This document shows, in pieces, positions 1 to 64,000 of a DNA stretch of 64,000 nucleotides. The stretch spans positions 1-64,000 of the forward strand of contig WAOW01000001.1 of the NCBI GenBank assembly GCA_015521085.1, in the 5' to 3' direction. A model generated the notes under the pieces. It did not search any database. It had not been told where the DNA came from and saw only the letters and a program-made list of their open reading frames with translations. Position 1 is the first letter of the stretch, and each line of letters starts with the position of its first letter. The DNA comes from Candidatus Thermodiscus eudorianus. Lineage in GTDB: Archaea; Thermoproteota; Thermoprotei_A; Sulfolobales; Acidilobaceae. A program made the translations under genes and the position numbers.

Positions 1-289
1 AGGTTAAGGCTATAATAGCGTCGCTTGGGGTTAGCCTGTATATTCTCATGGCTTCTAGTAGCTCCTTGGGTTCTGCATGATCTCTCAAGACCGTTATGTC
101 GAATTCGTGGAGCATCTCAGTGTATCTCCCTAGCATGTCTATTGCGAAGTCCCTTCTCTTGAGAACCCCGAAGAGCTCTCTTACTGGATTCTTAATCGAT
201 ACTAGCAGAACCTCTCCCTCCTCTAAATCCAGAGGTTCGAGTGGTTTGAGAACTCAGTTCTCGTACCTCACTCTAATAACCTCAGACAT
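1..289 (-). pseudogene. Broken VapB antitoxin frame joined to a PIN-toxin fragment (partial)
   Basis: Reading the minus strand from the ATG at 287-289 gives a typical archaeal VapB-family (AF2212/DUF104-like) start, MSEVIRVRYEN, then an in-frame TGA at 254-256 where this family normally has glycine, then VLKPLEPLDLEEGE in the same frame. After about 35 residues the frame passes into sequence resembling the interior of a PIN nuclease, with a HDF/TVL-like strand and a PSDAII helix, and runs off the window edge. The family match and the stop are visible in the sequence. The deletion or fusion that joined antitoxin to toxin interior is my inference. No intact partner is seen inside the window. 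A sequencing error at the TGA, or a real re-start, are the alternatives. Confidence 0.55.
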
Positions 290-369
290 ATCCTAGCCCT
301 AAGCACATGCTTAGGATGTTGAAGCGATAAGCGGTTCCTGTAGGCTAGGGCATTAGTGTCGACGCAGTA

Positions 370-517
370 TCACTGGGCCTCGGACTCCAACATGAATTCA
401 TCTAGAAGCTCCTTTGGCGCATTACCACGTTTCTCATAGAACTTTTCGATGATTTTCTTCCTATCCTCAAGGTTCTCTATCCTAACTAAGACTTCCTCCC
501 CCTCTTTAAACTGGATA
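370..517 (-). pseudogene. VapB antitoxin C-terminal fragment
   Basis: The minus strand encodes FKEGEEVLVRIENLEDR and a lysine-rich helical tail ending at the TGA at 370-372. This is the second half of a VapB/DUF104-type antitoxin. The expected N-terminal strand (xIRVRYExGVLKPL) is absent: upstream of about 517 the frame enters unrelated cysteine-rich residues that lie antisense to the PIN fragment at 519-896. No start codon in a sensible place is seen. It is probably a decayed antitoxin whose 5' end was lost where it abuts the toxin fragment. Confidence 0.5.
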
Positions 518-518
518 G

Positions 519-896
519 GAGCCAGGTAGCGAGGCAGTCGACAGTATATACAGCAGGGCCTACCGGGGAGTGGCGGTAATAGCCGCTTCCCACTGGAACG
601 TGACAGAGGCGGTAGTGGTCTTTGATGAGTATGAGAGGAGAGGGAGCCTCAGCGCTAAGCGCTTGTTGAGAGCCCTCCTACGCGGGTCCCGCATCCTCGC
701 AGGGCTCCTAAGGTTGAAGCTAGTACAAATACCTCTCACCAGGATCCACGAGACTACCGAGCTCGTGCTGAAGCACCACATATACAGTGCAGATGCCCTA
801 CAGATAGCCTCAGCACACTACGCGAACTGCAAGTATCTAGTATCTATTACAACCGACAAGAGACTCGCCAAAGCAGTGGCTGCTGAGAACCTATAG
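519..896 (+). pseudogene. VapC-type PIN toxin fragment, N-terminus lost
   Basis: The frame opens just after a TAG at 516-518 and reads through SRAYRG, SHWNVTEAVVVFDEY and a C-terminal ADALQIASAHY / TTDKRLAKA pair, the two conserved aspartate-bearing motifs of VapC PIN ribonucleases. The first catalytic-aspartate strand that opens every PIN domain (about 25 residues) is missing, so the product should lack a complete acidic active site. The only in-frame start, GTG at 570, would remove still more. It lies head to head with the antitoxin fragment at 370-517. Calling it a toxin relic is well supported; whether anything is still made is unknown. Confidence 0.6.
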
Positions 897-1017
897 ACCC
901 TCACCGTAGGGGAGTGAGACATAGGAGACGGAGGTCCTAGACCCAATTACAGACAGCGCCTATATGTCCTCCGGGGGGGGCTCCTAGGCGAGCTCAAACG
1001 AGCATCAAGGTACAATT

Positions 1018-1037
1018 AATAATATTGAAATATTATT
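1018..1037. repeat. AT-rich inverted repeat, 9-bp arms
   Basis: AATAATATT and AATATTATT form perfect arms separated by two bases, and a further AT run follows (TTAAAT at about 1043). It lies in the 288-base stretch 897-1184 between the PIN fragment and the DUF190 gene. It could be a promoter or operator left over from a lost gene. Apart from the weak reading frame at 1080, I see nothing else in that stretch. Confidence 0.4.
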
Positions 1038-1079
1038 AGTAGGATTAAATAGGATTATCATGTGTGAGTGCATGAATTT

Positions 1080-1184
1080 ATGAATTTGGACAAGCCATAC
1101 TGGTTACATGGGCAGGCGAGGCTATGACTTCTGACTGCTCATGAAGCTTTGGATGAGAGTGTTGGATCCCCGGGTTTTATGCGA
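1080..1184 (+). pseudogene. Possible HEPN-like relic interrupted by TGA
   Basis: From the ATG at 1080 the frame reads MNLDKPYWLHGQARL, a TGA at 1125-1127, then LLTAHEALDES. The spacing of YWL, QA, L and TAxxAL resembles the first helix of HEPN-domain proteins, a frequent partner in archaeal toxin-antitoxin pairs. The stretch is short and the resemblance is judged by eye. After about 35 codons the frame runs antisense into the DUF190 gene. Treat this as a weak suggestion only. Confidence 0.15.
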
Positions 1185-1541
1185 CTATCTAAGGTCTCTC
1201 TTCTCGCTCCTCCCAGTCCTGCGGTGGCCGTAGTAGACGAGTCTGACCGGATCAACGGTTATTAAGCCCTCCTCGACTAGATCCTCTACCTCGGGTAGCA
1301 CCTCCTCGATCTTCTCGGCCTCGTCTACAGCCTCTATAACGATAGGGAGATCCTCGCTCAGCCGAAGCACGCTCGCCGTGTGTATGAGGCTATGGCTCCC
1401 GTAACCAGCTATCCCTCTGTAAACGGTCGCGCCTCGCACGCCGCGGTCCCTCAGCAGGGTGAGTATATGCAGGTAGAGAGGTCTCCCCTTGAGCCTGTCA
1501 CTCTCGCCAATGTAGATGCGGAGCCTCATCCACCTAGGCAT
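1185..1541 (-). CDS. DUF190 protein
   Basis: The product is about 118 residues of the DUF190 family, a small ferredoxin-like (PII-like) fold usually encoded beside, or fused to, CrcB fluoride channels. Visible hallmarks are LRIYIGESDRLKGRPLY at the start, the RDRGVRGATVYRGIAGYG block in the middle and the DLPIVIEAVD strand. The ATG at 1541 begins two bases after the stop of the upstream crcB gene, so the pair is very probably one transcript. Longer starts at 1550 and 1580 overlap crcB and add only non-conserved residues. The molecular role of DUF190 is not established. Its constant link to CrcB suggests that it modulates or senses fluoride export. Confidence 0.85.
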   Translation of the reverse strand: MPRWMRLRIYIGESDRLKGRPLYLHILTLLRDRGVRGATVYRGIAGYGSHSLIHTASVLRLSEDLPIVIEAVDEAEKIEEVLPEVEDLVEEGLITVDPVRLVYYGHRRTGRSEKRDLR

Positions 1542-1542
1542 G

Positions 1543-1953
1543 TCATCCATAGACAAGGCCTGCCACCACGTATCCCACATATGCTGCTGTAAGACCGAAT
1601 ATTATGCTGACAGCGAGGTTGGCCAATGCAAGGGTAGGCGACACTTCACCTAGGAGCACCAGTGTCTCGTACATGAATGTGCTAAATGTCGTGAACGCCC
1701 CGGCGAAGCCTGTCGCTGCGAAGAGCCTCTCGTCCCTGGTGAAGGCTCCATGGAGTAGTGCTGCGCCCATTATAAAGCCAAGCAGAAAGCTACCAGCCAC
1801 ATTGACTGCTAGGGTGCCCCATGGGAAGAGGCTACCAGACACCCTCTCTTGGACCCACTCGCTGGTAATCCAGCGTGCTAGAGCGCCTAGACCCCCGCCC
1901 GTGAATACCAGCAATAGCCCATCAAGATCGACCCTCAAGCCGTGCACCCGCAC
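1543..1953 (-). CDS. crcB: Fluoride-selective channel CrcB/Fluc
   Basis: This 136-residue membrane protein of the CrcB (Fluc) family exports fluoride as a dual-topology dimer in the cytoplasmic membrane. It has four hydrophobic helices, the GGxGALxRW opening near residue 19, the conserved WGTLAVNVAGSFLLG segment with its pore asparagine, and the FTTFSTFMYE signature of the third helix. The length is normal for the family. The start is a GTG at 1953; a second GTG two codons in is equally possible. DUF190 follows directly. I see no fluoride riboswitch upstream, as expected in archaea. Confidence 0.92.
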   Translation of the reverse strand: MRVHGLRVDLDGLLLVFTGGGLGALARWITSEWVQERVSGSLFPWGTLAVNVAGSFLLGFIMGAALLHGAFTRDERLFAATGFAGAFTTFSTFMYETLVLLGEVSPTLALANLAVSIIFGLTAAYVGYVVAGLVYG

Positions 1954-2010
1954 ACCCTAGCTGGTTGGAGGTCGAGTAAAAATACAGTCTGAGGGCCTCT
2001 GCCTATCGCC

Positions 2011-2679
2011 TTAGGGCCTAAGGGTAAGAGCGCCGTGTCCCCTCTCGACGTGGATGCTTCTCGGGTCGTCGCTGGAGCCTATAGCCCATATTATGGCCAC
2101 GGTTGTTTTTGACGCGAGATTCTTGTCGTAGGAGTCTCCTGTTCGTAGGGGTCTGCTGAACTCTATAATTGTAGCTCCATCGTGCTCAGCGCCTCCACTG
2201 GCGAGTATGTTGTACTGGCCGCCGAGAATGGTATCTGGCTTGTGGGGGCCGGTCTCGCCGAGGCTATATTCGTCCTGAACTATAACGCTTCCATTGTCTG
2301 TTACGTAGCCTAGGACAATGTCCGCGTCTGCCATTGCCCGGCTTGGCTCGAAGCCTATCGCAACCCAGCCGGTGGTCCTACCCATGAGCGCCATGTAGAG
2401 TGTTTCATTCTCAATCTTCCAATAGATCTCTATGGCTCCACTACCGAACGACTCGTGCCTGGGGTACTCGCCAGGGCTGATTACACCATCCGGTCTCCAG
2501 GGTGGAGTGGCGCCTCCAGAGGTAGTTTGCGACGAGTTGCCCGAGGTCGTGGTCGTCTCTACTATGGTGTTGGATGTTGTGGTGGAAACGCCACTTTCGC
2601 TCCTTCCTGCTAGTAGTGCAAGGGTACCGGCAACCACGACGGCAAGTACTATAATGGTGGCTAGTAGCATTCTCTCCAT
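2011..2679 (-). CDS. Membrane-anchored extracellular DOMON-domain protein
   Basis: The N-terminus (MERMLLATIIVLAVVVAG) is a signal anchor, followed by a Ser/Thr/Gly-rich linker of about 40 residues and a DOMON domain. The DOMON part shows WKIENETLYMALMGRTTGW, VAIGFEP, DADIVLGYV and a C-terminal HVERGHGALTL strand. DOMON domains are beta-sandwiches outside the cell that bind haem or sugars and often serve as electron carriers. The ATG at 2679 is preferred over a GTG at 2694 because the hydrophobic core follows it directly. The gene stands alone, so a redox partner cannot be named. A ligand-binding rather than electron-transfer role is possible. Confidence 0.75.
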   Translation of the reverse strand: MERMLLATIIVLAVVVAGTLALLAGRSESGVSTTTSNTIVETTTTSGNSSQTTSGGATPPWRPDGVISPGEYPRHESFGSGAIEIYWKIENETLYMALMGRTTGWVAIGFEPSRAMADADIVLGYVTDNGSVIVQDEYSLGETGPHKPDTILGGQYNILASGGAEHDGATIIEFSRPLRTGDSYDKNLASKTTVAIIWAIGSSDDPRSIHVERGHGALTLRP

Positions 2680-2925
2680 GGCCACGACAGGCACCGGGAG
2701 TCTCCCTAGGCTTCTCGCTGATTATATTGGTGTCTCTAGATATTGTGGGGATGGCGGGGGAAACTGAGGGGTCTAGGTCTTTGCCCTGCTATACCTGGGG
2801 AGGAGCCTCATACTGGCAGGGCCCCCACTACTACGCTACTGACGCGCTGGTCGCTGCGATCTCGGCTCTAGCCTACGCTGGCCTCTCTGTGGATGCTGAC
2901 CTGCAGAACCCACACTCTTAGAGAT

Positions 2926-2949
2926 ATTATTAATTATATTATTAATTAT
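2926..2949. repeat. 12-bp tandem repeat in an AT-rich promoter zone
   Basis: ATTATTAATTAT occurs twice back to back at 2926-2937 and 2938-2949, followed by TTAATATAT. It lies in the 375-base gap between the DOMON gene and the nitroreductase. It probably contains promoter elements for the nitroreductase about 75-100 bases downstream. The rest of the gap holds an unconvincing 64-codon frame (2727-2921) and nothing else I recognise. Confidence 0.45.
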
Positions 2950-3054
2950 TTAATATATCGGTTCCCCCAGGCTGACTCGTAAGAATAGCAGAGTGAGGGG
3001 AGGAGTGATAGCATCCCTGTATGCTTGCCTTTAAGGAGAGCTAACGTGCATAAA

Positions 3055-3657
3055 ATGAGGGTTGCAATAGCTATGGGCGTTCTAGAACTCGCGAGGAAAA
3101 GGAAGAGTATTAGGAAGTACTCTACTACGCCTATACCCTTAGAAGATATCCTCTACGCTATAGAGACGGCTCTACAAGCACCTTCCGGCGCCAACCGACA
3201 GCCATGGCGCTTCATCATCATAGACGACCCCGATATAAAGATGGAGATCAGGCGAATTGCTGAATTATGGGAGAGGAAGCTACACGAAAGTAAGTCTATA
3301 CCGGAATGGTTCCAGAAGTGGCTGAGAGACCACGGTATAACTTGGCGGAAGGAATTCCTTACCACTGCTCCGTACTTGATTGTAGTATTAGCCGATAAGA
3401 GAGCGCCCTATTCCAGGGAGAGCGTTTGGCTCGCCGTCGGTTACCTACTCCTGGCGCTTGAGGAGAAGGGCTTGGCATCGTTAACGTATACACCGACTAA
3501 TCCGAGGGCTATTGCGTCGATTCTAGGGGTGCCAGGGCATTACACTATCGAGACAATAATCCCCGTTGGCCTGCCCGGTGAATATAAAGTGAAAGAGCCT
3601 CGGATGAGCCTAGATGAGGCTGTGTATTTTAATCGGTGGGGTTCTCGCCGCGGCTGA
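3055..3657 (+). CDS. Nitroreductase-family flavoprotein
   Basis: This is about 200 residues of the nitroreductase fold, FMN-dependent NAD(P)H oxidoreductases that work as dimers in the cytosol. The family signature RKSIRKYS lies near the N-terminus, with APSGANRQPWRFIIIDD as the FMN phosphate/ribityl segment. The late GVPGHYTIETIIPVGLPGE block is the usual C-terminal FMN-contact region. The ATG at 3055 is chosen; a TTG at 3025 and an ATG at 3073 are in frame, and the core family begins near the last of these. The substrate cannot be read from sequence. The gene stands alone behind the AT-rich repeat zone. Confidence 0.85.
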   Translation: MRVAIAMGVLELARKRKSIRKYSTTPIPLEDILYAIETALQAPSGANRQPWRFIIIDDPDIKMEIRRIAELWERKLHESKSIPEWFQKWLRDHGITWRKEFLTTAPYLIVVLADKRAPYSRESVWLAVGYLLLALEEKGLASLTYTPTNPRAIASILGVPGHYTIETIIPVGLPGEYKVKEPRMSLDEAVYFNRWGSRRG

Positions 3658-3779
3658 CTGCTCCTCTATAATATCGTTTCTCGGAAGGATTAACGTTGTC
3701 CCATGCATAAGATTATGGGCGGTATCGGATAGTAAACCTGCTGTATCTAATAATATTATATCCCCCTTAGGATATAAAA

Positions 3780-4448
3780 ATGGGAGTTCGTCGATGGCTG
3801 CGGTGTCTCGGAGTGTCTAGGGCGGACAACGGTTATGGGGTTAAGAGGGTTAGGGTCTACGTCTTGCTTGCGTCCGGCTTTAGCGAGGTCGCCAAGTTCT
3901 CCCTTTTAATCCTAATATCATATATTATTAAATTAATAGATAGTCTTCTACTACATAGCCGTAAGATTGCGTCGCTGGGATGGTTAACGGATTTCGGTAA
4001 TCCCATACTAGCCTTTATCGCTCTTGTAACAGCGTTATACGCAGTTATAGTTGCCTACGACGCGGCACAATACTTTAGCGAATACGATCGCCATACCTAT
4101 GGCGTAGCCCTGACTATAGTGAAGATCGTTATCGGGGGGCTAGGCCTAGCCTTACTAGCCTTCATATTGATGATTGTCTCCCCCCTCATGGGGTTAGCGG
4201 CGCTCTTCTCGTTTGCTTCCATGGCTCTTATAGTGATAGGGGCCTTGGGGCTGGGCTACTTTATATACCTTCTAGGGGAGATCCACGATAGAGGATACCC
4301 AGTGCCGCCGCGGAGCCTGTTTACGATAGCGGCTATCACCTGGATACCCGGATTATTCCTTAGTATATTCGGCGTAATCTCCACCTCGTTATTGTTCTAC
4401 GCGTCGAGGAAGGCCGCCGTATCGCTGGGTAGCAAGATTACACGGTAA
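3780..4448 (+). CDS. Polytopic membrane protein, DUF996-like
   Basis: This 222-residue protein has a basic N-terminus and about five hydrophobic segments: around residues 30-50 and 75-95, and a cluster from 105 to 160 and 180-210. Its layout and the GEIHDRGYPVP loop resemble archaeal DUF996 proteins of unknown function, but that assignment is made by eye. A strong AT-rich element (AATAATATTATA, then GATATAAAAATG) lies directly before the ATG at 3780, so the transcript is probably short-leadered or starts at a later GTG. Base composition is more AT-rich than the flanking ribosomal block. Confidence 0.5.
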   Translation: MGVRRWLRCLGVSRADNGYGVKRVRVYVLLASGFSEVAKFSLLILISYIIKLIDSLLLHSRKIASLGWLTDFGNPILAFIALVTALYAVIVAYDAAQYFSEYDRHTYGVALTIVKIVIGGLGLALLAFILMIVSPLMGLAALFSFASMALIVIGALGLGYFIYLLGEIHDRGYPVPPRSLFTIAAITWIPGLFLSIFGVISTSLLFYASRKAAVSLGSKITR

Positions 4449-4541
4449 ACCGTCTCCTAATCAAGAGATTATATCACCGCTACTAGTAGTGATACCTATT
4501 TAGCGCGGGGAGCACTAGCGGGCTAAGGGAGGACTAGGGCT

Positions 4542-5081
4542 ATGGATAAAGACGAATCAAGGGGCAAAGAGTCTACGGGGCAAGCGTTTGTAGCCGATAC
4601 CATGCTGGGAGAGGTAGCTAGGTGGCTGCGGATCCTCGGCTACGACACCCTATACTCAAGGAACTACACCGACTACCAGCTCTTAAACATAGCCTCAAGG
4701 ACAGGTAGGACACTGTTGACCAGGGATTGGGGCCTCTACGTTAGAGCCAGGAAGCGGAAGGTGAAGGCGGTGTATATCTCGACCGATAAAATCGGGGAGA
4801 GGCTTGCGGAGCTCGTCCTGAAAGCCGGGATAAAGCTTGAACCAGACCCCTCCAGGAGCAGGTGCCCCGAGTGCAACTCGCCCCTAGTGGTCGTTAGGGA
4901 CAAGGAGAAGGTGAAAGACAGGGTCCCGCCTGGCGCCCTACAACGCTATGATACATTCTACTTATGCCCCCGTTGCGGCAGGGTATACTGGGAGGGGGGC
5001 CACTGGCGCAATATAAGGCGTGTGGCGAGGGAGGCCCTAGAGCTCGCGGAGGTGGCTAGAAATGCAGGGAGACCCCGTTGA
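4542..5081 (+). CDS. Mut7-C RNase-domain protein with zinc ribbon
   Basis: This 179-residue protein has a PIN-like Mut7-C (PF01927, formerly DUF82) domain. The VADTMLGEVARWLRILGYDT opening carries the first catalytic aspartate, LLTRDWGLY carries the second acidic motif, and a CPEC...CPRC zinc ribbon near residues 107-148 ends in GHWRNI. Such proteins are thought to be ribonucleases, possibly in RNA turnover. It heads a tight run: its stop overlaps the start of the AMMECR1 gene by 20 bases, and SecE and Spt5 follow. Confidence 0.85.
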   Translation: MDKDESRGKESTGQAFVADTMLGEVARWLRILGYDTLYSRNYTDYQLLNIASRTGRTLLTRDWGLYVRARKRKVKAVYISTDKIGERLAELVLKAGIKLEPDPSRSRCPECNSPLVVVRDKEKVKDRVPPGALQRYDTFYLCPRCGRVYWEGGHWRNIRRVAREALELAEVARNAGRPR

Positions 5082-5760
5082 CCCGGAGGAGCTCTCACAC
5101 GAGCATGGAGAATTCCTAGTCCGGTTCGCCAGGCGAGTCCTCGAAGAGTACTTCAGGAAGGGTAGAGCCAGCAGGCCGAGCGAGGTGGACCCCCTACTCC
5201 TAAGGCCGGGGGCAGTCTTCGTAACGATAGAAACCTTCTACGGCGAGGACCACCGGGAGCTGAGGGGGTGCATAGGCGTTACAAGACCCGTGAAACCCCT
5301 TATAGACGCCGTCATAGAGTCGACCCTGAACTCCGCCTTCCACGACCCTAGGTTCCCGCCCATGGAGGAGTACGAGCTCGACCAGGTGACCTTCGAGGTC
5401 TCAGTCCTATCAGACTTCGAATACCTAGGCGACACGCCCGAGGAGAGGCGGAGGAACATCTTGATAGGGCGCGACGGCCTCGTCGTGGAGCGTCCTCCCT
5501 ACGCCGGCCTACTGTTGCCCAGCGTGCCCGTAGATCACGTGTGGGACAAGACAACATTCCTCTCAGAGACCTGTGTAAAAGCAGGCCTATGGCCCGACTG
5601 CTGGCTGGACAAGGAGACGCGGGTCTACAGGTATCGCGCGCGTGTGTGGCGGGAGAAGTATCCCCGGGGCCTCGTCGAGTACAGGAGCTTGAGGAGGGAG
5701 TACTTTGCGAAACTAATTAATGCCGACATAGATCCAACAGAGTTCGAGGAAGCCGTCTAG
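5062..5760 (+). CDS. AMMECR1-domain protein
   Basis: This 232-residue protein is of the AMMECR1/TIGR00296 family, widespread in archaea and eukaryotes. It shows the invariant LRGCIGVTRP motif, then AFHDPRFPP, FEVSVLS and the C-terminal aromatic VWREKYP region. The length is usual. Its biochemical activity is unproven; a fold similar to nucleic-acid modifying proteins has been noted for the family. It starts at an ATG inside the last 20 bases of the Mut7-C gene and is followed 24 bases on by secE, so translation coupling in one operon is likely. Confidence 0.9.
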   Translation: MQGDPVDPEELSHEHGEFLVRFARRVLEEYFRKGRASRPSEVDPLLLRPGAVFVTIETFYGEDHRELRGCIGVTRPVKPLIDAVIESTLNSAFHDPRFPPMEEYELDQVTFEVSVLSDFEYLGDTPEERRRNILIGRDGLVVERPPYAGLLLPSVPVDHVWDKTTFLSETCVKAGLWPDCWLDKETRVYRYRARVWREKYPRGLVEYRSLRREYFAKLINADIDPTEFEEAV

Positions 5761-5784
5761 ACGCGATGGAAACGGTGGATCACG

Positions 5785-5958
5785 GTGAAGGACAAGATCA
5801 GGGAGTACATCAACGCCTGGAAGAGGATACTGGTCCTCGCTAGGAGGCCCGACGAGGAAGAGTTCATGCTGCTAACCAAGCTGAACTTCCTAGGCTTCAC
5901 TCTAGTAGGGGGGATCGCCTACATCATACACCTAGTCTACGTACTACTCACCAGCTGA
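5785..5958 (+). CDS. secE: Preprotein translocase subunit SecE / Sec61-gamma
   Basis: A short 57-codon frame starts at a GTG and encodes a basic amphipathic helix (KIREYINAWKRILVLARRPD) followed by one membrane helix (FLGFTLVGGIAYIIHLVYVLL) and the stop at 5956-5958. This is the size and layout of archaeal SecE (Sec61-gamma), the clamp subunit of the SecYE channel. The conserved RRPDEEEF stretch sits before the membrane helix as expected. It lies 20 bases ahead of the Spt5 gene, the classical secE-nusG order shared by bacteria and archaea, which supports the call despite the small size. Confidence 0.93.
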   Translation: MKDKIREYINAWKRILVLARRPDEEEFMLLTKLNFLGFTLVGGIAYIIHLVYVLLTS

Positions 5959-5978
5959 GGAGGACGGGTGAAGGGTTT

Positions 5979-6443
5979 ATGGACGAGCAGGCTCGCCCTT
6001 CAAGGTTCTACGCGGTATATGTGACGGGGGGGACCGAGGAGAGGGTCGCCCTGATACTAAGGCAGAGGACTATAGCCATGGGGCTCGATATAAGGAGTAT
6101 AATCGTGCCCCCAGACCTCAGAGGCACGATTGTGGTAGAAGTCGGGAGCCCGGGCGATCTATTCGACCTTGTCCGAGGATTGCGGGATGTAAAGAGGAGG
6201 AGGCCCGTCCTAATAAAGAAGGAGGAGGCCGTCAGGCTTGCCGCGCCAGTCGTCGAGGTCCCAACTGTTTCAAAGGACCAGGTCGTCGAGATAATAAGTG
6301 GGCCGTTCAGGGGTATGAAGGGTAAGGTGGTTGAGGTCTACGAGACCCGGGGAGAGGTGGACCTGGTCCTCCTGGAGTCGGACTTCAGGATGATCATAAC
6401 GGTTCCATTAGAGCAGGTTAGGCCGGTGAAAGAGGAGGTCTAG
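5979..6443 (+). CDS. spt5: Transcription elongation factor Spt5 (NusG homologue)
   Basis: This 154-residue protein has an N-terminal NGN domain (YAVYVTGGTEERVALIL to about residue 85) and a single KOW domain from about 98 on (VEIISGPFRGMKGKVVEV). Together with Spt4 it clamps RNA polymerase on DNA and raises processivity. Length and order are typical of archaeal Spt5. The ATG at 5979 follows a GAGG-type ribosome-binding site. It is the fourth gene of the Mut7-C/AMMECR1/secE run and precedes the L11 operon, although a divergent regulator gene is inserted between them. Confidence 0.95.
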   Translation: MDEQARPSRFYAVYVTGGTEERVALILRQRTIAMGLDIRSIIVPPDLRGTIVVEVGSPGDLFDLVRGLRDVKRRRPVLIKKEEAVRLAAPVVEVPTVSKDQVVEIISGPFRGMKGKVVEVYETRGEVDLVLLESDFRMIITVPLEQVRPVKEEV

Positions 6444-6450
6444 AGAGGAG

Positions 6451-7155
6451 TCACTCTATATACACTATAGAGTCGACCGATTCTATCCCGGAGACCTTGC
6501 CCCAGCCAGACCCGAACACTATAAGCGACACTACGCCAGCCACCTCCGCGCCAACAGCCTCTACTAGCTGCTTAGCGGCGGCGAGGGTGTAACCCGATCT
6601 GACCAGGTCGTCGACTACCAGGACTCTATCCGTCCTCCTTATCTTGCCGAAGGGGATGTAGAATGCCCTGCTTATATTCGGGGGGACACTTATATGGGAT
6701 TCTATCCACCTTAGGCCAGGGCTTGTCTTCCTCTTACGAGCGATTACAACGTCGACATCAAGCATCTGGCCCATACCCGAGGCCAGTATGACGCCGCTCG
6801 TCTCAGGGACCAGTATCTTATCCACGCCCTTGTCCCTCCACCTAAGATAGAATTCCACAAGCACCAGTGCCAGGAGGTCCCTATTCATCAGGGGGAGGGT
6901 TGTGTCTATCATGCCCCCCGGCGTCCTAGCCTCTTCAAGAATCAGGCGGGGCAGGTCAACGGCCTCCCTGAGCCCCTCAATCAGCTTCTTAGCCTGCAGG
7001 GGGCCTGGGAGCACATGCCCCTTGGAGTACCTCGATAGTAGAGTCGCATCGACCCCGGTCTTGGAGGCGAGGTACGAGAGCTTGTAGAACGCCCTAGCCG
7101 CTCTTAGAAGCTTGACGGCGAGGAGCCTCTCCTGGAGAGTCTCCAGCTTGTTCAA
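6451..7155 (-). CDS. HTH-phosphoribosyltransferase regulator, GfcR/PyrE-like
   Basis: The 234-residue product pairs an N-terminal helix-turn-helix (about residues 10-55, [20 protein letters not shown]) with a type I phosphoribosyltransferase fold carrying the PRPP-binding motif [13 protein letters not shown] at 178-190. This is the architecture of the archaeal regulator GfcR and of PyrE-like DNA-binding proteins, which appear to sense phosphorylated sugars or nucleotides. The open frame continues upstream to 7371, but that part overlaps the L11 gene. A TTG at 7155 lies about 35 bases after a TATTAAAAT element read on the minus strand, which makes it the best start. Its promoter is shared with L11. 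Confidence 0.75.
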
Positions 7156-7186
7156 GCCCTCAACCCCATCGTGATGGCTCGGGGAT

Positions 7187-7198
7187 AGTATTAAAATG
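7187..7198. promoter_or_regulatory. Shared TATA-like element between regulator and L11 operon
   Basis: The AGTATTAAAATG stretch is the only AT-rich box in the 83 bases between the two divergent starts. Its distance to the L11 ATG (about 45 bases, with AAGGTGGA as ribosome-binding site) and to the TTG of the regulator (about 35) fits archaeal transcription starts about 26 bases away in either direction. Confidence 0.45.
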
Positions 7199-7238
7199 CG
7201 GTTATCTAGCCTCCCCACGTGGTGTAAGGTGGAGCACG

Positions 7239-7757
7239 ATGCCGGCAGAGAAGGTTGTGACTGTACAGATAGAAGGGGGTAAGGCAAGGCCAGGCCCCCC
7301 GCTGGGGCCGATGCTCTCGCAGATGGGCCTAAACGTGAAGCAGGTAGTCGACGAGATAAACGAGAAGACAAAGCAGTTCGAGGGAATGACGATACCAGTC
7401 AAGATAATAGTCGACACTAAGACGAAGAAGTATAGGATCGAGGTAGGCATACCTACGACAACAGCCCTCCTACTCAAAGCCGTGGGCGCGAAGGAGCCGC
7501 CGGGAGACCCCATGCACCAAAAGATAGGCGACCTGCCAATCGAGAAGATAATCGAGATCACGCTCCAAAAGAAGCCCCAGCTACTAGCGAAGACCCTCAA
7601 GGCCGGGGTCAAGACAATCCTCGGCTCGGCCAGGAGCATAGGCATAACAGTAGACGGTAAGGATCCGAAACAAGTGACTAGAGAGATCGAAGAGGGACTC
7701 TACGACGCTGTACTAGCGAAATACGAGGAGGAATGGGAAAAGGAGGAGGAAGAGTAG
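7239..7757 (+). CDS. rpl11: Ribosomal protein L11 (uL11)
   Basis: This 172-residue large-subunit protein binds the GTPase-associated centre of 23S rRNA with L10 and L12. The N-terminal domain shows the [20 protein letters not shown] hallmark around residues 12-31. The C-terminal RNA-binding domain follows to about 145 ([15 protein letters not shown]), and an acidic tail ends the protein. A ribosome-binding site AAGGTGGA sits just before the ATG. It opens the L11-L1-L10-L12 operon. A 114-base structured stretch separates it from L1. Confidence 0.97.
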
Positions 7758-7802
7758 CTCACAGGCACTAACTATTAAACCCCCCACAACGGGATTCTCA
7801 CT

Positions 7803-7880
7803 AACCGACTCCCCGGGGTAGCCTCGGGGAGGAGGGCTCCACTCGGGGGCCCGCCGAGAGGTGCATGAAGAGTGTCGGTT
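7803..7880 (+). promoter_or_regulatory. Structured mRNA leader enclosing the L1 start codon
   Basis: A 7-bp perfect stem (AACCGAC 7803-7809 with GTCGGTT 7874-7880) closes over the GTG start of L1 at 7872-7874. Two hairpins sit inside it. One is CCCCGGGG 7811-7818 with CCTCGGGG 7822-7829, 8 bp with one G-U pair and a three-base loop. The other is CTCGG 7842-7846 with CCGAG 7854-7858. The ribosome-binding site GAGGTG lies at 7858-7863. L1 is known to repress its own operon by binding its mRNA in bacteria and methanogens, so an autoregulatory site is a reasonable inference. A second possibility is a simple stable leader without regulation. Confidence 0.45.
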
Positions 7881-8510
7881 GATGGCAAGATCGTGGAGGC
7901 TGTGTCAAAGGCCCTAGCCCTAGGCAAGCCCAGGAGGTTTAAACAGAGCGTCGACCTCGTAATCGTGCTAAGGGACGTCGACCTGAAGAGTCCTGAGGGC
8001 AGGATAAGGGAGATAGTCTATCTGCCCAAGAAGATCCCGAAGGAGCCGAACATATGCGTCGTGGCCCAGGGGGACATGGAGGTAAAGGCGAAGGCCCTAG
8101 GACTCACAGTGTTGAACAGGGAAGACCTACAGAAGCTCAGGGGCAACAAGAAGGCGGTAAAGAAGCTGGCCAAGAAGTGCGACTGGGTACTAGTAATGGC
8201 CCCCCTCATGGGACTGGCCGGAGGGACCCTCGGCCCCGCCCTAGGCCCTAGGGGTAAGGCGCCGACCCCAGTACCCCCCAATGCCGATATAGAAGCTGTG
8301 GTCAACAGGTTCAAGACGGCAGTGTGGGTTAGGACTAAGAACCAGCCCCAGATAATGGTTAGAGTCGGTACCGAGGACATGGAGCCCGAGGACATAGCGG
8401 ATAACATAAAGGCGGTGCTGTCAACCGTCGAGGGCAAACTGGGCAGGCAGAAGATCGCCAAGCTCTACGTCAAGAAGACAATGGGGCCGCCGGTCCAAGT
8501 AGTATTCTAG
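7872..8510 (+). CDS. rpl1: Ribosomal protein L1 (uL1)
   Basis: This 212-residue protein of the L1 stalk, near the ribosomal E site, moves deacylated tRNA. The two-domain L1 fold is recognisable from the N-terminal SVDLVIVLRDVDLK strand, the central GLAGGTLGPALGPRGKAPTP signature and the C-terminal MGPPVQV end. The GTG at 7872 follows GAGGTG by eight bases and lies in the stem of the leader hairpin. A short out-of-frame ATG mini-frame (7865-7882) overlaps the start and is probably not used. L10 starts 19 bases after the stop. Confidence 0.96.
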   Translation: MSVDGKIVEAVSKALALGKPRRFKQSVDLVIVLRDVDLKSPEGRIREIVYLPKKIPKEPNICVVAQGDMEVKAKALGLTVLNREDLQKLRGNKKAVKKLAKKCDWVLVMAPLMGLAGGTLGPALGPRGKAPTPVPPNADIEAVVNRFKTAVWVRTKNQPQIMVRVGTEDMEPEDIADNIKAVLSTVEGKLGRQKIAKLYVKKTMGPPVQVVF

Positions 8511-8529
8511 GGCTCGGAGGTGGTATGGG

Positions 8530-9567
8530 ATGAGTATGGAGGCTCTACACGCGAAGAAGGAGAGAGAGATCCCGGAGTGGAAGAAGAGGGTCGTAGCGGA
8601 GCTGGAAGAGAACTTCAAGAAGTACCCTGTAGTCGGTATAGCTGACCTGACCGGGATGCCTACAAAGCAGCTACAGCTGATCAGGAAGAAATTCAGGAAA
8701 AAGATAGTGTTCAAGGTGGCCAAGAAGAACCTAATCCTACTCGCCGCTGAGAGAGCCGGGATAGACAAGGAGAAGATAGAGAAGTACATAACCGGGCCCA
8801 CCATGCTCCTCTTCACAGACATGAACCCGTTCAAGATGGCCAGGCTCATAGAGCAGGAGAAGGTGCCCATACCAGCGAAGCCAGGACAGGTCACCGACAA
8901 GGAGATAGTCGTCCCCGAGGGCGACACGGGCATAACGCCAGGCCCAATGCTAAGCGTGTTCGGGAAGCTGAGGATCCCCTACGAGATCAGGAAGGGCACC
9001 GTCTACATAAAGAAGGACACGGTAGTCGCGAAGCCCGGAGACACGATAAGCACAGACCTAGCAGGGCTGCTACAACAGCTGGGCATAATGCCGTTCGAAG
9101 TAGGCCTTAAGCTAGCGGCCGTATACGATAGAGGAGTAGTGATACCCAGAGAAGAGCTTCTGGTAGACCTAGAAGAGGTCAAGAACGACGTGCTGGAAGC
9201 GGCGAAGGAGGCGCTAGGCCTGGCAGCCGAGATAGTCTACCTGCCGGTACCCGAGGCCGTGGAGGCAGCGTTACTCACAGCCGAAACCGCTGTAAGGGCG
9301 CTGGCAGGCGAGACCGGCTTCCTAACGCCAGACGTGGCAGAATACGTGGTAGGCAAGGCCTCAGCGGAGGCCCTAGCAGTCATCGCCGCCCTAGGAGACA
9401 AGGCAAAGGAACTAGGCATAGAGGAGGTCCCACAACCAGTAGCCCCACCGCCAGCCGAAGCCGCCAGCGAGGAGAAAGAGGAGAAGAAGGAGGAAGAAGA
9501 GGAGAAGGAAGAGGAGGAGAAAGAGGTCGATCTCAGCGAGGGCCTAGGAGGCCTCTTCGGCTTCTAA
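8530..9567 (+). CDS. rpl10: Ribosomal protein L10 / P0 (uL10)
   Basis: This 345-residue stalk base protein anchors L12 dimers and contacts L11 and 23S rRNA. The rRNA-binding N-terminus (about 1-110, VVGIADLTGMPTKQLQLIR), the archaeal P0 insertion domain (110-185), the L12-binding helices (about 225-300) and a charged Glu/Lys hinge ending in LSEGLGGLFGF are all visible. That length suits a crenarchaeal P0 with several L12 docking helices. A GGAGG ribosome-binding site precedes the ATG. The last 89 coding bases are identical to those of L12. Confidence 0.96.
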   Translation: MSMEALHAKKEREIPEWKKRVVAELEENFKKYPVVGIADLTGMPTKQLQLIRKKFRKKIVFKVAKKNLILLAAERAGIDKEKIEKYITGPTMLLFTDMNPFKMARLIEQEKVPIPAKPGQVTDKEIVVPEGDTGITPGPMLSVFGKLRIPYEIRKGTVYIKKDTVVAKPGDTISTDLAGLLQQLGIMPFEVGLKLAAVYDRGVVIPREELLVDLEEVKNDVLEAAKEALGLAAEIVYLPVPEAVEAALLTAETAVRALAGETGFLTPDVAEYVVGKASAEALAVIAALGDKAKELGIEEVPQPVAPPPAEAASEEKEEKKEEEEEKEEEEKEVDLSEGLGGLFGF

Positions 9568-9576
9568 CCCCAGGTA

Positions 9577-9586
9577 TGATTTTTAT
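9577..9586 (+). promoter_or_regulatory. TATA-like promoter for L12
   Basis: TTTTTATATT lies between the L10 stop and L12, placing a transcription start near 9605 and a leader of about 30 bases before the ATG at 9638. L12, needed in several copies per ribosome, would thus have its own promoter besides the operon transcript. Confidence 0.45.
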
Positions 9587-9637
9587 ATTCTAACCGTGGC
9601 TCCGCTTGGTGGGATAGCGTGTAAGGGGTGGACGAAG

Positions 9638-9985
9638 ATGGCCCAGGAAGGTAAAGCATACATCCACGCGGCACTAGCCCTATACTACGCAGGCCAGGAG
9701 CTAAACGAGGACAACCTCAAAAAGGTGATAGAAGCCCTAGGACTCCAAGTCGATGAAGCCAAGGTAAAGATGCTGGTGGCAAGCCTAGGCGAAATCAACC
9801 TAGAAGAGGTGCTCAAGAGCGCGGCAGCAGCCCCGGTGGCAGCGGTAGCCGCAGCCCCAGCCGCGGCCCCAGCAGCCGAGGCGGCCGCCGAGGAGGAGGA
9901 GAAGAAGGAGGAAGAAGAGGAGAAGGAAGAGGAGGAGAAAGAGGTCGATCTCAGCGAGGGCCTAGGAGGCCTCTTCGGCTTCTAG
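9638..9985 (+). CDS. rpl12: Ribosomal protein L12 / P1 (stalk)
   Basis: This 115-residue acidic stalk protein recruits translation factors and is present as several dimers on L10. The N-terminal dimerisation helices (YIHAALALYYAGQELNEDNL), an alanine-rich hinge and the charged tail ending in LSEGLGGLFGF match archaeal P1. The ATG at 9638 is chosen over an upstream GTG at 9596, because the family begins at this methionine and the upstream start lies above the predicted transcription start. The tail is nucleotide-identical to that of L10. Confidence 0.95.
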   Translation: MAQEGKAYIHAALALYYAGQELNEDNLKKVIEALGLQVDEAKVKMLVASLGEINLEEVLKSAAAAPVAAVAAAPAAAPAAEAAAEEEEKKEEEEEKEEEEKEVDLSEGLGGLFGF

Positions 9986-10065
9986 GCACGGCCACAAACC
10001 ATACATCCTTAATTCACTCATTAATTTCCCCCATCCATACAAGCCCATCCTAGGGAGAACAAGAT

Positions 10066-12789
10066 ATGGATGCCAAGGCAGACCCAAAGGAATACAACTT
10101 AGAGTTCTTCAGGGAAAACGGGTTCACGAGGAAGGAGGGGAAGAGGTGTAGGGGCGAGTATTTCTGGACTCTGAACCCAGAGTTCGAGGAGCCCCAGGAT
10201 ACTCCCTGCGTCGACTACTGGTTCGACAAGATCCCCGCCAGCAAGCCCCTTTCAGTAGGGGAGGCGCGCCGCGAATTCATATCCTTCTTCGAGGAGAATG
10301 GGCACACGCCCGTTAAGCCAAGGCCCGTGGTAGCCCGGTGGAGGGAAGACCTCTACCTCACAATCGCCAGCATCGTCGTATTCCAGCCCCACGTTACAAG
10401 CGGCTTGGTACCTCCACCGGCTAATCCCCTCGTGATCAGCCAACCCAGCGTAAGGCTAGAGGACATCGACAACGTTGGCGTGACAATCGGTAGGCACCTC
10501 ACCAGCTTCGAGATGGCCGCACACCACGCCTTCAACTACCCAGATAAGAAAGTTTACTGGAAGGAGGAGACAGTCAGATACGCCTTCGAGTTCTTCACCA
10601 AGAGGCTAGGCATACCGGAGGACCAGATAGTATTTAAAGAGTCCTGGTGGGAGGGCGGCGGAAACGCTGGCCCCAGCTTCGAGGTCACGGTGGGGGGCCT
10701 AGAGCTGGCGACCCTTGTATTCATGAAGTACAAGGTGGTCGACGGCAGGTACGAGGAGATCCCCCTCAAGATAGTGGACACTGGATACGGTGTGGAGAGG
10801 ATCGCGTGGTACACCCAGAAGGCTCCGACAGCCTTCCAGGCGATATTCGGCGACCTCGTGGGGAAGTACAGGGAGTTGCTTGGAGTAGAGGAGCCAGAGG
10901 AGAAGCTCCTATGGGGCGCCTTCAGGGCCGCCGGGAACCTTGACCCTGAGGACCCGCGTAGCCTTGAATCATACTACGCAAGGGTATCAAGGTATACTGG
11001 GATCGATGTTGACGCCGTTGTAGAGGTGTTAACCAGGGAGGCCAGGTTGTATAGTGTACTCGACCATGCTAAGACGATAGCCTTGATGCTGGGAGATGGT
11101 ATAGTCCCGAGCAATACGGGCGAGGGATACCTGGCGAGGCTGGTTATAAGGAGGGCGTTACGCCAGCTACGTCTGTTGAATGCTGGGGTCCCTCTAGCCG
11201 ATCTGGTCGATATGCAGATAGGCTATTGGAGGGGCGACTTCCCCCAGCTCTTGGAGAATAGGGACTATATACTCGATGCTGTTACATTGGAGGAGAAGAG
11301 GTTTAAGGAGACTATCAGGAAGGGCGAGAGTATAATAAGGAAAATACTAAAAAGTAAAAAACAATTATCTATTGACGACCTCATAAAGCTCTACGACAGC
11401 AACGGCATACCACCAGAGATAGTGGCAGAGATAGCCGCCAAGAAGGGGATAACAGTAGAGATCCCCCACAACTTCTACAGCATAGTAGCCTCAAGACACA
11501 AATCACCAGGAAAACTACGCAAAGCCACTGAAAAGACACGGCTACCCCAGGACATAATAGAGTGGGCCAGACAACTACCCCCTACACGTAAGGTATACTA
11601 CGAGGACCCCTACAAGAGGGAGATCACCGCCAGGGTAGTAGCCTCTAAGAACAAATACCTGGTACTGGACCAGACGATATTCTACCCCACGGGAGGGGGC
11701 CAATACCACGACACCGGAGTAATAATCGCGGGGTCAAGAGAGATACGCGTCGTCGGCGTCGAGAAGGTGGGAGATGTAGTCGTGCACGTGTTAGGGGAGG
11801 AGCCCAAGGTCAAACCCGGCTCCACTGTTAGAGGCGTCATAGACTGGGCCAGGAGGTATAGGCTGATGAGACACCACACAAGCACCCACATCATACTAGG
11901 AGCCGCGCGCAGAGTCCTAGGAAACCACGTCTGGCAGGCCGGGGCGGAGAAAACTCCCGAGAAGGCCAGGCTAGACATAACACACCACAAGCCATTGACC
12001 AGGGAAGAGCTAAAGAAGATAGAAGCCCTCGCCAACATGGTTGTAGACGACAGGCGTCCCCTGAGATTCCTGGAACTGCCCAGAACAGAGGCAGAGGAGA
12101 GATACGGGTTCAGGATATACCAAGGCGGGGTCCCAATGACCCCCACGATAAGGCTAGTCGAGATAAAGGACTGGGACATAGAAGCTTGCGGGGGGACCCA
12201 CCTGAAGAACACGGGCGAGGCGGGGGCCATCAAGATAGTCTCCGCCTCAAAGATACAGGACGGTATAGTCAGGCTGGAGTATGTCGCGGGGACTAGGGTC
12301 TACGAGGTGGCCTCGGACTACGAGGAGAGGATAAACAACATAGCAGGCCTACTAGCCGCGGAGCCCAGCCAAGTCGAGTCGCGTCTAAAGAGCCTCCTGG
12401 AATCTTACCGTGAGAAGGAGGACGTGCTCAAGAGGTACAGGGAGCTGTGGCTCAAGGAGTTGATAGAGGAGCTTAAGTCGAGGAAGATAGTGGCGAGGGA
12501 GGCCCTGGAGCCAGATAGAAAGACTATCCAAGATGTACTCAGGAAGCTAACAGACGAGGTAGACGATGGCATAGCGATCCTATACTATAGAGTTGGAGAC
12601 GGTCTAGTCCAGGTAGAGGTGGCCTCTGGTAGGAAGGCCGAGGCAGACCTAGGCCGCCTGGTCAGGGAGATAGCGGGCGAGCTCGGAGGCCGGGGCGGCG
12701 GGAGCAAGACCTATGCAAGTGCTAGGATAAGCGAGGATCACCTGGATACCTTCATAGAGAGGATCGTGGAGAGCGTAAAGGAGGGATAG
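10066..12789 (+). CDS. alaS: Alanyl-tRNA synthetase
   Basis: This 907-residue class II synthetase charges tRNA-Ala and clears mischarged Ser and Gly. It has the archaeal-type N-terminal extension (GEYFWTLNPEFEEPQDTPC), the catalytic core with FQPHVTSG and TSFEMAAHHAF, and the editing domain with HHTSTH near residues 601-606 and ACGGTH near 706 as zinc ligands. The C-Ala domain ends with a glycine-rich GGRGGGSK element. The length fits archaeal AlaRS. An AAA/ATA-rich patch near 11336-11375 stands out from the usual AAG-rich style. It starts about 80 bases after L12, with AT-rich sequence in between. Confidence 0.97.
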   Translation: MDAKADPKEYNLEFFRENGFTRKEGKRCRGEYFWTLNPEFEEPQDTPCVDYWFDKIPASKPLSVGEARREFISFFEENGHTPVKPRPVVARWREDLYLTIASIVVFQPHVTSGLVPPPANPLVISQPSVRLEDIDNVGVTIGRHLTSFEMAAHHAFNYPDKKVYWKEETVRYAFEFFTKRLGIPEDQIVFKESWWEGGGNAGPSFEVTVGGLELATLVFMKYKVVDGRYEEIPLKIVDTGYGVERIAWYTQKAPTAFQAIFGDLVGKYRELLGVEEPEEKLLWGAFRAAGNLDPEDPRSLESYYARVSRYTGIDVDAVVEVLTREARLYSVLDHAKTIALMLGDGIVPSNTGEGYLARLVIRRALRQLRLLNAGVPLADLVDMQIGYWRGDFPQLLENRDYILDAVTLEEKRFKETIRKGESIIRKILKSKKQLSIDDLIKLYDSNGIPPEIVAEIAAKKGITVEIPHNFYSIVASRHKSPGKLRKATEKTRLPQDIIEWARQLPPTRKVYYEDPYKREITARVVASKNKYLVLDQTIFYPTGGGQYHDTGVIIAGSREIRVVGVEKVGDVVVHVLGEEPKVKPGSTVRGVIDWARRYRLMRHHTSTHIILGAARRVLGNHVWQAGAEKTPEKARLDITHHKPLTREELKKIEALANMVVDDRRPLRFLELPRTEAEERYGFRIYQGGVPMTPTIRLVEIKDWDIEACGGTHLKNTGEAGAIKIVSASKIQDGIVRLEYVAGTRVYEVASDYEERINNIAGLLAAEPSQVESRLKSLLESYREKEDVLKRYRELWLKELIEELKSRKIVAREALEPDRKTIQDVLRKLTDEVDDGIAILYYRVGDGLVQVEVASGRKAEADLGRLVREIAGELGGRGGGSKTYASARISEDHLDTFIERIVESVKEG

Positions 12790-12796
12790 GGTACGC

Positions 12797-13603
12797 ATGC
12801 CTGGAGGGTGCTACGACGCGCTCATACTGGACGTAGACGGCGTGATATGGCTGGAGGGGACCCTCATAGACGAGAACATAAAGGTGGTGCGCGAAGCCAT
12901 AGACAAGGGGGTACAGGTAGTCTTCCTAACAAACAATGCAACGAGGAGTAGGAAAACATACTCTATACTACTAAGCAACGCCATCGGAAGAGACATAGGC
13001 ATCGAAATGGTGGTGAACAGCGCCTACAGCGCAGCCGAATGGCTCCTAAGGGAGAAGGGACCCTCCAGGGTATACGTTGTGGGCGAGGAGGGGCTGGTAG
13101 AGGAGCTAAACAACGCCGGCCACACTATATTCGGAGTAACCGAATGGCGATACGCCGATACAGTAGTAGTGGGGCTAGACAGGCACCTGAACTACCGGAA
13201 GCTGATGGCGGCGCACAAGGCCCTGACAGAGAACAACGCATTCTTCCTAGTAACCAACAGGGACCCCGCATACCCTGTGGCGGAGGGCACTATACCGGGG
13301 GCCGGAGCCCTAGTATCGTTCCTAGAGACCTCAACCGGCAGGAAAGCCGACTACAACGCCGGGAAACCCGGCCAGTGGATACTAGACCTCGCACTAGAGA
13401 AGGCCGGGAACCCCCGCAACCCCCTCCTCGTGGGAGACAGGATAGAGATCGACATAGAGATGGCCCTAGCCAGAGGGATGGACTCACTACTGGTTCTCAC
13501 GGGCGTGACCAAGACGCCGCCAAGCAAGCCCAGGGGCTTCAAGGTATCCGAGAGCCTGGGGAGGGCGGTTGATGAAGGCCTCGTATCCCTCTGCCGGGGC
13601 TAG
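12797..13603 (+). CDS. HAD-superfamily phosphatase, NagD-like (class IIA)
   Basis: This 268-residue cytosolic phosphatase has all four HAD motifs: nucleophile DVDGV at 11-15, TNN near 45, the GKP lysine near 190 and the acidic GDRIEIDIEMA motif near 213. The large C2 cap between motifs II and III places it with NagD and p-nitrophenyl/phosphoglycolate phosphatases. The physiological substrate cannot be told from sequence. It starts seven bases after the AlaRS stop, so it is probably co-transcribed. Its stop overlaps that of the convergent dehydrogenase gene by four bases. Confidence 0.88.
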   Translation: MPGGCYDALILDVDGVIWLEGTLIDENIKVVREAIDKGVQVVFLTNNATRSRKTYSILLSNAIGRDIGIEMVVNSAYSAAEWLLREKGPSRVYVVGEEGLVEELNNAGHTIFGVTEWRYADTVVVGLDRHLNYRKLMAAHKALTENNAFFLVTNRDPAYPVAEGTIPGAGALVSFLETSTGRKADYNAGKPGQWILDLALEKAGNPRNPLLVGDRIEIDIEMALARGMDSLLVLTGVTKTPPSKPRGFKVSESLGRAVDEGLVSLCRG

Positions 13604-14586
13604 GGCTTTAGAACCGCTCTCCCGGTGAGCTCCCCCTCCAGCGCGACCCTATAGGCCTCGTTTATATCGTCGAGGCGGAACACGCGGTAGAAGGGCTTAA
13701 CGAGGCCCTCGCCTATCAGCCTTATGCTAGCCTCGTACTCTTTCTTGGAGAAGGCGGCGGTTCCATGTAGCTCCAGCTCCCTCATGACTAGCAGGGCGGG
13801 CCTCTCAATCGGCACGGGCTCCCCTGAGATGTTGCCTATGAGGACTAGCCTTCCTCGGGGCCTTAGAGCCCTCATGGACTCGTTGAAAGTATACTTGCCC
13901 ACGAGCTCCATAACGACATCTACGCGGCCGTATCGCCTGTAGAAGTCTAGGCTCGTAACTACTGTAACGCCGAGCCCTTCAAGGATCCTAGCCCTTTCAC
14001 TACTCCTAGTGTATGCTATCACCTCGGCGCCGATAGCTTTAAGATACTGTATCCCGTGGATCCCTACGCCACCACTGGCGCCTGTTACGAGAACCCTCTC
14101 CCCCGCCGACACCCTGGCCGCCCTGGCGGCGTGCATGAGGGTTGCGACCCCGCAGGTGGCGGCCGCATACTTCTCGAAGTCGTCGTCTGGAAGCCTGACG
14201 AGGTTCCACTCGGGGACGTATACCCTATCAGCGTACCCGCCGGGTACCTGTTCCCCGAGTATAAACACCTCTCCCACACCACATATAGCGCTGGGGTCCC
14301 TCTCCATCCTACTCCTACACTCGCTGGATGCCACGATAGCCGGGAACACGCCGACCGGCTCCCCATTGTATAGCCCGAAGACCTCGTGGCCCAACAGTAG
14401 AGGAGGGTTTAGGTTAGAGAAGCCGCCCTTCCACACCACTAGGTCTCTACCGCATACGCCTACGGCCTTGACCTCTACCTCTACCCAGTCCTCTGGTACC
14501 TGGTGCTCGAACCTGCGTATCCGGAACGGCTTCCGGAACTCCTCTAGTACAGCCCCTAGGACCTCTACCTTCCTGTAGTCATTCAA
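13600..14586 (-). CDS. Medium-chain alcohol dehydrogenase-family oxidoreductase
   Basis: This 328-residue MDR-superfamily enzyme has a GroES-like N-terminal half with VGVCGRD and GHEVFG supplying catalytic-zinc ligands (Cys, His, Glu). The Rossmann half carries GASGGVGIHG near residue 167. The four-cysteine structural-zinc lobe is reduced; only scattered cysteines (SSECRSR, AICGVG) remain, so it may bind one zinc. Likely reactions are NAD(P)-dependent alcohol or sugar oxidation; the substrate is unknown. It converges with and slightly overlaps the HAD phosphatase gene. Confidence 0.85.
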   Translation of the reverse strand: MNDYRKVEVLGAVLEEFRKPFRIRRFEHQVPEDWVEVEVKAVGVCGRDLVVWKGGFSNLNPPLLLGHEVFGLYNGEPVGVFPAIVASSECRSRMERDPSAICGVGEVFILGEQVPGGYADRVYVPEWNLVRLPDDDFEKYAAATCGVATLMHAARAARVSAGERVLVTGASGGVGIHGIQYLKAIGAEVIAYTRSSERARILEGLGVTVVTSLDFYRRYGRVDVVMELVGKYTFNESMRALRPRGRLVLIGNISGEPVPIERPALLVMRELELHGTAAFSKKEYEASIRLIGEGLVKPFYRVFRLDDINEAYRVALEGELTGRAVLKP

Positions 14587-14608
14587 CGTCGGAGCCCCGG
14601 AGGAGGAG

Positions 14609-15535
14609 TTAGCGTGTCTTCAACTTATACCTTCTCACGCCTCTCTCATCGACGGCCTCGATATAGCCGGCCTCGGCCAGCTTTTTCAGCCTCCTGTACA
14701 GGGGCGTCTTGGGTATCCCCGTCTCCTGCATTATCTCGGTAGCGGTCTTAGGCCCGGCTTCTAGCGCTTTTAGGATGGCGGTATCCCTGTCGTCTAGCTG
14801 CCTCGTTATTGTACCTGTTGTATCGACTTTGACTCCGCCTAGCCTCTTAACGTATCGTCTATAGAGAACCCATGAAGCAATAAATATAGTTATAAATAAA
14901 ACTGTTATAGCTATATATTTATGCCAGGGCCCCGGAAACACGCTAGCGCCTCCGCTAGTCGCCGCTCCATAGCCTCTGGGGGAGCCTTGAACCCTAGACG
15001 CGATGGAACTGGGTAGAACGTAGTACTTCACATAGACCACTCCATCCTCGAACTCGAACCCCGTCACGTTACCAACGGAAACGGGCGCTGGGGTGGGCTC
15101 CATCTCGACGGGTACTATGGGGTCCGATAGCACTACAATGGTATCGCACTCCGTATCCACCCTTAGGATCCAGAGGGTCCCCTCCTTACGGGTGAGGTTT
15201 AGTGTATAGTAGGAGAGGGTTATACTGCCGTTAGCGTACGTGTCTATCACAGCTGTAGTATCATTATACTCTATGGGGGGAGGGGTCCCGCCTTCGTCTA
15301 CAGCGCTCAAATAGAGGGCAGGGCCCAGCAAATCGACAGTTACGCTCGACGGCGCGTTATCCACCTCTATTCTCTCCTCTACGAGAACGCTTCCATCGGG
15401 GTAGACGTGTAGTAGGACTAGGCTACACTCGTTATAGCCGTGGAGGGAGTACGAGACAATACCATAAAATATTGATATAAATATAATGGTGTACATGGCT
15501 AGGCTGTAGAGCAGGGTCTCTGCACGGGCCGGCAA
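14609..15535 (-). CDS. Membrane-spanning one-component regulator with C-terminal winged helix
   Basis: This 308-residue protein has an N-terminal membrane helix (about 13-30), an extracellular beta-rich region of about 180 residues with several Asn-X-Ser/Thr sites, a second membrane helix near 215-235 (YIAITVLFITIFIASWVLY) and a cytoplasmic winged helix from about 250 (ILKALEAGPKTATEIMQETG). The wing resembles TrmB/MarR-like DNA-binding domains. The layout implies that an outside signal is passed straight to DNA. The start may be the TTG at 15535 or the ATG at 15496. The upstream neighbour encodes a secreted helical protein that may be its partner. Confidence 0.65.
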   Translation of the reverse strand: MPARAETLLYSLAMYTIIFISIFYGIVSYSLHGYNECSLVLLHVYPDGSVLVEERIEVDNAPSSVTVDLLGPALYLSAVDEGGTPPPIEYNDTTAVIDTYANGSITLSYYTLNLTRKEGTLWILRVDTECDTIVVLSDPIVPVEMEPTPAPVSVGNVTGFEFEDGVVYVKYYVLPSSIASRVQGSPRGYGAATSGGASVFPGPWHKYIAITVLFITIFIASWVLYRRYVKRLGGVKVDTTGTITRQLDDRDTAILKALEAGPKTATEIMQETGIPKTPLYRRLKKLAEAGYIEAVDERGVRRYKLKTR

Positions 15536-15693
15536 AGACTACCCCTCTCCCCGCAGATATACCTGGAGCCCTCAAGATACAATAGCACTACCATCGCCTC
15601 AGAGCCCTCAAGCCGGGGGCTACAGCTAGTACCCGGGAGCTGGCAGTGCGAGCCTCCACGCCCTAAAAGCCTGAGAGGGACCCTCCAGGCCAT

Positions 15694-17079
15694 CTATCCT
15701 CTCTGGCCTACAGCCTCGGGTATGTTATCCCTGATCCAAGTCATGGCGTGGTCGATCTTCTCTATAAGCCATCGGGGAGCCTTGCAACCGAGCGAGTGCT
15801 TAAGCATGGCGAGGTGTCTATAGGTCTTAGCCGCCTCGTGGACCACCTCCTCTCTAGACACGTTGCCCCCGTCGAGCGAGGCCAGTAGGTGGCGTAGTCT
15901 TGCCATGTCCCTGTCTATCTCGACGGAGACCACCGAGTACACCCTAGCCCGTTCGACTGCCACGAGCTTCCTCATCCTCATGGTTGCGGTGTTTATCTTC
16001 CTCACGTGCTCTATAGCCTGCTTAGTAAACGCGGACTCCCTTATCTCCTCTGTGGCGTTTGTTAGCGTGTCAACGGCTAGCGCTATGTAGGCGCTGGCGG
16101 CATTCGTATTGTTCTCCTCAAGCGACTCTATTGAAGCGTTTATATAGGCTATGCTCTCGTTCACCGACTCGACTAGCGCTTCGAGGAGGCTCGTATAGTT
16201 GCTATAGCCTGTCCTAGCCCCCAACCTATACTCTACCCGTGACAGGAATGCCTCTAGCCTGGATAGCTCCTTGAGGATCGAGTCTAGGCGGAGTACTGCC
16301 ACGCTAGCGTTGTCCTCTTCAATCAGCTTCATCGTCTCATTTAGGCCTTCCGTGATCCTCTCCAGCCCGATGTCAAGCCTCTTTAATGCCTGGAGGTGTG
16401 CATTGACTAGGTGCAATCTCCCGGATAACTCCATGTAGACGAGCCTCGTTAGTCTTCTAATCGAGTAGTCTGCGCCTCTCAGGATTATCTTAGCCTTTCC
16501 CAGATCCCCATTCTCTGCGGCGCGGCGGGCCTCTTCCAGGCTAGCGTTTACTTTCTCGATGCCCGCCTTGAGCCTATCGACCTGTGGCCCGCTCACGTTT
16601 AGGTTGATTATCATGGTGGAGAGGCGGCTGAGTACCATCTCTCTAGCCGCTATTGCCCTGAGTAGCAGTGTCTTCTCCGCCTCGGCCTTATATTTCGGCT
16701 CCAGGTGGCTCCAGACGTATCTAACCACCGGCATGAACCTCTGAGAGGCTATCGTGGCATGTCTGACCGCGTCCTTAATCCGGCCCTCATCGAGGGCCCT
16801 CTCGGCTCGTTCAAGCAGGGTTATCGAATCGTTTATACGGTCATGCATCGCCTCTGGAATGGTTATATTGTGCTTGTTGGCCAGTGCAAGAGTCTTATTT
16901 ATAATCATTGATATCTTTTTAATGTATAGTCTGGCGGCTAGCCTGGACTCCGCCAGCGGTTTCCCATCTACAACGCCTGCCGCCTGGCTCGTGTGGGCGA
17001 TGTAGCTGTTTATAGGGTATGCCATCGTTGATAATAGGAGCACTGCCACCAGGAGTATCCCAGTCTTCCCCGAAGCCAT
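15694..17079 (-). CDS. Secreted or surface helical-repeat protein, function unknown
   Basis: The 461-residue product begins with a signal peptide (ILLVAVLLLSTMAYPINSY) and is then almost entirely alpha-helical. It has repeated amphipathic stretches rich in Arg, Glu and Leu and many Asn-X-Ser/Thr sites (NKT, NDS, NVS, NAS, NYT), as expected for a glycosylated extracellular archaeal protein. No C-terminal anchor is seen. Two helices recur with similar spacing (MRKLVAVERARVYS-like and LERAERALDEGRIKDA-like), suggestive of internal duplication. It lies 158 bases upstream of the membrane regulator on the same strand. No enzyme motif is recognisable. Confidence 0.6.
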   Translation of the reverse strand: MASGKTGILLVAVLLLSTMAYPINSYIAHTSQAAGVVDGKPLAESRLAARLYIKKISMIINKTLALANKHNITIPEAMHDRINDSITLLERAERALDEGRIKDAVRHATIASQRFMPVVRYVWSHLEPKYKAEAEKTLLLRAIAAREMVLSRLSTMIINLNVSGPQVDRLKAGIEKVNASLEEARRAAENGDLGKAKIILRGADYSIRRLTRLVYMELSGRLHLVNAHLQALKRLDIGLERITEGLNETMKLIEEDNASVAVLRLDSILKELSRLEAFLSRVEYRLGARTGYSNYTSLLEALVESVNESIAYINASIESLEENNTNAASAYIALAVDTLTNATEEIRESAFTKQAIEHVRKINTATMRMRKLVAVERARVYSVVSVEIDRDMARLRHLLASLDGGNVSREEVVHEAAKTYRHLAMLKHSLGCKAPRWLIEKIDHAMTWIRDNIPEAVGQRG

Positions 17080-17238
17080 TCCACGCTCCCTCCCAGCTCG
17101 TCTACAGTAGTGGGGGCCCGTGCTAGATTAGGTGCTCGGCGGGAGGAGTCCCGGGACCGCTGGGACAAGGAATAATTATAACTATAACCGATATATCAGG
17201 GGCATGGCTCCGAGCGACGCGGCGCCAAGGGAGCTGGA

Positions 17239-18396
17239 ATGGAGGACGGCAACCGGGTAAAGACGGCGGTCTACGGGGTACCAGTATTCGCCTACATGTA
17301 CACCATCGGCAGTGTAGGCTTCTGGCTACCACTCTACGTCAAACTCCACGGATTCAGCTACCTGGAGGTGCAACTCCTAGCCACAGTCTACTTCATAATC
17401 CTAACGCCATCAACAGTAATAGCCGGCTGGCTCACCGACAAAACAGGCAGGCCCAGCATAATCGCCTCCACGGGCATGCTTCTCAACGCCGCCTCGATAC
17501 TACTCATGGCCCACATAGTAGAGCCACTCCCCCTAATGGCGGTGAGAGTAGTCCAGGCACTCGGCCTATCAGCGGCCATCCCAGTGGCACTGGGAGCCCT
17601 GAGCCTCGCACTCGGAGTCTCCCAGGGAGTAGGCTCCAATGCGTTCATAATGGCCTCCGGGATGTCACTAGGCTCCGTGCTCGGAGGGCTAATCATAGAG
17701 TACCTAGGGTTCAAACCCATGTTCTACTCGGCGGCGGCGATAAGCCTCATAGCAGCCCTAATCTCCCACGCCACAGACTACCCCAGGGTCCAGTCGAGGA
17801 TAGACTTCAGCGAGGCTCTGAGGAGAATACCGGCGAGCGTATGGCTCGTGCTAGCCGGGCTCGTGGGTAGAAACACCCTAGCCACGGGAGTATACTCTAT
17901 CCTAGCGATACTGTTCAACCAGATACTCGGCTTGAGCCTAGTAGAGACGGCCCTGGCCCTGGCAGTGAACCCCATAGTACAGTCCCTGGCAAGCCTCTAC
18001 ATCCCCAAGAGAGTCGAGGGGAGGGAGCTAGCACTATACTCACTCGGTATATCGTCGACCGCCATAGTATTCATGCTATACTACATAACCGACAACATAG
18101 CCACGGCAGCCATCGCACAGACGGTCCAAGGCCTAACATATGCGCTCATAAACATATCCGGCAACGTATACATCATATCGAGGACCCCCAGCGAGATAAG
18201 ATACACCGCGAGCAGCCTCTACGGGTTCGCCTTCAACCTAGGCTGGGTACTGGGGACCCTAGCGGCGGGCGCCTTCATGCAACGCTACGGCCCGATAGCA
18301 TGGCTGAAGCTAGCCATAGCACTGCTCCCGCTGATAGGGCTAGCAACCTATGTAGCCGGTAGGAGGGCAGAACGGGGCCTAGCCCATATAGCCTAG
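17239..18396 (+). CDS. MFS transporter
   Basis: This 385-residue carrier of the major facilitator superfamily has about 12 hydrophobic helices. The loop 2-3 motif is visible as GWLTDKTGRPSII near residue 63, and the second half has similar spacing. The substrate is not predictable; the relatively short loops resemble drug or sugar-acid exporters. The ATG at 17239 follows an AT-rich box near 17170 (AATAATTATAAC). The last 18 bases overlap the end of the convergent DHH-like gene. Confidence 0.85.
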   Translation: MEDGNRVKTAVYGVPVFAYMYTIGSVGFWLPLYVKLHGFSYLEVQLLATVYFIILTPSTVIAGWLTDKTGRPSIIASTGMLLNAASILLMAHIVEPLPLMAVRVVQALGLSAAIPVALGALSLALGVSQGVGSNAFIMASGMSLGSVLGGLIIEYLGFKPMFYSAAAISLIAALISHATDYPRVQSRIDFSEALRRIPASVWLVLAGLVGRNTLATGVYSILAILFNQILGLSLVETALALAVNPIVQSLASLYIPKRVEGRELALYSLGISSTAIVFMLYYITDNIATAAIAQTVQGLTYALINISGNVYIISRTPSEIRYTASSLYGFAFNLGWVLGTLAAGAFMQRYGPIAWLKLAIALLPLIGLATYVAGRRAERGLAHIA

Positions 18397-19434
18397 CCTC
18401 CCGAGGGACTCCCTCAGATCCTCTATAAACCGGTCCTCCCCCTTGCCACCTCTATAGCACACGAAGTTGGCGGGCCCCTGGTAGTAGCCGTAGACCTCGT
18501 AGCCTTTAGCCCGCAGGAGCGAGGAAGCCCTCGCCAGGGGTTTCCCCAGGTTAATGCTCCACGCGCACCCTGTGCGTTCCCGGCTAAGGGAGTCTCTGTA
18601 GACTAGGAGGTTCACCTTGTCGGGAGCCTCCATGGCCATTATCCTGGCTATTGTCAGGTAGTGCCTGCCCTCCCCCTCGGCCACGGCCACCCTGATACCG
18701 TTTTCCTCCGCTGGTTCCAGGCTCTTGTAGACGGAGTCTAGGGCTGCCTCTGCCTCGGCCCTGTAGGTTGTGAGTAGGACGTCCTTCAACATCGCCTTAC
18801 AGGGGTCTGGATCGGCCTCGATCAGACTCCTGGCGGCCTCCGAGTGGACTGCGGGCTGCGACATGCTAGTTATCCCATAGGCCTGCATTGCGCACTCGCT
18901 AGCTATCTGGTAGTCTCTGTTATGGTCCAGCCCCGAGAGGCTCATGAGGGACTGGTAGACCCTGTTTCCGCGGGCCATGTCGCCCATGAGGGCGACTATG
19001 CTGGAGGCGGCTAGGAAGGGATGGGGGTTCCCGGTTATGCTCGATACCAGGCTGGCGGTTGTGGGCCAGTTAGCCCTGGGGTCTCCCCGGGGTGAAGGGT
19101 TGAGGAATAACACGTTGGGCCTCCTGGGCAGCCTGTGGCTCCACGAGTTGTCGATAACCACCACGGGCGCCAAGACCATGGGCGCTAGCAGGTCTATCTC
19201 GACTCCACTCCACCCTGTGCCTAGTAGTATGAGGCTCTTCGCCTCTCTGGACTGGATCGCTAGCTGTTCGAGTTGGGGGTGCCCGGGCTTCCATGTTGTC
19301 GTGGACTCTATAAGCACCTCATCCACGCCGCCACGGTACCTTAATGCTATTAGCGTTGATATCAGGCCGTCGGGGCTCCAGCCGTATACGAGTAGCGGCT
19401 TCTCCCTTAGAGCCTCTAGGGCTTCATCGATCAC
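18379..19434 (-). CDS. Degenerate DHH-family protein (RecJ/Cdc45-like), probably inactive
   Basis: The 351-residue product follows the plan of DHH phosphoesterases but with altered catalytic motifs. GWSPDGLISTLIALR stands where active enzymes have an Asp-x-Asp-Gly motif, and VVVIDNSWSH takes the place of the Asp-His-His motif. A C-terminal DHHA1-like half ends in a CAWSINLGKP / VCYRGGKGEDRFI region. Crenarchaea use a catalytically dead RecJ-like/Cdc45 protein in the replicative helicase complex, so such a role is possible, but a separate orphan paralogue is equally likely. The family call rests on motif position only. The next minus-strand gene starts 10 bases upstream of its start. Confidence 0.5.
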   Translation of the reverse strand: MIDEALEALREKPLLVYGWSPDGLISTLIALRYRGGVDEVLIESTTTWKPGHPQLEQLAIQSREAKSLILLGTGWSGVEIDLLAPMVLAPVVVIDNSWSHRLPRRPNVLFLNPSPRGDPRANWPTTASLVSSITGNPHPFLAASSIVALMGDMARGNRVYQSLMSLSGLDHNRDYQIASECAMQAYGITSMSQPAVHSEAARSLIEADPDPCKAMLKDVLLTTYRAEAEAALDSVYKSLEPAEENGIRVAVAEGEGRHYLTIARIMAMEAPDKVNLLVYRDSLSRERTGCAWSINLGKPLARASSLLRAKGYEVYGYYQGPANFVCYRGGKGEDRFIEDLRESLGRLGYMG

Positions 19435-19444
19435 GCCGCACCGC

Positions 19445-19960
19445 CTACAACTGGCTTGCTATAGCCGGGTTGCCCGTTAGTGCTGTTAGTATGCTCCGCA
19501 GGATGTCTCTCCTCTCCGCGAATCTCCAGAAGGCGATGGCGGCTAGTATGACGCCTAGTATCGCGTAGGGGATTAGGGCTATCAGTGTCACTACTAGGAA
19601 CCACGTCTTGACGCCGGCTTCGATGCTTAGGTGCGTCTTCCCATCTATTTCTTCGAGCCTCAGCCTCCATTCTATGAACTCGTCGATCACTACCTCGCCG
19701 TGGCTGGCCTTCTTAGCGTATACGCCTCGTTTACCTAGTTCCAATACAAGTTTATCCATGGATAGCCCCTCGTCTAGGGGTATGAGCCTGTAGTATATGC
19801 GTAGGGACCTGGACAACTCGGAGTCCTCCTCCCTAATAACATATATAATAATCAATATTATAACTAGTATAGTTACCGCCAGCATCATCATGGGCAAAAA
19901 CGCCCCCATCAGGAATCCATACACCGCAATCCACCGCTCAAGACCCTTAAACCCCTCCAA
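19445..19960 (-). CDS. Small membrane protein of unknown function
   Basis: About 170 residues with a hydrophobic segment near the N-terminus (MMMLAVTILVIILIIIYVI), a soluble alpha/beta middle (YRLIPLDEGLSMDKLVLEL, VVIDEFIEWRLRL) and two more helices near the C-terminus. I recognise no family. The start is uncertain: TTG at 20005, TTG at 19960, GTG at 19924 and ATG at 19909 are all in frame. The last two are best placed relative to an AT-rich box near 19973-19986. It precedes the DHH-like gene by 10 bases on the same strand and is divergent from the metallo-beta-lactamase gene. Confidence 0.55.
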   Translation of the reverse strand: MEGFKGLERWIAVYGFLMGAFLPMMMLAVTILVIILIIIYVIREEDSELSRSLRIYYRLIPLDEGLSMDKLVLELGKRGVYAKKASHGEVVIDEFIEWRLRLEEIDGKTHLSIEAGVKTWFLVVTLIALIPYAILGVILAAIAFWRFAERRDILRSILTALTGNPAIASQL

Positions 19961-20016
19961 TATAGGCAGACCCAGTAAAATAAGTAAACCACGCACACAA
20001 CGCAAACCCCTCGGGG

Positions 20017-20766
20017 GTGCCTACAAGAGTGCTAATCACCGTGATCGGCGGAGGCGGGTCATATCCGCCGCCGGGCTACGGGGGTCCCTCAATCCTAGTC
20101 GACACAGGCAGAGAGAAGATGGCGCTAGACTGCGGGGAAGACTGCCTAACAGGACTCCTCCAAGCCGGCTACAAGCCATGCGACATAGAAGCGGTATACA
20201 TAACCCACATACACTTAGACCACTGGTCAGGCCTCTTCCCACTAAGCATAGCCAGGATAGCAGAGGGATGCCCCAGCATGAGGATATCGGCGGAAGGCGA
20301 GGTCCTAGGAGACCTCGAAGAAGCCGTGGCGGGGATCCTACCCAGGTCTATAGACGTGGAGCTTCTAGAGCCCGGGAGGCTCAGCCTAGAAGGGCTAGAG
20401 ATAGAGGCGTTCAAGGCCAGCCACACAGTGCCGGCCTATGGCATGACAATAAAAAGAGGCGGCGAGAAGCTGGTCTCCTACACCGGCGATACAAGGCTCG
20501 ACAACCGCGTGGTAGAGGCCGTGAGGGGCACCGAGATCCTCATAGGCGAAGCCACCCTACCTACACGGCTAGCCAGCATAGCCAGGAAAGAAGGCCACAT
20601 GACTGTTAAAGACTTCATAGAAATAGTGAAGAGGGCGAGGCCCCGATACGGGATAGCGGTACACTTATCCCCAGAAAGCCTGGCAGAGCTCCGCAACGCC
20701 ATGGCCATAGGCGAGGCCCCGAGGGGGACCCTTATCGGCTCCCGAGGCCTCCAGCTATCCCTATGA
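20017..20766 (+). CDS. Metallo-beta-lactamase-fold hydrolase (RNase Z-like subgroup)
   Basis: This 249-residue cytosolic metal hydrolase has a metal-binding THIHLDHWSG motif near residue 69, a KASHTVPAYG histidine near 145, YTGDTR near 163 and AVHLSPE near 222. The glycine-rich opening (GGGGSYPPPGYGG) and compact length are like RNase Z/arylsulfatase-type members, but the exosite loop of true tRNase Z is not evident. The substrate is therefore open. The start is a GTG at 20017; a second GTG at 20029 is possible. It overlaps the radical SAM gene by four bases, so the two are translationally coupled. Confidence 0.82.
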   Translation: MPTRVLITVIGGGGSYPPPGYGGPSILVDTGREKMALDCGEDCLTGLLQAGYKPCDIEAVYITHIHLDHWSGLFPLSIARIAEGCPSMRISAEGEVLGDLEEAVAGILPRSIDVELLEPGRLSLEGLEIEAFKASHTVPAYGMTIKRGGEKLVSYTGDTRLDNRVVEAVRGTEILIGEATLPTRLASIARKEGHMTVKDFIEIVKRARPRYGIAVHLSPESLAELRNAMAIGEAPRGTLIGSRGLQLSL

Positions 20767-21827
20767 GGGTCCCTCTCGTGTCATTCCTACCCCCGGGCGC
20801 GTCGATAGTAGCGAGGCCGTGGGGGAGGCCGCTCGTCGAGATAGACGAGCCCCTGCCCCTGATAGGCACGGTATTCATAGGGGTGATAGACAGGGGCACC
20901 AACATCCTCCAGGTCAGGCCAACAACCCTCTGCCCACTGAACTGTATATTCTGCAGCGTAGACGCCGGCCCGAGGAGCAGGTGGAGGCGGAGCGAGTACC
21001 AGGTCGGGGACCCCGCATACCTGGCGTCATGGGCCGGGGAGATAGCCAGGTACAAGGGCGGGGGAGTAGAGGCGCTTGTCGACGGCGTCGGCGACCCATT
21101 CACCTATCCACGCCTCGTGGAGCTAGTCGCCGAGTTGAAGAGGAGCGACGGGATAAAATGGGTCGCCGTGGAGACCCATGGATGGGGGCTTAGGAAGGAC
21201 CTCATAGACCGGCTGGAGGAGGCAGGCCTAGACAGGGTTAACCTCAGCATCGACACGCTAAACCCCGGGAAGGCAAGATACCTGGCAGGGACCTCCTGGT
21301 ACGACGTCGAGAGGGTCAAGAGGCTAGCCGAGTATATCGTGAGGGAGACGAGCATAGACCTCCACGTGACGCCGGTCTGGGTGCCCGGCCTGAACGATGA
21401 AGACGTCAAGAACGTCGTAAGATGGGCCTACGGGATAGGGGCCGGTAAGAGGTGGCCCCCCGCCACGATCCAGAAGTATAACATACACAGGCACGGTAGG
21501 AGGCCCCGGGGCGTCAGGGAGGTTTCGTGGAGGGAGTTCTGGGCCTGGATAAGGAGCTTGGAAGAGGAGCTGGGCCTAAGGGTCTCGTGGAGCATGGAGG
21601 AATGGGGATTCAGGAAGGCCCCACGAGTCGAGGTACCCTACAAGAAGGGATCCAGGGTCAGGGCCAGGGTATTGGCTCCAGGCTGGCTCAAGGGGACTAC
21701 GACTGGAGTAACCCTCGACGGTAGGTGGCTGCTGACCCTGCGCGGCGAGGGCTATAGGCCGGGCAGCATCGTGTCTACAGTGGTCGAGAGCGTGAAGGAC
21801 ACCATAGTGATTGCCAGGCCAGTGTGA
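20763..21827 (+). CDS. Radical SAM protein with C-terminal TRAM-like domain (COG2100-like)
   Basis: In this 354-residue iron-sulfur enzyme the cluster cysteines are C57-x3-C61-x2-C64 (LCPLNCIFC). The glycine-rich GVGDPFTYP and ETHGWG strands and an NLSIDTLNP segment follow, as in a TIM-barrel radical SAM core. After about residue 290 a small beta domain (VEVPYKKGSRVRARVLAPGW) resembles TRAM RNA-binding domains of tRNA modification enzymes. COG2100 members are common in archaea and have no assigned reaction. The RNA-binding tail suggests RNA or ribosome modification. It overlaps the preceding hydrolase gene by four bases and shares its operon. Confidence 0.78.
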   Translation: MRVPLVSFLPPGASIVARPWGRPLVEIDEPLPLIGTVFIGVIDRGTNILQVRPTTLCPLNCIFCSVDAGPRSRWRRSEYQVGDPAYLASWAGEIARYKGGGVEALVDGVGDPFTYPRLVELVAELKRSDGIKWVAVETHGWGLRKDLIDRLEEAGLDRVNLSIDTLNPGKARYLAGTSWYDVERVKRLAEYIVRETSIDLHVTPVWVPGLNDEDVKNVVRWAYGIGAGKRWPPATIQKYNIHRHGRRPRGVREVSWREFWAWIRSLEEELGLRVSWSMEEWGFRKAPRVEVPYKKGSRVRARVLAPGWLKGTTTGVTLDGRWLLTLRGEGYRPGSIVSTVVESVKDTIVIARPV

Positions 21828-21864
21828 GTTAAGTTAAATCCATGGAGAGCCCACCTGTAGTGTG

Positions 21865-23046
21865 ATGGGTGAATGCGTCCTGGCAGGCAGGTACGGGCCA
21901 GTCCTATTCATAGTGCTATCCGCCCTGGCGATCTCCACGATGGTCAACGCCCCAGGCATACTGGTCGGCTACGGGCTAGTATTCGTTGTCGAGTACTATG
22001 CGCTCCTAGCCTATAGCCCCGGTAGAGGGACCCTTTACTTCCTAGCCGCACACCTGCTAGCCCTGCTGATACTCCTGTCGACGAAGTCGATATTCCTAAC
22101 AGTAGCAGTCGCCAGCATACTCCTAAGGACCCCCGCCCTCTACATCCTAGGGAGGCTGGGGAGGAGGCTTGGACCACTGGGCCTGGCACTGGGCCTAGCA
22201 GCCCTGGAGCAGATACTAGCCCTAACAACCGCGATAGCATACTATGGCGACGACGGCATACACACGGGCCTCAGCATATACGGGGTACTCCTAGCACCCT
22301 TCACATACATGATGTACAAGTTCACACGGCTACAGCCAGACTCCACAGCCGCTATAGCCGCGGCGGCGTCGCTACTAGGATACTGGTTGAGCCTATACGC
22401 CTTCCCCGTCCCGGCACTACTGGCCGGGGCCCTAGCAGGGCTCGCACTACTGGCCCTCTCAGACAGGATAGGTGCTAGGCCAGCAGCAGTGACCGCGGTG
22501 GTACTAGTCCTAGCGGGTGCGGCTCTGGGAGGGGTAGCGCTCCAGTACAACGCCAAAGCCGCCTTCTACCCCTTCAATCCCCACAGCTGGTCGGGCGACA
22601 GATGGGCTCAGACCCCGGGGACCCAGTGCCCCTACACGGGGAATGTATTCGAGAACACCCACTCGCCGGCCAGGCTCCGTATAATAGGGCAGTGCGTTAC
22701 AGTCGAGGGAGTTGTGAAGCCGGTCCCCAATATAGCTGGGGACGGTGACTACTGCTTCGACCTCAAGGTGGCAAACGACTCGCTACTCGGCATTGGTAAC
22801 CTCGTGTTGAGGCGTGGAGGCCTCCACGTGGAGGTGGTCCCCAGCGACCACTATAAGGTCCTAGGCCCAGTAGGCGGGGGCGTATGCCCCGGCGATAGGG
22901 TGCGTGTGACGGGCGTGTTCGTCGTCGACACGGACCATGGGATGTGGAGCGAGATCCACCCAGCCTACAAGATAGAGGTCATAGAGAGGGGAAGCGGCAA
23001 GAAGTGGCCCGACTGTATAAGGGGAGTGGAATACGAGGGAGGCTAG
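21865..23046 (+). CDS. Polytopic membrane protein with extracellular OB-like domain
   Basis: The product is about 393 residues. About seven to eight hydrophobic helices fill residues 10-225, followed by a soluble domain (230-393) with paired cysteines (TQCPYTG, GQCVTVEG, DYCFDL, GGVCPGD) and an OB-fold-like ending, VRVTGVFVVDTDHGMWSEIH. The soluble part should face outside, where the cysteines may form disulfides. I do not recognise a named family. An ATG directly follows the GTG at 21862. It lies 35 bases after the radical SAM gene and its end nearly touches the FAD oxidase gene. Confidence 0.6.
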   Translation: MGECVLAGRYGPVLFIVLSALAISTMVNAPGILVGYGLVFVVEYYALLAYSPGRGTLYFLAAHLLALLILLSTKSIFLTVAVASILLRTPALYILGRLGRRLGPLGLALGLAALEQILALTTAIAYYGDDGIHTGLSIYGVLLAPFTYMMYKFTRLQPDSTAAIAAAASLLGYWLSLYAFPVPALLAGALAGLALLALSDRIGARPAAVTAVVLVLAGAALGGVALQYNAKAAFYPFNPHSWSGDRWAQTPGTQCPYTGNVFENTHSPARLRIIGQCVTVEGVVKPVPNIAGDGDYCFDLKVANDSLLGIGNLVLRRGGLHVEVVPSDHYKVLGPVGGGVCPGDRVRVTGVFVVDTDHGMWSEIHPAYKIEVIERGSGKKWPDCIRGVEYEGG

Positions 23047-23047
23047 C

Positions 23048-24493
23048 TTGGGTAAATGCGGCATCCAAGCGCTACAGAGGAGTCTGGAGGCGTTAGGCCT
23101 CGACACGCTCATCCCCGCGACACCGCGGCCCGGTGATCTAAGCGACTATGATAACTGGCGGTCTGTCGCCGATATGTGGCCTCTAAACATAATAAGGGCC
23201 TATAAGGGAGAGGCGCTGGACCTGCCGAGCCTGGTTGTCTACCCTGAGAGCGTCGAGGACGTCACGCATATAGTGAGGCTCGCCGCATCCCACAAGGCAT
23301 GCATAGTCCCCATATGCGGGTTGAGCAACGTCGTCGGGAGCACCACGCCAGGCGAGTGCTGTGTAGCGGTGAGCCTCTCCAGGCTCGACAAGATACTAGA
23401 GTTGAGGGAGGAGGACAGGCTAGTCGTTGTAGAGGCTGGATTGAAGGTCTCAGAGCTGGAGGAGTGGCTGAATAAGCGCGGCTTCACGCTAGCTTACAGG
23501 CCCCAGTCCGAGAGGCTGGCCTGTATAGGCGGTAGCATATCAACACTGGGAGCCGGCGCCTACTCGCCCGGGTATGGCAACATAGAGGATGTAGTCCTCT
23601 GGCTCGATGTAGTCGACAGGCGTGGAGAAATGATCAGGGTTGGTAGCGACAGGAACCCCAGAGGCCTCATACTCCCCGGAGTGAACAACGTATTCCTAGG
23701 CGCCGAGGGCGGATACGGTATAATCGTCAGGACAGGGTTGAGGGTCAGAGAACTACCCGAGGAGGAGGCAGACCTATCCTATACCCTGCCATCCTTCGCC
23801 GACGCCATATCGGTAGCCCGGAGAGCTTACTCGTGGAGCACACCGCTAATGATGAGGATCCAGGACTCCAGCGAATCACTACTCCACTACGGGATCGAGG
23901 ACACAATGCTACTAGCCAGGATAGCGGGCCCCCGTAGCATTGTAGAGGGCCAGAGGCGATACCTGGAGGCGATTATACGGGCTGCCGGCGGAAGGGAGGC
24001 CCCAGGCCTTGTCGAGAAGTGGTGGAGGAACAGGCTCTCCTACGCCGGCTCCGTCAAGACGGTGCTCGACATGGGGCTGGCCTTCGACACGATCGACCAA
24101 GCCGCCTACTGGAGCGTGCTACCCCGCCTCCACTCCCTCCTCCTAGAGAACCTAGCCAGGATAGAGGGGGTGAGCCTTGCATTCAGCCACGCCTCACACT
24201 TCTATCCAAACGGGGGGAGCCTATACACCACGGTCGTCTTCGAGAGGGACCCTCAGGTGTACTGGAGGGTCTGGGACGTCGCCACGGAAACCGCCCTCAA
24301 GGCCGGGGCTTCGATAGTCCACCACCACGGCTTCGGCCTCTTGAGGAGGAGGTGGGCCGCCTTCGAGTATGGAGGGTCCCTCAAGCTAGCCTGTGCGGTT
24401 AAGCGCGCCCTAGACCCCGGTAACCTGTTCAACACCCGCTCTAGCCCCGCATCCTACTGCGGAGGGCTGGTCGATGGCGGTAGACAAGCATGA
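23048..24493 (+). CDS. FAD-linked oxidase, alkyl-DHAP synthase / glycolate oxidase type
   Basis: This 481-residue protein of the VAO/PCMH flavoprotein family has a PP-loop region (LVVYPESVEDVTHIVRLA, GGLSNVVGS-like), ACIGGSISTLGAGAYSPGYGNIEDVV for FAD binding, and a C-terminal cap with IVHHHGFGLLR. The HHHG motif is typical of alkyl-dihydroxyacetonephosphate synthases and related dehydrogenases, while D-lactate/glycolate oxidases usually lack it. The TTG at 23048 follows the previous stop by one base. It overlaps the next flavin oxidoreductase gene by 20 bases, which suggests a functional pair in glycerol, lactate or hydroxy-acid oxidation. Confidence 0.75.
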   Translation: MGKCGIQALQRSLEALGLDTLIPATPRPGDLSDYDNWRSVADMWPLNIIRAYKGEALDLPSLVVYPESVEDVTHIVRLAASHKACIVPICGLSNVVGSTTPGECCVAVSLSRLDKILELREEDRLVVVEAGLKVSELEEWLNKRGFTLAYRPQSERLACIGGSISTLGAGAYSPGYGNIEDVVLWLDVVDRRGEMIRVGSDRNPRGLILPGVNNVFLGAEGGYGIIVRTGLRVRELPEEEADLSYTLPSFADAISVARRAYSWSTPLMMRIQDSSESLLHYGIEDTMLLARIAGPRSIVEGQRRYLEAIIRAAGGREAPGLVEKWWRNRLSYAGSVKTVLDMGLAFDTIDQAAYWSVLPRLHSLLLENLARIEGVSLAFSHASHFYPNGGSLYTTVVFERDPQVYWRVWDVATETALKAGASIVHHHGFGLLRRRWAAFEYGGSLKLACAVKRALDPGNLFNTRSSPASYCGGLVDGGRQA

Positions 24494-25556
24494 CGTGCTA
24501 GTCGTGGGCGCGGGTATCGTTGGCGTGTTCACAGCCTACAGGCTGGCCCGGGCTGGCTATGGCGTGTTGGTCGTGGAGAGGAGGGAGGAGGCTGGCTGGG
24601 GCGTCACCGCCAGGAACGCGGGAGTAATCCACGTGGTGCAGCTGCCTTTTAACAGCTTGAAGAGCAGGCTGTGCGTGGAGGGGAACCTCCTATACCAGAA
24701 GCTTGACAGGGAGCTGGGCCTGGGGATCAAGTGGACGCGCGCCTTCATAGCCTCTACAAGGGCCTGGAGCGCGTTAACGGCTAGAATAGTCGGATCAATA
24801 CTGAGGCGTAGACTCCCGAGCCATACAGTTAGGGTTGTGTCTGGCCGTGTGGTGAGGGAGTACGAGCCTCTTGCGAGCCGGAGCATAAAGACCGCCGTGA
24901 TGGTCGAGGGCTACGGGGTTGTGGACCCCGTCGCGCTGACCCAGAGGATAGCCGCGTTAGCTGGGGAGCAGGGCGCCGGGGTAATGTACTCTGCCCCCGT
25001 CTACGAGATCTCCCTCGTAGGCGAGGGGGTCGTAGTCGAGGCAGGCTCCAGCACTATAAGGGCACGGGCGCTGGTAAACGCCGCGGGCCTAGACGCCGAT
25101 ACAGTGGCCTCCCTCTACGGCGATACCTACGAGATCATACCAATCCGCGGGGTTATGACGATATACGACTCGGCCAAGCCTGAGAACATACTCGCATGGC
25201 TCAGGCTAGAGAGAAAGCGGGAGACGAAGGGCGGGGGCATAATACCGCACCCAAGGGGCGTTCTATTGGGTCCAAACTACGCGGGGGCCGCTGACAAGGG
25301 CGATTACAGGTATAGCGAAGCCGATGTCCGGGAGCTGAGGAATAGGTTCCAGCCACTGCTGGATGCAGGTCTTGAGGGGGACCCCGAGGTGTTAGTCGGC
25401 CTCAGGCCCACGGTGGCCTCTAGGGACTTCATAATAGAGTATAGTGGGAGGACTAGGAGGATCGTTAACCTCGTCGGGATAGAGTCGCCCGGCTTGACGG
25501 CGGCTCCAGCCATAGCCGAGACCGTCTACTCCATGGTTTCACGAGTCTTACCCTAG
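24474..25556 (+). CDS. FAD-dependent oxidoreductase, DAO family (GlpA/LhgO-like)
   Basis: This 360-residue flavoprotein has a dinucleotide-binding VVGAGIVGVFTAYRLARAG at 10-28, the ERREEAGWGVTARNAGVIH substrate/FAD segment, NAAGLDADTVASLYGD near 202, and the family C-terminus VGLRPTVASRDF / VGIESPGLTAAPAIA. The last two are close to L-2-hydroxyglutarate oxidase (LhgO) and glycerol-3-phosphate dehydrogenase. It begins inside the previous oxidase gene, so the two are coupled. The electron acceptor is unknown; membrane quinones are usual in this family. Confidence 0.8.
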   Translation: MAVDKHDVLVVGAGIVGVFTAYRLARAGYGVLVVERREEAGWGVTARNAGVIHVVQLPFNSLKSRLCVEGNLLYQKLDRELGLGIKWTRAFIASTRAWSALTARIVGSILRRRLPSHTVRVVSGRVVREYEPLASRSIKTAVMVEGYGVVDPVALTQRIAALAGEQGAGVMYSAPVYEISLVGEGVVVEAGSSTIRARALVNAAGLDADTVASLYGDTYEIIPIRGVMTIYDSAKPENILAWLRLERKRETKGGGIIPHPRGVLLGPNYAGAADKGDYRYSEADVRELRNRFQPLLDAGLEGDPEVLVGLRPTVASRDFIIEYSGRTRRIVNLVGIESPGLTAAPAIAETVYSMVSRVLP

Positions 25557-25600
25557 TAATACCCTCTAGGCCCACACTTCTAGGCCTGGGGTAGTAGGTT

Positions 25601-28600
25601 TTGACGCTCGACATCTACGCGATCGCCTTGACAGCCCTCCTAGCCCTTATACCAATACTGTTCTACGCGGCCGTGGTAGCCTATGGGAGGAGGGGCTACA
25701 AGCTCCTAGAAGGGATAGCGTTGTCGAGGACTCTCAAGCCCTTCTCCAGGAGGATCCTGGAGGGCATGGCTCGCAGGGGCAGGCTTGCATGGCCTACCGC
25801 GATCAGAGTCCTGGAGGCCTGGGGCGATGCCGGGCTAGCCCAGCTACTCCTCCCACACTCGTGCCCTGGGAGGGAGTGTATCGAGGGGCTGAGGAGGCTT
25901 GGCTACTACGAGTTGATCACGGCTTCCCATTCAAGGGGGTGTAGCGTCGACGAGAAGATCCTCGACGAAGCTATTGTGTTCCATGTGTTGTCAGGCCAGG
26001 AGAGCTATGCCGAGGCGGCGGGCTACCAGTCACCCAGACCCGGGGTCGCGGCCCTCTACTGTGGCGAAAACGTGGTAGAGGTATGGGATGGTGCTCGAAC
26101 ACTATCCTCAAGAAACCTACCAGCAGGAGCCCTGGAGAGGCTGAGGATCCACGTGTCCCCGCGGGCGGTCGAGGGCACGGTTAAGCCGGGGTTTCTAGCG
26201 AGCTGGGGATGCATGGAGGGCGATGAAGCCTCCGAGTACATTGGCATGGCGTACCCGGAGGTCCCGCCTAGCATAGCGGCCATATCATACCATCTAGGCA
26301 TAGAAGGGTCCAGGGCCGAGGTCGTGGCAAAGGCCTTCTCGGCCGCCGTCAAGATCCTAGAAGCCTCGGGTGCCCTGCCCTACACGGGGCTACCCTCCTG
26401 GATAACGACCCTTGTAGAAGACTCAGCCACGGCAGACTGCGGGATCGACCGTGGGACCATAGTGGTCACTGACAAGCCGAGGGCCAGGTGCCCCATCTGG
26501 CTCCCCAAGACTATAGAGGCAGGAGGCCCTATGCCGGAGGGCGTCGACTCACGGGCATGGGCCAGCATACTCTCACTAGCCTACAGGAGGGGAGACCACT
26601 CCTCGATAAGAGGAGAGTGGAGCTGGAGCAGGGACCTCGCCGAACTACTACCAAGCCTCCTACGAGACTCCCCAGACCCGCCTGTAGAGGGGGGCTTCCA
26701 GGTGAGGCCTGAGCACGTTGGCATGCTGAGGGCCACTAAATACAATGTAGTATATGATTGTATACGCCCGGTCAAGTACTGTGCCAGGGCAGCCGGGCTC
26801 AAGCCCCCTGCAGAGGTTCTCGTGAAGCCCAGGGTCCTCACTAAGTCACCCTTCCTAAGGGGGCCCATAGAACCGGTTAGAGCAGCCTATAGGGAGTGGG
26901 GCGGAGGACCGACCCTCTACATCGTGCCCAGCAGGATCATGGCCCGGGCCTCTTCGAATGCTCTAGGCCTGAAGCTGCTGGAGGGTCACCGGGACGTCGA
27001 TGAATGGATGGATTCCGGGCTTGACGCAGTAGCCTCCTGGGACGTAGTCCTTGGCATGCCGTGGTCTGTGAATGGGGCTCCCAGGGTTGTGCTGGTCTAC
27101 CCCGAGGCCTTCCCTGGGAAGCCAACTGGTATAGGCGAGGTCGTCGAGTGGGTGAGGAGTCTCTCCAGCCAGGTGTCGAGGCTCCTAGTCTCAAGGCTCG
27201 CGTACTACCAGGACGCCGAGCTAGTCGGTACCGGGGAGGTCGAGCCGGAGCCCACCGTCGAGATCCGGAGGGACTGGGTCGTGGAGGAGGCTCAGGCCGT
27301 GTTCTCCGAGTACTGGAGCGGCTACAGGCTGAGGCCCTACCAGGAGACTACCATAGCTGCGGTAGTCGAGATGACTGCCTCCAGGCCGGGCCAGCCAGTG
27401 TTCACGATACTGCCGACGGGTAGCGGTAAGAGCGCGATATTCCAGGTGGCCGGGATGCTCTCCAAGAGGCTCGGCTATGGGGGTTACGTGCTAGTCGTAT
27501 CCCCGCTCAGGGCACTCATGAGGGATCAGGTGGACAACGCTAGGAGGAGGGGGTTCACAGCTGAGAGGATAGACGCGTCGGTTACTGGTAAGAGGAAGAA
27601 GCTGGTGGTCACGGCTGCTAGGATGGGTGCATTGGATCTCTTATACGTTACGCCGGAGAGGTTCATGGACGAGGAGTTCGCTAAGCTACTCGCCGAGGCG
27701 CCCCCGGCTCTAGTGGTCTTGGACGAGGCCCACACGCTGGCCAGATGGGGTCCCTCCTTCAGGCCCTCTTACCTGCACGCGGCTAAGATGCTGGCGGATC
27801 TCCGTGAGACTGAGGGCTGGCCTCCCATTGCCTTATTCACTGCTACAGCACCGCCGGACGTTGTCGAGAGCGCGCTTGCCAGTATAGGGTCGCGGCCGGG
27901 CGCGACGATACCCATTAACTTATCGGGGGACGAGGGCGGGGGCTTTAGCTTCCCCGAGGAGGGAGCCCTGGTATTTAGAGGACCTGTCGTGAGGCCGGAG
28001 CTGGTATTCGATGTGAAACCCGCCCCTGGTGATATCGAGAGGGTTGACCTGGCCGGTAGGACTGTCAAGGAGCTGGCGAAGTGGGCTAGTGGAGTGGATA
28101 AGCGGTGGATCGGCATTGTATACACGGGGTTTGTGAAGAGGACCCGTAAGGAGTGGGAGAACGCCGATTACCTGGCAGAGCTGCTATCGGCGAAGACTGG
28201 TCTCAAGACGATCAGCTATCACGGCCAGCTCTCGTCCCGCGAGAGGAGGCTCCGAGAGAATAGGATCTATGAGGCTAGCGTGGCCGGGGACCCCCTGGTC
28301 GTGGTGGCTACCAAGGCCTTTGGGATGGGCGTCGATATACCGAATATCCGCTGGGTCCTGCACTTCACCTCCAGCGATAGTATAGAGGACTACTACCAGG
28401 AGGCTGGTAGGGCTGGTAGGGATGGCAGGGAGGCGAGGATAGTAGCGTTATACAACCCGGCGGACTTCGACGAGAGAATCAGGATGGCGAGGGCCCAGAG
28501 GACCACTCCATCGGCCGTGGCATCAGCTTACAACACACTCCTAATGCTGTGGAGGAGGATACGGGAGGAGGCCGGGGGGAGCCCCACGCTCGTGATCCCA

Positions 28601-29557
28601 ACGCCACTCATACATCCCGACCCGTTGAGCGTCAAGTCGATTAGCATGCTCCAGAGGCTCGGCTACCTGGACTACTGGGTAGTGAGGGTCCCTCTAGCCG
28701 CCTACAGGTTCAAGAGGGGCGAGGACCCGGCCTACTACCTCCCATGGTATATGCATCTAGGCCGCGGGGTTGTTATCGGGCCGGAGGAGAAGCTCAGCGG
28801 TGTGGCGGAGAGGGTCCCTCTCAGATACTATAGGTGTCCCTCGCTGGCAGGCGGGTTCAGGCCCTTCAAGATAATCGCTGGAAACCTCACCGTCTCGGCT
28901 GGGGACTGCGGGGAGCTACTCGACATGGGCGAGGGCAGGGGGTATAACGTGGTTGTGGCCAACCTGTCCCTCGACCGCGACCACGAGCCCATAGAGTACT
29001 TCCCGGCCAACGAGTACAGGATGCTCGTATCCGGTATGTGGCAGGACGAGGAGAAGGTGGAGGCGCTCCACAACCTGATGGAGAGGGCCGTGGAGGCCTC
29101 TAGGAAGTACCCTGGCATGGTGAACGAGGTCATACGCAGGGGTCTAGAAGAATACTTCTCGAAGCCCCTACTCCTACCGGCCAAGGAGCCCCCGCCAGGG
29201 CTACTGGGGGCCAGGGAAGCCTGTCCAACCCTGCAGGAGTGCATCGACAATATAGTAGATGCTATGGACCTCGCGGTGGAGTGGATCGGGGATAGGGGAG
29301 TCACTCTAGCGGTCCAGGGCGAGGAGTGGGTCCCGTTAATACTCAGGCGGTACACGGCGAAGACCGGTAGACCCTTCCATGGGAGAACTAAGGGGGCCTA
29401 CAACAGGGTGGTCTCGGCCTCTAGGAGGGGCTGGATGCACTTGATGGACTATGGATTCATAATAGCGGTGGTTAGGGGCGTTGGTAAGCCGAGCGTGCTG
29501 ATAGACAGGCTCAAGGGTTACCCCTATGCGGCCCTCTTCATATACAATAAGGCCTAG
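25601..29557 (+). CDS. Giant RecQ-like superfamily 2 helicase with N-terminal membrane anchor
   Basis: The protein has 1318 residues, far longer than ordinary RecQ. Residues 5-29 form one strong membrane helix followed by basic residues (YGRRGYK), so the rest should be cytosolic. Residues 30-570 match nothing I know. The helicase core runs from about 580 to 960: TILPTGSGKSAIFQ at about 602-615, VSPLRALMRDQ, VLDEAHTLARWGPSFRPSY near 706 (RecQ-type motif II), TATAPP, FGMGVDIPNIRWVLHF near 907 and YYQEAGRAGRDG near 932. No clear RQC zinc cluster follows; the last 350 residues are novel. The start is a TTG at 25601. Its end overlaps a PadR regulator gene by four bases. Roles in repair or defence are both possible. 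Confidence 0.82.
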   Translation: MTLDIYAIALTALLALIPILFYAAVVAYGRRGYKLLEGIALSRTLKPFSRRILEGMARRGRLAWPTAIRVLEAWGDAGLAQLLLPHSCPGRECIEGLRRLGYYELITASHSRGCSVDEKILDEAIVFHVLSGQESYAEAAGYQSPRPGVAALYCGENVVEVWDGARTLSSRNLPAGALERLRIHVSPRAVEGTVKPGFLASWGCMEGDEASEYIGMAYPEVPPSIAAISYHLGIEGSRAEVVAKAFSAAVKILEASGALPYTGLPSWITTLVEDSATADCGIDRGTIVVTDKPRARCPIWLPKTIEAGGPMPEGVDSRAWASILSLAYRRGDHSSIRGEWSWSRDLAELLPSLLRDSPDPPVEGGFQVRPEHVGMLRATKYNVVYDCIRPVKYCARAAGLKPPAEVLVKPRVLTKSPFLRGPIEPVRAAYREWGGGPTLYIVPSRIMARASSNALGLKLLEGHRDVDEWMDSGLDAVASWDVVLGMPWSVNGAPRVVLVYPEAFPGKPTGIGEVVEWVRSLSSQVSRLLVSRLAYYQDAELVGTGEVEPEPTVEIRRDWVVEEAQAVFSEYWSGYRLRPYQETTIAAVVEMTASRPGQPVFTILPTGSGKSAIFQVAGMLSKRLGYGGYVLVVSPLRALMRDQVDNARRRGFTAERIDASVTGKRKKLVVTAARMGALDLLYVTPERFMDEEFAKLLAEAPPALVVLDEAHTLARWGPSFRPSYLHAAKMLADLRETEGWPPIALFTATAPPDVVESALASIGSRPGATIPINLSGDEGGGFSFPEEGALVFRGPVVRPELVFDVKPAPGDIERVDLAGRTVKELAKWASGVDKRWIGIVYTGFVKRTRKEWENADYLAELLSAKTGLKTISYHGQLSSRERRLRENRIYEASVAGDPLVVVATKAFGMGVDIPNIRWVLHFTSSDSIEDYYQEAGRAGRDGREARIVALYNPADFDERIRMARAQRTTPSAVASAYNTLLMLWRRIREEAGGSPTLVIPTPLIHPDPLSVKSISMLQRLGYLDYWVVRVPLAAYRFKRGEDPAYYLPWYMHLGRGVVIGPEEKLSGVAERVPLRYYRCPSLAGGFRPFKIIAGNLTVSAGDCGELLDMGEGRGYNVVVANLSLDRDHEPIEYFPANEYRMLVSGMWQDEEKVEALHNLMERAVEASRKYPGMVNEVIRRGLEEYFSKPLLLPAKEPPPGLLGAREACPTLQECIDNIVDAMDLAVEWIGDRGVTLAVQGEEWVPLILRRYTAKTGRPFHGRTKGAYNRVVSASRRGWMHLMDYGFIIAVVRGVGKPSVLIDRLKGYPYAALFIYNKA

Positions 29558-30024
29558 AGGCTGCACCTATCCTCTAACACTACGCCCAGCTTGCTGTAGC
29601 CCTCTCTGATGGCCTCGCATATCTCCCTGTACTCGTCTTCTAGGCCGTGCTTCTTAAGGGCGACGACGCCCTCCACTATATAGAAGATTAATATGTCGAA
29701 TTTCGTCTGGGCCTTCTCCTTGATTATCCTAGCAGCCTCCTCGACGCCCTTACGGGTCAGCTTGTACATTATCCGTTTACCACCCCTTACATTGGACACC
29801 TCGACCCCGGCAACCGTTATCAAGCCCTCCTCCCTCAACTGTTCGAGCAGCGGATATAGCGTGCCCGCGGCCGGCTTCCACCGGTTCCTGGTTATCTCCT
29901 TTATCCTCCTCATGATTTCGTATCCATGCATCGGGCCGTCGAGGAGTATCCTTAGGACTAGGTTTCTCAGGGTCTCCCTATAGGTGCTGGAGGCCTTCCT
30001 GAGCGCCTGTACCCTACTCGTCAA
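29554..30024 (-). CDS. PadR-family transcriptional regulator
   Basis: The 156-residue product has the PadR winged helix (LVLRILLDGPMHGYEIMRRI, AAGTLYPLLEQLREEGLI, KLTRKG) followed by a C-terminal helical dimerisation region. The TTG at 30024 lies right at the predicted transcription start downstream of the TATATGATTCGATATA element, so the message is probably leaderless and perhaps self-regulated. It converges with the helicase gene, so it need not be its regulator. The ligand is unknown. Confidence 0.85.
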   Translation of the reverse strand: MTSRVQALRKASSTYRETLRNLVLRILLDGPMHGYEIMRRIKEITRNRWKPAAGTLYPLLEQLREEGLITVAGVEVSNVRGGKRIMYKLTRKGVEEAARIIKEKAQTKFDILIFYIVEGVVALKKHGLEDEYREICEAIREGYSKLGVVLEDRCSL

Positions 30025-30038
30025 TCCACCCTACCTAC

Positions 30039-30057
30039 GTATATGATTCGATATAAC
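30039..30057. promoter_or_regulatory. Imperfect palindrome, likely PadR promoter/operator
   Basis: GTATATGATTCGATATAAC has TATAT and ATATA half-sites around a six-base core and lies 15-33 bases before the TTG of the PadR gene. It can act as TATA box and operator at once, the common arrangement for self-repressing archaeal regulators. A second AT box (GATATATCTTTAT) follows at 30064-30076. Nothing coding is seen in 30025-30214. Confidence 0.4.
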
Positions 30058-30214
30058 AGGGCGTGATATATCTTTATGCAACTAATGGGGGCTCCTAGAC
30101 TGGCGTCCATCCCCATCCGCCTCCGACGGCGTCGGCAATACCAGCCCTCTTCACAACCCCCACTTACAACCTAACCTATACCTCTAGAGGATATTTAGAC
30201 TCGGCCCTTAGGCG

Positions 30215-31300
30215 TTAGAGGAGGTCAGACACGCCGACCTCCGAGGCCTCAACAGTTAGAGCCGCTTCCAAGGCCTCATAGGCCCCCCTACACTTGGGCA
30301 CAACCACCCTCCCTATGCTACCAGCCTTGTAGAGTAGCACTATCGAGGGTCCCCCAGGAGTCTCGTAGAGTAGCCCGCCCACATCCTCGTGGGACGAGTG
30401 AACGGCATAGAGTAGACTTGCCCCCTCCTCGGCTACAGCTAGGCATGGATACCTGCACCTGCCCGTGCTCGACGATCTGATGTAGAGGATCGTCCATGAC
30501 CCCCTCTCAGCGACCTCGTATGTCACAGGTACGGTGATCCTTTCTACAAGCTCTGGCAACGGCTTCCCGGGGCTGCCCCTGGAGGCTCTCAGTAGCCAGG
30601 AGAGCTCTCCGGCCATTATAGAGGATAGGAGTGACGCGTCGCCACGTATAGAGCCCGGGCCAATTGTTAACCCTGCATGGTATGATGCCGCCAGCAAGGG
30701 CCACACCCTGATATCGGCGATCGACTCTAAGGCTACGTGGAGTAGCCTTGAGTGGAGTATCTCTGGATCGCCTGGTATAGCCTTCCTAAGGCCCTCTATG
30801 AGCTTCACCTGCTCGTCCAGCCGCTGCACGCCGTAGTATACGTCGGGATCCCTCTTCGAGACGGGATCGGTTGCGGCGTCTAACAGGATCTCGTAGAGCC
30901 TAGCCGCTAGCGGCGCCAGCTTACAGTATATCCTGGCTAGTGCCCGGCTGGTATTGTGCAGCGTTGCCATCCATTCTATGCATCTCTCAGAGGGCCTGTA
31001 GTTGTTGATGGTAACGAGGCTACGGGTTACAGCGCCATTATACCTCTTCCTCAGCATGTCGGAGGCTATGTTATAGGTCTTCACTAGGGCGACGCAAGGA
31101 TTCCCCTCCCTGACGACACGCCCCTCCGAGGATATGATGTACTCCCCGTCGCCTATCTTGAGGTGCACGCCCGTAGTGGGGCCCGTCAGCTTCGCCCCGC
31201 CAGCCTCCAGATCTACCTCTCCCGTGGAGGCGTTGTGCCGGGCGTGTAGCCCGTACTTTATCGATGCAAGTAGCAGGTCACTGTCACTACACTCAAGCAA
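30215..31300 (-). CDS. Hypothetical protein, 361 residues
   Basis: This is a soluble protein without signal peptide or membrane helix. The N-terminal third is beta-rich (HLKIGDGEYIISSEGRVV), the middle is helical (LAPLAARLYEILLDAATDP) and the end is again alpha/beta (GPSIVLLYKAGSIGRVVV). No motif is recognised. It starts at a TTG at 31300, about 45 bases from an AT element it shares with the divergent diphthine synthase gene. Codon use looks like that of its neighbours, so this is a real resident gene. Confidence 0.6.
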   Translation of the reverse strand: MLECSDSDLLLASIKYGLHARHNASTGEVDLEAGGAKLTGPTTGVHLKIGDGEYIISSEGRVVREGNPCVALVKTYNIASDMLRKRYNGAVTRSLVTINNYRPSERCIEWMATLHNTSRALARIYCKLAPLAARLYEILLDAATDPVSKRDPDVYYGVQRLDEQVKLIEGLRKAIPGDPEILHSRLLHVALESIADIRVWPLLAASYHAGLTIGPGSIRGDASLLSSIMAGELSWLLRASRGSPGKPLPELVERITVPVTYEVAERGSWTILYIRSSSTGRCRYPCLAVAEEGASLLYAVHSSHEDVGGLLYETPGGPSIVLLYKAGSIGRVVVPKCRGAYEALEAALTVEASEVGVSDLL

Positions 31301-31341
31301 CCTATCCCTGCCTCGGGTTAGTTATTACTTGCCGGGCGGCA

Positions 31342-31350
31342 GTTTAAATC
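31342..31350. promoter_or_regulatory. Bidirectional TATA-like element between dphB and the orphan gene
   Basis: GTTTAAATC, containing the palindrome TTTAAA, sits 21 bases before the ATG of dphB at 31369, the spacing expected for a leaderless transcript. On the other strand it is about 42 bases before the TTG at 31300. Confidence 0.45.
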
Positions 31351-31368
31351 CAGGGGGTTGCCCGGGGG

Positions 31369-32208
31369 ATGGCGCTTATATTGGCGGGTGGGGGTCTAGG
31401 CCCTGGCTACCAGGGCAGGATCCTGGAGGGGGTATTGGCTAGGGCTGACGTCGTGTTCGTTGAGACGTACACGGTGCCCGGTAGCGGCTGGCTGGTGGAG
31501 TATGCTAGGGGGCTGGCTGGTGATAGGGTGTTTGAGGCGACGCGTAGCCAGTTGGAGGAGCTGGCCTCCAGAGTCATAGAGAGGGCTAGGAGAGAGTTGG
31601 TCGTGGTCCTGGTGCCGGGGGACCCTCTGGTTGCGACGACGCATAGGAGCCTCATAGCGATGGCCTCAACCGAGAACGTGGAGTTCAGGGTGATACCCGG
31701 CGTCTCCGGCGTCTGCGCCGCTATGTCCTTAAGCCTCCTGGACTTCTACAAGTTCGGGAGGACCATAACGGTGCCCGGCCCCTGGAGAGGGGTCAAGGCC
31801 TACAGCATACTAGACTACATATACTCTAACGCGTGCATAGGCCTACACACGCTCGCCCTCCTAGACATATCGCCCGGCGGCGCGCAACTAGACCCTGCTA
31901 GTGCAGCCCGCATCTTAACGGGATTAGAGGGCGATATGGGGGAGAAGCTAGTCGCCCGTGCATCGGTTATAGTGGTCGAGAGGGCTGGCCTCGACAGCGA
32001 GAGGATCACCGTCTACGAGTCTCTTGCGGAGCTAGCGGGGGAGGACGGGGATTGGAGGGAGCCAGCCAGCATAGTCATACCCGGGTCGCCCTCCCCCATA
32101 GAAGCCGAGCACGTCGCGCAGGCATACGGTAGGGTATTGAGGGGCATAGACAAGGATTCAGCTTGTTCTGCCAGAGAAGCCCTCTATCGGTTTCTTGATA
32201 ACGGTTAG
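31369..32208 (+). CDS. dphB: Diphthine synthase
   Basis: This 279-residue SAM-dependent methyltransferase of the tetrapyrrole-methylase fold methylates the modified histidine of elongation factor 2 in diphthamide synthesis. Visible hallmarks are the GGGLGPGY opening, the VFVETYTVP segment, VLVPGDPLVATTHRSL near 85, IPGVSGVCAA and the proline-containing TVPGPWRG block. The length is normal. The ATG lies at the predicted transcription start. The last 51 bases overlap the end of the convergent DUF371 gene. Confidence 0.93.
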   Translation: MALILAGGGLGPGYQGRILEGVLARADVVFVETYTVPGSGWLVEYARGLAGDRVFEATRSQLEELASRVIERARRELVVVLVPGDPLVATTHRSLIAMASTENVEFRVIPGVSGVCAAMSLSLLDFYKFGRTITVPGPWRGVKAYSILDYIYSNACIGLHTLALLDISPGGAQLDPASAARILTGLEGDMGEKLVARASVIVVERAGLDSERITVYESLAELAGEDGDWREPASIVIPGSPSPIEAEHVAQAYGRVLRGIDKDSACSAREALYRFLDNG

Positions 32209-32667
32209 GTACGCCTCCAACCTGTCTCCCCGTGCTAGCGCCCGGACCAGGTCGCGTCTCAGGTCCCTAGCAGATTTACTGGCCCTGACCATCAAGGTCC
32301 TCCCATCGACATAGGTGCTTTTCCTAACTATCATACGAATCCCGTCTTCGAAGCTGAGGCCGGGATGCCCGGACCCCACTATAGAGTCGCAGACTTCCTC
32401 CCTGGCGCTACACAATACTAGGACTATGATAGACTCGGGATCGCGGGCCCGCGCCTTGAACCACCCCGGCAGGTCTCCCACGGCCAGCTCGCTCCGCACC
32501 CCGACTATACAGTCGCCTCTGGGTGTCAGGTGGCTTTCACGGGTCAGTTCCAGGGTCGTCTTGTGGAGCGCCTTGACGTTCTCGTGGCCCCATGCGGTGA
32601 AGACTATCCACTTGCCCTCTATCTCCCTCACGCTAACCACCTCTACGAGCCACTCGGGCGTCGACAA
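32158..32667 (-). CDS. DUF371 protein
   Basis: This 169-residue archaeal protein is of the DUF371 family (PF04027). The family's core is plain: AWGHENVKALHKTTLELTRE, then SHLTPRGDCIVGVRS, and a later GHPGLSFEDGIRMIVRKS. No function is established. Its start lies inside the 3' end of the trm5 gene (35-base overlap), so the two are translationally coupled. Its own 3' end runs 51 bases antisense into dphB. The link with a tRNA methyltransferase hints at a role around RNA, which is inference only. Confidence 0.85.
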   Translation of the reverse strand: MSTPEWLVEVVSVREIEGKWIVFTAWGHENVKALHKTTLELTRESHLTPRGDCIVGVRSELAVGDLPGWFKARARDPESIIVLVLCSAREEVCDSIVGSGHPGLSFEDGIRMIVRKSTYVDGRTLMVRASKSARDLRRDLVRALARGDRLEAYLTVIKKPIEGFSGRTS

Positions 32668-33658
32668 CGTATATTGCGTGTCCGGGACTATAGTCTAGGA
32701 CCCTCTTCACGTTGACGATATAGGCTGTGCAGCCGTGCTTGGCCATCGTATCCTCTATAATCCTCCTTGCCCCGCTCTCGTCGCCAGAGATCACGTATAC
32801 GTGGATAACCCCACCGTTCCTAACTAGTTTGCATGCGGCGTCGAGGAACTCTACACTCGACTTGGGCAGGTTCATTATCACGCGGTCGAAGACGCCCCTG
32901 AGTATACCTGGTAGGCTTCTAGCGTCTGCGTTTATGTAGACGACCGTGCCCTTGAGCCTGCTCTTGTTCAGCTTGAGCGACTCGGCCGCCAGCTCCAAGG
33001 CGTCAATGTTTAGGTCGACTCCAACTGTCAAGGCGCGGCGCGCCGTGGCTATGTGTAGCGGGAAGCCGCCTATCCCCGTGAACATGTCCAGGACCATCTC
33101 TCCGTCCTCAACTAGCTGGGCCACTCTGTGATGCTCGGAGGCTAGACGCGGGTTGTAGTAGGCCTTGCTTATATCGACGTAGAACCTAACCCCATACTCC
33201 TTCACTATAGTCCTGGTCACGCGATCCCCGGCAAGGTGTACTAGGCCCGCGACTCTTTCAAGCCCCACAGTCTCCCTCTTGAGCCACACAGACCTTATGC
33301 GCGGATTCACGGCTAGCAACTCCTCCGCGGCCTTCCTATACTCCTCATAGGGTACTCCATGGGTCTGGCTAAACACGGCTATGTCTCCAACTTGCCTGAA
33401 GCTCTTGATGGCTGATGACAGCCTCTTAACTCTCCTTACAGTCTCGAACTCTCCCGTGCAGGGACTAGCCTCGACTCCGGACTCCCTAAGCCTCTCCACG
33501 GCCTCGACGGGCTCCACCACTGGCAGGGCTATCGTGGAGCCGCCTCTCTTCATCTTCAGCTCCTCATTGTAGAGCCCCAGCTTCTTCAGCAGCCTCCTCG
33601 CCTCCTCTGCCTGCCTCGGCGGCACCTTTACGCAGGGGGATTTCGACTCCAGCTCCAT
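32633..33658 (-). CDS. trm5: tRNA (guanine37-N1)-methyltransferase Trm5
   Basis: This 341-residue class I SAM methyltransferase makes m1G37 beside the anticodon. The N-terminal domain is followed by the KRETVGLERVAGLVHLAG strand region, VRFYVDISKAYYNPRLASEH, the SAM motif VLDMFTGIGGFPLHIA near residue 200 and the catalytic NLPKSS motif near 270. The length fits archaeal Trm5. It is the first gene of a two-gene unit with DUF371. A 77-base gap separates it from the divergent NAD kinase. Confidence 0.92.
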   Translation of the reverse strand: MELESKSPCVKVPPRQAEEARRLLKKLGLYNEELKMKRGGSTIALPVVEPVEAVERLRESGVEASPCTGEFETVRRVKRLSSAIKSFRQVGDIAVFSQTHGVPYEEYRKAAEELLAVNPRIRSVWLKRETVGLERVAGLVHLAGDRVTRTIVKEYGVRFYVDISKAYYNPRLASEHHRVAQLVEDGEMVLDMFTGIGGFPLHIATARRALTVGVDLNIDALELAAESLKLNKSRLKGTVVYINADARSLPGILRGVFDRVIMNLPKSSVEFLDAACKLVRNGGVIHVYVISGDESGARRIIEDTMAKHGCTAYIVNVKRVLDYSPGHAIYVVDARVARRGG

Positions 33659-33735
33659 CTCCCAGCGCTATTACCTGGCTTGGTGGAGGAATTATTAGCT
33701 AGGGCGACGCCTCTGTTACATCCTGGGAAAGCCTC

Positions 33736-34581
33736 TTGTCCACGGGCCAAGTAGGGATTGTAGTCAAACCGGATAGCGCGTTGGCCGAGAGGGTTGCTAT
33801 AAGGGCTGTGAGGGCGCTCAAGGAGCTGGACGCTAGTATATACGTGGAGAAGGATACTGCCGAGGCGTATCCCAGCCTCTCGGTCTACCCGGTGTTCACC
33901 CTGGATAATCCACCCGAGAAGCTGGTGGTTATCGGGGGCGATGGCACTCTCCTCAGGACGTTTATGAAGATGAGGGACCCTTCCAGTAGCGTCGTGATGG
34001 CTGTTCGAGCCGGTAAGAGGGGGTTTCTGCTCGACGTAGAGTCGTATGAGGTGGAGGAGAGGATCGAGGACTTCATGAACGGCGAGTATAGGGAGGTAGT
34101 GTACCCGAGGCTCCAGGCCGACCATCCCGGCGGCTCGGTCTGCGTGTTGAACGACGCTGTGCTTGTAATGGATAAGGCGAAGCTCGTCAGGCTGGCCGTC
34201 TACGTTGGCGGGGAGAGGATCATGGGCATCGACGGCGACGGCCTCATAATATCCACCACTGTGGGGAGCACCGCCTACAGCCTCAGCTCCGGTGGCCCCA
34301 TTATAGACCCTAACCTCCAAGTCATAGTACTAACCCCCCTGAACCCGGTTCAGCTTTACTTGAGGCCGATAGTGCTACCGCTTGAGGCGGTGGTTGACGT
34401 TGAAGTCAAGCAGAACAGTAACCCCCTGTGGATAGTGCTGGATGGACAGGAGGTCCATCCCTTACGGCCTGGCGATACCGTTAGTGTCAGGGTGTGCGAT
34501 TCCCGGGTTAGGCTGGCCAGGTTCCGGTGGTGGGAGAACTACTATGAGAGGTTGTACACGAGGGTGTTCTCGTACCTGTAA
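33736..34581 (+). CDS. nadK: NAD kinase
   Basis: The 281-residue product phosphorylates NAD to NADP. It shows the invariant VVIGGDGTLLRT motif near residue 61, the CVLNDAVL segment, and the glycine-rich GDGLIISTTVGSTAYSLSSGGPI near 170 that binds the nicotinamide nucleotide. It starts at a TTG at 33736; no ATG is available before the conserved N-terminal VGIVVKPDS strand. Divergent from trm5. The short gap after its stop contains an AT-rich inverted repeat (AATAAT/ATTATT, 34585-34600) that may end transcription of both convergent genes. Confidence 0.92.
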   Translation: MSTGQVGIVVKPDSALAERVAIRAVRALKELDASIYVEKDTAEAYPSLSVYPVFTLDNPPEKLVVIGGDGTLLRTFMKMRDPSSSVVMAVRAGKRGFLLDVESYEVEERIEDFMNGEYREVVYPRLQADHPGGSVCVLNDAVLVMDKAKLVRLAVYVGGERIMGIDGDGLIISTTVGSTAYSLSSGGPIIDPNLQVIVLTPLNPVQLYLRPIVLPLEAVVDVEVKQNSNPLWIVLDGQEVHPLRPGDTVSVRVCDSRVRLARFRWWENYYERLYTRVFSYL

Positions 34582-34584
34582 ATA

Positions 34585-34600
34585 AATAATAAAAATTATT
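34585..34600. terminator. AT-rich inverted repeat between convergent genes
   Basis: AATAAT, four A residues, then ATTATT, followed by TT. It lies in the 14 bases separating nadK from the convergent acetyltransferase gene and extends into the latter's last codons. It is weak as a hairpin but gives T-rich runs on both strands, which archaeal RNA polymerase recognises for termination. Confidence 0.3.
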
Positions 34601-35075
34601 TTAAGGGTTTGTATTTCTCGACCTGCAGGTCCCTGAAGCCAGCCTTAGTGTAGAAGTCGCTGGCTATTGTGTTCCCAGCAGGGTAGACAGCGGTTATTAT
34701 CCCGGCCCCCATGTCTACAGCGGCCTTCATCGCCTCGTCCAATAGTATGCTTCCGACCCTCTTCCTCCTATACTTCGCCCTCACGTAGAAGTCTGTTATG
34801 ACGGCCTTCTTTCTGGGCTCGTAGAAGATCCTATCCTCTATCTTGAGGATTATTACTCCGGCGATATCGGCTGTAGCCATGTCAATCGCAACCAGCACCT
34901 TGGCGTCCTCGCTCTTCACAGCCCTCTCAACGTATTCCCTGGCGACCTCGTCGAGGTTCGCAACGGCTTTGAAGTGTGGATCCAGCTCTTCGTTCAGCTG
35001 CTTCAGCCTAGCCACAAGCCTAGCCACGACGTCTATATCGTTCTCGACCGCTTCCCTCACGAATATGGAACTCAT
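34596..35075 (-). CDS. GNAT-family acetyltransferase
   Basis: This 159-residue acetyl-CoA-dependent N-acetyltransferase has the FYVRAKYRRKRVGSILLDEA segment around residue 95, the acetyl-CoA pyrophosphate-binding motif A (RxxxxG), followed by GAGIITAVYPAGNTIASDFY as the family's late strand-helix. The substrate is unknown. It is the second of two adjacent, clearly related genes, starting five bases after the previous stop. The pair probably arose by tandem duplication. Confidence 0.85.
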   Translation of the reverse strand: MSSIFVREAVENDIDVVARLVARLKQLNEELDPHFKAVANLDEVAREYVERAVKSEDAKVLVAIDMATADIAGVIILKIEDRIFYEPRKKAVITDFYVRAKYRRKRVGSILLDEAMKAAVDMGAGIITAVYPAGNTIASDFYTKAGFRDLQVEKYKPLK

Positions 35076-35080
35076 CTAGG

Positions 35081-35554
35081 CTACACCTCCCTCAGATACA
35101 CACTAGAGTACTCTCTAAACTTCAGCTTCTTGTAGAAGGCCTCGGCCACGAAGTTCTTAGCGGGGAACTCGGCCGCTACATGGGTTATCCCCATCTCGGC
35201 GAACCTATTCCTGGCCTCGTCCACCAGCCTTGAAGCTATGCCTCTACCCCTCTTGGATGGGATAACGTAAAGCTCCGTTATCACTCCGATCTTCCCCGTA
35301 GCTAGAACCGGGTTCTCCCTGATCTCGGCGCGTAGGTATCCGATGAGTTCGTTGTCGCATACTGCGACTAGCGTGAGTCCGTCTCCCTCGATGTACTTCT
35401 TGGCGACTTCTGCCGTGGCCTCGTCTATGTTCTCGACGGTCGCCCAGGCCGGGTCGAACTCCTCGTTGAAAAGGTAGAATCTCTTGATCAGCTGGGCTAG
35501 GGAGTCGGCGTCGGACTCAAGAGGCTTCCGTATATAGAGTGCGGGCTCGTACAC
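35081..35554 (-). CDS. GNAT-family acetyltransferase (tandem paralogue)
   Basis: This 157-residue GNAT enzyme has the same layout as its downstream neighbour: LIKRFYLFNEEFDPAWATVEN near the N-terminus corresponds to LKQLNEELDPHFKAVAN in the paralogue. Motif A is YVIPSKRGRGIASRLVDEA. The acceptor is unknown. It starts at 35554, 18 bases after the malic enzyme stop, so the three genes probably form one transcript. Regulation of malic enzyme or of amino-acid breakdown by acetylation would be speculation. Confidence 0.85.
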   Translation of the reverse strand: MYEPALYIRKPLESDADSLAQLIKRFYLFNEEFDPAWATVENIDEATAEVAKKYIEGDGLTLVAVCDNELIGYLRAEIRENPVLATGKIGVITELYVIPSKRGRGIASRLVDEARNRFAEMGITHVAAEFPAKNFVAEAFYKKLKFREYSSVYLREV

Positions 35555-35572
35555 TGCATCACACCTCCACGT

Positions 35573-36919
35573 CTACTCGTAGTCTACAGGAGGCTTCGGT
35601 ATGTAGCCGTCCTCCCACAGTAACTGATACTTCTTCCTCGCAGTTGATATTATTATCTGAGCCCTCTCCAGCTCCTCCTTGTAAGTCGTGGTCCTCCTAG
35701 CCACTCCAAGCTCGACGGCCTTCACGGCGACAGCAGCAGCCTCCCTGGGGTATACCTCCCACTCCTCCATTGTGGGCAGTATGTAGTCCTCGTGGATTCC
35801 CTTCTCCCTCGCATACTTAGCTAACTCCTCCGCCGCTGCGATCGCCATCTCGTCCGTAACCGTCTTCGCCCTGACGTCGAGCACGCCTCTGAAGACCGCT
35901 GGGAATACTAGGCTGTTGTTGACTTGGTTGGGGAAGTCACTCCTTCCAGTCGCCACTATCCTTGCCCCGGCCTCCTTGGCCTCCCACGGCCATATCTCCG
36001 GGACGGGGTTCGCCTCTGCGAATACAATGGCGTCCTTAGCCATCTTAGCAACCCACTCCTTCTTGATAACTCCGGGCCCCGGCTTGCTCGCCGCTACTAT
36101 GGCGTCGGCTCCCTCCATGGCTTTGTCTATCGGCGCTCCGGGGGGTAAGCCTCCTCCCTTAGTCTCTATGGCTATCCTGTACTTCCACGGGTGGTTTATC
36201 ATGAGCTTGTCTATATCGGTCCTGTCGGGGTGCAGTACGCCCTTGCTATCGAGCACCATAATGTTCTCTGGCGGCACGCCGTAGAGCTTCAGGAGTCTGT
36301 AGAGGGCTATGTTAGCCGCTCCAGCGCCGAAGAGCACGATCCTGGACTTCCGTATATCCTTGCCGACCAGGTAGAAGGCATTTATCAAGCCAGCCAGGGT
36401 CACTGCCGCGGTTCCCTGCTGGTCGTCGTGCCATACGGGGATCTCAAGCCTCTTCCTGGCCTCCTCTAGTATGTAGAAGCACTTGGGGCTCTCTATGTCT
36501 TCGAGGTTTATGCCCCCGTAGGAAGGCTCGACGGCTTCGAGCAGTTCGAGGAACTTCTCGGGGTCCCTATTCCTGTGTACTAGGGGTACGGCGTCTACCC
36601 CGCCTAGGAACTTGAATATGAGGGCCTTTCCCTCCATGACTGGATATGCGGCCTCCGGCCCTACCTTCCCGAGTCCAAGCACCCTGGTGCCGTCGCTCAC
36701 TACTGCTATCGTGTTCCACCTGCTGGTCAGCTCGAAGCTCTCGTCGGGGTCCTTGCTGATCCTTCTTGAGGGCTCTGCCACGCCGGGCGTGTACCATATG
36801 GCGAAGTCCTTGATCCTCCTGACTGGGACTTTCGGTATGATCTCTATCTTCCCCCCGTAGAATTTATGTAGGTTGACGCTTAGGGAGTACCAGTCTATGG
36901 ACTCTTTCTTCTCGCTCAA
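35573..36919 (-). CDS. NAD(P)-dependent malic enzyme
   Basis: This 448-residue oxidative decarboxylase converts malate to pyruvate and CO2. The family markers are [12 protein letters not shown] near residue 45, [22 protein letters not shown] near 70, [19 protein letters not shown] near 160 and the Rossmann [13 protein letters not shown] near 198. The length is that of the short archaeal/bacterial type without the phosphotransacetylase tail. It links the tricarboxylic acid pool to pyruvate and may feed, or be fed by, amino-acid use. It leads the operon with the two acetyltransferases. Confidence 0.93.
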
Positions 36920-37057
36920 CTCAAGCGCCTCCAGTTCGATTAATGTCGTCTACAGTTTAGTCATATGCCGAGGTATTATAAGGGTGACGCAATGGAGTTA
37001 TTGTTAATCGTCTACGCTTCGATAAAAAGGGGGTTGACGTGGGCCTGGAGGGCTATC

Positions 37058-38734
37058 CTAGGCCTCCTCAAGTAGTATATTGGCGTATTTCTCCCTCAGC
37101 GCCCTCTTATTTATCTTGCCCACGCTGGTCTTCGGCAGGTCCTCCACAACCAGGACCTTGTCGGGGAGCCACCATTTCGGTATCTGGCCCGTCTCCACGA
37201 AGTTCTTCATGAGGAACTCGTTGATAGACTCTGTGCTTATCTTGTCCTCGCACCCGGGCTTTGGCACCACCAGTGCCACTGGCCTCTCCTGCCACTTGGG
37301 GTGTTTCGCTGCTATCACGGCTACCTGGGCTACGCACTCGTGCCTGCTTATAGCGTCTTCCAGCCTCACGCTGCTTATCCACTCGCCACCGCTCTTGATC
37401 ACGTCTTTGTCCCTGTCTACGATTACTATGCTGCCGTCGGGATACCATACGGCGATGTCGCCCGTGTGGAACCATCCTCCCCTCCAGGCGGCCTCCGTCT
37501 TCTCGGGGTTCTTGTAGTACTCTGGCGTTATCCAGGGCCCTCTCACCACTATCTCGCCCATGGTCTTGCCGTCCTTGGGGACCGGCTTCATCTCCGGGTC
37601 GACCACTTGGAGGTCTATGAGTGGTATCGGCCATCCGGTCCTGAGGGCGTAGTCGAGGTAGTTGGGGCTCTTGAAGTCTATCCCGGTCTTGGCTGGCGGG
37701 GATGCGAGCGTTAGTATAGGCGCTGTCTCGGTCATGCCGTAGCCCACGAAGACCCTCATACCCCTCTTCAGGGCCAGCTCGGCTAGACCCCTTGGGAGCG
37801 CTGACCCGCCGTTTACGAAGGTCAGACCGCTGAGGTCGTACTTCTCGCTGGCCGGGTGTGCCAGTAGCATGTAGAGTATGGTGGGCACGCCCGCTGTAAA
37901 GTCGACTTTCTCGTCGGCTATCAGTTTGAGGAGTACTTCGGGCTCCAGCTTGTTGGGGTACACTTGCTTCATCCCGAGTAGTGTTGCGATGTAGGGTAGG
38001 CCCCAGGAGTATACGTGGAACATAGGCACTATGTGTAGTATCGTGTTCTGGCTCGACAGCCTGAAGTCCTTCGAGATAGTAGCAAGGTGTAGAGCGCCGC
38101 TCATAGCGTGGAGGACCATGGCCTTATGGCTATGGTACGCGCCTTTCGGCAACCCGGTAGTGCCACTCGTGTATCCCATGGCGGCCGGCTGGTCCTCACT
38201 CAGCTGGGGCCACTCGAAGCTGCTGGAGTGCTCTCTTATGAAGTCCTCATAGTGGTAGGCAGGGAGCCCTGCCACCTTCTCCGGCGCGGAATCCGAGTCG
38301 ACAACGATGATCGCCTCCAGGCTAGGCACCTTGGGTGCTATGACCTCGACCAGCTTTAGGAAATCCGAGTTCGTTATCACGACCTTGTCCTCCGCCTGCG
38401 ACATTACGTATGCGATCTCCGCGGGCGCCAGCCTGATGTTGATCGGGTGTAGCACAGCCCCCATCATGGGCACAGCGAAGTACGCCTCGTAGTGCCAGTG
38501 GGTGTTCCAGTCTAGGGTCGCAACCCTGTCTAGCTTGCCTACCCCGAGGCTCGACAGGGCAGATGCCAGCTTAGCGATCCTATCGGCCGCGTCGCTGAAA
38601 CTGTACCTCTCTACGCCCTTCTTAGTCCTGTACACTATCTCCATGTCTGGAAACAGTTGGAGCGCTCTCTTGTAGATCCAGTCCAGGGTTACTTCATAGC
38701 CAGGCCTCACTGGGACTTTCTCTGGGAGGGACAC
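37058..38734 (-). CDS. Acyl-CoA synthetase (AMP-forming), medium-chain type
   Basis: This 558-residue ANL-superfamily ligase activates a carboxylic acid with ATP and CoA. The P-loop-like YTSGTTGLPKGAYHSH lies near residue 190, GYGMTETAPI near 325, and the adenylate motif GWFHTGDIAVWYPDGS near 425, with DRDKDVIKSGGEWIS and a catalytic lysine in KTSVGKINKRALRE near the end. The best general match is medium-chain or branched-chain acyl-CoA ligases. A second, shorter member lies at 58865. It has its own upstream AT-rich stretch at 38770-38830, which also ends the MFS gene. Confidence 0.92.
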   Translation of the reverse strand: MSLPEKVPVRPGYEVTLDWIYKRALQLFPDMEIVYRTKKGVERYSFSDAADRIAKLASALSSLGVGKLDRVATLDWNTHWHYEAYFAVPMMGAVLHPINIRLAPAEIAYVMSQAEDKVVITNSDFLKLVEVIAPKVPSLEAIIVVDSDSAPEKVAGLPAYHYEDFIREHSSSFEWPQLSEDQPAAMGYTSGTTGLPKGAYHSHKAMVLHAMSGALHLATISKDFRLSSQNTILHIVPMFHVYSWGLPYIATLLGMKQVYPNKLEPEVLLKLIADEKVDFTAGVPTILYMLLAHPASEKYDLSGLTFVNGGSALPRGLAELALKRGMRVFVGYGMTETAPILTLASPPAKTGIDFKSPNYLDYALRTGWPIPLIDLQVVDPEMKPVPKDGKTMGEIVVRGPWITPEYYKNPEKTEAAWRGGWFHTGDIAVWYPDGSIVIVDRDKDVIKSGGEWISSVRLEDAISRHECVAQVAVIAAKHPKWQERPVALVVPKPGCEDKISTESINEFLMKNFVETGQIPKWWLPDKVLVVEDLPKTSVGKINKRALREKYANILLEEA

Positions 38735-38832
38735 GTCATGCCACCCGCCGTGTAGAAGGCTCGTGTATTATTCGGTGTGTAACTCGGTATTTGAATCTTA
38801 GTTATATTCATTAATTTATTATAAAACCGGGC

Positions 38833-39891
38833 TTATATTATAGACGCGATAAAAACGTTACCCAGAGTCCACCCAGCACCGACTAGCGCATAGACGACCC
38901 CGTAGACGATCCCCCTCTCGCCCAGACCCGTCCTGGAGGCGATATAGGCCTTAGCGATAGTCTCATAGCCAGCCATCGCCAAGCCCCACAAGGCCGCGAA
39001 GAGCATCAGATGCATGGCCAGCAGCGAGAGAGTAGCTAATACCGACGCGATAGGCAGTACAATGAGGGACCGGGGCCCAACCATATCATATAACACGCCC
39101 AAGGGTATAGCCGACAAGGCGTCAACAGCCATGGCCAGCGCGTACGCAAGCGCTATATCGGCCATAGACTCTCTAGCAGACAACAGAGAGCCCGCCGTCG
39201 CCCAATGCACAAAGGGTGCGATCGACAATACCAGGGGGATCGATAGCTTAACGCTACGGGCCACTGTATCCCTAAACCCGGCCTGGGGCTTGGCCGCAAC
39301 TCGGGGGTTTGGATAGAGCGTATAGGAGAATGAGAGGAGTAGGATTGCCATCGCGGCCGGGATCCCGAGCAGGATGAAGGCCGAGCTAACTCCTCGGCTC
39401 TCTAGGGATGCCGCCATGAAGAGTGCCCCGGTGATCGCGCCGGCCTGGTCCAGGAGCTCATGGACTCCGAATAGCTTGCCTGCCCCGAGCCGGGAGCCTA
39501 CCTCGGATAGGATAGCGTCCCTGGTCGGAGCCCTCAGTCCCTTGCCGATTCTCTCAACGATATAGAGCGTGAATGCTATCTCCCATTCCCCAGCTAATGC
39601 GAGTAGCGGTACCGCCGTGAGATTGACTATGTACCCGGCGAACACCATGCCCCAGTAGAATCTAGGCGACGCGTATCTATAGGAGAGTAGCCCAGCAATA
39701 AGCCTGGCAAGGTATGATATTGCCTCTCCTATGGAAAGGCTCCCCACTATAATTAGCGACGCGCCGAGTCCTGAGAGGTAGGGCCCCGAGATGCTCCTAG
39801 CCCCCTCGTAGGTTAGGTCGGCGAAGAAGGATACGAGTGACAATAGCAGGAAGACCGTCAGCATCCTCTTCGAGGCGGCTGCTCTCTCCAA
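38833..39891 (-). CDS. MFS transporter
   Basis: This 352-residue carrier has about ten to eleven hydrophobic helices. It shows LSYRYASPRFYWG where the family's loop motif lies, ERIGKGLRAPTRDAILSEV near residue 112 (a motif seen in a subgroup of uncharacterised archaeal and bacterial carriers), and GVHELLDQAGAITGAL. The substrate is unknown. It is divergent from the PAC2 gene, with a GATTAATTATGG element in the 45-base gap. Confidence 0.82.
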   Translation of the reverse strand: MERAAASKRMLTVFLLLSLVSFFADLTYEGARSISGPYLSGLGASLIIVGSLSIGEAISYLARLIAGLLSYRYASPRFYWGMVFAGYIVNLTAVPLLALAGEWEIAFTLYIVERIGKGLRAPTRDAILSEVGSRLGAGKLFGVHELLDQAGAITGALFMAASLESRGVSSAFILLGIPAAMAILLLSFSYTLYPNPRVAAKPQAGFRDTVARSVKLSIPLVLSIAPFVHWATAGSLLSARESMADIALAYALAMAVDALSAIPLGVLYDMVGPRSLIVLPIASVLATLSLLAMHLMLFAALWGLAMAGYETIAKAYIASRTGLGERGIVYGVVYALVGAGWTLGNVFIASII

Positions 39892-39936
39892 GGTCCGTGC
39901 CCATCGATTAATTATGGTTCCCTCACAAACATAACC

Positions 39937-40725
39937 ATGGTGTATACCCCCTTGATGAGGAACGTTTTGGAGGAGGAGATAAACGGGTTCCAGTACATAG
40001 TGTACGGCGACGTACGGGATATAGAGTACCTAGTCCTGGGGCTGCCCGACGTGGGCCTAGTAGGGGCTATTGCGGGCCTGCACCTGATCAGGGAGCTGGA
40101 GATGGCAGACGTCGCCGGGATAGATAGCTACTCCGCGCTACCGCCCGTTGTCGTCATAAACCGCGGCGAGCCCAAGTACCCCGTGAGGATTTACAAGGGC
40201 AAGGGAATAGGCGTTGTCGTCACAGACGTCCCCATCGCGCTCCCGGCGATCCCCCTATTCGCGCAGTCAATAGTGCAGTTCTCTAGGCTAATGGGAGTCA
40301 AGATGCTTATCAGCGTCACGGGAATGGGGTCTCCTAAGAGGATTGAGAAGGAGAAGCCCGAGCTATACACGCTAGCAGTCGGCAGGGGAGCCGAGATAGA
40401 GGCTGGCAGGGTAGGGGGTAAGAAGGTGGAGAACGGCATACTGGTAGGGCCCTATGCCCTCATACTGAAGGAGTCTGCGAGGAAGAACATGGATAACATA
40501 GTATTCATGGTCGAGTCCTTCGCAGATCTCCCCGATCCGGAGGCTGCTGCCGTGGCGGTTGAGGCTATATCGAAGGTGACGGGAGTCGAAGTGGGGGTCT
40601 CAAGGCTATTGGAGGAGGCTGAGAAGCTGAAGCTACGCCTCAAGGAGTTGATGAAGGAGACCAGTAGCATGATGGCTAAGATGGGTAAGGGCTATGAGTA
40701 CAGGCCGCCACTAATCTACACCTAG
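39937..40725 (+). CDS. PAC2-family protein (proteasome assembly chaperone-like)
   Basis: This 262-residue protein is of the PAC2/COG2047 family, whose archaeal members (PbaA/PbaB) are linked to the proteasome. The typical beginning LVLGLPDVGLVGAIAGLHLI, the TGMGSPKRIEKEKPELYTLA segment and a long C-terminal helix (LLEEAEKLKLRLKELMKE) are visible. The C-terminus ends in YRPPLIYT; whether it docks on the proteasome is unclear. It is followed 30 bases later by an Hsp20-like gene, which fits a protein-quality-control unit. Confidence 0.85.
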   Translation: MVYTPLMRNVLEEEINGFQYIVYGDVRDIEYLVLGLPDVGLVGAIAGLHLIRELEMADVAGIDSYSALPPVVVINRGEPKYPVRIYKGKGIGVVVTDVPIALPAIPLFAQSIVQFSRLMGVKMLISVTGMGSPKRIEKEKPELYTLAVGRGAEIEAGRVGGKKVENGILVGPYALILKESARKNMDNIVFMVESFADLPDPEAAAVAVEAISKVTGVEVGVSRLLEEAEKLKLRLKELMKETSSMMAKMGKGYEYRPPLIYT

Positions 40726-40755
40726 ACTGTCCAGCCGTTGCCCTGGTGATCCGCG

Positions 40756-41220
40756 ATGACCGGTGACGTGGTCGACGAGTTCTTCAGCGACGTGGAGCGA
40801 GCGCTGAGGAGGATGAGGAGGCTCCAGAGGGAGATAGAGTCTTACTTCTCAAGGCTGTTCGAAGGCGTGGAGGACTTATACGAGGATAGATTGAGGAGGC
40901 TGGCCTCCGACGTCGAGGAACCACTAGTCGAAATACGCGATGTCGGGGACGAGGTTGTAGTAATTGTTGACACGTCTGGCATGAAGGACGAGACGATCGA
41001 CATAAAGGTGACAAACGACTCCATAATAGTATCCGGGGCCGTCGACGAACGCAAAATACAAGAGGCGCTACAGGGATGGTACCTGGCCCACAGAAAGAAG
41101 GAGTTCAGAGGCGTCTACAAGCTGGGATACACGATAGACCCCTCGACCGTCAGGGTCGAGAAAAGGGGGAGCGTACTAGTTATACGGGCTAAGAAGACTC
41201 CTCCCCGCTTGACTCCTTGA
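40756..41220 (+). CDS. Hsp20/alpha-crystallin-like small heat-shock protein
   Basis: In this 154-residue protein a helical N-terminus (RALRRMRRLQREIESYFSRLF) precedes an alpha-crystallin/CS-type beta-sandwich (PLVEIRDVGDEVVVIVDTSGM, IDIKVTNDSIIVSG, FRGVYKLGYTIDPSTVRVEKR, VLVIRAKK). The domain is divergent but its strand order is right. The C-terminus is short and lacks an obvious I-x-I/V anchor, so assembly may differ from canonical family members. It lies behind PAC2. Its last 32 bases overlap the end of the convergent oxidoreductase gene. Confidence 0.7.
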   Translation: MTGDVVDEFFSDVERALRRMRRLQREIESYFSRLFEGVEDLYEDRLRRLASDVEEPLVEIRDVGDEVVVIVDTSGMKDETIDIKVTNDSIIVSGAVDERKIQEALQGWYLAHRKKEFRGVYKLGYTIDPSTVRVEKRGSVLVIRAKKTPPRLTP

Positions 41221-43291
41221 CGGCCTCCCCCAGTATCTCGGCTATATCCCTCACCTCGAACCCGAAGTCCTCCGCCTCGCCTCTGAACATGGTGTTACAG
41301 TAGGGGCACGCCACTGCAACCACACTCGGCCTCCCGTCTCCGAGGGACTTGAGGGTCTCCGCGGCTTCCTGGGCCCTGAGCCTCGCAATCCTCTGGCCCC
41401 GTTTGATCTCGTAGAACATGTGACCTCCCCCGCCTCCGCAGCAGAAGCTCTTGTCTCTGGAGCGCGGCATCTCCTTTATCCTCAAGCCCTTTATGCTCTG
41501 TAGCACCGAGCGTGGTTCGTCATAGTGCCCGTTCCATCTGCCCAGGTAGCACGGGTCGTGGAAGGTTACGTTTATCTCGACCTCTTTCTCAGGCTTGATT
41601 TTCCCTTCTTTGAGCAGCCTAGCTAGTACTACGCTGTGGTGCTCTACTTCGAGTTTCTCTAGGAAGTCCGCGTAGTCCTTGGTTTCCTCGTTATTCCTAA
41701 TATAGTCGAGGTACTTCTTGTATTCGTTCTTGAATACGTGGTAGCCGTGCGGGCAGTGGACTAGTAGCTTCTTGAACTTGTACTGGGACAGGTTCTCCAG
41801 GTTCATCTTCATAATCTCGACGAAGAGGGCCTCCTCTCCCATCCTCCTAGCAGGCTCGCCACAACACCCCTCCTCCATGAGGACCGCGACCCTGTAACCA
41901 GCCTTCTTGAGCAGCCTGATCGTCTGCTCTGCCACCGGCCTTATCCTCGGGTCATAGCTCGCAACGCAGCCTATCCAGTACAGGTAATCGTACTCCTCTC
42001 CCGGCTCGGCGATTATATCCTCTCCATACCTCTCGGATAACTCCTGGATCCACTCCTCCCGGTCAACCGGGTTGTAGCCGAAGGGGTTGCCGGTCTGTTG
42101 CATCGAGTAGAGCGCGTTTAACGCGTCCTCGGGTATCTGTTCGCTCCCGGAGCTCATCATTCCCCGTCTCACGTCGATTATCGTGTCCACGTGGTGGATT
42201 AGGACGGGGCACTCGTTGACGCAGGCTCCACAGGTTACACAGCTCCAGACGGCCTCAGGGTTGATCTTCACGCTAGCGGTTTCTCCGTCCTCTTCAGACC
42301 ATACGTTCTCGTCCCATGCCCCGTTATACATGAGGTCTCTCATGCGTGTGATTATGTCTCTGGGGGAGAGTATTTTTCCGGAGGCGTAGGCTGGGCAGGC
42401 GTTTGTGCACCTCATACAGCTAGTGCATGCATCGTAGTCCATCCTCTGCTTCCATGTAGTGTCCTTGAGCTTGACAATCCCTATCGGCTTCTCTTGCTCT
42501 ATCCTCTCGTCTATATCGTGGAATGCGCGTATAGCCATAGCCGCTGGCTCCTTCCTGGATAGGGTCACGTTTAGGGTTGCCGCTGCTATGTGCCAGAGGT
42601 TTGTGAAGGGGATTATTGCCAGGCTGAACTGGGCTATTAGGAAGTGGAATAGCCACAGCGGCCTGTAAATCGATTTAAGTTCTCCCAGCGTTAGTGTAGT
42701 GGCCCACTTGTATATGAGGTATCCCACCGGGTCGAACCAGGCTTTCTCATAGGACTGCCTGTAGTATGCCGCAGACATCCCGTCTAGGAAGAATCCCGTC
42801 ACAACTATTATGATGAATAGTATATGTACTATGTAGTATACCGGGTCCTTGGGTAGATTGGGCGTCAACCCGAGAGCGCGTCTTATCATGGCCAGTATAC
42901 TTCCTACAACGACCATGACCCCGGCAATATTATTCAACAACTTATACACTATCCATATGTTTCCCACTAGGAACCTGTGAACATGCAGGTCTATGGCTCT
43001 CAGGCTAGTGGCTATGAGGAGCCACAGCATCCCCCCGTATATCAGTAGGTGGATCAAGCCAGGGAACCTATGGCGAACCACCTTCCACTGGAATATGGCG
43101 TACTTCAGTAGATTCTTTATCCTCAGGCCTATGGGGCCATACTCTATCCTCTCGCCTCCAAAGGTCCACCTCTTGTAGGCCTCCCACAGGCTGTAGAGTA
43201 GGACTATAACCGTGATAGTTGATACGATGTATACGATCGGTTCCAGGTCCTCGACCATTGCAAAGTGCTCTATAATTATCTCTCCAGCCAT
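41189..43291 (-). CDS. Membrane iron-sulfur oxidoreductase, DsrMK/HdrDE-type fusion
   Basis: The product is about 700 residues. The N-terminal 250 form a NarI/DsrM/HdrE-like cytochrome b domain with five membrane helices and several histidines (FPGLIHLLIYGG, RAIDLHVHRF, WLFHFLIAQF). Then come two 4Fe-4S motifs, CTSCMRCTNACP near 290 and CVTCGACVNECP near 352, and two CCG domains with EEGCCGEPARR near 474 and FCCGGGGGHMF near 617. This is the DsrK/HdrD catalytic plan in one chain with its membrane subunit. It probably passes electrons between quinone and a disulfide or sulfur carrier in the cytoplasm. The ATG at 43291 follows GGGTGG; a GTG at 43300 is possible. Confidence 0.85.
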   Translation of the reverse strand: MAGEIIIEHFAMVEDLEPIVYIVSTITVIVLLYSLWEAYKRWTFGGERIEYGPIGLRIKNLLKYAIFQWKVVRHRFPGLIHLLIYGGMLWLLIATSLRAIDLHVHRFLVGNIWIVYKLLNNIAGVMVVVGSILAMIRRALGLTPNLPKDPVYYIVHILFIIIVVTGFFLDGMSAAYYRQSYEKAWFDPVGYLIYKWATTLTLGELKSIYRPLWLFHFLIAQFSLAIIPFTNLWHIAAATLNVTLSRKEPAAMAIRAFHDIDERIEQEKPIGIVKLKDTTWKQRMDYDACTSCMRCTNACPAYASGKILSPRDIITRMRDLMYNGAWDENVWSEEDGETASVKINPEAVWSCVTCGACVNECPVLIHHVDTIIDVRRGMMSSGSEQIPEDALNALYSMQQTGNPFGYNPVDREEWIQELSERYGEDIIAEPGEEYDYLYWIGCVASYDPRIRPVAEQTIRLLKKAGYRVAVLMEEGCCGEPARRMGEEALFVEIMKMNLENLSQYKFKKLLVHCPHGYHVFKNEYKKYLDYIRNNEETKDYADFLEKLEVEHHSVVLARLLKEGKIKPEKEVEINVTFHDPCYLGRWNGHYDEPRSVLQSIKGLRIKEMPRSRDKSFCCGGGGGHMFYEIKRGQRIARLRAQEAAETLKSLGDGRPSVVAVACPYCNTMFRGEAEDFGFEVRDIAEILGEAVKESSGEESS

Positions 43292-43361
43292 TGGATCCAC
43301 CCGGCCAGAGCAAGCCCGTTACGTTGTGGAGCGACAGGTCACTAACATAGGATCTAGTGTG

Positions 43362-43378
43362 TAGATATAGGCTATCTA
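43362..43378. promoter_or_regulatory. Inverted repeat upstream of the DsrMK-like gene
   Basis: TAGATA and TATCTA form perfect arms around a five-base spacer, 70-90 bases upstream of the minus-strand start and near a TTTAAAAA run (43391-43398) that can serve as a TATA box. It is also about 80 bases before the PolB start. It could be an operator for either gene. The 157-base gap holds no coding frame I trust. Confidence 0.3.
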
Positions 43379-43457
43379 TAATCGTCTAGTTTAAAAACCC
43401 TCACAGCGGACACGAATTATTACCTCCCCAGACCAACACTACCACGGGGCAACTAGG

Positions 43458-46379
43458 GTGGCACGCAAGAAAACCAGAACCCTCGACGAGTTCCTCAAGA
43501 ACATCGAAAGAAAGGTTAACAGCAAGCCCCTAAAAAAGCCAAGAGAACCCAGGCGAGCCCCCGCGGAGCCGCCTAGGAGGGAAACAGTAGAAGAACCAAG
43601 CAGGCCAGGCAAGTACACTCTAGAAAGCTTCATAGCAAGACCCGCCTCCCAAACCAGAAGCCTCACCAGTGTAAAGGGCTACGAGAAACGAGTCCGGGAC
43701 GAGATGAGGGAGACAGCCACCGAGAGGACCGTGAGGGAGAGTTCCACGGTTGAAGCGAAAGAAGAGGAACAGGTAGAGATGAAACCTAGCAATGCAGGGG
43801 TAACGCTGCCGGCACGAGCCGGGGAACCGCTGGACTCCGGGTTGGAGGTTTCTAGTTTCACGCTTAATAGGAGCCCGGTTGTAGAGGAGGCTTATGGTTA
43901 TCTAATGGACGTTAGGTATGATGGGAGTATAGGTAAGGCGATAGTATTCGTATATGACCCCGGCGAGGAGAGGCTAGTCAAGTGGATAGACAGGTCCGGC
44001 CATAGACCCTACTTCCTGACGGATGCTCGTCCAGAGGATCTGGGGGAGACGAGACCCCCTATAACCAGTGATGAGAGGGTTGTCAGTATCGAGACGGTCA
44101 CCAAGTTCCACCCGATAAAGCGGGAGAAGGTCAAGCTCACGAAGATAGTAGTCTCGGACCCCCTGGCCGTGAGAGGTCTGAGGGAGAGGATTAAGGAGGC
44201 TGGCTTCAACTACTGGGAGGCCGATATAAAGTACCACCACAACTATGTCTTCGACAACGAGATAGTGCCCGGCATGCTATACCACGTCTCAAAGGGCTTC
44301 ACGCTAGAGGAATCAGACCCGGAGAGCGCGGCTAAGCTAGTAGAAGAAGTATTCAGCGACGAGACCAAGGAGTTCCAGGAACTAGCCAAGAACTGGGTTC
44401 CAATATTCGAGCAACCCCCACCCGATATACCAAGGATCGCCATAGACATCGAGGTATACTCGCCCTACTCGGGAGAGCTACCAGACCAGAGGACGGCCTC
44501 CTATCCAATAATCAGCATAGCACTCGCCGACAACCGCGGTATGAGGAAAGTGCTGCTCCTCGCACGAGACGACGTGGAGACAGGTGACTTGACGAGGATT
44601 AAGGCTGAGGTCGAGATATTCGACGACGAGAGGAGCATGATACTGGAGGCCCTACGGATAATATCAAACTACAGCGTCATAGTCACGTTCAACGGGGACA
44701 ACTTCGACCTACCCTACATGTATAACAGGCTCGTATCCCTCGGCGTCTACCCAAGCCTCCTACCCTTCGAGTTCAAACAGGACTATGTAACGTTCACCGA
44801 CAACCTGCATGTTGACTTACACAGGTTCTTCGACATAAGAGCGCTACAAGTGTACGCCTTCGGCAACAAGTATAGGGAGAAGAGCCTCGACGCGGTCGCA
44901 GAAGCGCTACTCGGCAAGAAGAAAGTCGCCCTAGAGAAGCCGATCTCCGAGTTATCGCTAGAGGAACTGGCCCACTATAACGTACGCGATGCCGAGCTGA
45001 CAATCGAGCTGACCACGTACTCGGACAACCTGGTGTGGAACCTCATCATCCTACTAATGAGAATAAGCAAGCTAGGCCTCGAAGACGTGACCAGGACGCA
45101 GGTATCGGGCTGGATCAAGAGTCTGATGAACTGGGAGCACAGGAGGAGGAACTACCTAATACCCTCGCGGGACGAGATAGCGTCCTACGCCAACATAGCC
45201 CGGACCAGGGCTATTATAAAGGACAAGAAATACCAGGGGGCAAAGGTACTCCAGCCACCCCAGGGAGTGTTCTTCAACATATACGTCCTCGACTTCGCGA
45301 GCCTGTATCCCTCCATCATAAAGAACTGGAACCTCAGCTACGAGACCGTAAACAACCCCTATTGTAAAGGCGAGGCTATAGAGATCCCGGATGTAGGCCA
45401 CAAGGTATGCAAATCCATCCAGGGCATCTCAAGCCAGATCGTCGGCCTCCTGAAGGATTTCAGGGTTAGAATCTATAAGAGGAGGGCTAAAGACAAGACG
45501 CTGCCAGCAACCGAGAGGCTTTGGTATAATACCGTCCAGGCGGCAATGAAGGTATACGTCAACGCCAGCTACGGGGTATTCGGCACCGAATCCTTCCACC
45601 TATACTCCCTGGCTGTAGCTGAGAGCGTGACGGCCATAGGCAGAAGGGTGCTAACCGCTACCGAGGAGAAGGCGAGGGAGCTAGACCTGATAATACTCTA
45701 CGGCGACACCGACAGCGTCTTCCTATGGGATCCCCCAGAAGAGAAGATAGACATGCTGACCAGGTATATAAAGGAGGAGTTCAACCTCGACCTGGAGAAG
45801 GACAGGGAGTTCAAGATAGGCCTCTTCTCGGGGCTAAAGAAGAACTACATAGGCATAACACGGGAGGGCTCCATAGTCATAAAGGGGATGGTCGGGAAAA
45901 AGAGCAACACCCCAGAATTCCTCAAAAACGAGTTCCACAGAGCAGTAGAGATGCTAGGAGAGCTAGAGGAGCCGGAAGACGTGGTCAAGGTACTAGACAA
46001 GATGAGAGCCCATGTAAGCGAGATCTATAAGAGACTCAAGAAGCACGCGTACACCCTCGACGAGCTAGCCATACGAGTAATGCTATCAAAGGACCCCCGG
46101 GAATACAAGAAAAACACCCCGCAGCACGTAAAGGCAGCCCTACTACTAAGGAAGAACGGGATACACGTGGCTAGGGGCTTCATAGTATCCTTCGTCAAGA
46201 CAAGGGACAGTCTCGGCGTGAAGCCGGTGAAGCTAGCCAAGCTATCCGAGGTCGATACCTCGAAATACTTCGACTACGTGAAGACTGTATTCGAGCAGAT
46301 GCTACTCGCCCTGGGTGTTAGGTGGACTGCGCTGGGCAGTGCTAGCTTGACGGACCTCCTCGCCTCCGCGGAGGGATGA
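43458..46379 (+). CDS. polB1: DNA polymerase family B, crenarchaeal B1 type
   Basis: This 973-residue replicative polymerase follows the order of Sulfolobus Dpo1. The exonuclease motif RIAIDIEVYSP lies near residue 326, YPIISIAL follows, and Exo II is VTFNGDNFDLPYMYNR. The polymerase motifs are DFASLYPSIIKNWNLSYETV near 611, KVYVNASYGVFGTE and YGDTDSVF near 747. The C-terminus, with KKNTPQHVKAAL and VSFVKTRDSLGVKPV, matches the thumb of PolB1 rather than PolB3. The first 130 residues are basic and acidic, unstructured and not conserved. It starts at a GTG; an AATTATTA box lies about 40 bases upstream. Confidence 0.95.
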   Translation: MARKKTRTLDEFLKNIERKVNSKPLKKPREPRRAPAEPPRRETVEEPSRPGKYTLESFIARPASQTRSLTSVKGYEKRVRDEMRETATERTVRESSTVEAKEEEQVEMKPSNAGVTLPARAGEPLDSGLEVSSFTLNRSPVVEEAYGYLMDVRYDGSIGKAIVFVYDPGEERLVKWIDRSGHRPYFLTDARPEDLGETRPPITSDERVVSIETVTKFHPIKREKVKLTKIVVSDPLAVRGLRERIKEAGFNYWEADIKYHHNYVFDNEIVPGMLYHVSKGFTLEESDPESAAKLVEEVFSDETKEFQELAKNWVPIFEQPPPDIPRIAIDIEVYSPYSGELPDQRTASYPIISIALADNRGMRKVLLLARDDVETGDLTRIKAEVEIFDDERSMILEALRIISNYSVIVTFNGDNFDLPYMYNRLVSLGVYPSLLPFEFKQDYVTFTDNLHVDLHRFFDIRALQVYAFGNKYREKSLDAVAEALLGKKKVALEKPISELSLEELAHYNVRDAELTIELTTYSDNLVWNLIILLMRISKLGLEDVTRTQVSGWIKSLMNWEHRRRNYLIPSRDEIASYANIARTRAIIKDKKYQGAKVLQPPQGVFFNIYVLDFASLYPSIIKNWNLSYETVNNPYCKGEAIEIPDVGHKVCKSIQGISSQIVGLLKDFRVRIYKRRAKDKTLPATERLWYNTVQAAMKVYVNASYGVFGTESFHLYSLAVAESVTAIGRRVLTATEEKARELDLIILYGDTDSVFLWDPPEEKIDMLTRYIKEEFNLDLEKDREFKIGLFSGLKKNYIGITREGSIVIKGMVGKKSNTPEFLKNEFHRAVEMLGELEEPEDVVKVLDKMRAHVSEIYKRLKKHAYTLDELAIRVMLSKDPREYKKNTPQHVKAALLLRKNGIHVARGFIVSFVKTRDSLGVKPVKLAKLSEVDTSKYFDYVKTVFEQMLLALGVRWTALGSASLTDLLASAEG

Positions 46380-46401
46380 GGCAATCCACGATATAACCCC
46401 C

Positions 46402-46495
46402 GGGCCTCCAAATCAATTGATGAAGTGGGCGGTGAGGATCGACTCGGATCCGAGGGCTAAACGGGTCTATGAGGAGCCGTGTGAGGGCTGAGCCC
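46402..46495 (+). ncRNA. Candidate box C/D-like small RNA between convergent genes
   Basis: The 121 bases between PolB1 and the SdpI-like gene have no codable frame but several RNA signals. There is a C-like box TTGATGA at 46417-46423, a C'-like ATGAGGA at 46469-46475, exactly 12 bases (46476-46487) and then CTGA at 46488-46491, the usual C'-guide-D spacing of archaeal sRNAs. GGGC 46402-46405 and GCCC 46492-46495 could pair at the ends, though the kink-turn is not perfect. The D' side is weak and the first guide is too long. CTCGGATCCGAG at 46443-46454 is a palindrome. A mere terminator region is the alternative. Confidence 0.3.
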
Positions 46496-46500
46496 ATCCT

Positions 46501-47277
46501 CTATCCCGAGGCCTCCAATGCCTTAGCCCTCATGTACCTCCTATAGTTGCTCAGGGACCTATAGACTAGGAGGATGGCTATTACAGCGCTCATCGACAGC
46601 GCTACTAGGCTAGCCAACGTATAATCCAGCAAGAGTAACCCGATAGACACGTCCACTAGGATCAACAGTAGCGGGGTGAGCAACGCGAATAACTTGTAAT
46701 CACCGCCCACCCAAGGCAGGCTATAGGCCTCGGGCCTAGCCAGAGACAGATAAGAGGTATACAACGTGGGTGTCAACACCACCAACAAGACGAGGCCGGC
46801 CTCCCACAGCCCAAGCCTGACGATCTCAGCCACCGCGTAGACGTAGACTACCGTAGAGAGGGCTAGGGCAACGGCGATCAACACCCGCCATGAACGGGGC
46901 AAACGCTCTATCAACACCACGCTAGCCTCAACTGCATCATCGGGCGGCGGCTCCCTCACAGCCTCGATCTCGGCCAGACGCTTCGAGTACTCTACAGCGA
47001 ATACCACCGATGCCACTGCAACGACCGCATACAGGAGCGCCTCGAAGGCGATACCAAGGAATAGCCCGACCGGGATCATGAGGAGCCCCGACACCCCGAG
47101 GACGAGTCCTAGGACCCTGTTAACCCGCGCCCACACACGCTTGGAGACTGTGGCATAGGAGAGCCTAACCCCAATAAGGGGCCCAGGCTCAAGCTCCCCA
47201 GCGAGCCAGGCGAGGCCGAACCCGATAATGGACAGGGACAGGCCCAGTGCTACAGCCAGGGGCCATTGCTCTTCCAA
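46501..47277 (-). CDS. SdpI-like membrane protein
   Basis: This 258-residue protein has about seven hydrophobic segments. Residues 30-65 (GPLIGVRLSYATVSKRVWARVNR) match the signature of the SdpI/YhfL family, in which a conserved basic loop precedes a membrane helix. In Bacillus, SdpI confers immunity to the SDP toxin and signals to the repressor SdpR. In archaea the function is unknown. The start at 47277 directly follows a PadR-type regulator gene (two-base gap), so the pair is a regulator-plus-membrane-protein operon similar in logic to sdpRI. Confidence 0.6.
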   Translation of the reverse strand: MEEQWPLAVALGLSLSIIGFGLAWLAGELEPGPLIGVRLSYATVSKRVWARVNRVLGLVLGVSGLLMIPVGLFLGIAFEALLYAVVAVASVVFAVEYSKRLAEIEAVREPPPDDAVEASVVLIERLPRSWRVLIAVALALSTVVYVYAVAEIVRLGLWEAGLVLLVVLTPTLYTSYLSLARPEAYSLPWVGGDYKLFALLTPLLLILVDVSIGLLLLDYTLASLVALSMSAVIAILLVYRSLSNYRRYMRAKALEASG

Positions 47278-47279
47278 GC

Positions 47280-47624
47280 CTAGCCACCCCTATCACATAT
47301 CAGCTTCCCAAGAAGTCTCCGAGCCTCTGATATGAGTACCTCGTAGGCGTCACGGGCCCGGTCATTCACCCTATAGTATTTCCTAAGGGTCCCAGCTGGG
47401 CTCCGGGCCCAATAGCTCTCGGCCAATCCATTCTTCTCAAGCCTCTTCAACGCATCGTAGACCGTGGTCTCCGGGGCCCATACACCAGTGAGGTTCTCTA
47501 TCATCTTCCTGACCCCGTAGCCGTGTAGGGGTCCCTCCCTCAGTAGTATGTCTAGTACGACCAGGGTTAGTAGCCCTGTCCTCAAGTCTCTCACGAGCTT
47601 GGCTATCCTCTTATCATCGCCCAT
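47280..47624 (-). CDS. PadR-family transcriptional regulator
   Basis: This compact 114-residue winged-helix protein shows LVVLDILLREGPLHGYGVRKMI, PETTVYDALKRLEKNGL and a KYYRVND wing, diagnostic of PadR. It lacks the long C-terminal helices of the other PadR protein at 29554. The ATG at 47624 is the only sensible start. It is followed two bases later by the SdpI-like gene, which it probably controls. The family senses small molecules or membrane stress signals; the ligand here is unknown. Confidence 0.85.
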   Translation of the reverse strand: MGDDKRIAKLVRDLRTGLLTLVVLDILLREGPLHGYGVRKMIENLTGVWAPETTVYDALKRLEKNGLAESYWARSPAGTLRKYYRVNDRARDAYEVLISEARRLLGKLICDRGG

Positions 47625-47813
47625 AGATGGTCCCTCAAGCAGGCTCTAGAACGCTGCTGCCATGGGCTCGGCCGCTCCCCCGGGTCCATGAGGTTATAAT
47701 GGTCGAGGTATTTGATCATTTACTAGTCTCCGGGCCCCTTATAATACACTGTATTGCTATTGCCATAGTAACTATATCACTCGCGAGGTTATACATGTTG
47801 CATGGGGGCGTTT

Positions 47814-48401
47814 ATGAGTGTAGAGAACGCCACGCTAGCACTCGTCATAAAGGGCTCCGAGATAAACTTGATGTCGGCCACGAGCCCGCTCATGATTACA
47901 GTCTACGCTGCCACTATGCTACCCCTGATCGGCCTAGCCCTATACTACCGTGGAAAGCCTGGTGGGAGGGCGAAGGTGAAGCTGCTCCTAGTAGCCTTGA
48001 TAGCGGTAGCAGTCATATACCTGGGAGTCAGCCTGGCCACCGCGCAATGGAACAAATACTATGGCGTCTGGGTTGAGGACGAGACAATACACGCTAGGTA
48101 CTATGGTGGTAGCACCTTCGAGGGAGACCTTTGTAGAGTCAACATAACCCTAACCACGGTCGACCATGCCAGGAAACTATTATCCATTAGAACCAATGGC
48201 GTCTCCGATCCCTCGCTAAGACTCTATATGGGCCACTTCAAGCTCAAGGACGGTTCCAAAGGCGATGTACTGATTATAGGCAAAAAGGCGGATGGAGTGA
48301 TAATAATAAGCAAGGAGGGTGAAAAGCTCCTAGTAGGCCTCCCAGGAACAGGGGACTTCTACCACAAGCTAGTCGAGCTTAGAGGCAAGATATGCGGGTA
48401 G
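47814..48401 (+). CDS. Membrane protein with bacterial-PH-like domain
   Basis: About 195 residues. Two hydrophobic helices near residues 25-40 and 55-75 are followed by a soluble beta-rich domain from about 80. This domain has a strand pattern (ETIHARYYGG, LRLYMGHFKLKDGS, KADGVIIISKEGEKLLVGLP) like bacterial PH domains of the PF10882 type, which also accompany SdpI-like genes in other organisms. The ATG at 47814 is preferred over 47802. A TTATAATAC box lies at 47739-47747. In another frame, 47699-47812 could encode one more hydrophobic helix; a frameshift there is possible. It is divergent from the PadR/SdpI pair. Confidence 0.5.
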   Translation: MSVENATLALVIKGSEINLMSATSPLMITVYAATMLPLIGLALYYRGKPGGRAKVKLLLVALIAVAVIYLGVSLATAQWNKYYGVWVEDETIHARYYGGSTFEGDLCRVNITLTTVDHARKLLSIRTNGVSDPSLRLYMGHFKLKDGSKGDVLIIGKKADGVIIISKEGEKLLVGLPGTGDFYHKLVELRGKICG

Positions 48402-48405
48402 GGAT

Positions 48406-48516
48406 TGGTGGGCCCGCGGGGATTTGAACCCCGGACCACGGGGTCCCGAGTCGGGCGCCAACCCCCAAGGGGGGCTCGGCGTACCCCGCATCCTAGCCAG
48501 GCTAGACGACGGGCCC
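48406..48516 (-). tRNA. tRNA-Pro(CGG) with a 33-base intron at position 32/33
   Basis: On the minus strand the acceptor GGGCCCG (48516-48510) pairs with CGGGCCC (48416-48410), followed by discriminator A and an encoded CCA (48408-48406). The T arm is CGGGG-TTCAAAT-CCCCG. The D arm has GTCT/AGGAT around AGCCTGGCTA. The anticodon stem CGGGG/CCCCG closes properly only if bases 48482-48450 are removed, giving the loop TTCGGGA with anticodon CGG. The intron folds as CGCC/GGCG plus CCCCC/GGGGG. Its ends can form a bulge-helix-bulge with CGGG/CCCG and GTA and ACT bulges, cut after the second bulge base. This places the intron at 32/33, not the standard 37/38. Confidence 0.88.
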
Positions 48517-48629
48517 AGCCCTATCCCCTTCCACATAGTCATGTCCAACCGGACCGTCAATATATCCCTTATCCCAGCCTAACCTATTTTAGACCCGAGC
48601 CCCACCCCTACATAAGGGGTATTCGACCA

Positions 48630-49385
48630 TTGTCTATAACCGCACCAGGAGACTACGCAATCGCGATGATAGCCCGCAGGATAGCCGGGGACATCGTCAT
48701 GAACGACGACCCCGGCACGGCCCTAAGGAAGTGGCGCGAGTACTTCGACGCTAGCCAGAACGAAGTGGCGAGGCAAATGGGGGTCTCCCCAAGCGTCGTC
48801 AGCGACTATGAAAAGGGCCGGAGGCTGCCAGGGGCGAGGTTCATCAACCGCTTCGTATCGGCTCTCCTAGCAATAGACCAGTCACGCGGGTGGCCGAAGG
48901 TCCACGAGTTATCAAGGACCCTAGGTATACCCGCCGGGGCCATCATTGACATGAGAGAGTTCAAGGAGGCTATGTCCCTTGAGAAGCTCATAGAAGCCGT
49001 TAACGGCGTGCTCCTAGCACCCGACTACTCCGTAGAGAAGAGGATCTATGGATACACAGTGGTCGACAGCATAAGGGCTATCGCCACGCTCTCCGGAATG
49101 CAGTTCTACGCCCTACTGGGAGGGACCCCCGAGAGGGCCATAGTCTTTACCGGGGTGAGGATGGGTAGGAGCCCCATGGTGGCGGTCAGGGTCTCACCGG
49201 TCAAGCCAGGCGTTGTTATAATACATGGCCCCCGCGAGAAGCTCGACCCCCTAGCGGTGGAGCTCGCCAAGCTCGACGGCGTCCCCCTGATACTTAGCCT
49301 GGCCGAGAGTGTAGAGGAGCTGGTCCGGGGCCTGAGGAAGTACAGCGTGGGAGGATCTATCCCCTCTGTTGGAGTCTTAGGATAG
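48630..49385 (+). CDS. XRE-type HTH transcriptional regulator (COG1709-like)
   Basis: About 251 residues. A helix-turn-helix lies near residues 30-75 (ASQNEVARQMGVSPSVVSDY, then EKGRRLPG), followed by an archaeal-specific C-terminal domain (TLSGMQFYALLGGTPERAIVFTGV, GVVIIHGPREKLDPLAVELA). This layout is that of the widely conserved archaeal COG1709 regulators, whose targets are largely unknown. The open frame continues upstream through the tRNA gene, which cannot be coding. The TTG at 48630, about 40 bases after a CCTATTTTAG box, is the best start; an ATG at 48666 is possible. Its end overlaps the NAC gene by 29 bases. Confidence 0.8.
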   Translation: MSITAPGDYAIAMIARRIAGDIVMNDDPGTALRKWREYFDASQNEVARQMGVSPSVVSDYEKGRRLPGARFINRFVSALLAIDQSRGWPKVHELSRTLGIPAGAIIDMREFKEAMSLEKLIEAVNGVLLAPDYSVEKRIYGYTVVDSIRAIATLSGMQFYALLGGTPERAIVFTGVRMGRSPMVAVRVSPVKPGVVIIHGPREKLDPLAVELAKLDGVPLILSLAESVEELVRGLRKYSVGGSIPSVGVLG

Positions 49386-49704
49386 CCTCGGCGATATCCC
49401 CGCCGACCTCCTCAAGTACTCTCCTCGCCTCCTCTCTGGAGGCTCCGGTCTGCTCTACGACCAGGTCTATGTCTTCATCACTTATCTCAACCGCTCCCTC
49501 CTCCTTCTCCTCCTCCACGCGCTTCAGATCCCCTACGACGTATAGCATGGGCGGCTGGCCCTTAGCCCTCATAACCATAACCTGCGGCTCCTCCACGACA
49601 AGCTTAGAACCATCATCGAGCTCGACCGAGATCCTGACGGCGTTCAACTCCTCCACACGTATGCCGAACCTCTTCATAGCCTTCTGCAGATCCCTGGGAT
49701 TCAT
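49357..49704 (-). CDS. nac: Nascent polypeptide-associated complex protein (NAC)
   Basis: The 116-residue product resembles the eukaryotic alpha subunit but works as a homodimer in archaea, binding emerging peptides at the ribosome exit. The N-terminal NAC domain is VEELNAVRISVELDDGSKLV and VMVMRAKGQPPMLYVVGD. A C-terminal UBA domain runs from about residue 76 (ISDEDIDLVVEQTGASREEA). The ATG at 49704 is chosen because the family starts with MNPRDLQKAMKRFGI. An upstream start at 49752 adds non-conserved residues. It converges with the COG1709-like regulator gene. Confidence 0.93.
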   Translation of the reverse strand: MNPRDLQKAMKRFGIRVEELNAVRISVELDDGSKLVVEEPQVMVMRAKGQPPMLYVVGDLKRVEEEKEEGAVEISDEDIDLVVEQTGASREEARRVLEEVGGDIAEAILRLQQRG

Positions 49705-49812
49705 CCCGAACAATTCCCAGCACCCTCTCCTATGGGTAAAGCATTGGCTCACAGCCGATTTTATAGCTATAGAAGAATCCCGGCATGTAAAAAGAGGAGA
49801 TCGACTGGGGGG

Positions 49813-50178
49813 TTAACGGCCCAGTACCCTGAGGATCTCGACTAGCCTCGCTAGGCCGCGGGCAACCTCTGGATCCTTCAGGCTCCCCAGTACCTGGCTT
49901 AGCCCTGCCGGCTCCACGTCCCTAGTCAGCGCGCCGACGATGTCGCCTAGCTTATCCAGCAGGAAGTCTATCGAGTCGCCCAGCTCAAGGGTCCCTCTGA
50001 CTAGAACCAGGTCCATTATCCTATGGATGACCTCTGGCTCGGTCAGTGCGACTAGCATGTCCAGGAGCCCGCTCTTTTCAAGGTTCATCACTAGGTCCAC
50101 TAGCTTGCCGAGCGCCTCCTGGAAGCTCGGGTCCTCTAGGTAGACGAGTAACTCCTCAAGGGGGTCCCTCCTACTCAT
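49813..50178 (-). CDS. DUF1641 protein
   Basis: About 121 residues, acidic and helical, with repeated LVDLVMNLEKSGLLDMLVAL and LDKLGDIVGAL segments characteristic of DUF1641 (COG2427). Its members sit beside sulfide:quinone oxidoreductase-like flavoproteins or formate dehydrogenases in many archaea and bacteria; the function is unproven. The ATG at 50178 lies just inside the stop codon (50181-50183) of the flavoprotein gene and follows a GGGTGGTAG ribosome-binding site, so the two are translationally coupled. Confidence 0.8.
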   Translation of the reverse strand: MSRRDPLEELLVYLEDPSFQEALGKLVDLVMNLEKSGLLDMLVALTEPEVIHRIMDLVLVRGTLELGDSIDFLLDKLGDIVGALTRDVEPAGLSQVLGSLKDPEVARGLARLVEILRVLGR

Positions 50179-50180
50179 AC

Positions 50181-51365
50181 CTACCACCCTCTCTCACCCA
50201 GCACCTTTGGATCCGTGGCCCTAAAGTAGGCCCTGAAGACGGGGCTCCACTTCTCCGGGTCACGTAGGCTCGACCAGTACGCCGCTATGAATACGTCCTC
50301 TAGGAGCCTCTTGAATTTACTGAACTTGACGGGTATTACTGGATGCTCGTAAGAGCTTATAACGAAGGCCGCCTCCCCGTCAGCCACTATGGGGCAGTTG
50401 GTCCTCCCGTTGAACCTGGCGTCGAAGCCCATTATCCGCTCCACCACGACCTCTCCCCCGAGGTGGGCGGTAACCCCCGTCTTGCTGGTCGGCGCATTGT
50501 TACAGTCTCCCACGGCGAAGACGTCGTCGTGGCCCTCGACCTGCAGAGTGTGCTTGTCAACCTTGAAGTAGCCGTCATCGTCTCTCACACTCTCTGGGAC
50601 CACCTCTATCCGCGGCCCCTTATGTACGGGTATAACGGCGGCCACGTCAAAGCTTATCTCGTCGCCCTCGATAGAGTAGATCTTCCCAGCATCGACGTCG
50701 ATGCTGTCGACCGTGAACATGGTCACTAGCTCCACGCCAGCCTCCTCCAGCTTGGGCTCAACGATCCTCGCCATCACCTCGGAGGGGTATGCGTGTATGA
50801 AGGGGAGGGCCAGGGTGACCTTCACCTTCCCACGCAGCCCCCTCTTATTAATGGTCTGTGCGGCTAGGAAGGCGGCCTTGTGGGGTGCTGGCGGGCACTT
50901 GTAGAGTGGGTCTGCGGCCGCGATCACTAGGCTGCCTTCCCTCATCTTGGAGAAGTGGCTCCATAGCTTGGAAGCGTTGTCGGCTCCCGAGTAATAGTCT
51001 CCGTAGGTCTCCCAGAGCTGTTTGTGGCCTGGGATTGCGTCGTAGTCGTATGAGGCTCCGAGGGCTATGATCAGGTAGTCGTACGTGTATTCTCTTGCGT
51101 CTTCAAGCTTTACGATCCTGTTGTCGAGGTCTATCTTTGATACAGTGCCCTTAACTAGCTCTACGTTCTTCTTTACGAGGCTCTCTACGGGCCTGAGGTA
51201 TTTCTCTGGCTTGTGGCCTTGGAACGCTATCCACAGCATGCCGGGCTGGAATAGGTGGTAGTCGCTCTTCTCGATTATAGTCACGTCGTAGCCTTCCGAG
51301 GCTAGTAGGTTCCCTGCTACCAGTCCGCCTGTTCCTGCTCCCAGTACTAGGACCTTTCCACTCAC
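50181..51365 (-). CDS. Sulfide:quinone oxidoreductase-like flavoprotein
   Basis: This 394-residue two-dinucleotide-binding flavoprotein has the FAD motif VLGAGTGGLVAGNLLASEG at 6-24, the ATG motif IIALGASYDYD near 102 and the second FAD contact DVFAVGDCNNAP near 290. Redox-relevant cysteines lie in LYKCPPAPHKAAF near 155, GDCNN and TNCPIV. The SQR/FCSD family puts two cysteines around the flavin to take up sulfide and pass electrons to quinone. The exact family type cannot be fixed by eye. Immediate neighbours TusA, DsrE and DUF1641 support a sulfur role. Confidence 0.82.
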   Translation of the reverse strand: MSGKVLVLGAGTGGLVAGNLLASEGYDVTIIEKSDYHLFQPGMLWIAFQGHKPEKYLRPVESLVKKNVELVKGTVSKIDLDNRIVKLEDAREYTYDYLIIALGASYDYDAIPGHKQLWETYGDYYSGADNASKLWSHFSKMREGSLVIAAADPLYKCPPAPHKAAFLAAQTINKRGLRGKVKVTLALPFIHAYPSEVMARIVEPKLEEAGVELVTMFTVDSIDVDAGKIYSIEGDEISFDVAAVIPVHKGPRIEVVPESVRDDDGYFKVDKHTLQVEGHDDVFAVGDCNNAPTSKTGVTAHLGGEVVVERIMGFDARFNGRTNCPIVADGEAAFVISSYEHPVIPVKFSKFKRLLEDVFIAAYWSSLRDPEKWSPVFRAYFRATDPKVLGERGW

Positions 51366-51413
51366 ACGTCTACACCTCCCATATTAGATAAAAATTAGTA
51401 TTGATTTAAAGGG

Positions 51414-51653
51414 TTATTTCTTGGCTGTTACCTTTATAACAGCCCGGATGACTCCGTCCCCCTCCTTCAACTCCACTAGCTCGTTGCCGGTCCTCTTAAC
51501 CCAGGCCTCGACGTCCGGCTTGAACCCCGGATCGGTGGCAACAACCTCTATGATGTCACCGTTTTTAGCGTTCCTATAGGCCCTTACGAGCTTCGTTATG
51601 GGGCCCGGGCAGGCCATCCCCCGGGCGTCAACTACAATCTTCTCCGCCATCAC
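51414..51653 (-). CDS. tusA: TusA-family sulfur carrier
   Basis: This 79-residue protein has the diagnostic ARGMACPGPITKLVRAYRN, in which the single cysteine in CPxP carries persulfide or thiosulfonate sulfur. The SirA/TusA fold is complete, with IEVVATDPGFKPDVEAWVKR. With DsrE and an SQR-like enzyme it forms a cytoplasmic sulfur-transfer unit, as in Sulfolobales and sulfur-oxidising bacteria. It lies 48 bases upstream of the flavoprotein gene and 21 bases downstream of dsrE. The first of two adjacent ATG codons may not be the true start. Confidence 0.93.
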   Translation of the reverse strand: MMAEKIVVDARGMACPGPITKLVRAYRNAKNGDIIEVVATDPGFKPDVEAWVKRTGNELVELKEGDGVIRAVIKVTAKK

Positions 51654-51674
51654 GCCACACCCGGCTTGGAGTGG

Positions 51675-52082
51675 CTAGATGAATATGACCTGGTAGTCGG
51701 CTGTCTCGCCCATGAAGAACGCAGCCCCGACCATGTCGTCGACTATCGGATCTAGGTCCTCCTTCTTCAGGCCAATGACTTCCGCCATCAAGCTGCACAC
51801 GTATATCTTTACGTCTCCAGTCTCCTTGGCCTCCTTCACGATGTCATACCAGCTTGGCATGTTAAGCTTCTTCATTCCCTCCAATAGCTTGGAGGCCATG
51901 TCTTCGAACTCCTTGGTGAATCTGGGCTCTGGCTTATTCTTGGTGAAGTACAGGGTTGCGTAGCCGGTTACGAATATCTTTACCGGGACGCCTAGGTTGG
52001 CCGCTGTCTGTGTGAGGACGGCTAGGGGTATGAACTTCTCGGCTTCACCCGAGAACATTACGATTGCAAGTCCCTTCGCCAT
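51675..52082 (-). CDS. DsrE-family sulfurtransferase-like protein
   Basis: The 135-residue product has the DsrE/DsrF fold (LAIVMFSGEAEKFIPLAVLTQ, VPVKIFVTGYATLYF, DVKIYVCSLMAEVIGL). The conserved cysteine of active members lies in VCSLMAEV near residue 97, consistent with persulfide transfer to TusA. The length is that of the larger DsrE-like (COG2044, peroxiredoxin-type) family. It is the first gene of the sulfur operon, 17 bases from the cluster of GTATATAC repeats that should be its control region. Confidence 0.88.
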   Translation of the reverse strand: MAKGLAIVMFSGEAEKFIPLAVLTQTAANLGVPVKIFVTGYATLYFTKNKPEPRFTKEFEDMASKLLEGMKKLNMPSWYDIVKEAKETGDVKIYVCSLMAEVIGLKKEDLDPIVDDMVGAAFFMGETADYQVIFI

Positions 52083-52098
52083 ACATGGTCACCTTTTC

Positions 52099-52178
52099 AT
52101 GTATATACATATATACATAGGCTAGTATAATCGATTGCAGGAGGAAGCGTATATACATATTAACGTATATACTGTATA
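52099..52178. promoter_or_regulatory. Cluster of GTATATAC palindromes upstream of the sulfur operon
   Basis: ATGTATATACAT at 52099-52110 is a perfect 12-base palindrome. GTATATAC recurs at 52149-52156 and 52165-52172, the two last as CGTATATAC spaced exactly 16 bases apart. Related ATATACAT lies at 52111-52118 and TGTATATC at 52173-52180. All sit between dsrE (minus strand) and the DUF488 gene (plus strand). Repetition of a symmetric site suggests a dimeric regulator; some copies also look like TATA boxes. Confidence 0.55.
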
Positions 52179-52250
52179 TCCCTTACCAAAACAAACCCCT
52201 GAAAATTATTAGGGCTTCCATAAAGAGCCCGGGGGGAGTGGAGGCAGGAA

Positions 52251-52775
52251 ATGCCCCGCATACTCTATACACTAGGCCACTCCAACAGAAGCCTGGAAGA
52301 ATTCAAGAAGATCCTAACAGACTACAACATAGAAGCCATAGTCGACATCAGGAGATGGCCAACCAGCAGGAAGAACCCACACTTCAACAGGGAAACACTA
52401 GAAAAGACCGTAGAGAAACTGGGAATCACATACCACTGGATGGGAGACACGCTAGGCGGGTACAGGAGGATGACGCCAGAAGCCAGCAGAATCAAGTGCT
52501 TCGAGTCAAACGGATTCAAGGCATACGCGTACTATATAACGACGGATGCCAGGGCATGGAGGGCCCTAGAGGAGATAGCGGATATAGCGGGTCGGAAGAC
52601 CACGCTTATACTCTGTAGCGAGAGACTGCCCTGGAGGTGCCACAGGAAGATCGTGAGCGACTGGCTACTCTGGCGCGGCTTCAAGGTAATACACATAATA
52701 GACCCCGGCCATGAGACACCCCACAAGTACACCAATTGCGCCAAGATAGTCGACGGGAGGCTCGTCTACCTCTAG
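52251..52775 (+). CDS. DUF488 protein
   Basis: This 174-residue protein is of the DUF488 family, recognised by YTLGHSNRSLEEFKKIL at the start, VDIRRWPTSRKNPHF, WMGDTLGGYR near 65 and the LILCSERLPWRCHRKIVS motif with two cysteines near 125. The family has no firm biochemical role; a nucleic acid or redox function has been proposed. It lies behind an AAAATTATT element with a GGGGGGAGTGGAGG ribosome-binding region and is divergent from the sulfur operon. Its end overlaps the uppP gene by four bases. Confidence 0.85.
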   Translation: MPRILYTLGHSNRSLEEFKKILTDYNIEAIVDIRRWPTSRKNPHFNRETLEKTVEKLGITYHWMGDTLGGYRRMTPEASRIKCFESNGFKAYAYYITTDARAWRALEEIADIAGRKTTLILCSERLPWRCHRKIVSDWLLWRGFKVIHIIDPGHETPHKYTNCAKIVDGRLVYL

Positions 52776-53557
52776 AGGATTAAAGCCACGAGGCCCGAAG
52801 CAACCAGCACCAACCCCACCACAAGCGAGAAGACGTGCATGTTAAGCCTCCTAGCCAACAACTCCATAAAGTAGATCCCAGCCAAACCGCTAAGGAAAGA
52901 AGACGCGAGCGCCACGCCCATACTACTGGCTAGGTACGCTCCCTCAACCAGTCCAGTGTAGACAGCGGCCAGTAATATGACGGGGATACCGGCGAGGAAG
53001 CTGGATCGAACAGCCTTCAAAGGAGAAACACCACGCAAAACCAAGACAGCTATCGTGAGCCCGCTCCTGGACACTCCAGGGATCGCGGCGACCCCCTGGG
53101 CCACTGCAAGCCATAGTATGTCTCGGAGTGTAAGCTCCTCCCTCTCGGATCCGCTAAGGCTCAAGCCGGCTACCCCGATGAGAGTCAATGGCGCTCCAAC
53201 CAGGATCATAAGCCAGTCGAGCCCGACGCCGCCGGCAATCCTCTCGTAGAGTAGAAACAATGGATACCCCACCGCCACGCTCACGGGGGTAGCTATAAGC
53301 CAGATCCTTGATACCTCACACTCCATAGGCCTAGTAAGCCCTACTATCCCGGAGACGACGCTCCTCCAGTAGTAGGCTATAGCTGACAGGAGGGTCCCTC
53401 CGTGTAGCGCCAGTGAGAGTTCATAGGCGATGCCGGGGGAGAGCCCGAGGGATAGCGATAAAGCCAGCATGACCTGGCCGCTGCTACTCACAGGCAACCA
53501 CTCTAGTAAGCCCTGTAACAGTCCTGCCAGCAGGTATGCCTGGTCCACGGCGTCCAC
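52772..53557 (-). CDS. uppP: Undecaprenyl-diphosphatase-like (UppP/BacA) membrane phosphatase
   Basis: This 261-residue protein has about eight hydrophobic helices. It shows both catalytic signatures of the UppP family, LLQGLLEWLPVSSSGQVML near residue 17 (glutamate and serine motif) and PGVSRSGLTIAVLVLRG near 150. In archaea it should recycle a dolichyl-type diphosphate lipid used in protein glycosylation rather than peptidoglycan. It is consistent with the many glycosylation sites in the surface proteins of this window. The start at 53557 is the only suitable one. Confidence 0.92.
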   Translation of the reverse strand: MDAVDQAYLLAGLLQGLLEWLPVSSSGQVMLALSLSLGLSPGIAYELSLALHGGTLLSAIAYYWRSVVSGIVGLTRPMECEVSRIWLIATPVSVAVGYPLFLLYERIAGGVGLDWLMILVGAPLTLIGVAGLSLSGSEREELTLRDILWLAVAQGVAAIPGVSRSGLTIAVLVLRGVSPLKAVRSSFLAGIPVILLAAVYTGLVEGAYLASSMGVALASSFLSGLAGIYFMELLARRLNMHVFSLVVGLVLVASGLVALIL

Positions 53558-53646
53558 GCCTTCCAGAGGGTATAGCCGGCTGTAACCAGTGGAGGCGGGT
53601 CTAGAAGAAAATAAGTGATGTTGTTATTAGACTGGCTACTTGAGAG

Positions 53647-53937
53647 CTACTTTTTCGATATAGCCTCTAGGTACTCGTCGACCGGTATTATCCTGTAGGT
53701 CGCCGTCCTTATCGTACCCCTCATGTTGAGATTGGTTAACGCGGCGAGCAGAGTCTTCTCGTCGGGCGACTCGACTATGTTTAGGAAGTCCCACTCGCCT
53801 AGCATAACGTACTGGTGAACGACCTTGACACCCATCTCCTCTAGCTCCTTGTTTACCTCCTTGACCCTCTCGGGCTTTTGGAAGACGGTCTCTGCGCCCT
53901 TGTCTGTTAGCTTTGACAGTACTACGAATGTCGGCAT
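53647..53937 (-). CDS. GYD-domain protein
   Basis: This 96-residue protein matches the GYD family (PF08734): a ferredoxin-like fold with TFVVLSKLTDKGAETVFQKP at the start, VVHQYVMLGEWDFLNIVESPDE in place of the Gly-Tyr-Asp motif (here Gly-Glu-Trp-Asp) and a long C-terminal strand. The function is unknown. It stands alone; the 53941-53990 stretch before it is AT-rich (TATAATATACTAGTGTA) and probably its promoter. Confidence 0.82.
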   Translation of the reverse strand: MPTFVVLSKLTDKGAETVFQKPERVKEVNKELEEMGVKVVHQYVMLGEWDFLNIVESPDEKTLLAALTNLNMRGTIRTATYRIIPVDEYLEAISKK

Positions 53938-53987
53938 GCGAGGACACCTCTATAATATACTAGTGTATTCTAAGCTATTATTAATGT

Positions 53988-54677
53988 TTAGTCCAGCCTC
54001 GGGGGAGGTATACCTAGGATCTCGAACACGCTCGGCATCGGAGACCTGCCTTCCAGCAGGGCCCTAACCACCTGGGGATCAAGGCTGCACCTGCGCCAGG
54101 CCAGCTCGACTTGGAGGAACTGGAATACTCTGCCGTCCTTGCGTATGAGTAGCCAGAGGCCCGCAGCGGCGATTATCGCCACTATACCTATGGCAGCGCT
54201 CGCGTATAGGGTTAGCACGAAGAGTAGGGGGAGGGAGACCCCTAGTATGACCCCGTAGAGCTTCATCCGCTTCTCAACTCTCTCAGCCTCGGACTCCAGC
54301 GCGGGATCCGTGTGGCAGGGGCTAGAGACCTCGCCCGCCACGACGGATACCGCGCTCCTGACGAGCTCGGCGTCGGCCTGCTGGCTTAACCTGTAGAGCA
54401 GGGACGCCAGGCGGTGGAAACCCAGGGATTTGGTAAGTGTTGATAGCCCGATCTTGGACAGGTCTAGATCGCTGGCATACTTTGCTAGGGCACACGACAC
54501 CATCCTAACGACGTCCTCTGGATTCTCCTCGCCTCTGCGGGCCTTGTAGATGTCGAGGACCATGTCAACTGGGGGCGGCGTTGAGCTGCACTCGGCTGGA
54601 GGCTCGGCCATGTATATGCCTGCGAGCCTTGTTATCGCGGTGAAGACTACCCTGGCGTTGAATAGCTCTCTCTTCAT
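53988..54677 (-). CDS. Membrane protein of unknown function (partner of next gene)
   Basis: The 229-residue product has a soluble helical N-terminal part with four cysteines (PPAECSST, MVSCALA, SSPCHTDP), two close membrane helices near residues 143-183 (GVILGVSLPLLFVLTLY, AIGIVAIIAAAGLWLLI) and a cytosolic C-terminus ending in a proline-rich tail (ILGIPPPRLD). No family is recognised. Its ATG lies within the last four bases of the upstream gene, so the two are coupled and probably act together in the membrane. Confidence 0.6.
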   Translation of the reverse strand: MKRELFNARVVFTAITRLAGIYMAEPPAECSSTPPPVDMVLDIYKARRGEENPEDVVRMVSCALAKYASDLDLSKIGLSTLTKSLGFHRLASLLYRLSQQADAELVRSAVSVVAGEVSSPCHTDPALESEAERVEKRMKLYGVILGVSLPLLFVLTLYASAAIGIVAIIAAAGLWLLIRKDGRVFQFLQVELAWRRCSLDPQVVRALLEGRSPMPSVFEILGIPPPRLD

Positions 54678-55333
54678 AGACCGGTTATCCTCCTCATCGA
54701 GTCTATCACGTGCTCTATAGACTCTAGCGTGGAGGGCTCGAACGATACGAGTATAGAGTTTCTTGAGCCGTCGATGCTCACCCTGTATACGTTCGCTTTC
54801 TCGCTCATCACGGTCAACAGGTCCTTGGCCTTGTCGAGGGCCTCTCCGCCCTTGTAGAACACGCTGTACTCCACTCCGTTGGCCTTCAGCTTCATCTTCT
54901 TATAGCTATCTAGGTCTTTCAAGTCTGCCTTCACCGATAAGCGTATCGAGGGGATCTTCATATTCGCGATGTGAGCCTCCCCCCTTAATCTACTGCCGCT
55001 CCCCAGCTGGTATATGAGTTCTAGCCGTTCCCTCTTCTTGAACATCCAGATGAGTGGCAGGTAGAAGAATACGTGGTAGGGGGGAGTCGTGTAGAGTAGG
55101 TGCACGTAGTCGACGTCCCTCCTCTTCACCTTGTATTTTGCCCTGAACCCGACTAGGTATCCGAGGTACCAGTATGTCTTGTCCCGTGGCTTGAACTTCT
55201 CCTCTAGGAACCTTATGAGTATGGATTGCTTCCTGATCATCTTCTTCCTTATCCGGAAGAACCAGATGACGCCTGGGAAGCTGGCCAGGATTATTATAGC
55301 AGCAATTAAATTTATTAGATCTGATGTATTCAC
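54674..55333 (-). CDS. Membrane-anchored protein of unknown function
   Basis: The 219-residue product has an N-terminal membrane helix (LINLIAAIIILASFPGVIWFF) followed by a basic stretch (RIRKKMIRKQ). A possible second short hydrophobic segment lies near 90 (VFFYLPLIWMF). The C-terminal half is alpha/beta (ANGVEYSVFYKGGEALDKAK) and ends in a region like a small ferredoxin-like fold. No family is recognised. It is first in a two-gene unit, overlapping the next gene by four bases. It is divergent from the CstA unit. Confidence 0.6.
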   Translation of the reverse strand: MNTSDLINLIAAIIILASFPGVIWFFRIRKKMIRKQSILIRFLEEKFKPRDKTYWYLGYLVGFRAKYKVKRRDVDYVHLLYTTPPYHVFFYLPLIWMFKKRERLELIYQLGSGSRLRGEAHIANMKIPSIRLSVKADLKDLDSYKKMKLKANGVEYSVFYKGGEALDKAKDLLTVMSEKANVYRVSIDGSRNSILVSFEPSTLESIEHVIDSMRRITGL

Positions 55334-55444
55334 CTTCGCGGTTCCCCCTCATCGTATATACAGGTGTTAATGAAAATAAATTATTTGGAACCAGCCATAG
55401 TAGCGGAATACAGAGTTATACCCACCCTAGTGGGGTGTAAACCT

Positions 55445-55672
55445 ATGGCTAACTCCGCGGTGAAAGCCCTGGGGGCCGTGATAACCATACTAGGACTGCT
55501 ATTCCTGCTGTATACGTTCTATCTGGGAGCGGTCCACGGCAAGATTGGAGAGGCCGGTAAGGTATCGACTGATGCATGGCTGACGATTCTCGGGTGGTTC
55601 TTCATACTGATAGGCCCAGCACTGATCGCTGGCGAGACGCCAGTCGCTATAAAGCAGAAGTTGAAGAGGTGA
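55445..55672 (+). CDS. Small two-helix membrane protein upstream of CstA
   Basis: The 75-residue protein has two hydrophobic helices (AVITILGLLFLLYTFYLGAV and AWLTILGWFFILIGPALIAG) and a basic C-terminus (PVAIKQKLKR). The ATG at 55445 is chosen; the frame upstream to 55364 adds hydrophilic residues before a weak AT box (AAAATAAATTATTT, 55374-55387). Its stop is eight bases before the CstA start, so it is co-transcribed and may be a subunit. Bacterial CstA/BtsT carriers also have a small companion (YbdD/YjiX), but that is soluble and unrelated in sequence. Confidence 0.65.
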   Translation: MANSAVKALGAVITILGLLFLLYTFYLGAVHGKIGEAGKVSTDAWLTILGWFFILIGPALIAGETPVAIKQKLKR

Positions 55673-55679
55673 TCGCGTC

Positions 55680-57458
55680 ATGGCCGCGTATGCTATCGAG
55701 GTAGCGTTAATCGTCGTGATAATCTATGGTATCGCATATCTCTACTATGGCAAGAAGATACTCCAGGAGAAGATAGTCAAGGCCGACCCCAATAGGCCCA
55801 CGCCAGCCTTCACGAAGTTCGACGGCGTCGACTACGTGCCAGCCAACAAATACGTGCTATACGGCCACCACTTCGCAAGCATAGCCGGGGCAGGACCCAT
55901 AGTCGGCCCCGCGATAGCAATGGCGTACGGCTGGCTACTACCGCTCATCTGGGTGCTCTTCGGGAACGTCTTCATAGGAGCGGTACACGACTACCTAGCG
56001 GTCATGGCCAGCGTGAGGTACGGCGGCCTGTCGGTCATGAGCATAAGCGAGAACGTGATGGGCAGGAAGGCCAGGTACATCTTCCTGGTCTACGTCTACG
56101 CCGCCCTAATCCTGGTGGTGGCGGCGTTCGCCAGCGTGGCGGCATTGGTGTATACGAAGAACCCGAGCGCGGCGACAAAGGCCATAATCTACATGCCCAT
56201 AGCACTGCTACTCGGAGTACTCGTATACAGGCTCGGGACCGGGGTAACAACGTCAACGGTGATAGCCATAATCCTAGTCATACTAGGATTCTACTACGCA
56301 TACAAGGTACCACTAATACTAGGATACGACCCGGCAACCAAGACGGGAGACTTCTGGGGCACATACCACCTATGGGTCTCAATACTCTCATTCTACGCCT
56401 TCATAGCCGCCAGCCTGCCAGTATGGTATCTGCTACAGCCGAGAGACTACCTAAACGCGTACCTGCTATGGTTCTTCGTCGTATTCGCCATAGTAGGCGC
56501 TCTACTCGTCGGAGACCTAAAGTTCACGGGCCCAGCCTACACGAGCTGGTCCCCTAAGATCATCGGAGGCCACCCAACACCCTTCTGGCCGGCTATACCA
56601 CTCATAATAGCGTGTGGAGCGTTAAGCGGATTCCACAGCGTCGTGGGATCCGGCACTACAAGCAAGCAGCTGTCGAACGAGCTAGACGCCCTACTAATCG
56701 GCTACGGGGGCATGCTAACTGAGGGCGCTGTATCCAGCCTGGCAGTGATAACCCCAATAAGCCTGGCATGGGCAGCCCCCGAGCTAACCGGGGTGGCATA
56801 CAAGACTAGCATACTAGAGCTAGACAAGGTATCCAGGTTCGTAGTGGGCTACGGCTACATGACCGCCAAGGCCCTATCCAGGTTCGGCCTAAGCTTCAAC
56901 GACGTGTTCAGCCTGACGAAGCTCTTCGCCGCAATAGCACTAGCGACGTTCATACTGACAACTCTAGACACCGCCACGAGGCTAGCCAGGTTCGCGTGGC
57001 AGGAGATGTTCGACTGGCTACAGGAGAAGAACCTCGGAGCCTACAAGGTGCTGACCAACAGGTTCGTTGCAACCTTCCTAGCAGTCTTCCTGGGATGGGC
57101 CCTCGCGTTCCCAGAGGTGACGATAGGAGGCAAGAAGGTCGCTGCCTTCAACGTGGTATGGCCAGCCTTCGCCGGCACAAACCAGCTACTAGCGGCACTT
57201 GCTCTGCTAACGACTGCACTATGGGTCTACTCTATACTAAAGGTCAGAGGCGCCGAGAACTGGCTGATACAGATACCGGCCTGGTTCCTGTGGATAACTG
57301 TGACACTCGGACTGCTATGGTGGACGGTAGTCGTACTACCCGGGCTCCCGACTATACAGAAGTATGGCGCTGGCAGCATAGTAGTGGTGTCACTAGCCCT
57401 AGACTTCCTACTGATATACTACTTCGTCAAGGGACTGATGTTCAAGAAGACGGCATAA
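55680..57458 (+). CDS. cstA: Carbon starvation protein CstA-type transporter
   Basis: This 592-residue carrier has about 15 membrane helices. Family landmarks are the opening DGVDYVPANKYVLYGHHFASIAG near 40, GAGPIVGPAIAMAYGW, GNVFIGAVHDYLAVMAS and the C-terminal LFAAIALATFILTTLDTATRLAR block. CstA and its relatives BtsT take up pyruvate or peptides. Here it would feed organic acid or peptide use. It starts at ATG 55680 behind the small membrane gene. A T-run (57476-57480) follows its stop. Confidence 0.92.
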   Translation: MAAYAIEVALIVVIIYGIAYLYYGKKILQEKIVKADPNRPTPAFTKFDGVDYVPANKYVLYGHHFASIAGAGPIVGPAIAMAYGWLLPLIWVLFGNVFIGAVHDYLAVMASVRYGGLSVMSISENVMGRKARYIFLVYVYAALILVVAAFASVAALVYTKNPSAATKAIIYMPIALLLGVLVYRLGTGVTTSTVIAIILVILGFYYAYKVPLILGYDPATKTGDFWGTYHLWVSILSFYAFIAASLPVWYLLQPRDYLNAYLLWFFVVFAIVGALLVGDLKFTGPAYTSWSPKIIGGHPTPFWPAIPLIIACGALSGFHSVVGSGTTSKQLSNELDALLIGYGGMLTEGAVSSLAVITPISLAWAAPELTGVAYKTSILELDKVSRFVVGYGYMTAKALSRFGLSFNDVFSLTKLFAAIALATFILTTLDTATRLARFAWQEMFDWLQEKNLGAYKVLTNRFVATFLAVFLGWALAFPEVTIGGKKVAAFNVVWPAFAGTNQLLAALALLTTALWVYSILKVRGAENWLIQIPAWFLWITVTLGLLWWTVVVLPGLPTIQKYGAGSIVVVSLALDFLLIYYFVKGLMFKKTA

Positions 57459-57474
57459 ACCTCCTAAACCATAA

Positions 57475-57481
57475 CTTTTTC
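57475..57481 (+). terminator. T-tract after cstA
   Basis: The CTTTTTC stretch 17 bases after the CstA stop is the kind of oligo-T terminator archaeal RNA polymerase uses. It separates CstA from the next small gene, which has its own TATA box (CATATATTATAC, 57499-57510). Confidence 0.35.
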
Positions 57482-57524
57482 TCCCCGCCCGGAGACAACA
57501 TATATTATACGGTGGAGTATCGGC

Positions 57525-57824
57525 ATGCCTCTACCCCAAGCGTTATCCAGGCTGTTAAAGGAGTTCACGCTACTCGTAAAGGGAATATTCCAGGCCATGA
57601 AGCAGGACAGCGTATCGGTACTGGAGTTGGAGTATCTCGAAGCCGAGAACGCCTTCCTAAGCCTAGTCATAGGAGGACTCGTAGGCCTCCACATAGTCCC
57701 CCTGGGCCTCTCAATGGAACTGGCCCCGCTCCTGAAGGACGAGATATCTATAATGGAGAAGAGGCACTTCCTTGGGAGCGACGTGCTAGCCGACTACTTC
57801 TCCGAGCTAGGTGGAGAATGGTGA
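57525..57824 (+). CDS. Small protein paired with ArsA-like ATPase, unknown
   Basis: This 99-residue protein has an amphipathic helical start (ALSRLLKEFTLLVKGIFQAM), one hydrophobic segment near residues 45-62 (AFLSLVIGGLVGLHIVPLG) and an acidic C-terminus. No family is recognised. The ATG lies about 25 bases after a CATATATTATAC box, indicating leaderless initiation. Its stop overlaps the ATG of the ATPase gene (ATGGTGA), so the two are translationally coupled and probably form a complex. Confidence 0.6.
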   Translation: MPLPQALSRLLKEFTLLVKGIFQAMKQDSVSVLELEYLEAENAFLSLVIGGLVGLHIVPLGLSMELAPLLKDEISIMEKRHFLGSDVLADYFSELGGEW

Positions 57825-58795
57825 GCAGCCTCCGGAACCTGTTGGAGGAGTACCTAGTCGAGGGGGCCAGCGGCAGGCACGTGCTCATAACGATAGGCAA
57901 GGGTGGCGTGGGAAAGACCACCTTCAGTATACTAGCTGGACTCATATATTCGCGCCACGGTAAAACCCTTATCGCGAGCCTCGACCCGGCGAAGCACCTG
58001 TTAGAGTATCTAGGCTTGAATAAGCCCCTGAGCGTCGAGAGGATAGAGGGTGACCTGTACGCGGTACAGTATGATATAGCGCCTCTCGCCAAGAAGCTCT
58101 CCGACGAGTACGCGCTGCTACTGCGCCAGGTCATGCCGGGCTTAACCATAGTCAATCTAGACGACGTCGTGAAAGCTGTTAAAATGGCGCCGGGCTTCGA
58201 GGAAGAGGTCTTCCTGAGGATCCTAGAGGAGCTATACAACTCCGACTACGACTACATAGTCATAGACACGCCGCCCACAGGGGTCACGCACAGGATCCTA
58301 AACCTGCCGCGGCTCCACATGTTCTGGATAGAGAAGCTCCACGAGCTACGAGCCAGGATAGTCAGCCTACGCTACGCCATGGCCAGGGCCATGGGTAGGA
58401 AGGTCGAGCTGAAGGACCCGGTCTTGGCGAAGCTCCAAGAACTCTACGACAGGTACAAGGGGCTGTGGAAGCAGATGACCGATAGCCAGAGGACGACCAC
58501 GGCCATCATAGCAACGCCGGAACCCCTGCCCGTATACGAGGCCAAGACTACAATAGACCTGCTACGGCAGCTGAACATAAAGTGCAGGATGCTCGTCGTG
58601 AACAGGGTCCTCCCAGAGGATAAGGCCAGGGAGATAGGCCTCCTGGAAGTGCAGAGGAAGAGCATAGAGGAGGCACTGGAGATAACCTCGGGGGAGTGCA
58701 GGGTCATCGGTATCATGCAACACGTGAAGACCCCGAAGACCCTGGAGGAGGCGAGAGAGCTACTAGACCGAGTGATAACCCCGGTCACGGTATAA
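57818..58795 (+). CDS. ArsA/Get3-like single-domain ATPase
   Basis: This 325-residue SIMIBI-class ATPase has the deviant Walker A GKGGVGKTT at 27-35, SLDPAKHLLEYLG near 53 (ArsA has a related switch motif), VIDTPPTGVTHRILNLPR near 149 and VVNRVLPEDKAREIG near 264. The arsenite-binding cysteine triad is not evident, so the role is more like Get3 (tail-anchored membrane protein targeting) or a general membrane-linked ATPase. The ATG at 57818 is preferred: the frame upstream to 56996 runs antiparallel to no gene but out of frame through CstA and is not coding. It is coupled to the small membrane protein. Confidence 0.82.
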   Translation: MVSSLRNLLEEYLVEGASGRHVLITIGKGGVGKTTFSILAGLIYSRHGKTLIASLDPAKHLLEYLGLNKPLSVERIEGDLYAVQYDIAPLAKKLSDEYALLLRQVMPGLTIVNLDDVVKAVKMAPGFEEEVFLRILEELYNSDYDYIVIDTPPTGVTHRILNLPRLHMFWIEKLHELRARIVSLRYAMARAMGRKVELKDPVLAKLQELYDRYKGLWKQMTDSQRTTTAIIATPEPLPVYEAKTTIDLLRQLNIKCRMLVVNRVLPEDKAREIGLLEVQRKSIEEALEITSGECRVIGIMQHVKTPKTLEEARELLDRVITPVTV

Positions 58796-58864
58796 CCGAG
58801 TTATCGCGCCCGGGCGAGACGTTATTTATCACCGCCAATACATCGGTGTCCCGGTGTTGAGGGC

Positions 58865-60355
58865 TTGGGCTTCCCTTCGATCCTGTATCCCCTAGAAAGA
58901 GGTGCCAGTCTCTTCCCGAACCGCCAGGTGGTAGGCCCGGATAGACGCGTGACTTACAGGGAGATGCTTGACCGCGTCAGGAGGCTCGCCGGCTTCCTCA
59001 GGTCTAAGGGGATAGGCGAGGGCGACGTAGTCGCTGTGGCCGATGTGAACAGTGTGCGGTTCATGGAGCTAGTATACGCATTATCTCTGACTAACTCGAT
59101 ACTGATGCCGATAAACTTCAGGCAGCCGCCGTTAATGATAAAGGATATGCTGGAGGAGGCTGAGGCGAAGGCCTTCATATACTCGCAACCCTTCAAGGAC
59201 CTGGCACGGCTCAAACCCGGAATACTAGAGCTACGGTTAGAGGACTACCAGGCCTGGCTCGACACAGCCCCCTACGAGGGACGCCCGGACCCGGACGCCG
59301 ACTACGTGCTCCTCTACACGAGCGGCACCACCGGGAAGCCTAAGGGCGTCCTATACAAGCAGTGGAAGATGGTTCAGGGAGGCCTCTCAATAGCGCACCA
59401 GCTGAGCCTATACGAGACCCCGGCAAAGCTGTCGAGTGGAGACGTCATACTCTCCCTGATACCAATGTTCCACATACTCTCATGGGGCAGTGTATTCATC
59501 GCACCCTTCATAGGGGCCAAGCTAGTGTTCGTCGACAAGTTCGACCCCGAGGCCATCGTGGAGAAGATAAGGGAGGAGGAGGTGACCTGGTTCAACGCTG
59601 TCCCAACGATGCTGGCCATGATACTACAGACCGGGGCCAAGTTCGACGGGCTGAAGGCAATCATAGGCGGGTCGCCACTGCCAAAGAAGTACTGGGACCT
59701 GGCCCGGGCGAGGGGCATACGGATAACGATGATCTACGGCGCCACGGACATGCTCGCGGTGAGTCTATCCATACTCACGGACCACACGAGCGAGGAGGAC
59801 GCCAGGCTGGTGACCCACCCAGTACCCTACGCGGAGGTGAAGATCGTTAAGGAGGACGGGAGCCCCGCTCGCCCCGGGGAGATAGGCGAGATATACTATA
59901 GGAGTCCCTGGATGCCCGAGGGCTACTACAAGAACCCCGAGAAGACCGCCGGGTCATTCATCGACGGGTGGTTCAGGACCGGGGACCTAGGCTCTCCCAC
60001 CGAGGACGGGGGATTCACTATACTTGACAGGATCAAGGACGCCGTCAAGAGCGGTGGCGAGTGGATACCGACCAGTGTACTGGAGTCGATAATAAGCGAG
60101 GTCGAGGGAGTATCCATGGTGGCAGTCATACCCGTGGAGCACGAGAAGTGGGGGGAGAGGCCAGCCGCGGTGTATGTGGGCACGGCTAGTGAACTCGATA
60201 TACGAAGACATCTTGAGAAGGCCGTCGAGGAGGGTAGAATAGCCAAGTACTGGATCCCAGACTACATCGTACGCGTCGATGAACTGCCAATGACCACCAC
60301 GGGGAAGATAAACAAGCGAGCTCTACGGGAAAAGATCAGGGAGCTAATCCAATAG
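58865..60355 (+). CDS. AMP-forming acyl-CoA synthetase
   Basis: This 496-residue ANL ligase has LLYTSGTTGKPKGVLYKQW near residue 150, MIYGATDMLAVSLS near 290 in the position of the usual glycine-tyrosine-glycine motif, GWFRTGDLGSPTEDGG near 367, DRIKDAVKSGGEWIP and a catalytic lysine in TTTGKINKRALREK close to the end. It is shorter than the ligase at 37058, and the two are only distant relatives. The substrate is a fatty, aromatic or branched-chain acid; which one is not decidable. It starts at TTG 58865 after a GTTATTTATCAC box and follows the ATPase gene by 69 bases. Confidence 0.9.
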   Translation: MGFPSILYPLERGASLFPNRQVVGPDRRVTYREMLDRVRRLAGFLRSKGIGEGDVVAVADVNSVRFMELVYALSLTNSILMPINFRQPPLMIKDMLEEAEAKAFIYSQPFKDLARLKPGILELRLEDYQAWLDTAPYEGRPDPDADYVLLYTSGTTGKPKGVLYKQWKMVQGGLSIAHQLSLYETPAKLSSGDVILSLIPMFHILSWGSVFIAPFIGAKLVFVDKFDPEAIVEKIREEEVTWFNAVPTMLAMILQTGAKFDGLKAIIGGSPLPKKYWDLARARGIRITMIYGATDMLAVSLSILTDHTSEEDARLVTHPVPYAEVKIVKEDGSPARPGEIGEIYYRSPWMPEGYYKNPEKTAGSFIDGWFRTGDLGSPTEDGGFTILDRIKDAVKSGGEWIPTSVLESIISEVEGVSMVAVIPVEHEKWGERPAAVYVGTASELDIRRHLEKAVEEGRIAKYWIPDYIVRVDELPMTTTGKINKRALREKIRELIQ

Positions 60356-60377
60356 CCCTCCCGGCTCTAGGCGGAGG

Positions 60378-61196
60378 CTATAACAGGCCTACCCCACCAG
60401 CATCCTCATACTCTACCTCCAGCCCGGCTTCCTCGGCATACATCTTTATAGTGGGCGAGACGAGGGCCCTTAGACCCTCTCCATAGGCCAGGTACGGCGT
60501 GTAGTAGCGCTTCCTAGCATCGTCTAGGCCCCTTGCCAGGACTCCGGCATAGGCCAGTAGAGGCTCGCCGCCTAGGCCGACCAGTAGGGACCCTATGACG
60601 TATGCGCGTTTAACGAATCTAGCCCCCTCCTCTACCGCCTCCAGGAGGCCAGCTCCCTCCCTGATCCTCCTGGCGATCCACAGGGTTATGAGGTGGGAGT
60701 CGGTATAGGATTTAGGGTCCAGGCCCAGCTCCTCGGCGACTGCATCAGCGAGCACACTCCCGTTGTGGGCCAGGTAAAGTTCTCCATAGCTCTTCTCCCT
60801 AGCTATGCCAGCGTTGAAGGGATGGGTGTTCAAGACTCCACGCGGCATGCCCCTGCTGGCCCTGCGCGAGTGGAGGAGGAGCAGGACCCGGCGGGCCTTT
60901 GTAACGACTTCTGCGAGGCGCCTAGAGTACTCTTGAAGCATTTCAAGGTTCAGCCTACAGGAATCCTCGTAGTCTCTAGTGTAGTCGTATGCGTCATATC
61001 TGTAGTAGTGGAGCTCCCAGCCCCTACCCTGATCGACTAGCAGGGCCGCCCCGAAGCCGTGGCAGTGGCGCCCGTCTCCCCCCGTTAACTCAGCTAGTAG
61101 GGGGTCTTCCGCCGACGCCTTATAGTGTAGGTGTATAAGGCTCCCTAGAGTATTTACACCCTCGTCCTGGGCTCTGGCGAAGAGGACTCTGCACAT
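60378..61196 (-). CDS. Class II glutamine amidotransferase-family protein
   Basis: In this 272-residue Ntn-hydrolase, Cys2 (MCRVLFA) becomes the N-terminal nucleophile once the start methionine is removed. Then follow GRHCHGFGAALLVD near 43, LLLLHSRRASRGMP near 105 and HPFNAGIAREKSYGELYLAHNGSV near 123 with the oxyanion asparagine. The plan is like EgtC/YafJ-type members, which act alone as gamma-glutamyl hydrolases, so the partner enzyme may be missing. The reaction is unknown. The end is 22 bases from the convergent acyl-CoA ligase stop. Confidence 0.85.
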   Translation of the reverse strand: MCRVLFARAQDEGVNTLGSLIHLHYKASAEDPLLAELTGGDGRHCHGFGAALLVDQGRGWELHYYRYDAYDYTRDYEDSCRLNLEMLQEYSRRLAEVVTKARRVLLLLHSRRASRGMPRGVLNTHPFNAGIAREKSYGELYLAHNGSVLADAVAEELGLDPKSYTDSHLITLWIARRIREGAGLLEAVEEGARFVKRAYVIGSLLVGLGGEPLLAYAGVLARGLDDARKRYYTPYLAYGEGLRALVSPTIKMYAEEAGLEVEYEDAGGVGLL

Positions 61197-61265
61197 GGCT
61201 GATCGAGTCTATAGTGTATCCCGGCTTCCGTGTTAAATATTATGTTAATGTATATGTTTAGGCTG

Positions 61266-61928
61266 TCAAACATTTGACTCCGGCGTGGTGTATACTAAGT
61301 TTCTTAGGAGGTTGTAGGTTTTCAGCGCGTCTCGCGAGTCCACCACTATTATCGTGTCCACGTAGCATGATATTATCTGGGTTATATTGACCCCGTTCCC
61401 GGCAAGGTAGCTGGTTATGTACGCGATTACTCCGGGCGTGGTGATTATGTCCTCGGGGCTGACCATGACCACCGCGGTCTGCTCGTCTATCCTCTCCAGG
61501 GGCTTGCCTATCCTAGACACTATGTAGTCGACGTCTTCAGACGATACTACTAGTGTCACCTGCTTGAAGCCCTGTGTCACCTGTATGAAGCGCGCATTCT
61601 CTGCGACCTGGGAGGTTACCGAGAGGGCTTTTGGCATTAGGTGTCCGGGGAAGGTTAGTATTGTTACGGAGTCGTGTATTATTATGGTGGACTTGGAGAG
61701 GACTTCTTCGACTCTACTCCTCATAGTGCCTTTGAGCTTCTTGGCTAGCCTGTGAAGCGCTATCTTTGCGGCGGCCGGGTTTACCTCTACCCTCCGGGTC
61801 TCGCGGATCTCTCTGGCGATTTGCCTCGCCAGCTCGCTGATGTTCACTATCCCCCTTGCCAGGCAATCGCTTAGACAGGGGTCCCTCGTTATCCTCTCCC
61901 GGACTAGCTCGGCCGCGTTTCCACTCAA
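61266..61928 (-). CDS. ACT-domain regulator of amino-acid metabolism (COG2150-like)
   Basis: The 220-residue product has an N-terminal helical part (CLARGIVNISELARQIAREI, NPAAAKIALHRLAKKL) that resembles a DNA-binding or dimerisation domain. From about residue 75 there are two ACT-type repeats (VTILTFPGHLMPKALSVTSQ and AVVMVSPEDIITTPGVIAYI with YLAGNGVNITQI). ACT domains bind amino acids. COG2150 proteins are annotated as predicted archaeal regulators. The gene starts at TTG 61928 and is divergent from an amino-acid ABC transporter with GTATCA repeats between them, so control of that transporter is a reasonable inference. Confidence 0.72.
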   Translation of the reverse strand: MSGNAAELVRERITRDPCLSDCLARGIVNISELARQIAREIRETRRVEVNPAAAKIALHRLAKKLKGTMRSRVEEVLSKSTIIIHDSVTILTFPGHLMPKALSVTSQVAENARFIQVTQGFKQVTLVVSSEDVDYIVSRIGKPLERIDEQTAVVMVSPEDIITTPGVIAYITSYLAGNGVNITQIISCYVDTIIVVDSRDALKTYNLLRNLVYTTPESNV

Positions 61929-61955
61929 ATTGGGGTCCCTCCTGCTGTTACGTTT

Positions 61956-62010
61956 GTATCATGTCTTATAAAAGCGTTACATATGTATCAATAATGTATA
62001 TAAATGATAC
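61956..62010. promoter_or_regulatory. GTATCA operator-like repeats between regulator and ABC transporter
   Basis: GTATCA occurs at 61956-61961 and 61985-61990, and its inverse TGATAC at 62005-62010, the last two forming an inverted repeat around ATAATGTATATAA. TATA-like boxes lie in each direction: TTATAAAAG (61966-61974) for the minus-strand regulator and TGTATATAA (61995-62003) for the transporter. Half-sites flank both boxes, as expected for repression in both directions. Confidence 0.5.
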
Positions 62011-62040
62011 GATATAGTTACAGGCGGTAGGTGAACGCCT

Positions 62041-62895
62041 ATGGCTGTGGCATGGAAGCCCGTGGCCCTCGCATTCATAGTACTCACCATAATACTCGCG
62101 GGAGCCCTCATCGTGGTATGGGGTAAATCCTCGTCGGCCCAGGAGGAAGTCCCGGAACAGTTCAAACTACACCATAACCAGCTAGAGAAGATCAAAGAGA
62201 GGGGAGTACTGATAGTCGGCACGAGCGCCGACTGGCCGCCCTACGAGTACGTGACCCCCGACGGGAAATTCGCTGGCATAGACATGATCCTAGCCCAGAA
62301 GATAGCCGACGCCCTGGGCGTCAAGCTAGAGATAAAGGACATGAAGTTCGCAGCCCTATTCGAGGCCGTCCAGAGGGGCGACGTAGACATCGTCATCGCA
62401 GACGTGGCCATGAAGCCTAAGAGATTGCAGGCAGTCGACTTCACGATACCCTACAGGTGCGAGTCGGGGAAGGCTATAGTGATCAAGGCATCCGACGCGG
62501 ACTCCTACAACGGCTACAGCTGGCTTGAGGGCAAGAAGATAGGAGTCCAGCTGGCCACTACCGAGCAGGACCTGGCAAAGGAGTACTTCGGCGACAAGTC
62601 GGAGATAGTAACCTTCGACAGGGTCTATCCCGAGATGACTCTCTCACTGAAGAACGGCCAGATAGACGCAATGATAGTAGCCCCAGACGTCGCCAAGATA
62701 ATTGTATCCAAGGAGAAGGACCTAACCATAATCGACAACATACCCTTCTTCAGCTGCAGCGCAGTCGTAGTCCCCCAGTACGCGCTAGACCTAAAACAAC
62801 AGGTATCACAGGTCATCTGGGACCTGAAGCAGAGCGGCGAGTTCGACCAGATAGTCTCCCAGGAGATATCGAAGTGGCTCGCAACCCAGAGCTAG
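62041..62895 (+). CDS. Amino-acid ABC transporter substrate-binding protein
   Basis: This 284-residue protein has an N-terminal membrane anchor (residues 7-27, PVALAFIVLTIILAGALIVV) and an SBP_bac_3-type domain outside. It shows GVLIVGTSADWPPYEYVTPD near 58, GKFAGIDMILAQKIADALGV, DIVIADVAMKPKRLQAVDFT and DAMIVAPDVAKIIV. This subfamily binds polar or basic amino acids; an aspartate near residue 79 would bind the alpha-amino group. The ATG at 62041 follows GGTAGGTG. It leads an operon with the permease and ATPase genes. Confidence 0.9.
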   Translation: MAVAWKPVALAFIVLTIILAGALIVVWGKSSSAQEEVPEQFKLHHNQLEKIKERGVLIVGTSADWPPYEYVTPDGKFAGIDMILAQKIADALGVKLEIKDMKFAALFEAVQRGDVDIVIADVAMKPKRLQAVDFTIPYRCESGKAIVIKASDADSYNGYSWLEGKKIGVQLATTEQDLAKEYFGDKSEIVTFDRVYPEMTLSLKNGQIDAMIVAPDVAKIIVSKEKDLTIIDNIPFFSCSAVVVPQYALDLKQQVSQVIWDLKQSGEFDQIVSQEISKWLATQS

Positions 62896-62951
62896 ACCCC
62901 CTGGGGGACCCCCAAGCAAATACACCTCTTTTACCCGGGAGGCGTCCATGA

Positions 62952-63617
62952 TTGCTGGACCTAGCTTTAACATACGCGGACCTCCTCCTAGAGGGTCTGG
63001 GCAGGACGATAGCAATAGCAATCCTAGGCTTCGCCCTAGGCTTCACGATATCCATGTTGCTCAGCTTCATGAGGTTCCTGGCGCCCTGGCCCGTGAAGTC
63101 GCTTGCAGAGGCCTACATAGGGTTCTTCCGGGGAACGCCGCTCCTAGTACAAATATTCATGATATTCTTCGGCCTACCCAGTATAGGTATAAAGATGAAC
63201 GCCTTCACCGCCGCCACGCTCGCGATAGGGCTAAACAGCGGAGCATACCAGGCGGAGATAGTCAGGTCAACCGTAAAGGGGGTCCCAGAGGAACAGTTGC
63301 TCGTCGCAAGATCCCTCGGCTTGAGTGAGGCCCAGATACTCCGGCACGTAGTGCTGCCACAGGCCGTGAGGAACGCTATACCAGCGCTGACAAACGAGTA
63401 CGTCATGCTCTTGAAGGAGAGCGCCCTGGCGAGCGTTATAGGGGTGATGGAGTTGACCAGGGTGGGAGAGTTCATGACGGCCGCAACCTTCCGGGCCCTA
63501 GAAGCCTACCTCTTGGTTGCACTAATCTACCTGGCAGTATCCTACACGTTCATGAAGGCATCCAAGTCCACCGAGAAGAAGCTGGCCATACCAGGCTACG
63601 AGAGGTGGGTAAAGTGA
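62952..63617 (+). CDS. Amino-acid ABC transporter permease
   Basis: This 221-residue HisM/GlnP-type permease has about five membrane helices. The cytoplasmic EAA loop is VPEEQLLVARSLGLSEAQIL near 112, followed by RHVVLPQAVRNAIPAL, and EAYIGFFRGTPLLVQIFMIF near 53 is the family's N-terminal signature. The start is a TTG at 62952, 56 bases after the binding-protein gene; no better start exists. It overlaps the ATPase gene by four bases (GTGA). Confidence 0.93.
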   Translation: MLDLALTYADLLLEGLGRTIAIAILGFALGFTISMLLSFMRFLAPWPVKSLAEAYIGFFRGTPLLVQIFMIFFGLPSIGIKMNAFTAATLAIGLNSGAYQAEIVRSTVKGVPEEQLLVARSLGLSEAQILRHVVLPQAVRNAIPALTNEYVMLLKESALASVIGVMELTRVGEFMTAATFRALEAYLLVALIYLAVSYTFMKASKSTEKKLAIPGYERWVK

Positions 63618-64000
63618 AGACCCTTGAACTATTAGACATACACGCGGGATACAGGGGCCACGAAGTACTCCACGGAGTCAGCCTAACCGTTGACACCCCC
63701 GAGAACGTGGTCATAGCGGGGCCGAGTGGTAGCGGTAAGTCAACACTACTAAAGGTCATACCCCGGCTAGTCGAGCCCACCAAGGGAAAAATAATATTCA
63801 AGGGAGTAGACGTGACCGGGATCAGCGACGAGAAAAAGCTCCGGAGTATAAGGTCCAGGATAGGCTACCTACCACAGCACTACGGCCTATTCCCCCACAT
63901 GAAGGTGATAGATAACGTCACATTCCCACTGCGGGTCGTCAAGAAGGTGCAGGCCGACAAGGCTAGGGAAACCGCGCTACGGTACCTGAAGCTCTTCGGC
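63614..64000 (+). CDS. Amino-acid ABC transporter ATP-binding protein (partial, cut by window end)
   Basis: The GTG at 63614 overlaps the permease stop. The 129 codons in the window show the ABC ATPase Walker A GPSGSGKSTLLKVIPRLVEP near residue 36 and a Q-loop region YLPQHYGLFPHMKVIDNVTF near 87, typical of the GlnQ/HisP-type polar amino-acid importers. The signature, Walker B and H-loop lie beyond the window. It completes a binding protein-permease-ATPase operon in the usual order. Confidence 0.93.
   Translation, partial: MKTLELLDIHAGYRGHEVLHGVSLTVDTPENVVIAGPSGSGKSTLLKVIPRLVEPTKGKIIFKGVDVTGISDEKKLRSIRSRIGYLPQHYGLFPHMKVIDNVTFPLRVVKKVQADKARETALRYLKLFG

Follow-up and report, generated by a model that had tools for sequence, protein, structure and literature searches.

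A secreted helical protein and a predicted membrane-spanning winged-helix regulator form a recurrent gene pair with a candidate operator in Candidatus Thermodiscus eudorianus and its relatives

Transmembrane transcription regulators (TTRs), one-component proteins with a DNA-binding domain and a transmembrane (TM) region, are common in archaea, including Thermoproteota, according to the parts of the survey by Demey et al. (2023) used here (PMC10269533). The same parts describe ToxR/ToxS-type systems, in which a membrane regulator is combined with an extracytoplasmic accessory protein, often lipocalin-like (PMC10269533). In Sulfolobus acidocaldarius, ArnR/ArnR1 is a membrane-bound HTH regulator of surface structures; in the sections of its description drawn on here, the HTH of ArnR is N-terminal and is accompanied by a HAMP-like and a sensor domain, with two TM segments at the C-terminus, and the promoter boxes are repeated (PMC6396743).

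A gene pair comparable in part to these systems lies in the window, the whole stretch of 64,000 nucleotides that was analysed, within contig C1 of the 1.52 Mb genome of Candidatus Thermodiscus eudorianus (GCA_015521085.1). A genome-contig scan returned 25 loci, the best-matching named one being from a Thermodiscus sp. MAG. In the ORF list, the gene for the helical protein (hp) is followed downstream on the minus strand by that for the winged-helix regulator (wr; Table 1). Two starts are candidates for wr, the TTG at 15535 and an ATG 13 codons later, of which the ATG is the less likely. The original prediction, made from the letters alone, had drawn attention to this pairing of a regulator with a helical protein, and that observation is confirmed.

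Table 1. Features of the hp-wr locus, in window coordinates
Feature	Position	Strand	Basis
hp: secreted all-helical, sequon-rich protein, 461 aa, N-terminal hydrophobic segment (predicted)	15694..17079	-	ORF, AlphaFold2, sequons, homologues
wr: membrane-spanning winged-helix regulator, 308 aa, TTG start (predicted)	14609..15535	-	ORF, Pfam, AlphaFold2, homologues
wr N-terminal hydrophobic segment, residues 9-27, signal anchor or signal peptide	15455..15511	-	hydropathy; model helix 3-30
wr ectodomain, residues 36-175, beta-sandwich, ribophorin I/Ost1- and M1 aminopeptidase N-domain-like	15011..15430	-	predicted model, Foldseek, VIA
wr TM2, residues 207-225, after Ser/Thr/Pro/Gly-rich stalk	14861..14917	-	model, hydropathy
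wr winged helix-turn-helix, residues 247-305, recognition helix IPKTPLYRRLKKL	14621..14797	-	Pfam, model, fold match
hp-wr gap, 158 bases: no supported gene, not conserved, probably inside transcript	15536..15693	-	ORF list, gap comparison
Candidate operator GTCCCGGGAC, sole copy in genome	17148..17157	.	promoter alignment, genome scan
Further TCCCG-type half-site adjoining the palindrome	17139..17147	.	promoter alignment
Conserved ACCTAATCTAG block, TATA-like position for hp, putative role	17123..17133	-	promoter alignment
MFS transporter, divergent, upstream region common with hp	17239..18396	+	Pfam

An AlphaFold2 model of wr (mean pLDDT 85) contains a beta ectodomain at residues 37-173 (pLDDT mostly above 90), a TM helix at 204-231 and a winged helix at 249-305, with low-confidence linkers around TM2 (185-201 and 232-244); hydropathy marks hydrophobic segments near residues 9-27 and 207-225. 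Six Pfam wHTH families exceed their cut-offs in wr (HTH_24, TrmB, HTH_20, HTH_5, HTH_IclR and MarR_2), the wHTH matches ArsR/MarR-type regulators in VIA (Z about 11), and the solved structures found with the wr sequence are mostly wHTH regulators. Four sequons lie in the external part and none in the cytosolic part, and five K/R residues follow TM2 within 15 residues versus one before it. In an alignment of 20 members (A4), sequons occur in the ectodomain of 19 and in the cytosolic part of two, and all 20 have K/R at a higher frequency in the 15 residues that follow TM2 than ahead of it. Sequon placement and K/R bias across A4 thus predict a beta-domain outside and a winged helix inside, so the soluble region is placed externally and not in the cytosol. 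The route from surface to promoter in a single protein that had been proposed for wr is supported by this predicted order of outside beta-domain, TM helix and cytosolic wHTH. The DNA-binding domain of ToxR is N-terminal, unlike that of wr.

As in the TTRs, DNA-binding domain and TM region are joined in one protein, and wr falls within the broad definition given in the available parts of that survey (PMC10269533); what wr adds to it is a linked helical secreted partner, a predicted ribophorin/M1-N-like ectodomain and a conserved candidate operator. It shares with ArnR, as far as the sections drawn on go, the character of a crenarchaeal membrane-bound HTH regulator with repeated promoter boxes (PMC6396743), but the order is reversed, with TM segments before a C-terminal wHTH, and there is an outside domain. 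On this order, wr was not assigned to the ArnR/ArnR1 type.

The closest folds to the ectodomain come from elsewhere. Foldseek placed Ost1 and M1 N-domain groups on top (E from 3e-6; whole-chain TM-scores are low, as one domain alone aligns), and in VIA the predicted ectodomain matched yeast Ost1 (8agb_E) with Z 12.8 over 157 residues at 3.4 A and M1 aminopeptidase N-domains with Z about 10. In Ost1, a subunit of OST, the beta-sandwich stands just before a TM helix, as it does in wr; the two differ in that the cytosolic part of wr is a wHTH and that Ribophorin I/Ost1 has no match over the Pfam cut-off here. A lumenal-type beta-sandwich followed by a TM helix is thus present in wr by fold alone, on a predicted model. 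Membership of Ribophorin_I (PF04597) by sequence was rejected, as none of 98 genomes of the order had a match over cut-off and the window genome had no match. The likeness to ribophorin I/Ost1 and M1 N-domains, which on the model would have the beta-sandwich in common with wr, is accordingly a match of predicted fold.

Haloarchaeal DUF7345-DUF7343 membrane wHTH proteins presumably have the same plan as wr, with an outside domain, a TM segment and a C-terminal wHTH. They differ in that DUF7345 (PF24036) was not over cut-off in any of 60 genomes of relatives, and membership by sequence was rejected on this count; among 14 control genomes four matched, including Haloferax volcanii, one of them over cut-off. 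DUF7343 (PF24034) gave weak matches in seven of 20 wr members (E ≤ 0.1, best 4e-4), the window wr not being listed among them.

The gene preceding wr had been described as encoding a large, glycosylation-site-rich helical surface protein with no known family, and the computed features agree with that description. There are 13 N-x-S/T sequons in hp versus 2.5 in shuffles, and the sequon z reaches at least 4 in eight of the 12 members of alignment A3 (hp included), the two members poorest in sequons being not above chance. The hp model is all-helical after a low-confidence N-terminus (mean pLDDT 81), and the N-terminal hydrophobic segment is read as a predicted signal peptide. No Pfam family matched hp over cut-off, Foldseek with the hp model returned nothing at E ≤ 0.001 (best 0.012), and the solved structures found with its sequence were mostly designed or unrelated helical proteins. 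The best VIA rows (Z 15.9) were designed helical bundles; as these scores are near the range given to helical models generally, a known fold was rejected and no relationship is claimed. At E ≤ 0.1, Pfam YfdX was matched by six of the 12 hp members, the lowest E being 4e-5, but the window hp was not one of them.

Co-occurrence of the two genes was surveyed at several depths. Among 60 relatives, wr-type matches were found in 49 genomes (many via the wHTH alone) and hp in 14. A profile search of 214 genomes of the order found hp in 78 (E ≤ 0.001, many weak) and wr in 153 (E ≤ 1e-10). Strong hp matches (E ≤ 1e-40) occurred in 31 genomes, in 12 of which hp is followed by wr on the same strand (G000, G002, G004, G017, G025, G033, G038, G048, G073, G074, G084 and G110); contigs end inside wr in G002, G025 and G084, and inside or right at hp in G003, G135 and G156. 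Families f2 and f10 and genome G012 have hp without an adjacent wHTH-bearing wr. The hp loci inspected were those of G056, G036, G157, G046, G161, G160, G164, G154, G054, G213 and G044; G159, G163, G162 and G153 were left out of this inspection and G012 was judged by contig numbers. Pairing of hp with wr is not universal. In a phylum-wide search of 398 genomes, hp-like matches at E ≤ 1e-8 were found in 25. The two genes stand 18-29 bases apart in L242 and L246 (labelled Geothermarchaeota), L243 (Nitrososphaeria) and L247 (labelled Thermoprotei), and each of these four has, a few kb away, a second wr that is followed by a further helical gene. In the Geothermarchaeota contigs, too, hp precedes wr on one strand.

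Starting from wr matches, a secreted helical gene (at least 200 aa, Gly+Pro ≤ 8.5%, N-terminal hydrophobic segment) was found within two genes in 42 of 90 loci, 20 of these loci coming from one fetch and 70 being hand-picked from the wr match list (most, not all, of the listed matches, and for some a nearby hp had already been seen). Such a gene occupied 34 of 176 places at ±1 versus eight of 499 at ±3 to ±6 (Fisher p about 2e-14, with loci of one genus not independent); for the 20-locus set alone the counts were six of 39 versus five of 149 (p 0.011). With the first batch included, 50 of 105 loci had a helical gene within two genes, a count that left out six hp-selected first-batch loci and ten later hp-selected ones. 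The remaining 48 of the 90 loci have no helical neighbour by this fixed rule, which misses some cases found with the hp profile (for example, G068, G070 and G071). The recurrence of the pair that a synteny survey was expected to show is thus seen in related genera and in Geothermarchaeota contigs.

Of the two intergenic regions proposed as binding targets, the one upstream of hp is the likelier. The 158-base gap between hp and wr is without a supported gene, as had been noted, its 64-aa ORF being unsupported. Its suggested role as control region did not stand: the gap is poorly conserved within the genus and measures 16-210 bases in other same-strand, hp-first pairs, and it was rejected both as operator and as hidden gene.

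In the region 17080-17238, three blocks are common to four genus members: TATATCG on the MFS side, a palindrome, and ACCTAATCTAG nearer hp. The outer bases of the palindrome TCCCGGGA change together (G..C in G000 and G002, T..A in G004 and G003), and a TCCC half-site follows it. The equivalent place in other genera is taken by TTTCCCGC-type half-sites, ahead of a similar ATCTAG block. Among 12 hp promoters (those of the closer hp relatives, out of 18), enrichment was highest for the 6-mer CGGGAA, present in nine versus 0.68 expected from 79 control promoters; the motif was not chosen beforehand, and the k-mer p-values ignore relatedness within genera. In G000 the count of exact TTCCCG is zero, the variant there being GTCCCG. 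The palindrome GTCCCGGGAC occurs once in the genome, and a reversed control at nine places. Together these features make the palindrome upstream of hp the likely control site and a candidate operator, and the prediction that this region would be a binding target is borne out to that extent.

Across seven genomes, the double motif TTCCCG-N(2-24)-TTCCCG was found at 32 places. Eight of these belong to hp promoters, in six of the genomes; the remaining 24 comprise 17 within ORFs, five intergenic ones and two that were not placed. There is no genome-wide enrichment of it, the reversed control pattern occurring at 55 places, and what is special about the double motif is its placement at the hp promoter. 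A motif-blind repeat test (some 6-mer in at least three copies) did not discriminate pair promoters (27 of 51) from controls (46 of 111), and a scan for bacterial-type promoters and terminators is uninformative for an archaeon. Separately, an intergenic 14-mer, TTCCCGGATTCCCG, is identical in three genomes of one genus (G017, G074 and G025; L270:1501-1514, L274:649-662 and L276:1501-1514) and could be a second target site; no tRNA lies near it at the three loci, and no Rfam match at two of them.

In other lineages the sites change together with the regulator. The shared promoters of 13 divergent pairs contain 22 GGAAC sites versus 4.3 in dinucleotide shuffles and 19 TGAAAC sites versus 1.4. 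Three direct TGAAAC copies with spacings of 12 and 9 are found in L156, L159-L161 and L163 (three genera), and L219 has copies spaced 12 and 10 bases. Operons with wr first have neither this excess nor an enrichment of GGAA. The recognition helix differs by motif class (KTPLYRR, KSTLWRR or KATLWRR), a pattern that was found after looking, from which single members deviate (L172 and L203) and whose comparison leaves out L064 and L186. This is the co-variation that regulators each recognising their own promoter would produce.

Computed support thus comprises architecture, topology, conserved linkage, a cis-element that is conserved and near-operon-specific, and motif/recognition-helix co-variation. 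The reading preferred here, to which we give a probability of roughly 0.55, is that wr acts as an autoregulator while tethered to the membrane: it would chiefly target the operon that encodes it and set how much hp is supplied to the surface. The two genes would form one operon with its promoter within 17080-17238, and wr would sit in the membrane with the beta-sandwich outside and the winged helix inside. The winged helix would bind half-sites that are repeated immediately before the hp core promoter (GTCCCGGGAC here), and hence the operon itself would be the main target. Carried on a flexible stalk, the ectodomain may read hp, or the envelope layer containing hp, and the DNA-binding part would then adjust hp supply, as a feedback controller of one surface protein. 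Against this reading speak the occurrence of hp with no wHTH-bearing wr beside it in f2 and f10, the 48 wr loci that lack a helical neighbour, the motif-blind repeat test and the lack of GGAA enrichment in wr-first operons. As the operator lies upstream of the TATA-like block, activation is suggested as the sign of control in this clade; in f9 the promoter comparison reads as an array close to the start of the helical gene, and the sign may therefore differ there. Because other intergenic sites are scarce, the regulon is argued to be small, possibly with the addition of the divergent MFS gene common to this genus. A divergent multi-TM gene (385-396 aa) is at the equivalent place in G004, G002 and G003, and the MFS gene is a possible co-target of wr. 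Beside it in the window, a 351-aa ORF (18379-19434, minus strand) has no Pfam match up to E = 1; ORFs of similar length adjoin the MFS gene in L047 and L048.

More tentatively, hp may be a co-sensor of ToxS or CpxP type that passes an outside signal or the state of the envelope to wr, whose key targets would lie elsewhere, with autoregulation secondary. Membrane regulator and extracytoplasmic accessory protein would then be combined as in the ToxR/ToxS-type systems, and bacteria are known to have transmembrane regulators with accessory proteins, as the parts of the survey used here describe (PMC10269533). The wr loci without a helical neighbour imply that wr can have other targets, and in this genus the divergent MFS gene has its control region in common with hp; the candidate operator, however, is nearly operon-specific. 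Nor does hp look like a small dedicated co-sensor, its counterparts across pairs measuring about 350 to 1463 aa; the accessory proteins of ToxR/ToxS-type systems are often lipocalin-like (PMC10269533), whereas hp is a long helical protein.

It is rather doubtful that the two genes are mere neighbours, an ordinary envelope protein and an ordinary membrane regulator that share a promoter and make no contact outside the cell. The presence of hp without an adjacent wr in f2 and f10 would fit this, but the linkage recurs in several gene orders: hp is first, wr is first or the two are divergent, depending on the lineage, and because the order varies the linkage has survived rearrangement. Moreover, hp-like genes of genus g5 (L224 and L225) stand beside wr ectodomain copies that lack a wHTH, an arrangement that suggests the two external parts go together. 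Release of the winged helix from the membrane by signal-dependent proteolysis is very improbable, for although low-confidence linkers flank TM2 and the wHTH is in a separate frame after TM2 in four genomes, most wr copies are single fused proteins and no protease was noted among the genes annotated beside the pair.

Several variants of wr were observed. The split genes belong to two families, f8 and f10 (L170:4986-5910, L171:5285-6188, L056:4302-5301 and L216:2781-3732); a T6 run lies close behind TM2, the ectodomain-TM frame stops a short way beyond that run, the wHTH continues in the next frame, and T6-type runs are rare in the G+C-rich contigs. Programmed slippage, gene fission and assembly error are alternative explanations. 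Receptor-like proteins with a wr-type ectodomain and TM segment but without a winged helix occur beside or near helical genes at L224:166-2291, L225:3540-5680, L085:8962-11747 and L219:5045-7576. The neighbours of the wr homologue in f11, whose genomes are among the larger ones of the order, are small secreted proteins of beta-rich and not helical appearance (L204-L206, L209 and L213).

A more far-reaching version of autoregulation by wr, which we regard as speculative and unlikely as a whole, is a widespread archaeal surface-protein homeostat, in which a receptor ectodomain with a common origin with the OST subunit ribophorin I would sense a glycosylated helical rod protein and tune its gene from the membrane, some lineages making DNA-binding and DNA-binding-less receptors from one gene via T6 slippage.

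Transmembrane regulators as such are known; for the hp-wr pair with its operator and ectodomain fold, no description was found in the open-licence literature, and the combination is apparently undescribed there. Little has been established about the means by which archaea perceive the condition of their envelope. The hp-wr pair is a recurring and defined unit of two genes whose predicted target site the genome contains in a single copy, and through wr a fold familiar from the machinery of N-glycosylation would be linked to a surface receptor of archaea.

Follow-up and report, generated by a model that had tools for sequence, protein, structure and literature searches.

The window studied here, that is, the whole stretch of 64,000 nucleotides from Candidatus Thermodiscus eudorianus (family Acidilobaceae, taken here with Aeropyrum, Acidilobus, Caldisphaera and Thermodiscus), carries on its forward strand at 25601-29557 an open reading frame of 1318 aa that begins with TTG and ends with TAA. 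An in-frame TAG lies just before this TTG, at 25595-25597, and makes it the earliest usable start of the gene. Homologues of the protein show colinear open frames and, since the helicase motifs are invariant across 28 aligned homologues, the reading frame is, judged by these comparisons, a real gene and not a chance one. Upstream are found genes for a metallo-beta-lactamase, a radical SAM protein, one unassigned membrane protein and two FAD enzymes, and downstream those for a PadR regulator, one unannotated protein, a TP_methylase protein and a DUF371 protein. The features of the locus are as follows (the basis of each is given in brackets).

25601..29557, forward strand: whole helicase gene (open reading frame and colinear homologues)
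25613..25684, forward strand: predicted N-terminal membrane helix, about residues 5-28, then the basic stretch YGRRGYK (hydropathy, conservation, AlphaFold2 helix 2-40)
25736..26017, forward strand: alpha-helical segment, residues 46-139, with conserved cysteines (CP ... RGC) (alignment, AlphaFold2 model)
26018..26386, forward strand: putative pseudo-exonuclease, degenerate DEDDh (DnaQ-like), residues 140-262 (homologues, alignment, strand/helix order of the model)
26387..26827, forward strand: connecting region, mixed alpha/beta, residues 263-409, with conserved TDxPR and QVEPWD-type motifs (alignment, model)
26828..27235, forward strand: Rossmann-like domain, residues 410-545 (model; Foldseek gives a hint only)
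27278..28480, forward strand: RecQ-type helicase motor, residues 560-960 (Pfam, RecQ profiles, PDB match, invariant columns)
28508..28720, forward strand: possible winged-helix-like segment, residues 970-1040, at the position of the RecQ RQC domain (secondary structure of the model)
28721..29209, forward strand: segment of residues 1041-1203, rich in beta strands at first and helical after them, C1103 being almost invariant (alignment, model)
29210..29554, forward strand: C-terminal Rossmann-like domain, residues 1204-1318, with invariant C1208/C1214 (alignment, model)
29554..30024, reverse strand: PadR-family regulator gene, convergent, its stop codon overlapping that of the helicase gene (neighbour annotation)

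A RecQ-type motor in a separate family

The motor contains a Pfam DEAD domain at residues 579-755 (1.7e-23) and a Helicase_C domain at residues 850-942 (1.1e-16), and the top PDB match of the protein is E. coli RecQ 1oyw (1.3e-43). The RecQ-type motifs quoted in the initial annotation are all present in the reading frame. The motor carries TGSGKS, DEAH followed by the aromatic loop RWGPSFRPSY, FTATA and QEAGRAGRDG, and the RecQ-like helicase that the initial annotation had recognised is borne out by the domain, profile and structure matches as well as by the invariant motifs, the motor being complete and apparently intact. Among named families, RecQ profiles (TIGR01389 and TIGR00614) match best, with scores that stay below their curated cut-offs (227.1 vs 640.2 bits and 188.3 vs 219.8 bits). 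The protein has every helicase motif of RecQ helicases, among them QExGRxGRDG and the DEAH box with its aromatic-rich loop, but differs from them in both missed cut-offs, in its membrane helix and extra domains, in having no HRDC match and in the missing four-cysteine zinc-binding module of RecQ, as there is no cysteine from residue 940 up to C1103. At the RQC position the helix/strand order of the model suits a winged helix, and Foldseek returned no match there.

In a tree built with RecQ proteins from bacteria and viral contigs as the comparison set, the 42 family sequences formed one clade (100/99), set apart by a long stem of 1.31 changes per column. Within it, the eleven sequences from outside Acidilobaceae also formed one clade (100/99), and those of Acidilobaceae grouped together except for the Tiamatella lineage, which has no settled position. 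An ordinary orthologue of bacterial RecQ, transferred from bacteria, decorated with lineage-specific additions and still serving plain RecQ repair, would account for the RecQ profiles being the best named match; with a clade of its own on such a stem, 227 bits reached out of a required 640 and no zinc cysteines, we regard this origin as very improbable.

A putative degenerate exonuclease domain and other flanking domains

No Pfam family falls on the N-terminal ~560 or the C-terminal ~355 residues, in which the initial annotation had recognised nothing. Opposite window residues 140-262, the distant relatives display in the alignment the series LDIET ... GHNIYxFD ... IDT ... HRADEDA, and Pfam RNase_T matches one of them (L068, 1.7e-6). 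A profile of the four distant domains found first retrieved from the PDB set the PolC exonuclease 2p1j (1.3e-8) and the DinG exonuclease 8zef (1.5e-7); phmmer with the N-terminal part of a single relative (L064) against the PDB gave no useful match. The seven motif residues of DEDDh (DnaQ-like) exonucleases are complete in all 11 non-Acidilobaceae rows (which include L122 and L068, near-identical to each other), whereas 29/29 Acidilobaceae rows lack the HxxxxD motif and have a deletion in place of the HN..D segment, so that a catalytically complete DEDD exonuclease fusion is present in the former and absent in the latter and in the window protein.

The domain is collinear between the distant relatives and Acidilobaceae, and profile-profile comparison of the two gave E = 1.3e-4 with a probability of only 53%. 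The AlphaFold2 model of the N-terminal part (mean pLDDT 90) contains strands 149-154, 159-162 and 167-169, a helical stretch and strand 198-202, and helices 210-217, 225-232 and 238-255 complete the series within residues 140-262. As modelled, this order is the one expected for the DnaQ fold; Foldseek with the window's own N-terminal model against the PDB found no confident DnaQ-fold match, and the assignment of the pseudo-exonuclease draws on homologues, alignment and strand/helix order. From these comparisons, the window protein would consist of a helicase joined to a degenerate DEDDh 3'-5' exonuclease whose catalytic motifs have been lost. The dN/dS of the segment lies between 0.05 and 0.26 in Acidilobaceae pairs with usable dS (the pair L066/L067, with 21% identity, was left out), which corresponds to purifying selection and thus means that the dead domain is kept in Acidilobaceae. 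In genus g6, the entire N-terminal half is gone (830-919 aa) and the motor is retained.

The two unknown domains of the initial annotation are therefore explained in part: the N-terminal one harbours the putative degenerate exonuclease, and the Rossmann-like domains stay without a confident match. The connecting region (residues 263-409) matches no known family. Residues 410-545 weakly resemble an SF2 RecA-type domain in Foldseek (best probability 0.87, E >0.01) and lack the catalytic motifs. Neither the N-terminal nor the C-terminal model had a significant whole-domain match to the PDB, the N-terminal search being dominated by RecA-like domains of helicases. The C-terminal model (pLDDT 93) comprises the possible winged helix, the beta-rich piece and the terminal Rossmann-like domain, and its Foldseek matches (CMP N-glycosidase with probability 0.72, Rho, SRP54) were taken as generic Rossmann similarity. 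The conserved cysteines, including the invariant C1208/C1214, could form disulfides, as is common in hyperthermophiles.

The initial annotation had also named DpdF and HRDC as comparisons for these parts, and neither explains them: there is no HRDC match, and the DpdF match is confined to the motor. The DpdF motor belongs to the same broad SF2 group (PADLOC DpdF profile, 239 bits on the window motor), but the NCBIfam DpdF profile scores 134.5 against a cut-off of 550 bits, on the motor only, and no dpd gene cluster surrounds the window gene, whose neighbours are housekeeping genes. Other nuclease folds and a phosphoribosyltransferase were considered for the same parts and found unsupported.

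A predicted N-terminal membrane anchor

The N-terminal helix reaches a Kyte-Doolittle value of 2.58 over the 19 residues from position 8, and past residue 80 the hydropathy never exceeds 1.32. A lone N-terminal helix of equal strength was found in 10 of 210 background ORFs (5%). With the first start codon picked mechanically for each sequence, the anchor hydropathy is at least 1.8 in 14 of the 29 full-length Acidilobaceae sequences; two further ones are borderline, one (L003) has no normal start, and a clear anchor is missing in about 12, Aeropyrum included. Outside the family, the same threshold is reached in all relatives from Korarchaeia, in Pyrodictium sp. SZUA-1443 and in L073, and three Archaeoglobi sequences stay under it. 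Because the helix is strong in many members when compared to the background ORFs, the anchor is, on this sequence evidence, characteristic of the family, with losses in some genera that include Aeropyrum. In addition, basic residues come after the helix, which by the positive-inside rule suggests that the bulk of the protein faces the cytoplasm; the protein is thus probably held at the cell membrane.

The hydrophobic N-terminus could instead be a chance feature or a mis-called extension of a soluble RecQ-like helicase, and the internal TTG/GTG starts at codons 10 and 25 of the window gene, together with the absence of the helix in several genera, would fit such a protein. We consider it quite improbable, given that distant relatives carry the helix at the same place and that so few background ORFs have one; the same observation upholds the membrane helix of the initial annotation and speaks against the wrong start that it had envisaged. 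Note that the anchor and the N-terminal half would not be essential to the core function, since the former is missing in the ~12/29 sequences and the latter in one genus.

Distribution in Archaea

The family profile found the gene, in single copy, in 44 of 48 Acidilobaceae genomes (with loci in Thermodiscus, Aeropyrum, Caldisphaera, Hestiella and others) and in 25/25 of the genomes whose completeness is 90% or more; the four that lack the gene are 55-77% complete. The gene is therefore universal in Acidilobaceae and not patchy there, as had been conceivable at first. In the remainder of the order it occurs in 2/166 genomes, and a phylum sample of 398 genomes held one non-Acidilobaceae carrier, in whose class 1/81 genomes have the gene. 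The corresponding figures are 5/26 for the class of Methanodesulfokora, whose genome bears two family copies, and 4/59 for that of the Archaeoglobaceae record. In genome contigs, an alignment of the motor was effective in finding relatives; a scan with the single window protein produced 16 pattern matches, none of which encoded a relative. Viral contigs and plasmids contained only ordinary RecQ proteins and no family member. Concerning an annotated repair family of uniform spread, which the initial annotation had opposed to a new system, the uniform spread is found within Acidilobaceae and the known role is not. No description of the archaeal family was found in the literature searched, which excluded most subscription journals.

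Gene neighbourhood and a possible role in defence

PADLOC revealed no credible defence gene around the window gene; its surroundings are housekeeping genes (metabolic and translation), and there is no defence island in this genome. A PadR gene lies near the helicase gene in 20 loci and is immediately adjacent in most of them, an adjacency kept in many Acidilobaceae loci that we take as a candidate link only. Around the distant relatives, L130 lies just downstream of DrmA-DrmB-DrmC (DISARM) on the same strand, L125 adjoins the gene of an AriA/Old/GajA-type ATPase, L129 has a HepT/MNT pair and a resolvase in its vicinity, and an MNT-type gene is found close to L131; only the L130/DISARM neighbourhood was counted as strong.

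The main rival of the maintenance role proposed below is a defence against viruses and plasmids, in which a membrane-tethered nuclease-helicase would unwind or degrade DNA as it enters at the membrane, and the Acidilobaceae copy, now a fixed and constitutive gene of immunity, would recruit a separate nuclease to replace its dead one. The relatives with an intact exonuclease are patchily distributed, as detailed above, and two of them adjoin defence genes. RqlHI and PsyrTA likewise employ a RecQ-like helicase (the PsyrT profile scores 195 bits on the window protein), but they are paired systems, whereas a partner gene was not found at the window locus, and RqlH is not known to have an anchor or exonuclease. 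Known toxin-antitoxin or defence pairs include RecQ-like helicases, and RqlH exemplifies their use outside housekeeping repair (PMC4670107). However, in Acidilobaceae the gene is universal, in single copy and at a stable locus devoid of defence genes, the nuclease of the window protein is dead, a clear defence operon was seen at just one of the neighbouring loci, and the viral and plasmid sequences yielded ordinary RecQ alone. We therefore hold a defence role to be possible but rather unlikely, and stronger for the distant relatives than for the window protein. The defence system suspected by the initial annotation is not supported in this genome, where a universal single-copy gene stands amid metabolic and translation genes, and retains some support for the patchy, nuclease-intact relatives. 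A broader version, in which DEDDh exonuclease-RecQ proteins tethered to the membrane make up an archaeal family so far undescribed and attack incoming DNA there, and in which the nuclease died as the gene became universal in Acidilobaceae, is put forward just as tentatively.

A proposed membrane-tethered helicase for DNA maintenance

Our preferred reading, to which we give about an even chance, is that the gene encodes a membrane-tethered RecQ-type helicase with a pseudo-exonuclease scaffold, devoted to core DNA maintenance and derived from an active exonuclease-helicase. Thus, a single-copy, vertically inherited, ATP-dependent motor would work on the cytoplasmic side of the cell membrane, to which one N-terminal helix would hold it, and would translocate and unwind DNA in the 3'->5' direction, like RecQ. 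The DEDDh domain between anchor and motor would now probably be a DNA- or protein-binding scaffold. The ancestor was most likely an active membrane-tethered exonuclease-helicase, possibly antiviral, which would persist in scattered Korarchaeia and others, and which Acidilobaceae may have turned into a constitutive DNA-maintenance enzyme. Since the tree has no close outgroup, its activity is a parsimony argument from the intact catalytic residues. Against the maintenance role, no genetic partner points to repair, and universality could equally mean constitutive immunity.

Location at the membrane and 3'-5' movement of the motor would also suit a DNA-uptake helicase, which would accept or process DNA passed from one cell to another and act alongside the Ced importer of crenarchaea; the membrane-associated ComFA offers a loose analogy. 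As the conserved neighbours include no import gene, and Ced is probably more widespread than Acidilobaceae, such a function seems hardly probable.

If the maintenance reading holds, a natural series would lead from an active nuclease-helicase, of patchy occurrence and in one case next to DISARM genes, to a core helicase that is universal and whose nuclease is dead, as a traceable takeover of a possible defence protein for cell maintenance. In Aeropyrum, Acidilobus and Caldisphaera, one portion of a large core protein that had no annotation is now identified, and a single gene becomes available for asking what a RecQ-type motor does at the archaeal membrane. Archaea would also gain a WRN-like exonuclease-RecQ architecture, tied to the membrane unlike WRN. 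Indeed, WRN has the same order of exonuclease, RecQ helicase and C-terminal domains, but it shares an intact exonuclease with the distant relatives only, that of the window protein being dead, and the window family is archaeal and has a membrane helix. The WRN exonuclease is of the DEDDy type, as against DEDDh here, and the likeness would be one of layout. DinG-type proteins (8zef, the match of the distant-domain profile given above) also have an N-terminal DEDDh exonuclease before an SF2 motor, but without the membrane helix of the window protein, and the DinG motor is XPD-like, with the opposite polarity.

Genes next to the helicase

The RecQ-like helicase is convergent with a PadR regulator gene whose stop codon overlaps its own, and this pairing is kept in many Acidilobaceae loci. 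The window also encodes a membrane protein whose C-terminal part is soluble; this protein matches nothing in Pfam.

21862-23046: membrane protein, 394 aa
29554-30024: PadR regulator, convergent with the helicase

In the Acidilobus and Caldisphaera lineages, a TFIIB-like protein, recognized by eye from its zinc ribbon and cyclin-like part, is encoded directly upstream of the helicase on the same strand. A YdjM-like (PF04307) membrane protein gene lies immediately upstream of the helicase in divergent orientation at 11 loci.

TFIIB-like: L021, L022, L032, L057, L061, L065, L066, L067
YdjM-like: L036, L042, L044, L045, L049, L056, L058, L059, L063, L071, L074

Irregular copies and distant relatives

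In a Thermodiscus relative (L003:1501-5454), ATG, GTG and TTG are absent until about codon 155, yet the region of the N-terminal membrane helix is conserved; either translation begins at a CTG or the assembly is wrong here. Copies on MAG contigs of Archaeoglobaceae AUK153 (L075) and Thermoprotei B50_G16 (L069) are interrupted by frame shifts or stops, through either real decay or sequencing error.

Among relatives with a complete DEDDh exonuclease domain, Methanodesulfokora carries two copies (L064 and L068) of about 75% identity in differing genomic contexts. In the Archaeoglobus-type genome of L130, a protein of 1015 aa is encoded between DrmC and the exonuclease-helicase (L130:3488-6532). 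It begins with a zinc-ribbon-like segment, matches nothing in Pfam or PADLOC, and is possibly a DISARM accessory gene product.
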